Shown: positions 1-20,434, counted from the first letter of the stretch. The stretch: DNA of 20,434 bases from a virus (IMGVR_UViG_3300005663_000230:1-20434); one strand, 5' to 3'. A program made the numbers and translations. Notes: generated from the sequence alone by a model not told the origin.

Positions 1-1771
1 CCTGGACACTGTCCATGAACGGCCGGATCAGCATCCGCCACTGGCGGAACAAGGTCGGGTCGAGCGGATCGAACAGCAGGAACCGGCTGCTCGACGCGAT
101 GACCTTCTCGATGGTGATCAGAAGACGGCGCACGTTGATACGGTCGAGCGCCGTGGCCTGCCGCTGCGTGGTCCTCTGGCCGAACAGAGCGATGCCCTGG
201 CCTCGGAAGTTGACCCACGGGTTGACGATGTTCTGGACCGTCCCGTCGTTGCCCTGAAGCTGTTCGCGCTCGGCGAGGATCGGGCTATACGTGATGTCCT
301 CGATGAACGAGGGCGCACCACGGATGAGTCCGGCCGGGGCGAACCAGGGCTCGGTCAGCGCGTCGGTGAGGGCCATGATGCTCGCGTGTGCACCCTCGGA
401 CGAGGTCCAGACGCTCGTATCGTTGAGCGAATCGAAGGTCCTGATCCACTGGAAGATCAAGGTCGTGTAACTGGAGTTCAGCGACGCGAGCGGCGGGAAC
501 GGAACCGTAACCTCGGGCGTGAACACGCCGTTGGTCCAGTCGATGATCTCCGCCACAGTGAGATCGAACGGTGTCGCAAGCAGCCCGAGAGCATCGGCCC
601 GGCCGCCCGGCGGCTCGATGATGGTCTCGATCTCCTGGACGACCTGCCGGTGGAACTGCCCGGGCGCGGCCAGGATGTTGATGTCGATGGCCTCGTTGTT
701 TTTGAAGGCCTGGAGGCCCGTGAAGATGTTGCCCGACTGGGTTCCGATGACGTCGGATACCGTCAGGCCGCCTTCGAGGCCGATCTCCTGGTCCGAGGTG
801 ACGTCCGGTTCGGACGTATTGGTCGTCACGTCTTCCAACCGGATAAAATTCGAGCCATTATTGACCTGGATAATCAGGTCGGCCTTGTCCACTGCCAGGA
901 ACGTCTCGCCTGCGACAACCCCTGACTTATACCGGCCTTCGAGTTTCAGCGGCGTAGCCGGGGTGCTGATGGAGTTGTCGCTGACCTTGACGAAGAAGCC
1001 CTGGTCCAGCGGCGTGCTCTTGTTGCCGATGTCTCCTTCCTGGATCGACCGGATGCGGATCGTGGCGGCCGTGGTGGCGTCCACGATGTGCGGGCTGCTG
1101 GCCGTGCCCTGGCTCTTCCCGAACAGACCATCGTCGCCGCCAGCCATGAAGACGGCGATCAACTGGGCCGTGATCGGGTCCAGCGTCTGGCCCGGAGGCG
1201 TGCTGATGTCCAGAACCTGAACCGTGACCACGGTGGAGATCCCGTTGATCGCGTTCTCGACCGTGGACTGACTGACGTTCAGGTACTTCTCGACCCGGGC
1301 GTTGTTTTCCTGGATGAAGACATTGTAGTTCGTGGGGCTGACGGCCTCGATGGTGATGCCGATGTTGCCGTTCGCGGCGGTTCCCGGCGTGAGCGCCGAG
1401 AAAGTCAAGACATTCGTGCCACCCGCGTAATAGGTGCCGTCATCGTCGATGGATACCGTAGCGGTGGCGAGGTTTGTACCCGCCACGCGCATGACGAAGA
1501 GAGACGACCCATTCGTCAGGTAGTGCTTGCTCTCGTAGGACATCTGGGTGCCGCCGATGGGCACCCCGTCGGTGTCGACCGCCTCGGAGGGGGCCGGGGG
1601 ACCGAAGGTCCGGTCGAACTGAGGCTGGCTGTTGATCAACGTCAGTTCGTTGACCGCACCCTTTGTCGCGGCCCCAACAACGCCATAAACGGCCGTGGAG
1701 ACTCTGCTGATGAAGGCGCTGAAGTCGCGCTCGTCGACAAAGGTGCCTGCACTGACAAAGGCAACACCCAT
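1..1771 (-). CDS. Contractile tail sheath protein (C-terminus beyond window)
   Basis: Sheath subunits polymerise around the tail tube and contract to drive it through the host envelope. The start is ATG at 1771, with GGAGGAGA about six bases upstream, and 590 codons stay open to the window edge. The N-terminus (VDERDFSAFISRVSTAVYG, residues about 12-30) is the usual sheath opening, where the chain threads into neighbouring subunits. The middle is a variable beta-rich insertion. The last 150 residues carry the conserved sheath C-terminal pattern: an APAGLIRGAP segment, VNPWVNFRGQGIALFGQRT, then an INVRRLLITIEKVI helix and FDPLDPTLFRQW. The length already matches large myovirus sheaths, so only a few dozen residues should be missing. 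It follows the gp15-like gene directly, and a tube protein is expected beyond base 1. The family call is secure; the phage subgroup is not. Confidence 0.93.
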   Translation of the reverse strand, partial: MGVAFVSAGTFVDERDFSAFISRVSTAVYGVVGAATKGAVNELTLINSQPQFDRTFGPPAPSEAVDTDGVPIGGTQMSYESKHYLTNGSSLFVMRVAGTNLATATVSIDDDGTYYAGGTNVLTFSALTPGTAANGNIGITIEAVSPTNYNVFIQENNARVEKYLNVSQSTVENAINGISTVVTVQVLDISTPPGQTLDPITAQLIAVFMAGGDDGLFGKSQGTASSPHIVDATTAATIRIRSIQEGDIGNKSTPLDQGFFVKVSDNSISTPATPLKLEGRYKSGVVAGETFLAVDKADLIIQVNNGSNFIRLEDVTTNTSEPDVTSDQEIGLEGGLTVSDVIGTQSGNIFTGLQAFKNNEAIDINILAAPGQFHRQVVQEIETIIEPPGGRADALGLLATPFDLTVAEIIDWTNGVFTPEVTVPFPPLASLNSSYTTLIFQWIRTFDSLNDTSVWTSSEGAHASIMALTDALTEPWFAPAGLIRGAPSFIEDITYSPILAEREQLQGNDGTVQNIVNPWVNFRGQGIALFGQRTTQRQATALDRINVRRLLITIEKVIASSSRFLLFDPLDPTLFRQWRMLIRPFMDSVQ

Positions 1772-1795
1772 CTGGCTCTCCTCCGGCGGTCAGGC

Positions 1796-2506
1796 CTACT
1801 CTCTCGGAATCACGCTGCTGTCGAGAACGGTCTGCGTCGAGATATCCAGGAGTTCCACCTGGATCGAATGGCAGATCGGGACGCGCTCGAAATCACGTGG
1901 GAGCCAAGCGGTCAGGACCATGCTTAAATTACCCCTAATTTGCCGCTTCCCATCGCCCGGCTCCAGATTTGAGGCATCCGTCCACGACGATATGTTTAGG
2001 GCAACCTTCCGATTCCCTAAAAGCCTCAGCCCCGGATCGATGGGCTCCTCGAAGCCCAGCCAGCGTGGACTCTCAAAGTCCACGAAGACGTAGGCAATGT
2101 TCAGCTTGAACAGCTTCCAGATCTGCCGCCGAAACTGTCGCATCTGGCGCGTGTTCTCGCACCAGAAGTCAAGCTGGTAAGGGATGTTGACGGGAGTCGG
2201 CCAATCGACGTTAATGGCCACCTTCTCGTCAGGGGTCTGCCACATCTTGCGGATGACCCCAAAGTTGTCCCGGCTGCCATCATACTCCTCCCAGCCTGCC
2301 TCTGACAAACTGATGAAGGGGAGAGGTACATTCTGGCCGCGTAGCTCCGCAGAGCCCTCTGTACCACGGGACTTATCAAGAATATCCCGCATGGCCGAGA
2401 AGGCCCGGTCGGGGGTGGCGAACACCATGGGGGGCGAGCGATCACGCCACGTCAAGCGGTCGATAAACCACTGGAGAACCGTAGCGTGGTAGATCTCGAT
2501 ATCCAT
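1796..2506 (-). CDS. Putative tail-completion/neck protein (T4 gp15-like)
   Basis: A 236-residue soluble protein. In T4, gp15 caps the sheath and tube and joins the tail to the head neck. Features resembling that group are an early ATPDRAF segment (about residues 30-36), a LPFISLSEAGWEEYD stretch, and a central PYQLDFWCENTRQMRQFRRQ segment where related neck proteins describe a beta strand followed by a long helix. The ATG lies immediately after the TAA of the preceding gene with no clear ribosome site, so translation is probably coupled. Its position directly before the sheath gene is where a tail terminator or completion protein is expected. No catalytic motif, signal peptide or membrane segment is visible. 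The assignment rests on pattern and position and could instead be another neck protein. Confidence 0.5.
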   Translation of the reverse strand: MDIEIYHATVLQWFIDRLTWRDRSPPMVFATPDRAFSAMRDILDKSRGTEGSAELRGQNVPLPFISLSEAGWEEYDGSRDNFGVIRKMWQTPDEKVAINVDWPTPVNIPYQLDFWCENTRQMRQFRRQIWKLFKLNIAYVFVDFESPRWLGFEEPIDPGLRLLGNRKVALNISSWTDASNLEPGDGKRQIRGNLSMVLTAWLPRDFERVPICHSIQVELLDISTQTVLDSSVIPRE

Positions 2507-2869
2507 TTACACCGCAGCAACAAAGACCGCGAGAGCCGCCTTGGCCGCCCTGGCCATGAACGCCTTCGCGACGTCTCCCAAGATCTTCTTGGCGCTCGCT
2601 TTGGCCTTGTTGATGGCCTCCTGCTGGTCTGCCGCCACTTCCAGGATCTTCGCCGAGGCCTGCATCTTCTTGATGTTCAGGCTCGGGTCCGCTTGCTTCC
2701 CGCCCAGAACCTCGATAACCGCCAGGGCCGCTGCGGCTTTGACAGCGTCCGCCGGTAAGTTCTTGAGCGAGTCGGCATTCTGTGCCTTCCAAACGTCAGC
2801 GGCGGCTTTCAGTTCCGCTCGCAGTTCCTCTGGGTTGAACAGTGCCTTCAGTTCATCGGTCTTGGCCAT
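2507..2869 (-). CDS. Small helical protein of unknown function
   Basis: About 120 residues, almost entirely predicted helix, rich in Ala and Lys. The C-terminus turns hydrophobic (AKAALAVFVAAV), enough for a short amphipathic or weakly membrane-inserting helix but not a clear transmembrane segment. Two starts compete: GTG at 2875 and ATG at 2869. The GGAGG at 2879-2883 sits only three bases from the GTG but nine from the ATG, so ATG 2869 is preferred. The stop TAA abuts the ATG of the gp15-like gene. I do not recognise the family. Its place between a lipoprotein and the gp15-like gene allows either a minor virion protein or a lysis-related accessory, and nothing decides between them. Confidence 0.7.
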   Translation of the reverse strand: MAKTDELKALFNPEELRAELKAAADVWKAQNADSLKNLPADAVKAAAALAVIEVLGGKQADPSLNIKKMQASAKILEVAADQQEAINKAKASAKKILGDVAKAFMARAAKAALAVFVAAV

Positions 2870-2898
2870 CTCCACTTACCTCCGCTGACGTGGCCGGG

Positions 2899-3174
2899 CT
2901 ATGGGGACGTACTGCCCTCTTCCGGCGGGGTGTACACGCGGTTCAAATTGTCCCAGGCCTTCGCATTGGCCTCCAAGAATGCTTTCTGGTCGTCGGCTTT
3001 GTAGTCCTTCCAGTTGTCTCGGGCGGACGCGGACGACTCGGTGGCCGCCTTCACGGCAGGCTGCTGGAGCTTGTAGACCGGAAGCGAGATCGGGCCACCC
3101 TTCAGCCAAGCGCACCCTCCCATCGTGAAGGGCACCAGGACGAGGAGGCTGAGAAGCAGGCCGAGCTTACGCAT
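2899..3174 (-). CDS. Small phage lipoprotein
   Basis: 91 residues with a textbook lipoprotein signal peptide: MRKL, a long Leu/Val core (residues about 5-17), then TMGGC with the lipid-bearing Cys at about residue 21. The mature part is a short charged helical domain ending in EEGSTSP. ATG 3174 is chosen over an in-frame upstream start at 3192 because AAGGAG lies eight bases before it and because the signal peptide then begins at the proper place. Small outer-membrane lipoproteins in tailed phages are usually outer spanins or superinfection-exclusion lipoproteins. The preceding gene encodes a coiled-coil protein with one transmembrane helix, so a two-gene envelope function is possible. The lipobox is seen directly; the role is inferred. 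Confidence 0.85.
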   Translation of the reverse strand: MRKLGLLLSLLVLVPFTMGGCAWLKGGPISLPVYKLQQPAVKAATESSASARDNWKDYKADDQKAFLEANAKAWDNLNRVYTPPEEGSTSP

Positions 3175-3241
3175 GGTGGATCTCCTTGGCATACCGACGA
3201 TTGTCAGGATATACGATTTCTTTGCAACCTGGGCAGGAGCC

Positions 3242-3502
3242 TCACCCGAGGTAGATCTTGAGCCCCCACATGATCGCGCTGATCAGACCGCCGCCCAGCG
3301 CCGCGTAGACGCTGACGCGGACTTTGATGCCCGTGATCTCGCGCTTCAGTTCCTGGATCTCACCGCGAAGAACCTCGATCTTGCTGTCGGTCCCCTCTTT
3401 CTGGGTACCGGCCTTTGCGGTCAGATCCTCCAACCACTTTTGGAACCGCTCAAGCTCGTGCAGAACGAGTTCGCGGTATTCGTTCCAGCTACGTTTCGCC
3501 AT
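3242..3502 (-). CDS. Coiled-coil protein with C-terminal membrane helix (XhlA-like architecture)
   Basis: 86 residues: a charged helical N-terminus, a heptad-like segment (SKIEVLRGEIQELKREITG, about residues 40-58) and a C-terminal hydrophobic helix (VYAALGGGLISAIMWGLKIYL). This is the layout of XhlA/holin-associated and other small phage membrane proteins, though I see no residue-level match. ATG 3502 is preferred over an in-frame start at 3553 because GAGGA lies eight bases upstream and the predicted protein then starts MAKRSWNEY. It overlaps the end of the receiver-like gene by 14 bases. A lipoprotein gene follows after a 67-base gap. It could be an inner-membrane partner in lysis, or a structural membrane-contact protein. 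Confidence 0.75.
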   Translation of the reverse strand: MAKRSWNEYRELVLHELERFQKWLEDLTAKAGTQKEGTDSKIEVLRGEIQELKREITGIKVRVSVYAALGGGLISAIMWGLKIYLG

Positions 3503-4001
3503 CCGGGAAGTCCTCGCTTTGGATTTCCTCATCCAGGGCGAGGAGTCGGTCAAGGCCGACGCGCGACATCACATCTGCTGGGACGCCCGCCTTTTTCAGG
3601 ACGCGCGTCTGTTGGGCCTCTCGGCGTTGAGCAGCATGAATCACCACGCGAGGGAGCGTGCCGTTTCCGATCTCCTGCCTGTCCAGAAAGTCCTGAGCCC
3701 CCGCACGCATGGCGTTGTGAAGTTGTTTTTCGTCAACTCCTTCGGCAATGACGACCACCGCAGGGTGGTGATGGTGTGCACTCACCGCTTCGATGAACTT
3801 GAGCAGTGCATCGTCCATGGCTTGCTGGATGATGATCACGTCCACAGGCGTCTTCTCGATCCTGGCGTACGCTCTCTCCGGCCGTTGGATGACCTCCACG
3901 TCAAAGCCCTTCCCTCGGCGCGCGAACAGCGACTCAAGGTGAGCAGAGCACGGAGACTGCGCAGCCCCCACGAGCATGACCGAGATTGAATTGTTTTGCA
4001 T
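3489..4001 (-). CDS. Degenerate CheY-like receiver-domain protein
   Basis: 170 residues. Residues about 5-103 follow the alternating strand/helix plan of a response-regulator receiver domain: SVMLVGAA (strand 1), a helix, DVEVIQ (strand 2), ARIEKTPVDVIIIQ (helix then strand 3), AVVVIAEG (strand 4) and AMRAGAQDFLDR (helix then strand 5). The phosphoacceptor Asp expected at the end of strand 3 is Gln59, the Thr/Ser switch residue after strand 4 is Ala86, and the conserved Lys of strand 5 appears to be Arg. This points to a pseudo-receiver that cannot be phosphorylated normally. A basic helical tail follows with no DNA-binding output domain. GGGGGAGA lies eight bases before ATG 4001. It is unusual among virion genes. 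A protein-interaction role is my inference. Confidence 0.7.
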   Translation of the reverse strand: MQNNSISVMLVGAAQSPCSAHLESLFARRGKGFDVEVIQRPERAYARIEKTPVDVIIIQQAMDDALLKFIEAVSAHHHHPAVVVIAEGVDEKQLHNAMRAGAQDFLDRQEIGNGTLPRVVIHAAQRREAQQTRVLKKAGVPADVMSRVGLDRLLALDEEIQSEDFPDGET

Positions 4002-4018
4002 AGCGGCCGTCTCCCCCG

Positions 4019-4846
4019 CTAGGTGTTGCCGAGACCTGTAGCACCGTTCAACACGAGGCCCCCGGCCGTCATGTTGCTAATGGCATGCGTAGTGCCGGGC
4101 GTCCCAGACGCGAAGAGTATACCAGAGCCTCCGAAGGCCCCGTGGCAGATGTTCGTCGCGACCAGATTCTGCCCGGCCACCGAGTCGATGCCGATGCCGT
4201 GGCCTGGAGTACCGCCGACAGCGGAGATGTTATTACCCAGAACCTGGATGAAGTCGCGCGTGACCGCAACCCGGATGCCAAAGGTCGTCGCCCCGTCGCC
4301 AACAATGATGTTCTCGCTGGCAATGCAAGCGTCCGCGTCGATGAGGATGCCTACGACTGCCGAGAGTAGGCGGCATTTTTCGACAATGCTCTGAACTCCC
4401 GCCAGAGTGATACCGCCACCCGCCCCCGTGACCGCGCAGTTGGTGACCTTGTTCCAGGAGCCTCTGGCCAGGATGGGCAGGACTTCTGAGAGCAGATCCT
4501 CGAAGGTGGTAAACGACTCAACAGTGTCCACCGAAGCCAAAGCGCCGCCGCCTGTGTTTGTGAAACCGATCCCGCGAATGCGGGTCTGGTTCATAATGCC
4601 GCCGCCGCCTCCAGACACCGAGACGATAGCGGACCCGGCAGCGGCCACGTTCCAGTTGAGCGTGGTCTTCGTCGGGTCTACCCCCTCCAGCGTCTTGCCC
4701 GGAGGCAGCGTGAGCACGGCATCCATGTTGAAGATGCCCTCGCCCAGACGAATGACCGACTCACTACCGCCAAGAGCAACCTGAAGCGCAGCCGTGCTCG
4801 TGATGATCGCGGGGTCGACCCGAGCAGTTTTTCCAATTGTAAGCAT
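4019..4846 (-). CDS. Beta-helix (pectate-lyase-like) tail appendage protein
   Basis: 275 residues, Gly-, Asn- and Val-rich, with short repeated beta strands typical of right-handed parallel beta-helices. The N-terminal third carries the pectate-lyase-superfamily opening (a VIRLGEGIFNM strand, then LPPGKTLEGVDPTKTTLNW at about residues 47-65). Later turns include ITLAGVQSIVEKCRLL, ASENIIVGDG and ISAVGGTPGHGIGIDSV, which look like rungs. Proteins of this shape act as tailspikes or fibres, sometimes with polysaccharide depolymerase activity, but I cannot identify a catalytic acid cluster. The protein is short for a complete spike and has no obvious virion-anchoring head domain. Its ATG overlaps the TGA of the preceding appendage gene (TGATG), so the two are translationally coupled and may form one structure. 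Confidence 0.72.
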   Translation of the reverse strand: MLTIGKTARVDPAIITSTAALQVALGGSESVIRLGEGIFNMDAVLTLPPGKTLEGVDPTKTTLNWNVAAAGSAIVSVSGGGGGIMNQTRIRGIGFTNTGGGALASVDTVESFTTFEDLLSEVLPILARGSWNKVTNCAVTGAGGGITLAGVQSIVEKCRLLSAVVGILIDADACIASENIIVGDGATTFGIRVAVTRDFIQVLGNNISAVGGTPGHGIGIDSVAGQNLVATNICHGAFGGSGILFASGTPGTTHAISNMTAGGLVLNGATGLGNT

Positions 4847-5271
4847 CAGACCTTCGTGTACCAGAGTTCAACGTGAGACTTATCGAATAGCGAAGCATTT
4901 CCCGCTGCGGTAATGATAATAACAGTATCGTTGACAGCAACACCAACATCTCCGGCTGCTTCATTTCCAACATCAACATGCGGTAGAGGAATTTGATTAC
5001 CGTTTGTGTCCTCGGCAAAACCTCGGATGAACAGAACCGCATCCAGGTTCGGGCTGGCGATGTTGTGAGCTACTAAACTCTGAGTACTGTTAGGCAATGC
5101 CCCTGTGTCAACCACTTTACGGAAGACCGGCTTATCATCGATCCAGAACATTCCTGTTGACACTTCGCTCGTTGAGAACTGGCCCGCCAACCTAGTACCG
5201 AGTAGGCCAGTAAACGCGTCAGTCGTGACATTAAAATCGTCAGATCCCGGGTCTTTGCTGATATCAGCCAT
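4846..5271 (-). CDS. Phage tail-fibre/appendage protein, small beta domain
   Basis: 141 residues. The core reads DKPVFRKVVDTGALPNSTQS (about residues 46-65), then VAHNI, a VLFIRGFAED strand, IPLPHVDV, and a C-terminal VELWYTKV. This YRK-V-x-x-GALPN...VAHxI...LPxV...YTK pattern recurs in small domains of phage tail fibres and other surface appendages. No enzymatic residues are apparent. The ATG at 5271 has GGAG about five bases upstream. A 91-base gap separates it from the preceding gene and may contain a promoter. The stop overlaps the start of the beta-helix gene, suggesting joint production of a receptor-binding assembly. The domain resemblance is good; attachment site and ligand are unknown. 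Confidence 0.65.
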   Translation of the reverse strand: MADISKDPGSDDFNVTTDAFTGLLGTRLAGQFSTSEVSTGMFWIDDKPVFRKVVDTGALPNSTQSLVAHNIASPNLDAVLFIRGFAEDTNGNQIPLPHVDVGNEAAGDVGVAVNDTVIIITAAGNASLFDKSHVELWYTKV

Positions 5272-5299
5272 GCTCGCTCCGTCCGTTCACTGCCCCGCC

Positions 5300-5329
5300 A
5301 GTATAGCGGAACGCCCTGAGTAGACCGAA
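5300..5329 (-). promoter_or_regulatory. Weak promoter candidate before appendage genes
   Basis: In the 91-base gap between 5363 and 5271 the minus strand has TATACT (5305-5300) as a -10-like hexamer, with TTCGGT (5329-5324) eighteen bases upstream as a poor -35. It would serve the appendage genes. The -35 match is weak, so this is only a candidate. Confidence 0.25.
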
Positions 5330-5362
5330 TCGAGAGGCCCACCACATAACACCTGTTGAATA

Positions 5363-5869
5363 CTACAGTTCTTGCTCTTCCGTTTTCACCCAGGCACTCA
5401 GGATCTCACGCACCTGCGGCATACTCCTGGAGCCCAGCGAGACCTTTGGGCTCACTTCCCGAACGAGGACCGCGTCGATGTCCTCACCGGCCTCTACGCG
5501 CTCCGCAATGGCCTCCAGGAGCGCCCGGGCGAGTCGGTCGGCCTGTTTCTGTGCCCTGCGGGTTGCGGGACGCCACAGCGGGTCCTGACGCTGTTTGGTG
5601 TTGCCTAGTTCGGCCACCAGGGCAACGTCCTCCTGGGCCTGCGGAACGCCCACGTGGACACCCTTCTCGGTCTCGAACAGGTCGATCAGGTCAGCATAGG
5701 GGTTGTGAGCTTTGTGCTGGTCAGAGAAGGCCCGCACACGCATGTCCACAAGCTGGAACACGCCCGTCTTGACGATCATCCCCTGAAAGGCTGTCCCGGC
5801 TTTCTTCAGCAGCCTGATCCGGCGGGCCAGTTCGCCAAAGGCCTCCTCAGGTGTGTCGTACATCGACAT
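5363..5869 (-). CDS. Conserved-looking virion-cluster protein of unknown function
   Basis: 168 residues, mostly helical and strongly charged. An N-terminal helix (PEEAFGELARRIRLLKKAG) is followed by a hydrophobic FQGMIVKTGVFQLVDMRV segment, an acidic DLIDLFETEKG stretch, and a long basic helix (ATRRAQKQADRLARALLEAI). It ends in a short amphipathic helix. No family is recognised; the size and helical start are compatible with minor tail or head-completion proteins. ATG 5869 overlaps the TGA of the preceding neck-like gene, and a second ATG two codons later is also possible. There is no strong ribosome site, so translation is probably coupled to the upstream gene. Confidence 0.7.
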   Translation of the reverse strand: MSMYDTPEEAFGELARRIRLLKKAGTAFQGMIVKTGVFQLVDMRVRAFSDQHKAHNPYADLIDLFETEKGVHVGVPQAQEDVALVAELGNTKQRQDPLWRPATRRAQKQADRLARALLEAIAERVEAGEDIDAVLVREVSPKVSLGSRSMPQVREILSAWVKTEEQEL

Positions 5870-6648
5870 CAGCAGCTATCCAATCCCTTGGCCGCCTCTT
5901 CGAGCACGCCTGACAGGTCGTCCAAACTCCCGATGATGATTTTCGAGCCGTCCGTTCTGGTGATCATCGACTGCGGCACCCCGATGATGCCCGACAGGTT
6001 GTCCAGGTCGGGGATCTCCAAGTCGGACGAGTCGCCCCGGAAGCTGATGTACTTGATCTCCAGGTTCTGCCAGTAGGCTGAGACGCCCATCTGGTCAATC
6101 TCTTTGCGCTCGATGACCTCCATCAGTTGCCGACGCCACAGGAACAGGTCGCCGGACTCGATCTGAAGCGCCCGCTCCTCCAGCATGTAGCGGCCGAGCT
6201 TCATGGTGCCGTCGTGGTTGCGGTCCTTCCCGAACTTCGTCAGGTCGGCCTTCACGGTATCGTCCACGAAGCCGAAGATCAGATACGGCCGGTAGACCCG
6301 CTGGTCGTGCAGAGCCTCGCGGAAGAAGTCGGGCCTGCTGAACTGGTCGACCGGCTCGAAGGCCTCGTCCGGCGGCTTCGGGTAGGCCTTCCGCTCCAAG
6401 TCAGTAGGCAACAGAAAGTTGACCGGATCGATGTCCGGCGCGTCGACCACACGGGGTGGTAACGTCGGCGGCAATTCTGGATCGAGGTCGACCGGAGCGA
6501 CGGGCTGAGTGGCCTTCATCAGCTTCCAGTACGGGATCGGCGCGAGCTTCTGTGCCGCGTACTGGATCGTCTGCTCACGATTGAGCCGGATCTTCTTGTC
6601 GAAGTTCGGGAACTGCGGAAAGTTGTTGAAGCCCCGGGTGTCAGCCAT
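5869..6648 (-). CDS. Neck-like structural protein, paralogue B of a tandem pair
   Basis: 259 residues. It is clearly related to the preceding gene product over nearly its whole length. Shared landmarks in order are DKKIRL near residue 18, LAPIPYWKL, ELPPT, a YPKPPDE turn, EALHDQRVYRPYLIFGFVDD, LTKFG, HDGT, ESGDLFLWRRQLMEVIERKE, AYW, LEIKY and GDSSDLEIPDL. The copy adds about 35 residues at the C-terminus. The GDLF...EV...YW...LE...G order recalls the T4 gp14-type neck family, where a GDL turn precedes a strand and a conserved aromatic; that resemblance is tentative. ATG 6648 overlaps the TGA of its paralogue, so the pair is co-translated, consistent with two related rings or a hetero-oligomer in the neck. 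Confidence 0.75.
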   Translation of the reverse strand: MADTRGFNNFPQFPNFDKKIRLNREQTIQYAAQKLAPIPYWKLMKATQPVAPVDLDPELPPTLPPRVVDAPDIDPVNFLLPTDLERKAYPKPPDEAFEPVDQFSRPDFFREALHDQRVYRPYLIFGFVDDTVKADLTKFGKDRNHDGTMKLGRYMLEERALQIESGDLFLWRRQLMEVIERKEIDQMGVSAYWQNLEIKYISFRGDSSDLEIPDLDNLSGIIGVPQSMITRTDGSKIIIGSLDDLSGVLEEAAKGLDSC

Positions 6649-7316
6649 CAGCCTTCCACCGGCTCAGGGAACACGTTCGCAGGAAGATCCGGAAGCTCCA
6701 GGTTGGAGGAGTCTCCGTGCCAGTCATTATACGGCACCTCCAACCACGTCCAGTAGTCGGTGCCGCCGATGCGCCTGGACTCCTTGTAGTCCAGGACCTC
6801 GCGCAGTTGCCGCCTGAACAGGAACAGGTCGCCGGACTCCGGCAGGTACCCGATCTCCTCCAAAAGCCACCGGCATATCCACAGCGTACCGTCATGCTTG
6901 TGGACCGTGCCGAAGCGCGTCAGCGAGATGTCCTGCTTCTCGTCCACCAGCCCGAACGCCAGGAAGGCCAGATACTCACGCTGGTCGTGCTCGGCTTCGC
7001 CGAAGATGTTGACCTGGGTCTTGTTGAGAATGAGATTCCGAAGCTCTTCCGGGGGTTCCGGATATGCCCGCCGCTTCTGCCTGCTGGATAGCTCAAGCTC
7101 CTCGTCGGTGGCCGTGGTCACGTCCACGAAGTCCACCGTGGGCGGAAGCTCGGTCTCCAGGGGAAACGTAGACACTGGCTGCCCAGGCTTGAGCAGCTTC
7201 CAGACCGGTACAGGAGCTAGGCGTTCGCGGGAGTACTGGACAAGCGCCTCGCGGCCAAGCCGGATGAGCTTGTCGATGTCGGGAAACTGAACGAGAGTCT
7301 CGAAACGGTCCGCCAC
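6648..7316 (-). CDS. Neck-like structural protein, paralogue A of a tandem pair
   Basis: 222 residues, read from a GTG start at 7316 with a modest GGGA site upstream. Landmarks shared with the next gene product are DKLIRLGREALVQY, LAPVPVWKLLKPGQPV, ELPPT, AYPEPPEEL, EHDQREYLAFLAFGLVDE, LTRFG, HDGT, ESGDLFLFRRQLREVLDYKE, DYWTWLEVPY and GDSSNLELPDLP. The common core includes a possible gp14-like GDLF turn and a C-terminal beta segment. The two differ mostly in the loop after ELPPT and in the tail, so they look like an old duplication and not an assembly repeat. A structural role at the head-tail junction is inferred from position between connector-like and gp15-like genes; no enzyme motif is visible. 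Confidence 0.75.
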   Translation of the reverse strand: MADRFETLVQFPDIDKLIRLGREALVQYSRERLAPVPVWKLLKPGQPVSTFPLETELPPTVDFVDVTTATDEELELSSRQKRRAYPEPPEELRNLILNKTQVNIFGEAEHDQREYLAFLAFGLVDEKQDISLTRFGTVHKHDGTLWICRWLLEEIGYLPESGDLFLFRRQLREVLDYKESRRIGGTDYWTWLEVPYNDWHGDSSNLELPDLPANVFPEPVEG

Positions 7317-7360
7317 ACGGCATTCCCTATCGGTTGTTTACGACCAAAACCGCAGCCGCC

Positions 7361-7563
7361 TTAATCGGCCGCAGCCACAGCCTCGGTGTCGGACTCCTCC
7401 GTAACAGATTCGTCGGCGGCTTCCTCAACTTCATCGTCCATCGCGCAGTCGTCTTCAAGCGAGATAGACACCGGCTTCTTTAAGGTCTTCTTGAACTAGC
7501 CTGACAGACAGCCACCTTGATCGAGTCGAGACGCGCGGCCAAAGTTTTCCAGACGCCATTCAC
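7361..7563 (-). pseudogene. Small acidic ORF interrupted by a -1 frame change
   Basis: After the preceding gene, a GTG at 7563 preceded by AAAGG opens a reading frame of 27 codons (NGVWKTLAARLDSIKVAV, then QASSRRP) ending at TAA 7480. The -1 frame is open from 7495 to a TAA at 7361 and encodes a strongly acidic tail (SLEDDCAMDDEVEEAADE and a further Glu/Asp/Thr stretch). Joined by a -1 shift within 7483-7495, they make one plausible protein of about 70 residues with a helical head and acidic tail. I see no standard X-XXY-YYZ slippery heptamer there. A natural indel or sequencing error is therefore more likely than programmed shifting, but neither is proven. The second half could also be a separate gene from ATG 7441. 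Confidence 0.4.
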
Positions 7564-7566
7564 GGT

Positions 7567-7842
7567 CTATTGCCTTTCGGCGCTCAAGTCACCAGGCTTC
7601 AGGATATCCGAGACAGCGATCCCCTTGTCGAGTTCCCACGCGGCATCGAACGCTTCCGCCTCGGTCCCGGTCAGGATCGAGCGCCATCCAACCGTGTCAC
7701 TTCCGGTCACCTCACCGTACCTGATCTTTGCGGAAGTGCACTTTAACTCGCCGTCGAATCGCATGACCACTTCCGAAACGACGCGGTCGGTCGGCTTTAG
7801 CGGAGCAATGGCATTCTCGATTGGTACTTTCTTAATTGTCAC
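7567..7842 (-). CDS. Small unknown protein
   Basis: About 91 residues. The longest reading starts at ATG 7860, but AAGGAG is embedded inside its first codons and sits six bases before GTG 7842, so the GTG is the likely start and the protein begins MTIKKVPIENAIAPLKP. The middle (VVMRFDGELKCTSAKIRYG) suggests beta strands, and the C-terminal part has an EAEAFDAAWELDKGIAV helix. I do not recognise a family. It lies just downstream of the decapeptide-repeat fibre-like gene, which ends at 7853, and with the GTG start it does not overlap it. A small virion or fibre-assembly protein is possible. Confidence 0.65.
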   Translation of the reverse strand: MTIKKVPIENAIAPLKPTDRVVSEVVMRFDGELKCTSAKIRYGEVTGSDTVGWRSILTGTEAEAFDAAWELDKGIAVSDILKPGDLSAERQ

Positions 7843-7852
7843 GATGTTCTCC

Positions 7853-8467
7853 TTACGCATTCCACGTTTTCACGAGAGATTCCACGGTGCTTTGGACAGA
7901 AACGTTCAGCCACTTGGTCGCGGCACCGGCCACGGTCACGTCGATCTCTAAGTCTCCCGCCGCGTCGGTGACGAAAACCGCCGCAGCATTGGCGAGCATG
8001 TCCACGATCAACGTACCTTTGGTTCCGGCCGCGAGTGTGCCGATTGCCACGGCCGCGCCGCGCTCGGTATCGCTCACCCAGGCGTGGATCAGGGTGGGGG
8101 AGTTGATGTTGGCCCCGTTTGCCCCGAGAATGTTCGCAGTGAATCGGATGACGTCGGCCGCCGTGTCGCCTTCGGTGTCACTGGTCAGCGTGTCGGTCCG
8201 ACGGATACGACTACTCAAGGTCGCGTCCAGCTTTATGCCGCTGACCTGCGCGTTGCCTAGCTTCAAACTGTTCACCGCCAAGTTGAGGATCTTGCTGGTG
8301 GTCACCGCATCGTCGGCGAGTTCGAGGGTGTCTATCGCATTGTCGGCCATCTTAACGTTCGTTACGGCATTGTCGGCGAGCTTGTCGGTCGTTATCGAAC
8401 CATCGCCAGGCGCGCCGCCCTGGCCGCCGAGGACGCCCAGAACTCCGATTATTCTCAATCCGGCCAT
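7853..8467 (-). CDS. Fibre-like structural protein with decapeptide repeats
   Basis: 204 residues in three parts. The N-terminus (residues 1-24) is Gly-rich with a short collagen-like LGGQGGAPGDG run. Residues 25-84 contain six tandem ten-residue repeats with consensus V/I-T-x-x-K-L-A-D-N-A, a repeat common in phage fibre and adhesin stalks. Residues 85-204 form an Ala/Thr/Val-rich globular beta domain. GAGG lies eight bases before ATG 8467. No enzymatic residues are apparent. The shape suggests a trimeric fibre, whisker or decoration protein near the neck. The preceding 129-aa protein may be its partner, since the two genes are ten bases apart. Confidence 0.72.
   Translation of the reverse strand: MAGLRIIGVLGVLGGQGGAPGDGSITTDKLADNAVTNVKMADNAIDTLELADDAVTTSKILNLAVNSLKLGNAQVSGIKLDATLSSRIRRTDTLTSDTEGDTAADVIRFTANILGANGANINSPTLIHAWVSDTERGAAVAIGTLAAGTKGTLIVDMLANAAAVFVTDAAGDLEIDVTVAGAATKWLNVSVQSTVESLVKTWNA
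8216..8395 (-). repeat. Six 30-bp coding repeats (decapeptide)
   Basis: Residues 25-84 of the fibre-like protein split into six ten-residue units: ITTDKLADNA, VTNVKMADNA, IDTLELADDA, VTTSKILNLA, VNSLKLGNAQ and VSGIKLDATL. Similarity decays along the array, and at DNA level the units are imperfect, so this is an old protein repeat and not a recent slippage array. Confidence 0.8.
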
Positions 8468-8477
8468 TCACTTAACC

Positions 8478-8867
8478 TCATGGAATCGGCGGTAGAATGC
8501 CGCTCTGGATCGCCAGGGTCAGCAGGACTTTCACATCCATGGCCACGCCAGCCGAACGCAAGAAGATCTGCTGAACCCACAGTCCTGCCAGAGAGAACGA
8601 CCGGGCGCTGGCTGGGGCCAAGAACCAGACTGTGCTCCCGCTGACCTGAGTCTTCAGAGAGACCTCAAAGTCGTTAGCCGCATCACCCTCCATGTAGAAA
8701 CCGGTGATGACGACGTTGCTGCCCACGAGCGTGGTGATATCGAGTGTGGTCTCAACGGCCGGACTGACATCGAGCGACTCAGTCGATGTGAAGGCCGGGC
8801 CTTTTCCGTTGATGTGGCTGCCTTCACGAATGATGACGCCACCTTCTTGTCCTTGTACGTCGGCCAT
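8478..8867 (-). CDS. Small beta-rich virion-cluster protein
   Basis: 129 residues with alternating hydrophobic strands: TTLDITTLVGSNVVITGFYM, DFEVSLKTQV, STVWFLAPASARSFSL, LWVQQIFLRSAG and MDVKVLLTLAI. This pattern suggests a compact beta sandwich or jelly-roll domain, as in many phage decoration and fibre-associated proteins. A broadly similar strand order is seen in the products at 17228-17626 and 17639-17986, but residue identity is too low for me to call homology. GGAG lies about ten bases before ATG 8867. No function is assigned; its neighbour is the decapeptide-repeat fibre-like gene. Confidence 0.68.
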   Translation of the reverse strand: MADVQGQEGGVIIREGSHINGKGPAFTSTESLDVSPAVETTLDITTLVGSNVVITGFYMEGDAANDFEVSLKTQVSGSTVWFLAPASARSFSLAGLWVQQIFLRSAGVAMDVKVLLTLAIQSGILPPIP

Positions 8868-8880
8868 GTTTGCAATACTC

Positions 8881-9105
8881 CTAGATCCGTGTCAGCTTGT
8901 CTTTCCATTTCGTGGCCTTGGAAGCCACATCCTCAGGCGGGCAGGCATCCAGCAGGGCCTCGATGAAATCCAGGGCTTCCGGCACGCCGATAGGAACGCC
9001 TTCTGGAAGCGACTCAGCCAGCTTCCGGCCCGCTTCGCCAGACTCACGCGTAAGCTGCCTGCGCAGTTTCTCGGTCCAGGTTGCGAAGTCTTCGATCAGT
9101 CCCAT
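8881..9105 (-). CDS. Small helical protein of unknown function
   Basis: 74 residues, mainly helical and amphipathic (FATWTEKLRRQLTRESGEAG and VPEALDFIEALLDACPPEDV). It overlaps the end of the connector-like gene by ten bases, with no strong ribosome site of its own, implying coupled translation. There is no signal peptide or membrane segment. No family is recognised; it may be a small assembly or minor head-completion protein. Confidence 0.62.
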   Translation of the reverse strand: MGLIEDFATWTEKLRRQLTRESGEAGRKLAESLPEGVPIGVPEALDFIEALLDACPPEDVASKATKWKDKLTRI

Positions 9106-9797
9106 CGTGGTGCCGCGTAGGCCTCCGGCATTCGTTCCAAAACGTCCTCGACCTCTTCGAGTTCCTTGGCAGCGAGGTCGGCCTGACGAGCCATATCCGT
9201 CTCGATATTACCCGAAGCTCCCGGAAGTGGCCCAAGTCGATCAAACGCCTGGACCATCTGCTCTCGCGCACGGCTGCGCAACAGCTTCCGAAAGATCCGG
9301 AAGCGGTGCCCCTCGATGTCTTCGAGCGTCGCGCTCCGCATGATGTGGAACGTGAAGTGCTCCTGGCCGCGCGGATTCCACACGTACAGGATTCTCTCGT
9401 TCGGGTCCCACTTCTGATCCTCTTTTCCGCCGAGCAGCCGGGACCACCGCTCGATGGTCTGGTTGATCTCGAACTGGAAGCGCGGCCCCTGAAGGCTCAG
9501 CGCGATGATCTGGATCGGGTAGAACGGGGTCAGCGTGCGGTGGATGTCGACCGTGGAGTCCGTGTAGTGGAAATCTCCGACGCCAAACTCGCCCTCCTCT
9601 TCTGACAGGTCGATCAACAGCAGACCGTCTGGTATCTGGACCTCGCGCGCTTCAATGCGCGGCACAAACGAGCCCCAGATATCGAGAGCGTCGCTGAGGG
9701 CGACATCCATATCGGCCTCTTCGAGCGGGACAAAGGCGCGCAGCTTGCCCAGGTCCCGCGTGACGAGGTCGAACCACTCTGGTTTGGTGCGGGGCAT
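9096..9797 (-). CDS. Putative head-tail connector/neck protein
   Basis: 233 residues. The N-terminal third reads EADMDVALSDALDIWGSFVP followed by a strand and IPDG turn. This helix then beta arrangement is typical of small connector or adaptor proteins, where a D-AL helix precedes strands that line the channel. The middle has YPIQIIALSLQGPRFQFEIN and ILYVWNPRGQEHFTFHI strands. The last third is a long charged helix, as expected of a ring protein. It begins four bases after the TAA of the preceding gene with only a weak ribosome site. Position between the capsid module and the neck/tail genes supports a head-completion role. The similarity is architectural only and the exact T4 equivalent (gp13, gp14 or other) is undecided. 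Confidence 0.5.
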   Translation of the reverse strand: MPRTKPEWFDLVTRDLGKLRAFVPLEEADMDVALSDALDIWGSFVPRIEAREVQIPDGLLLIDLSEEEGEFGVGDFHYTDSTVDIHRTLTPFYPIQIIALSLQGPRFQFEINQTIERWSRLLGGKEDQKWDPNERILYVWNPRGQEHFTFHIMRSATLEDIEGHRFRIFRKLLRSRAREQMVQAFDRLGPLPGASGNIETDMARQADLAAKELEEVEDVLERMPEAYAAPRWD

Positions 9798-9801
9798 AGG
9801 C

Positions 9802-10137
9802 TTACTTCAGCAGTCCGGCTGCCCTCAGCGCGGTCTTCGCATCATCCCTGTCCGAGCCGTGGAAATTGGCCTTGACCGTCTCGAAGACGTGCCGCTTCTC
9901 GTAGCTGGTCAGGGCCTTCCGTAGCTGGTGAGTGGTCCCCGGGTTGTTCCGCGTGAGCGGGTTCGTCCCGAGCCAGTCCAGGATCGCCTCGACGATCTCG
10001 TCCCTGACGTTGGAACCGAAGGGATTCGACCCACAGCGCTCCACGGCCACATACTCTGACCGGGGCGGTGCCCCGCCACCCACTCCTTCAGAGAGCAGGC
10101 TGCCGGGCATAATGGGCTGGGTACGCTTATCGGACAT
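9802..10137 (-). CDS. Unknown 111-aa protein, first gene of the neck/tail block
   Basis: A disordered Gly/Pro-rich N-terminus (residues 1-28) is followed by a helical domain with a DEIVEAILDWLGTNPLTR segment and a C-terminal ALTSYEKRHVFETVKANF helix region. GGAGG lies six bases before ATG 10137, one of the best ribosome sites in the window. It is the first gene after the terminator/promoter unit at 10209-10310, so it probably leads a separate transcript. No family is recognised. Confidence 0.72.
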   Translation of the reverse strand: MSDKRTQPIMPGSLLSEGVGGGAPPRSEYVAVERCGSNPFGSNVRDEIVEAILDWLGTNPLTRNNPGTTHQLRKALTSYEKRHVFETVKANFHGSDRDDAKTALRAAGLLK

Positions 10138-10208
10138 AGGTCACCTCCGGGCTATGAAGAGAATACTCGAAAGCGGCTCGGCCCAGCAAACGGGGCAGGT
10201 AAAGACTT

Positions 10209-10236
10209 TTTATAGGCCTTTCGACCACCTTGACTA
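10209..10236 (-). promoter_or_regulatory. Promoter candidate for the neck/tail operon
   Basis: On the minus strand TATAAA (10214-10209) is preceded at a 16-base spacing by TAGTCA (10236-10231), four of six matches to TTGACA. The -10 region extends to TATAAAAA, close to the T4 late-promoter consensus TATAAATA. It sits about 70 bases before ATG 10137 and just after a strong terminator. Within the 186-base gap 10138-10323 only this, the terminator and the ribosome site are evident. Confidence 0.5.
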
Positions 10237-10275
10237 CTTCGGGGCAACCTGGAAGGGGTGCGCCCTCCCGAAACC

Positions 10276-10310
10276 AAAAACGGGACGCCCGGTTTCCCGA
10301 GCGCCCCGTT
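10276..10310 (-). terminator. Intrinsic terminator after the 161-aa gene
   Basis: Minus-strand RNA folds into a 14-bp stem (arms 10310-10297 and 10292-10279) capped by a GAAA tetraloop and followed by U residues (10280-10276). Two pairs are G-U wobbles in this orientation but would be A-C mismatches on the other strand, which fixes the direction. It starts about 14 bases after the stop of the 10324-10809 gene. Confidence 0.88.
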
Positions 10311-10323
10311 TGAACGCGAGTGC

Positions 10324-10809
10324 TTACGTTCCCGGAGGGGCTTGGCTAATCGGCTTCGTTGGCTGAAGCGGATTGGGCACGCTTGCCTGTGCCGGTCCCG
10401 GCCGCAGAGACGAAACGATGTTCGCCGCCATCTCCGGGTCCCGCTCTGCCAGCATGGCCAGGAAACCCTTGATGGCGTTCGGGTCCATGTTCAGCATGTC
10501 GTGGATCGTCGGCCCCGTCGGCACGTTACTCCCCCTGATCTCCAGGTAGTCCGGAGCGATCTCCTTGGTGATACTACGCTCGATCCGCGTGAAGTGGTCG
10601 AAGAACGGATGCGTCTGGTACATCCCCGACCGCAGGGTGGTCTTCTCGTCCGGGATCGCCGGAAAGACCGTGAACGAACCTGGATCGACCGGGTCGGGCA
10701 GGTGGACCGGGAACTTCTGCCGGTTCACGTAGATCCACGTTGACCTGCGTGCTGCTTGCTCTGGCGGAGCTTCCGCCGGACTGCCTTCAATCTGTGGTGT
10801 GTCTGCCAT
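10324..10809 (-). CDS. Unknown 161-aa protein downstream of the major capsid gene
   Basis: Starts at ATG 10809, with GGAG eight bases upstream; a longer in-frame reading from 10893 would run through the upstream terminator and is rejected. The N- and C-termini are Pro/Ala-rich and probably disordered. The core includes STWIYVNRQKFPVHLPDPVD, a hydrophobic PGSFTVFPAIP turn and a FFDHFTRIERSITKEIAPDY helix region. The gene is isolated between two strong terminators, so it may have its own promoter or depend on read-through from the capsid transcript. Candidates are a minor capsid or head-decoration protein, on position alone. Confidence 0.72.
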   Translation of the reverse strand: MADTPQIEGSPAEAPPEQAARRSTWIYVNRQKFPVHLPDPVDPGSFTVFPAIPDEKTTLRSGMYQTHPFFDHFTRIERSITKEIAPDYLEIRGSNVPTGPTIHDMLNMDPNAIKGFLAMLAERDPEMAANIVSSLRPGPAQASVPNPLQPTKPISQAPPGT

Positions 10810-10891
10810 CGCTCGTGCTCCTTTTTTAAGCCCACGATGTTCGCAAGACTGCGGGCAGGAGCCGGTCCCCTGCACCTGTGAGTAGAGTAAC

Positions 10892-10922
10892 AAAAAAGGG
10901 CCAGGATTGCTCCCGGCCCTTT
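10892..10922 (-). terminator. Intrinsic terminator after the major capsid gene
   Basis: Minus-strand RNA forms a 12-bp stem (10922-10911 with 10906-10895) closed by a GCAA tetraloop, with one G-U pair, followed by six U residues overlapping the stem base (10897-10892). It lies 28 bases after the capsid stop codon, as expected for ending a highly expressed head transcript. Confidence 0.9.
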
Positions 10923-10950
10923 CTGTGTTCGATCCTGATCAGGTTACGGC

Positions 10951-12456
10951 TTAGGGGCCGAATCCTGCGGAGACGGCGACATTCACAACCTCGCCCGTGG
11001 CGAAGAAGTTCGTGTCGACCATGAACTTCGCGTACTCGGTCCAGAGACCGCGCTGCGTGACGCCGAACGGCTGGACGAGCGGCGGCGAGGTGTAGAACGG
11101 GATGTACGGCGCGTACACCAACCCCGCCTTCAGGAAGCCCGGTCCCCGGTAGCCGACCACGAACCGGTTGGGGTTCGTGCCGCCGCCGACATCCGGCATA
11201 CGGGGGTCGACGACCACGTCCCACTGGCCGTCGATCTTTCCGGCCAGGGTCGGGCCTGCGGTGGCCTTCGTGCCGAAGCTCGGGTCCGGCACGAAGCGCG
11301 GCGCACCGATGTCGCGCAGGATCGAGAGCACCTCGGTCCCGCAGACAACGAAGTTCGGCTGGATCTGCTGCGTCGCCTGATAGACGAGATCCGAAGCCTG
11401 GATGATGGCACCGATCAGGCCTTCCTTGTGCCACTTGAAGGCGAACCCGCCGCCCGTGTTCCGGTTGAAGACCACGTTTCCTGCTGTGGCCTCCTGAACC
11501 ATGAAGTCGATCAGTTCACGGACGATTTCCGCCGTGACCGTCTCCGACATGGACACAACCAGTTCCGCGTCGGCGTCGCCACCGTACTGGCTGCGGAAGT
11601 CCGCAACCGTCTTGTGGCTGTACTCGATCTGGAGGTTGCGCGGCTCGGCCCGAATCAACTGCTGCTGCAATTCGAGCTTGACCTTCGGGATGAGGGGGTT
11701 TCCCTCGGAGTCGTACTTGTACGTCGTGAGGATCGGAAGTGTGACCGCTCCCGTGAAGGTCATGCCCACGACTGCGCCCGTGAGGTAGTCGATGGTTCCG
11801 CCGCCGGTCGTGTCACCGACGAGCGCGCCGTTGCCATCGTCGCGAACGACGAGAGGCGTGGCGGCCGAGTCGAACATCTCGAACGAACCCGGGCGGATCG
11901 GGAAGTACGTGCCGACAAGGCTCGCGGCCTTGGCGAACGGTCCCGGGGTCGTCCCCGTGAAGCGCGCTTCACGGAAGATGACTTCGTCCGAGTAGTGGAA
12001 ATTGGTGCCCTGGAACCCGGTCGTCGCGTCGAAGATCCGGCTTCCCCCGACCAGTTCACCCTTGTCGTTCTCGCGGATGATGCTGTAGTAGAAGACGTTC
12101 GAGTGCGGACCGGCCATCGGCTGAACCGAGGCCAGGACGCTGATGATGTCCTCCTGGAACGCTGCGCGAACCATCGGGAACATCCACTGCTCGAAGCTGC
12201 CGAGGTTCACCGCCTTCATCGCCTCATCCATCTGGCTGAGGTAATTGCCGGTGTTCTCCAGAAGCTGAGCGACGACCGCCTGCTTGTAGGGGTCCTCCAT
12301 CTCGGCGATGAAGTTCGTGGGACGCTTGTGGAAGCGCTTGTCCTTGTAGCGGGACCACTTGCGGATCAAGCCCTGGCGAGCGTCGATGAAATTCGTCACC
12401 AGGGTCGACTCTTGCGCCTCGTTGAGAGGCTGAGCGACTGCTGCGGCCGTACTCAT
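10951..12456 (-). CDS. Major capsid protein, T4 gp23-like (HK97 fold)
   Basis: 501 residues from ATG 12456, where GGGAG lies about nine bases upstream; an in-frame reading from 12555 lacks a ribosome site. gp23-type signatures are VLASVQPMAGPHSNVFYY (residues 107-124), matching the gp23 VGVQPMxGP...FY motif, and a C-terminal FVVGYRG, GLVYAPYIPFYTSP, then TQRGLWTEYAKFMV block matching the GLFYAPYxPL...RYxxxMV region. It is the shell subunit of the icosahedral head. The N-terminus contains LNE at 11-13 and IAE at 50-52, either of which could be a gp21-type processing site, by analogy with T4. It follows the protease/scaffold gene as in T4 and is closed by a terminator. The family call is strong. 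Confidence 0.94.
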   Translation of the reverse strand: MSTAAAVAQPLNEAQESTLVTNFIDARQGLIRKWSRYKDKRFHKRPTNFIAEMEDPYKQAVVAQLLENTGNYLSQMDEAMKAVNLGSFEQWMFPMVRAAFQEDIISVLASVQPMAGPHSNVFYYSIIRENDKGELVGGSRIFDATTGFQGTNFHYSDEVIFREARFTGTTPGPFAKAASLVGTYFPIRPGSFEMFDSAATPLVVRDDGNGALVGDTTGGGTIDYLTGAVVGMTFTGAVTLPILTTYKYDSEGNPLIPKVKLELQQQLIRAEPRNLQIEYSHKTVADFRSQYGGDADAELVVSMSETVTAEIVRELIDFMVQEATAGNVVFNRNTGGGFAFKWHKEGLIGAIIQASDLVYQATQQIQPNFVVCGTEVLSILRDIGAPRFVPDPSFGTKATAGPTLAGKIDGQWDVVVDPRMPDVGGGTNPNRFVVGYRGPGFLKAGLVYAPYIPFYTSPPLVQPFGVTQRGLWTEYAKFMVDTNFFATGEVVNVAVSAGFGP

Positions 12457-12633
12457 GGTAGTAATCTCCCGTTTCAGTGTAGCACCGCCCACAATGGGGA
12501 TGCTTTGAAGCGGGAAGGCTGGTGGCTGGAGTGGCCTCGCGGAGGCTCGTACCACTGGATAGGCATCAGTGGGTCCGAGTACCGCCTTCCTTGACGATTC
12601 TTATTTTGCCCGACTCCCCTCAGGGAGTCAAAT
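12457..12633 (-). promoter_or_regulatory. Noncoding leader of the major capsid gene with stem-loops
   Basis: A 177-base gap in a genome where most gaps are under 20. Five bases after the protease/scaffold stop there is a 7-bp hairpin (12629-12623 with 12618-12612, loop TGAG) without a U-tract. A second stem (CCACTG with CAGTGG, 12572-12552) and a short GCCTC-CGC-GAGGC hairpin follow, then the ribosome site. TACACT near 12480 is a poor -10 with no good -35. The region may hold a processing site, mRNA-stabilising leader or late promoter; which is undecided. Confidence 0.4.
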
Positions 12634-14544
12634 CTACGACCCGCGCTTCTTGCGGGCGATCACGTTCTCCATCAGGAGCGATCCGTCGCCTTTCAGCGGC
12701 GCGGTCTCCGGATTCCCCATCTGGGGCGGCTTCTTCTTGGCTCTCCGAACGCCCACGGGCAGTACAGTCTCTTCAAGCTGCCGCTTCCGTGGCGCTGGCG
12801 CGGGCTTCCCGCGCTGCGCTGCCGGGGCTGCCTCGGTCAGATTCTCTTTGCTTCCGCCGGAGGCGCGATTCAAGTTCTCCATCATGGTCTGGAAACCACT
12901 CTTGGACTTCTTGCCTTCGACCGGGTTCATCGGGACCATGACATAGGCCTGGGCGTCCGGCGCGTCGGCGACCTCGGGCGGGACCTCGAACTTCTGCCCT
13001 TCACCCTCGCCCGCGCCCTCGCCCTCGATGTCATCCACGTCCATGCCGAGATCCAGTTCGTCGTCGCCTTCCTCGTCACCTTCCTCGTCACCTTCCTCGT
13101 CGCCGAAGAAATCGCCGCCCATGTCGTCGCCGCCCATGTCGTCGTCGTCGCCATTGACGTAGTCGTCCACGCCGTCTCTCTCGGCGATCTCGGCCATGCC
13201 GATGGACTGTTCGTAGTCGACGCCGTGGGCCTTCGCGAAGGAGGCCGCAATGTCGTTCTCGGCGATGCCCATGGACTGGAGAGCCTTGTACAGGGTGTCG
13301 CCGTCGAAGATCTGGCCGTACGCATCGCCATTGACGAGCACGCGGTAGAAGCCGTCCTCTTCGAGGCCGATCTCCACGTTGACCTCTTCCTCGTTGTGCA
13401 TGCGCACGCGGGTGCCCAGCATCGCCTCGGCCAGCCCGACCATGCCCGAAACATCCTGGGAGGTCTTGAGCGCCGAACGGCACTGCGCGGTGTCCAGCGC
13501 CGGGTTGGCTTCGATGATGCGCTCCATCGAGGTCTTGAACTGTTCCTCGCGGTAGCGCTTCCCGGTGTCGACAGCCAGCGTCTTCGCAGCTTTCAACTGC
13601 TTCTTGATGTGCTGGTTTTCGCGACGGAGGCCACGATTCTCGTTCACAAGGCCGACGTTCAACCCGGCCAGAGACTCCATGTCCATATCACCCATCTCCT
13701 CGTAGTTGTCGTCGTCGTAGCCCATCTCGTCGTGAGCGTAATCCATCTCATCCTGAGGCTGACCCATGCCGCCCGGGTGCACTCCACCCATTTCGTCGCG
13801 CGGCATCGGACGACCTCGACGACGACGGCGACGCATGGGGTGTCCGCCCATGCCCATTTCCTGGACGATTTCCTCGTCGCCATCAGACTGGTCGCTGGCA
13901 ACGATGCCCTGAAGATCCTTGACCTTCTTGCCCCTGCGGCTGGTCTGCTTGTTCTTGGTGTCGTAGGCGACGTGCATGCCCTTCGCGCCGGGGATCTTCT
14001 TCGAGCCTTCCTCGTCGAGGTTGGCTGCACCGCCCTGAGACTCGGTGCCGATGATCTTGCCGTGCTTCTGACCGGTCTCGCCTGCGGGGACCTTGACGCC
14101 GGGCTTCACGCCGGGACCCGGAGGCGTGCCGTCGTTGGACGTGCCTTCGGGATCTTCGATGTGGCCCTGACCTTCTGCGCCGCCGGGGCCGAGGTTCTGG
14201 CCCTTCTTGCCGACAGTCGGGAGCACGTCGAGTTCGTCGATGGACGGAGACGTGGCAACGCTGAGACCCTTCGCGCCCGACAACGGGGTCGGGTCGGCCT
14301 CGTTCATGGCCGCCGTGATGACCTCAAGGATCTCGTCGCGATGGTGCTGGATCTTGCCCTTCATCGAGGCGGCAAGGTCCAGAGCAGCGCTGTCGGTGAG
14401 CGCGGAACGGGCCGAGAACAGACCTTCATTCAGCGCGTCGAGTTCCTTCAGGTACTCGGTGAGGTTGCCCTTCGGCTGAATGCTGAGACTGCCCAGCTTC
14501 GGCTCCAACCGGCTCAGCCTCGTGCGGATTTCCGTAAGGTCCAT
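12634..14544 (-). CDS. Internally initiated scaffold protein (nested in protease gene)
   Basis: ATG 14544, codon 233 of the protease/scaffold ORF, is preceded by AGGAGA at a seven-base spacing, as good as any gene start in this window. Initiation there would give a 636-residue protein starting MDLTEIRTRLSRLEPKLG that has no protease domain. This parallels lambda, where the Nu3 scaffold is read from an internal start of protease gene C, and would supply excess scaffold over protease. The start falls just after the protease domain, at the expected domain boundary. The site is seen in the sequence; its use in vivo is inferred. Confidence 0.58.
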   Translation of the reverse strand: MDLTEIRTRLSRLEPKLGSLSIQPKGNLTEYLKELDALNEGLFSARSALTDSAALDLAASMKGKIQHHRDEILEVITAAMNEADPTPLSGAKGLSVATSPSIDELDVLPTVGKKGQNLGPGGAEGQGHIEDPEGTSNDGTPPGPGVKPGVKVPAGETGQKHGKIIGTESQGGAANLDEEGSKKIPGAKGMHVAYDTKNKQTSRRGKKVKDLQGIVASDQSDGDEEIVQEMGMGGHPMRRRRRRGRPMPRDEMGGVHPGGMGQPQDEMDYAHDEMGYDDDNYEEMGDMDMESLAGLNVGLVNENRGLRRENQHIKKQLKAAKTLAVDTGKRYREEQFKTSMERIIEANPALDTAQCRSALKTSQDVSGMVGLAEAMLGTRVRMHNEEEVNVEIGLEEDGFYRVLVNGDAYGQIFDGDTLYKALQSMGIAENDIAASFAKAHGVDYEQSIGMAEIAERDGVDDYVNGDDDDMGGDDMGGDFFGDEEGDEEGDEEGDDELDLGMDVDDIEGEGAGEGEGQKFEVPPEVADAPDAQAYVMVPMNPVEGKKSKSGFQTMMENLNRASGGSKENLTEAAPAAQRGKPAPAPRKRQLEETVLPVGVRRAKKKPPQMGNPETAPLKGDGSLLMENVIARKKRGS

Positions 14545-15240
14545 CACCGTGTCTCCTCTGTTCGCAGGAAGTGAGTAGTGAGTCCCGGCAGCCTGCTGCT
14601 CTTTCAGGAGCTTGCGCCGAGCTTCCTGCGCCTCGTTGATGGCTTCCCGAACCGCGCGCGGGAATGCCCCGGGCGTGCTCGGACGAGCCACAATATCCCA
14701 AACGATGGTTTCGCGGTCAACATCGTCCTGGACAATGTCGGCATCCGCCGGGAAGGCCGGATACTTGGCCCCCTCATTCCGGATGACCGAGCCCTGGGCG
14801 CGGCTGGATGCGCCCGTCTCGACGTTGGCTTCCCACAGAGCCTCAACGATCTTGCCGTCGGGTGTGGGCAGGGCCTCGAACTCGCCGATGATGGCTGTGT
14901 CGGGATCTTCGCCCTGGGCGATGAGTTCTTCACGCATCCCCGGGAACTTGTCGATGTAGCCAACATCGGTGAGCACGACGGCAAATTTGCGCAGGTCCGG
15001 TAGACCATCAGAGGGGTGCTCGATGTGCCCACATACGGCACGGCGGCCAACGCGGCCCATGAACTCCCCCGACGTCTCAAACAGGTTCTCGAAGAAGCTC
15101 TTCGGGTAAACCCGCTTGTTACCGTTTAGGGTGTCGTACCGCTGGATGATTCCACGGGCTCTGGTAGCCCCGTTTTCCTGCAAGTTCGACTCGACCAGCT
15201 TGAATCGCGTCGCTACGGAGTCCTCTAGCAATGTTCTCAT
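12634..15240 (-). CDS. Prohead protease (gp21-like) fused to scaffold-like protein
   Basis: 868 residues. Residues about 25-215 match gp21/U9-S80 prohead proteases: ARGIIQRYDTLNGNKRVYP, then VCGHIEHPSDG with the candidate catalytic His75, VVLTDVGYID, GEFEALPTPDGKIVEAL, and VETGASSRAQGSV with candidate nucleophile Ser145 or Ser146. Beyond residue 233 the sequence is scaffold-like: helical, then a Gly/Pro/Lys linker, an RRRRRR cluster near 467, a coiled coil at about 528-553, a Glu/Asp-rich stretch around 690-735 with three GDEE repeats, and a basic tail. T4 keeps protease (gp21) and scaffold (gp22) as separate genes; here they share one frame, with an internal start. The gene starts at ATG 15240 inside the end of the preceding ORF and lies just before the capsid gene. 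Confidence 0.9.
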   Translation of the reverse strand: MRTLLEDSVATRFKLVESNLQENGATRARGIIQRYDTLNGNKRVYPKSFFENLFETSGEFMGRVGRRAVCGHIEHPSDGLPDLRKFAVVLTDVGYIDKFPGMREELIAQGEDPDTAIIGEFEALPTPDGKIVEALWEANVETGASSRAQGSVIRNEGAKYPAFPADADIVQDDVDRETIVWDIVARPSTPGAFPRAVREAINEAQEARRKLLKEQQAAGTHYSLPANRGDTVMDLTEIRTRLSRLEPKLGSLSIQPKGNLTEYLKELDALNEGLFSARSALTDSAALDLAASMKGKIQHHRDEILEVITAAMNEADPTPLSGAKGLSVATSPSIDELDVLPTVGKKGQNLGPGGAEGQGHIEDPEGTSNDGTPPGPGVKPGVKVPAGETGQKHGKIIGTESQGGAANLDEEGSKKIPGAKGMHVAYDTKNKQTSRRGKKVKDLQGIVASDQSDGDEEIVQEMGMGGHPMRRRRRRGRPMPRDEMGGVHPGGMGQPQDEMDYAHDEMGYDDDNYEEMGDMDMESLAGLNVGLVNENRGLRRENQHIKKQLKAAKTLAVDTGKRYREEQFKTSMERIIEANPALDTAQCRSALKTSQDVSGMVGLAEAMLGTRVRMHNEEEVNVEIGLEEDGFYRVLVNGDAYGQIFDGDTLYKALQSMGIAENDIAASFAKAHGVDYEQSIGMAEIAERDGVDDYVNGDDDDMGGDDMGGDFFGDEEGDEEGDEEGDDELDLGMDVDDIEGEGAGEGEGQKFEVPPEVADAPDAQAYVMVPMNPVEGKKSKSGFQTMMENLNRASGGSKENLTEAAPAAQRGKPAPAPRKRQLEETVLPVGVRRAKKKPPQMGNPETAPLKGDGSLLMENVIARKKRGS
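13065..13100 (-). repeat. Three 12-bp coding repeats (GDEE)
   Basis: Plus-strand unit CACCTTCCTCGT occurs three times in tandem, the first with one base difference, and encodes GDEE repeats of the acidic scaffold region (about residues 714-725). Near-identity of units suggests recent slippage. Confidence 0.85.
13113..13142 (-). repeat. Two 15-bp coding repeats (DDMGG)
   Basis: Two identical 15-base units (CGCCGCCCATGTCGT on the plus strand) in tandem encode DDMGG repeats just before the GDEE array in the same acidic region. Confidence 0.8.
14545..14557 (-). promoter_or_regulatory. Internal ribosome binding site for nested scaffold
   Basis: AGGAGA (14557-14552) with a seven-base spacer to ATG 14544, inside the protease/scaffold ORF and in the same frame. 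It encodes the NRGDTV residues in the long protein. Its quality and its position at the domain boundary argue for function. Confidence 0.6.
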
Positions 15241-15538
15241 GCTGCTTCTGCTCCGTCATCCGAATCGGCTCGATCTTGTCGTCGGCTTCTGTTTCGCCGA
15301 AGAGGTAGAGTGCCTGCCCATTCTCGCAAGCGAGCCGTAGGCACTGCTCCCAAAGTTCGAGCCGCATGATCTGCGGGCAACGCCCAAAGTCTTCCGCCCA
15401 GATCTCGTAACTCCGCTGGTCGTCTAACTGGATCTTGACCAGTGGGTATTTGGGCTCGAAGTACACGATGAAGAAAGCAGACTGCTTCCGAACATCGGTC
15501 GGTGGAAATCTGCTTCCGCTGCCATCCATCTGCACCAT
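15119..15538 (-). CDS. Small unknown protein overlapping the protease start
   Basis: 139 residues. The first two thirds look like a genuine folded protein: SAFFIVYFEPKYPLVKIQL strands, SYEIWAEDFGRCPQIMRLEL, a LWEQCLRLACENG helix and QALYLFGETE. The last 40 residues, which overlap the protease ORF by 122 bases, are low in hydrophobic residues and look like an overprinted tail. ATG 15538 has no convincing ribosome site. A 6-bp hairpin (15548-15564) lies ten bases upstream and might limit access. An ORF in another frame of the same strand (15237-15605) is Arg-rich and less protein-like. No family is recognised. Confidence 0.6.
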   Translation of the reverse strand: MVQMDGSGSRFPPTDVRKQSAFFIVYFEPKYPLVKIQLDDQRSYEIWAEDFGRCPQIMRLELWEQCLRLACENGQALYLFGETEADDKIEPIRMTEQKQHENIARGLRSDAIQAGRVELAGKRGYQSPWNHPAVRHPKR

Positions 15539-15547
15539 GATGCAGGA

Positions 15548-15564
15548 GACGGGCTAAACCCGTC
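15548..15564 (-). promoter_or_regulatory. Small hairpin before ATG 15538
   Basis: GACGGG and CCCGTC flank a five-base loop in the 44-base gap between two genes. There is no following U-tract, so it is not an intrinsic terminator; it may affect translation of the next ORF or be incidental. Confidence 0.3.
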
Positions 15565-15582
15565 AAACCCGCGTCCAGACAA

Positions 15583-16041
15583 TCAGATGTGGCCCTGAGT
15601 GACATCCACCAACATCGTGCCTGTTCCGCTCGTGATCCGAAGGCGCAGGGCGTCCGGCGAGCGCGCGTTCGTCAAAGTCGGCCAGTCGACGATCCGGCGC
15701 GACCGGCCCAGGGGTACGACTACGTCGCTCGCAATCGAATCCCAGGTCGTGGTCGCGTCGACCTCGGTCTGCTCGACGTTTCCGCCCGTGATGCCGATCT
15801 GACGGTCTCGGTTGTCAAAGTCGAACGCGGCCAGGATCTCGACCGTCAGGCTATCCTCCAGATCCTGGTTCTCGTACTCGAAAATCATGGCCGTGTTCAG
15901 GAAAGGCCCACGAAAATAGCGGCCGTCGGGCTCAGTCGTCGGCGGGAACACCTGGGTGCGGATCGTCTCTTCGCTGTGCAGGAAGAAACGCTGGTTGAAA
16001 ATGTTGGCAGCCTGAGTCTCGACACCAGGAGCGTTACTCAC
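15583..16041 (-). CDS. Unknown beta-rich virion-cluster protein
   Basis: 152 residues from GTG 16041, with AGAGGAG seven bases upstream; the start overlaps the glycosyltransferase stop by eight bases. The sequence has alternating strands (RYFRGPFLNTAMIFEYENQ, SLTVEILAAFDFDN, IASDVVVPLG, ALRLRITSGTGTMLVDVTQ) and no helical domain, suggesting a single beta-sandwich. No signal peptide or enzymatic motif is visible. Together with the two small beta proteins upstream of the glycosyltransferase it may be a head-surface or fibre component and a candidate glycosylation target; that is inference from position. Confidence 0.7.
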   Translation of the reverse strand: MSNAPGVETQAANIFNQRFFLHSEETIRTQVFPPTTEPDGRYFRGPFLNTAMIFEYENQDLEDSLTVEILAAFDFDNRDRQIGITGGNVEQTEVDATTTWDSIASDVVVPLGRSRRIVDWPTLTNARSPDALRLRITSGTGTMLVDVTQGHI

Positions 16042-17221
16042 AGTAGATCTCCTCTCGGCTCAGACGAATGAGCACCGAACTGCCCAGGTCGCCATCTCCG
16101 ACTCTGTCCCCTGAATCATATGCCAAGGGCGTCACAACGTCGGATTCTAGCTCTGCTTGCTGTAAAAGCCAAGACGACCGTGGCTCCAAGCTGAGCACTG
16201 GAACGGCCCGGCCCTGGATCAGATCCTCGGCTACGCCTGCCGTAGGGACGAGAGGCTCTTCCAGGGAAATGGTCCTCGCACCGCGCAGCATCATCGAAAC
16301 CTGCCGCCCAACGTCCACACCCTCTTTGAACGGGATCAGTTCGACGCGCTGGTGGGAATACTCTTTGCACTCGAACAAGTCCGCGTCCGTCGCCGTAACC
16401 TGGGCAGCGATAACTATAGGCTTCGATGTAACTTGCGAACACCAGCCGCGCACGGCGGCGAGCGCGTCCGGGCTGTCGTACGGGATGACTACGGCAAGCG
16501 CCGGGTCGCCCAGACGCTGAATCGATTCACGCATCAGCCCCTTGCAAGTGTCTTCCAGCAGGGCTGTGTTGCGGCGCGAAGTCTGTAGTTCGTGCTGCCG
16601 GTACTCGTAGAGCTTCTGCGGAATGTGAACAAACTGGCAGGTCTCGGCCAGCTTGATCACCAGATCAAAATCTTCGGCCGTGGGCAGTGTCGGATTGACA
16701 CCTGCGGTTCTGTCGTAGGCCGACTTGCGCATCATGCGAAACTGAAAAGCGCACAGACCGGACTGCTGCATACGCCGTAGCGAGAACATACGACGGCAGC
16801 GCTTCTCGAAGTGGGGATCGTGCTTGGAGGGTGCGCCGTCCGATTCGACCCTAAGGTAGTCCGAATAGACCACACCGACTTGTTTGGGGCAGCCTTCCAG
16901 AGTGTTAAGAGTCATCGAGAGCGCTTCGGGAACGATCCGGTCGTCGGCGTCGACCTGACAAAAAAACTCCGAGGCCACTTCGCGGTAGGCTTGCGCGACG
17001 CGCCCCGGAGTTCCAAGATGTCCGTTGGTCAGTAGCTGGAAGCGGCTGTCCCTCTCGGCAAAGGACCGTACGATCTCTCTCGTGCGATCCTGCGAGCCGT
17101 CGTCGTAGACCTTGCAGACGAAGTCTGAGAAGCTCTGCTGCTCAACCGAGCGTAAGCAGTCTTCCAGATATTCCTCGGCGTTGTACGCCGGGACAACGAC
17201 CGTAACGCGGGAACCGCTCAC
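16034..17221 (-). CDS. Family 2 (GT-A) glycosyltransferase with extra C-terminal domain
   Basis: 395 residues. Residues 1-190 are a GT2 domain: VTVVVPAYNAEEYLEDCLRS, YDDGSQDRT (39-47, nucleotide binding), the metal-binding DXD as VDADD (Asp91/Asp93), and AED (182-184) supplying the usual catalytic acid/base. It would transfer a sugar from a nucleotide-sugar to an acceptor. Residues about 235-395 contain AVVIPYDSPDALAAVRGWCS, which resembles another GT-A opening but lacks a visible DXD, so it may be a degenerate second domain. GTG 17221 follows the preceding stop by seven bases without a ribosome site, implying coupling. Lying among virion genes, it may glycosylate a capsid or appendage protein; acceptor and sugar are unknown. 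Confidence 0.88.
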   Translation of the reverse strand: MSGSRVTVVVPAYNAEEYLEDCLRSVEQQSFSDFVCKVYDDGSQDRTREIVRSFAERDSRFQLLTNGHLGTPGRVAQAYREVASEFFCQVDADDRIVPEALSMTLNTLEGCPKQVGVVYSDYLRVESDGAPSKHDPHFEKRCRRMFSLRRMQQSGLCAFQFRMMRKSAYDRTAGVNPTLPTAEDFDLVIKLAETCQFVHIPQKLYEYRQHELQTSRRNTALLEDTCKGLMRESIQRLGDPALAVVIPYDSPDALAAVRGWCSQVTSKPIVIAAQVTATDADLFECKEYSHQRVELIPFKEGVDVGRQVSMMLRGARTISLEEPLVPTAGVAEDLIQGRAVPVLSLEPRSSWLLQQAELESDVVTPLAYDSGDRVGDGDLGSSVLIRLSREEIYCE

Positions 17222-17227
17222 GCACGG

Positions 17228-17626
17228 TTAGCCAGCGCCGTAGGTGCCGGTCTGCCGGAAGTTGTCCAGCAGGTCCAGGTCGTCGATGGCGACGCGGAGA
17301 ACGGACGAGCCGCCCGTGCCCGACCCGAAGAGACGCAGGACCGGATCGTTGACCAGTCCCGCGAACTCGATGGGCGCTTCGCCACCGGCCACGATGGTTG
17401 TGCTGGTACCGGTGACCGTCACGAAGGCCGCGCCGCCGCCCGTAACCGGGCTCTGCTGCACTTCCAGGGTGACCGGGAACAGACCCAGGTTCCGGACGAA
17501 CAGACGACGCACGCGCTGGGCGAACTGAATGACAGTTCCCAGTGCCTGATTCGTGTCCGCCGGGACCGCGATCTGTACCTCTGCGGCTTCCGGCCCATAA
17601 CTCCGACGATTGACAGTGTCTGCCAC
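17228..17626 (-). CDS. Small beta-sandwich-like virion protein
   Basis: 132 residues from GTG 17626, with AAGGAGG seven bases upstream, the strongest ribosome site in this block. The sequence is beta-rich: RRLFVRNLGLFPVTLEVQQS, FVTVTGTSTTIVAGGEAPIE, LRLFGSGTGGSSVLRVAID. The order VRNL...V..Q.S...G..F..V.GT.T.I..G also occurs in the gene just upstream, suggesting an old duplication. Such small domains act as capsid decoration or fibre proteins. Strong translation signals suit a high-copy virion protein. No enzymatic motif is visible. Confidence 0.72.
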   Translation of the reverse strand: MADTVNRRSYGPEAAEVQIAVPADTNQALGTVIQFAQRVRRLFVRNLGLFPVTLEVQQSPVTGGGAAFVTVTGTSTTIVAGGEAPIEFAGLVNDPVLRLFGSGTGGSSVLRVAIDDLDLLDNFRQTGTYGAG

Positions 17627-17638
17627 GGCTTAACCTCC

Positions 17639-17986
17639 TTAGATTGCGAACTGTGGCTCTGACGGACTATCGTTGTCCGTCCGTTGTACTGCGACCTCAA
17701 TGGCCACATCCCCGAAGCCGGACAAGGCTACGAACGGGGAGGTCGATGTTATCAAATAGCTCTGACCTGCGCCAGGGTTCAGAACGGTCGCGGTTCCCGC
17801 GATGTCCGTGAAGGTGACGCCGTCCTGAGACTCCTGCCACTTCACCGTGGCCGGACCGGTGTCGCCCGTCTCGTTCAGGTGCCGAACCGACATGGTGCGC
17901 GGGATCGACGCGGACTGAGTCAGGCGCAAGACCCGAGCTTCCGTGACGGGTAGCTGGATCTTGATGTTTAGATTCCGAACCGACAT
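17639..17986 (-). CDS. Small beta-sandwich-like virion protein (possible paralogue)
   Basis: 115 residues: SVRNLNIKIQLPVTEARVL, TMSVRHLNETGDTGPATVKW, DGVTFTDIAGTATVLNPGAG and a C-terminal VAIEVAVQRTD. This is a discoidin- or immunoglobulin-like all-beta pattern, with the VRHL...QESQDG..F..I.GTAT element shared with the next gene. AAGGA lies about eleven bases before ATG 17986, and the stop is 13 bases before the next GTG, with the next ribosome site overlapping the gap. Function is not assigned; a decoration or appendage role is inferred. Confidence 0.7.
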   Translation of the reverse strand: MSVRNLNIKIQLPVTEARVLRLTQSASIPRTMSVRHLNETGDTGPATVKWQESQDGVTFTDIAGTATVLNPGAGQSYLITSTSPFVALSGFGDVAIEVAVQRTDNDSPSEPQFAI

Positions 17987-18004
17987 CTACGGCTTCGTCC
18001 TTGA

Positions 18005-18568
18005 TCAGGGAGCGGCTACGGGCTCCGCTTCCGGCTCCGGTGCGGGCATGGGTGCTGCACCCGACGCGCCCATATTACCCGGAGCGCCGGGCTCTACGCC
18101 ACCCATGTCATCAGCCGGTTCTACACCCATTCCGTTCTGCTGTAGAGAAGACAGTTTGCCGGGGTAGCGGCGGTTAAACTGCCTCTTATGTTTCTCTACA
18201 GCCGTGAGAAAATTTGTGAGACTGTCCTCGATCTCGGAGATGTGATCCATCATCCGCTGAGCCTGGACGATAAATGTGCCACGTCCGTACTTGCTGCCCA
18301 CCAGCGACTGAACCTTTCCGACTTTGCTTAGCCGTATATCCATCAGCCGATTGCGAACTTCGCGGATATCCTCTTCGAGTTCCTCCAGGATCATGGCCGC
18401 GTCTTCTGCGTCCTTTTCCCGAAAGTTCTGCTCGACGATTCCGAGCGCCATGTTGGCGGCCTTGGGTGCGAGATCCGGATTGCGCGTCATGCCCTCGATG
18501 AGAGCTTCGACATATTCCTCCGGATTCTCAGCCCAAGCGCGCGACAGACGCGCCTCTTTCTGGACCAA
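18005..18568 (-). CDS. Helical phage protein lacking a clear start at the junction
   Basis: 187 residues if read from TTG 18568 (AAGGA only four bases upstream). The frame stays open to 18688 and the additional codons look coding, with an Ala/Thr-rich segment containing SQDGGAHPATNASS, yet no ATG, GTG or TTG occurs there. The protein is a long helical bundle (DAAMILEELEEDIREVRNRL; SEIEDSLTNFLTAVEKHKRQ) followed by a Gly/Pro/Ala-rich tail. Either it starts at a rare TTG or its true 5' end was lost where bacterial DNA begins. In T4 order this place, just before the small head genes, would follow the portal gene, but I cannot match this protein to a portal. Confidence 0.6.
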   Translation of the reverse strand: MVQKEARLSRAWAENPEEYVEALIEGMTRNPDLAPKAANMALGIVEQNFREKDAEDAAMILEELEEDIREVRNRLMDIRLSKVGKVQSLVGSKYGRGTFIVQAQRMMDHISEIEDSLTNFLTAVEKHKRQFNRRYPGKLSSLQQNGMGVEPADDMGGVEPGAPGNMGASGAAPMPAPEPEAEPVAAP

Positions 18569-20434
18569 AGTTTCCTTCGGCGCACTCGCCCGCGAAGATG
18601 CGTTGGTTGCAGGGTGAGCCCCTCCATCCTGGGACTCGGTCGCCGTCGCGCCCGCCGCCGCCCCGGCCGGAACTGGGCTTCGCAGCCATCAGCCCCCCGA
18701 TCACCCGGGCCATTTCCTTCGCGTCGGCGTTGCGCAGGGCAAAGACGGCCAGGGTGTGGGCGACATCCGCGGGCGACTCGTCCGCCTGCGCCAGTGCTCG
18801 CTTGGCGAGCCCGGGCAGCGTTGGCCCCAGCAATTGGTCGCCGGCCACCGTCTGCGTGGCCGTCGTCTCGGTCGGGCGCTTAAGCTTGCTTATCGCCTGC
18901 TGCTTGGCGGCGACGGCCTTGCCGAGTTTGTCGGCGTAGTTCTGAAGCCTGGCCACGTCGGCGGCTGTTGCCTTCTTCCCCGCCCTCCCTTCGAAGGCCC
19001 ACGCGCCGTCAGTGATGGTCGTGCCTGGGCGGAGGAGCTTGGCCTGGTCAAGAAGGCGCACGGAGCCGTCGATCCGCGCAACATTCACCCGTCCGGGGAG
19101 CCGCCCGGCCTGCTCGCCCGTCTGTCTGGCCCCCAGCGATCTGACGGCGGCCGCCAGGGCGGAGTCCTGCTTCTGGAGCGCCGCTATCTGGCCGCTGAGG
19201 TTTACCGTGCGGCGCTGCCAGCCCGCCGCCTGAACCGACTTGACGGCCAGTTCGTCCAGCTCCTTCTGGAGCTCCCGGCGGGCTCGGCCGTTCGCGTCGG
19301 CGTTGTCGTCGGCGAACAGACTCTCCTGGTCGACCAGTTGCTGCCGGAGGTCCTTGCCGGCCTGGAGGGCCTTGGTGTACTCGCCGCTGGCCTTGAACTT
19401 CGTCAACTGTTGCCGGAGTTGGATCGTCTTGCTCTTCCCGAGGCCCTTGAGGCGTTTCTGCGACGCGCGAAGCTGACTGAGGCGGATGTCCTGCTCTTTG
19501 GCATCGGCCCCCTGTGCCCGCAGTTGCCGGCCGAGGGACTCGGCGACCTTGAGCTGCGACTGGGCCCGGGAGTACTTGCCCGCCCGCATGTCCTGCTGGG
19601 CCTGCTCCAGGATCCGCACCTGCTTTTCCTCGGTCTTCCGATAGGCCCTTCGCTGTTCGCCTCTGACCTTGGACCCTGCGGCCCGCTCGGCCCGGCTGCG
19701 GAGGACGAGCTTGTTCCGCGCCAGGTCGATGTTGCCCATCAGCCGGAGGGAGTTGCTGGCCTCGACGCTCTCGGGTGCGAGCTTGATGACGTTGCCGAGT
19801 GACTCGGCGGCGATGTCGTAGTCGCCCTTCTCGTAAGCGGCCTTGCCGGTGCGGTAGTAGTTCCTGGCGAGCATCTGCCCGGCGGGCTGCTTGGCCGGGG
19901 CGTTGAACAGCCTGCCCATGACCGGGACGTCGCCGGCTAGGGGCACGCGCGCGGGCGAGGGCTTGGCCGCGGGCCGGGTCGCCGGCGGCGGCGGGGCGGG
20001 TGCGGGGCGCATGAGTGGCGCCTGCATCGCCATGCCCGCCGACGGAAGTCCGCCGAAGATCCTGCTCAGCAGGGACGGTTTCTTTGCGCGCGGGGGCGGC
20101 TTGGGCTTGACCCTCGGGGCCTTGACCTTTGGGGTCGGGGCCGCGGGCCCCGTCACCACCTGTGCCTGGGGGCCCGTCAGGCGCTTCTCGGCGGAGTACC
20201 CTTCGGCCAGTTGCCCGCTGCCGTAGCCCAACTCGGCCGAGGCCGTCTCGGAGGAGTACTGCGCAACGTTGGCCATGGGGCCGGACCAGCGCTGGACGTT
20301 CAGGGCGTCGGGGACGTACGTCTCGCACCAGGCGTAGGCGATCGGCAGATCGATCTGCGGCACCGGAAGAGCCATGCGACCGCTGGCCTGCAATCGATCG
20401 ACGCGGTACATGGCCACCACCTCGACCGGGAAGC
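18528..20434 (-). CDS. Bacterial TPR/coiled-coil protein fragment with secretin-N-like motif
   Basis: The frame is open to the right window edge, so the N-terminus lies outside. The first 60 residues are beta-rich (MALPVPQIDLPIAYAWCETY). A Pro/Lys/Arg-rich linker and a Pro/Ala-rich segment follow, then a TPR-like hairpin (YYRTGKAAYEKGDYDIAAES), about 200 residues of charged coiled coil, and FALRNADAKEMARVIGGLM, which resembles the start of a secretin N-domain (LKNADAxELAxVL). After about 18.66 kb the translation becomes Gly/Arg-rich and then unlike a natural domain until the stop at 18528, where it overlaps a phage ORF in another frame. The bacterial gene therefore seems truncated at a junction. 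Base composition is more GC-rich than the phage genes. Host group is only guessed (Planctomycetota-like). Confidence 0.68.
   Translation of the reverse strand, partial: FPVEVVAMYRVDRLQASGRMALPVPQIDLPIAYAWCETYVPDALNVQRWSGPMANVAQYSSETASAELGYGSGQLAEGYSAEKRLTGPQAQVVTGPAAPTPKVKAPRVKPKPPPRAKKPSLLSRIFGGLPSAGMAMQAPLMRPAPAPPPPATRPAAKPSPARVPLAGDVPVMGRLFNAPAKQPAGQMLARNYYRTGKAAYEKGDYDIAAESLGNVIKLAPESVEASNSLRLMGNIDLARNKLVLRSRAERAAGSKVRGEQRRAYRKTEEKQVRILEQAQQDMRAGKYSRAQSQLKVAESLGRQLRAQGADAKEQDIRLSQLRASQKRLKGLGKSKTIQLRQQLTKFKASGEYTKALQAGKDLRQQLVDQESLFADDNADANGRARRELQKELDELAVKSVQAAGWQRRTVNLSGQIAALQKQDSALAAAVRSLGARQTGEQAGRLPGRVNVARIDGSVRLLDQAKLLRPGTTITDGAWAFEGRAGKKATAADVARLQNYADKLGKAVAAKQQAISKLKRPTETTATQTVAGDQLLGPTLPGLAKRALAQADESPADVAHTLAVFALRNADAKEMARVIGGLMAAKPSSGRGGGGRDGDRVPGWRGSPCNQRIFAGECAEGNFGPERGASVARLG

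Follow-up and report, generated by a model that had tools for sequence, protein, structure and literature searches.

The best reading of the gene described here is that T4-type phages carry a protease-scaffold gene resembling herpesvirus UL26/UL26.5. It was found in a 20,434-nt stretch of viral DNA (IMGVR_UViG_3300005663_000230:1-20434), hereafter the window, whose source is called the window phage. The gene probably yields two co-terminal products, the full-length protease-scaffold and a scaffold that begins at Met233, with self-cleavage as in UL26/UL26.5. Fusion of the two proteins is by itself ordinary, being already present in known phage genomes, where it has mostly gone unremarked. The new part appears, from comparison of sequences, to be a conserved nested start in gp21-type genes; a scaffold start within a gp21-type gene is undescribed in the literature searched, which left most subscription journals outside its coverage.

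T4-type head maturation is taught as the work of two distinct genes, one for the protease and one for the scaffold. Fusion combined with a conserved internal scaffold start explains how the protease could enter the core, would allow the protease-to-scaffold ratio to be set at translation, and links the T4 lineage to the herpesvirus arrangement. In dozens of phages the scaffold gene is unannotated and probably lies inside the protease gene.

The open reading frame and its neighbours

The first-pass annotation had described a protease continuing without a stop into a scaffold-like region, and the 868-codon ORF is indeed stop-free (Table 1). Its 3' end lies 178 bases upstream of where a gp23-type capsid gene probably begins; the product of that gene carries L/I-x-E sites close to its N-terminus.

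Table 1. Features of the protease-scaffold gene and the adjoining capsid gene, in window coordinates.
Feature	Position	Strand	Basis or remark
Protease-scaffold fusion ORF, 868 aa	12634..15240	(-)	ATG start; no internal stops; frame 0 coding throughout
gp23-type major capsid protein gene	10951..12456	(-)	likely start ATG at 12456; Pfam Gp23 E 6.5e-43
S77 (T4 gp21-type) prohead protease domain, residues 24-191	14668..15171	(-)	profile and AlphaFold matches to 5jbl
Catalytic His75 codon	15016..15018	(-)	invariant; aligns with T4 gp21 column
Catalytic Ser145 codon	14806..14808	(-)	invariant; aligns with T4 nucleophile column
Linker, residues 192-232 (41 residues)	14545..14667	(-)	pLDDT <50 over most; atypical codon usage
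AINE, residues 200-203, candidate self-cleavage site of L/I-x-E type	14632..14643	(-)	just past protease domain
AGGAGA, candidate internal Shine-Dalgarno	14552..14557	(-)	spacing to ATG exactly seven bases
ATG codon 233, candidate nested scaffold start	14542..14544	(-)	sequence; same arrangement in the majority of 33 fused ORFs from another clade
Scaffold-like region / putative nested scaffold product, 636 aa	12634..14544	(-)	helical, disordered, acidic in part
Long predicted helix, residues 521-578, coiled-coil candidate	13507..13680	(-)	low-confidence model

A continuous frame of this kind could arise if a stop had been lost through assembly or sequencing error, or through very recent mutation, the real genes being separate and the scaffold beginning at codon 233. 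The nearest relatives of the window are split, and an exact search with the junction DNA found no second contig with the same junction. The linker also holds the lowest codon-adaptation windows of the ORF; the least typical stretch, codons 212-229 or, counted back from the junction signal, the 20 codons ahead of it, resembles a read-through leader. Against this, three-frame coding scores place frame 0 best across the junction, with no other frame taking over and no sign of a frameshift, comparable dips in codon typicality occur in some fused relatives, and the fusion is common among gp23-type phages. We regard a lost stop as very improbable.

Elsewhere on the minus strand of the window, a 139-aa ORF of protein-like composition (15119-15538) lies in another frame and overlaps the protease start by 122 bases; a rival 122-aa ORF ends in an ATGA overlap at that start. 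A GT2-family glycosyltransferase gene (16034-17221) sits within the head gene module, and a response-regulator receiver-like domain (3489-4001; Pfam E 2.5e-7) lies among structural genes.

The protease domain

Residues 1-191 are a T4 gp21-type (S77) serine protease by sequence, fold and catalytic residues. Pfam Peptidase_S77 aligned with residues 29-196 at E 1.5e-4 (21.8 bits, below the 27-bit cut-off), whereas PHROG 207, head maturation protease, matched residues 14-298 at E 6.8e-20. A profile built from the window protease and 19 relatives matched T4 gp21 (5jbl) at E 2e-28, and the same structure was the top PDB match to the AlphaFold model (E 2.7e-7; TM 0.72-0.74 by target). Confidence of the model drops over two stretches, residues 192-205 and 215-232.

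Two alignments, of 13 and 20 sequences, show no variation at His75 or Ser145. The T4 columns beneath both are Ala in the crystallised 5jbl chain, as would fit an inactivated enzyme. The first-pass annotation had named His75 and Ser145/146; the fold, His75 and Ser145 stand, while Ser146, though near-invariant, is only the neighbour of the residue in the nucleophile column.

In three other loci (L063:3618-5342, on the same contig as L013; L064:3762-5429; L078:2597-4318) the S77 protease is split by a LAGLIDADG intein, recognised by Pfam Intein_splicing and LAGLIDADG_3 matches. In L063 the intein directly follows the catalytic-His motif GELDH; in L078 it lies just past that motif.

The scaffold-like half

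Residues 233-868 probably act as a scaffold. They share the traits of gp22-type scaffolds: a place directly before a gp23-type capsid gene, a helical and acidic make-up, and many L/I-x-E sites (15, against 6.6 in shuffles; P=0.001). The structure prediction for this half (pLDDT 48) was taken for secondary structure only; in this low-confidence model a helix begins at residue 3 of the putative nested product. The long acidic, coiled-coil region of the first-pass annotation is thus borne out as a helical or disordered, partly acidic half, its coiled-coil helix being a low-confidence candidate.

The same residues could instead be a different core or internal protein of the head, joined to the protease. 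They matched no PHROG family, a relation to known scaffold families was not found, and comparison with the acidic proteins, ~680 residues long, that the nearest split relatives encode showed no relation either. Position, composition and L/I-x-E enrichment all speak for a scaffold, however, as does the recurrence of the same order in fused clades and the annotation of a coil-containing or scaffolding protein at this place in split sisters; we consider a non-scaffold protein improbable.

Tandem repeats, YSEYIAENLDKNIA for example, occur in the scaffold halves of three other fused genes (L067, L068 and L070). Every repeat carries an I-x-E site, an arrangement reminiscent of a scaffold assembled from cleavable repeat units.

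Fused and split genes among gp23-type phages

The first-pass annotation set the window against T4-type phages, which it credited with separate protease and scaffold genes; this contrast was overstated, since many gp23-type phages have the fusion. Immediately ahead of a gp23-type capsid gene, one long ORF joins an S77 protease to a coiled or acidic tail in Bacillus SP-15, Listeria LIS04, Streptococcus GXN1, Maribacter Molly, Rhizobium TM30, Acinetobacter Ab1-TPeters, E. coli IME392 and the huge phages LR756504, LR756502, LR756500 and LR745206. Maribacter Colly also carries an S77 protease-scaffold fusion, and in Thermus phiLo the fused ORF is 475 residues long. The two genes are separate in cyanophages, Campylobacter phages, Melnitz, Vibrio phages and other T4-like phages. 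The nearest relatives of the window protease (27-40% identity) all have split genes; in the approximately 40 closest from IMG/VR, other genes stand between a 200-residue protease and the capsid gene downstream. Searches by capsid protein, tail sheath, exact junction DNA and genome contigs found no close relative of the window; nor was a close fused relative found.

Sharing the fusion does not entail sharing a nested start. SP-15, LIS04, GXN1, Maribacter Molly, the huge phages and Lak resemble the window in their S77-scaffold fusion. Unlike the window, SP-15, LIS04 and GXN1 have no Shine-Dalgarno start at the junction, even though their own ORF starts have strong ones; fusion without a nested start therefore exists. 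Among the huge phages and Maribacter phages, a clear Shine-Dalgarno is absent even at the start of the fused ORF.

Two of these genomes have peculiarities of their own. The fused ORF of Prevotella Lak-B5 (L071:3851-5596) has an uninterrupted frame only if TAG is decoded as Gln. In Bacillus SP-15 (L017:4893-7410) the annotation joins the major capsid gene from two pieces, separated by a putative endonuclease gene.

The candidate start at codon 233

Codon 233 is an ATG with AGGAGA at seven bases, exactly as first annotated. Given the protein, AGGAG or GGAGG at this place has P=0.013 by synonymous resampling, and the signal is spelled with rare codons (AGA and GGA make up 5% and 12% of their families). 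By the same resampling about 1.4 AGGAG/GGAGG-ATG pairs are expected in the ORF, and two are seen, at codons 233 and 519; a single site is thus unremarkable alone. The site at codon 519 is slightly stronger and lies within an E-E-M stretch. Duplex energy alone gives the codon-233 site a weaker P of 0.09-0.15, so that chance, put to synonymous resampling in two ways, gave a mixed result. Nor is the RNA at Met233 unusually open, standing at the 35th percentile of the ORF for openness. Judged on the window alone, a nested start is plausible, short of established, because the P of 0.013 is offset by the weaker duplex-energy P and the unopen RNA. The same signals were found strongly in fused relatives of another clade.

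The simplest competing account makes the full-length fusion the sole product, with free scaffold arising by self-cleavage and the ATG at the junction a chance match. The chance expectation of about 1.4 pairs speaks for it, as do the candidate cleavage sites at E203 and E214 and the fused genes of SP-15, LIS04 and GXN1, which have strong starts of their own and none at the junction. It would, on the other hand, force one protease per scaffold, for want of extra scaffold, and it sits poorly with the strong and specific junction signal in the clade described next, where in-frame, out-of-frame and position controls were applied. We judge it unlikely, though deserving of some weight.

A probable nested start across the TM30-type clade

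A search with TM30-type proteases returned 38 IMG/VR loci, nearly all of them fused, and wherever the contig extends that far a gp23-type capsid gene lies 10-440 bases downstream. After reduction at 70% identity, 33 non-redundant fused ORFs, from a clade other than that of the window, formed the test set. The junction holds the strongest internal Shine-Dalgarno-ATG of the ORF in 25 of the 33, against 6.4 expected if every ATG were equally good (P=7e-13, which treats the loci as independent; these are clusters below 70% identity and partly related). In L094, L096 and L117, for example, AGGAGG stands eight bases ahead of the junction ATG. Sites of -7 kcal/mol or stronger accompany 34% of in-frame junction ATGs, compared with 3.4% of frame-1 ATGs there and 2.4% of in-frame ATGs elsewhere.

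The signal is found in each of the three codon phases, and the linker residues that it overlies are unlike, so that the conserved element is a nucleotide signal, which argues for selection on the RNA at the junction. For 20 of the 33 loci tested, junction RNA ranks among the most open 10% of the ORF (median percentile 6%); the 33 include the window, which is outside those 20. Synonymous resampling gave values below 0.05 in 7 of 32 ORFs (combined P=6e-5); this test is weaker in the clade because it holds the linker residues fixed. In the split sisters Vibrio 1.031.O and Va2 a free scaffold starts at the matching place, and in Vibrio 1.031.O that start keeps the reading frame of the protease and follows a stop codon.

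The nested scaffold proposed in the first-pass annotation thus gains strong support as a trait that fused gp21-type genes have in general. Its suggestion that relatives with the same fusion should share the internal start held in this other clade, while a close fused relative of the window in which to look for it was not found in the searches above. The fused ORFs of IME392, Ab1-TPeters and TM30 are deposited as single genes, with candidate nested starts at codons 204, 218 and 207; these phages are cultured, making the nested start directly testable.

The candidate release site

According to published work, T4 gp21 cuts by the rule L/I-x-E and is itself processed at its C-terminus (PMC9026906). 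The linker of the window ORF contains two candidate sites, E203 and E214; residues 200-204 read AINE-A, and E203 lies 30 residues from Met233. In the TM30-type clade 31 of the 33 fused ORFs have an L/I-x-E site within 14 residues past the protease, compared with 29% of control windows of equal length inside the protease. The window protease would be expected to cut at L/I-x-E as well, and such sites occur, and are enriched, in its putative substrates.

In the linkers of the fused ORFs L087-L123 the kept motif is mostly NPxLVES, a likely self-release site.

A model for the fused gene

Our preferred reading, two co-terminal products, can be set out as a series of steps. Computation shows the ORF, the fold and catalytic residues of the protease, the capsid gene, the ribosome-binding ATG at the junction and the conservation of this layout in another clade; from these we infer translation from Met233, the ratio of the products, self-cleavage and a scaffold role for residues 233-868. 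The full-length protein (1-868) would place a gp21-type protease at the N-terminus of a scaffold, and the scaffold half would draw its protease into the prohead core. Initiation at Met233 would give scaffold alone (636 aa) in larger amount, because the core needs scaffold in excess of protease; the T4 core has 576 gp22 to 100 gp21 (PMC5694885). Upon closure of the gp23-type shell the protease would free itself at an L/I-x-E site, E203 being the best candidate, and would then turn on the scaffold, cutting at the many L/I-x-E sites there, and on the N-terminus of the capsid protein.

T4 gp21/gp22 shares with the window the protease family and fold, the catalytic His and Ser, the adjoining gp23-type capsid gene and L/I-x-E sites, but consists of two ORFs where the window has one. 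Gene 21 of T4 does have an internal start, at Met45, which yields a shorter form of the protease and not a scaffold (PMC9026906). TM30, IME392, Ab1-TPeters and the IMG/VR relatives resemble the window in gene order, fusion, candidate Shine-Dalgarno-ATG at the junction, L/I-x-E past the protease and capsid gene downstream; their scaffold halves are mostly 230-430 aa, as opposed to 636 in the window, and they belong to another clade in both the protease and capsid trees.

A hybrid of the T4 and lambda solutions had been proposed for the window in the first-pass annotation. Lambda C/Nu3 does have an in-frame scaffold start inside the protease gene; the protease families and capsid lineages of lambda C/Nu3, Mu and the Pseudomonas relatives of Mu differ, however, from those of the window. 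Mu, together with the Pseudomonas relatives of its protease/scaffold gene (PaMx73 gene 27 among them), is a known case of the nested-scaffold layout; for Mu and Mu-like phages, scaffold starts lying in frame within the protease gene have been described (PMC4378225).

In place of a hybrid, a UL26/UL26.5-like solution built on an S77 protease is the better description. As proposed for the window gene, the herpesvirus pair has an N-terminal protease on a scaffold, an in-frame nested scaffold, and the order release site, linker, start (PMC4498786); there the linker adds 21 residues to the cleaved scaffold relative to the nested one (PMC4498786). It differs in its protease, which is of a separate family by sequence (herpesvirus proteases are distant relatives of phage ones; PMC9026906), and in being an overlapping in-frame gene of a eukaryotic virus. 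In the window the counterpart to the UL26.5 gene is a candidate ribosome-binding site inside one phage ORF.

Origin of the fusion

The window protease groups with split genes in the protease tree (support 96/88), and the capsid protein of the window phage falls outside the TM30-type clade. An AU test did not reject a single origin with the TM30-type nested genes (p=0.13). Together the two trees suggest that the window fusion arose independently, with the AU result leaving room for a common origin. On a wider scale, T4-type phages may repeatedly have evolved a single-gene protease-scaffold with an internal ribosome-binding site and a release site, in convergence with UL26/UL26.5 and with the window as an independent case; we hold this tentatively, at slightly short of an even chance.
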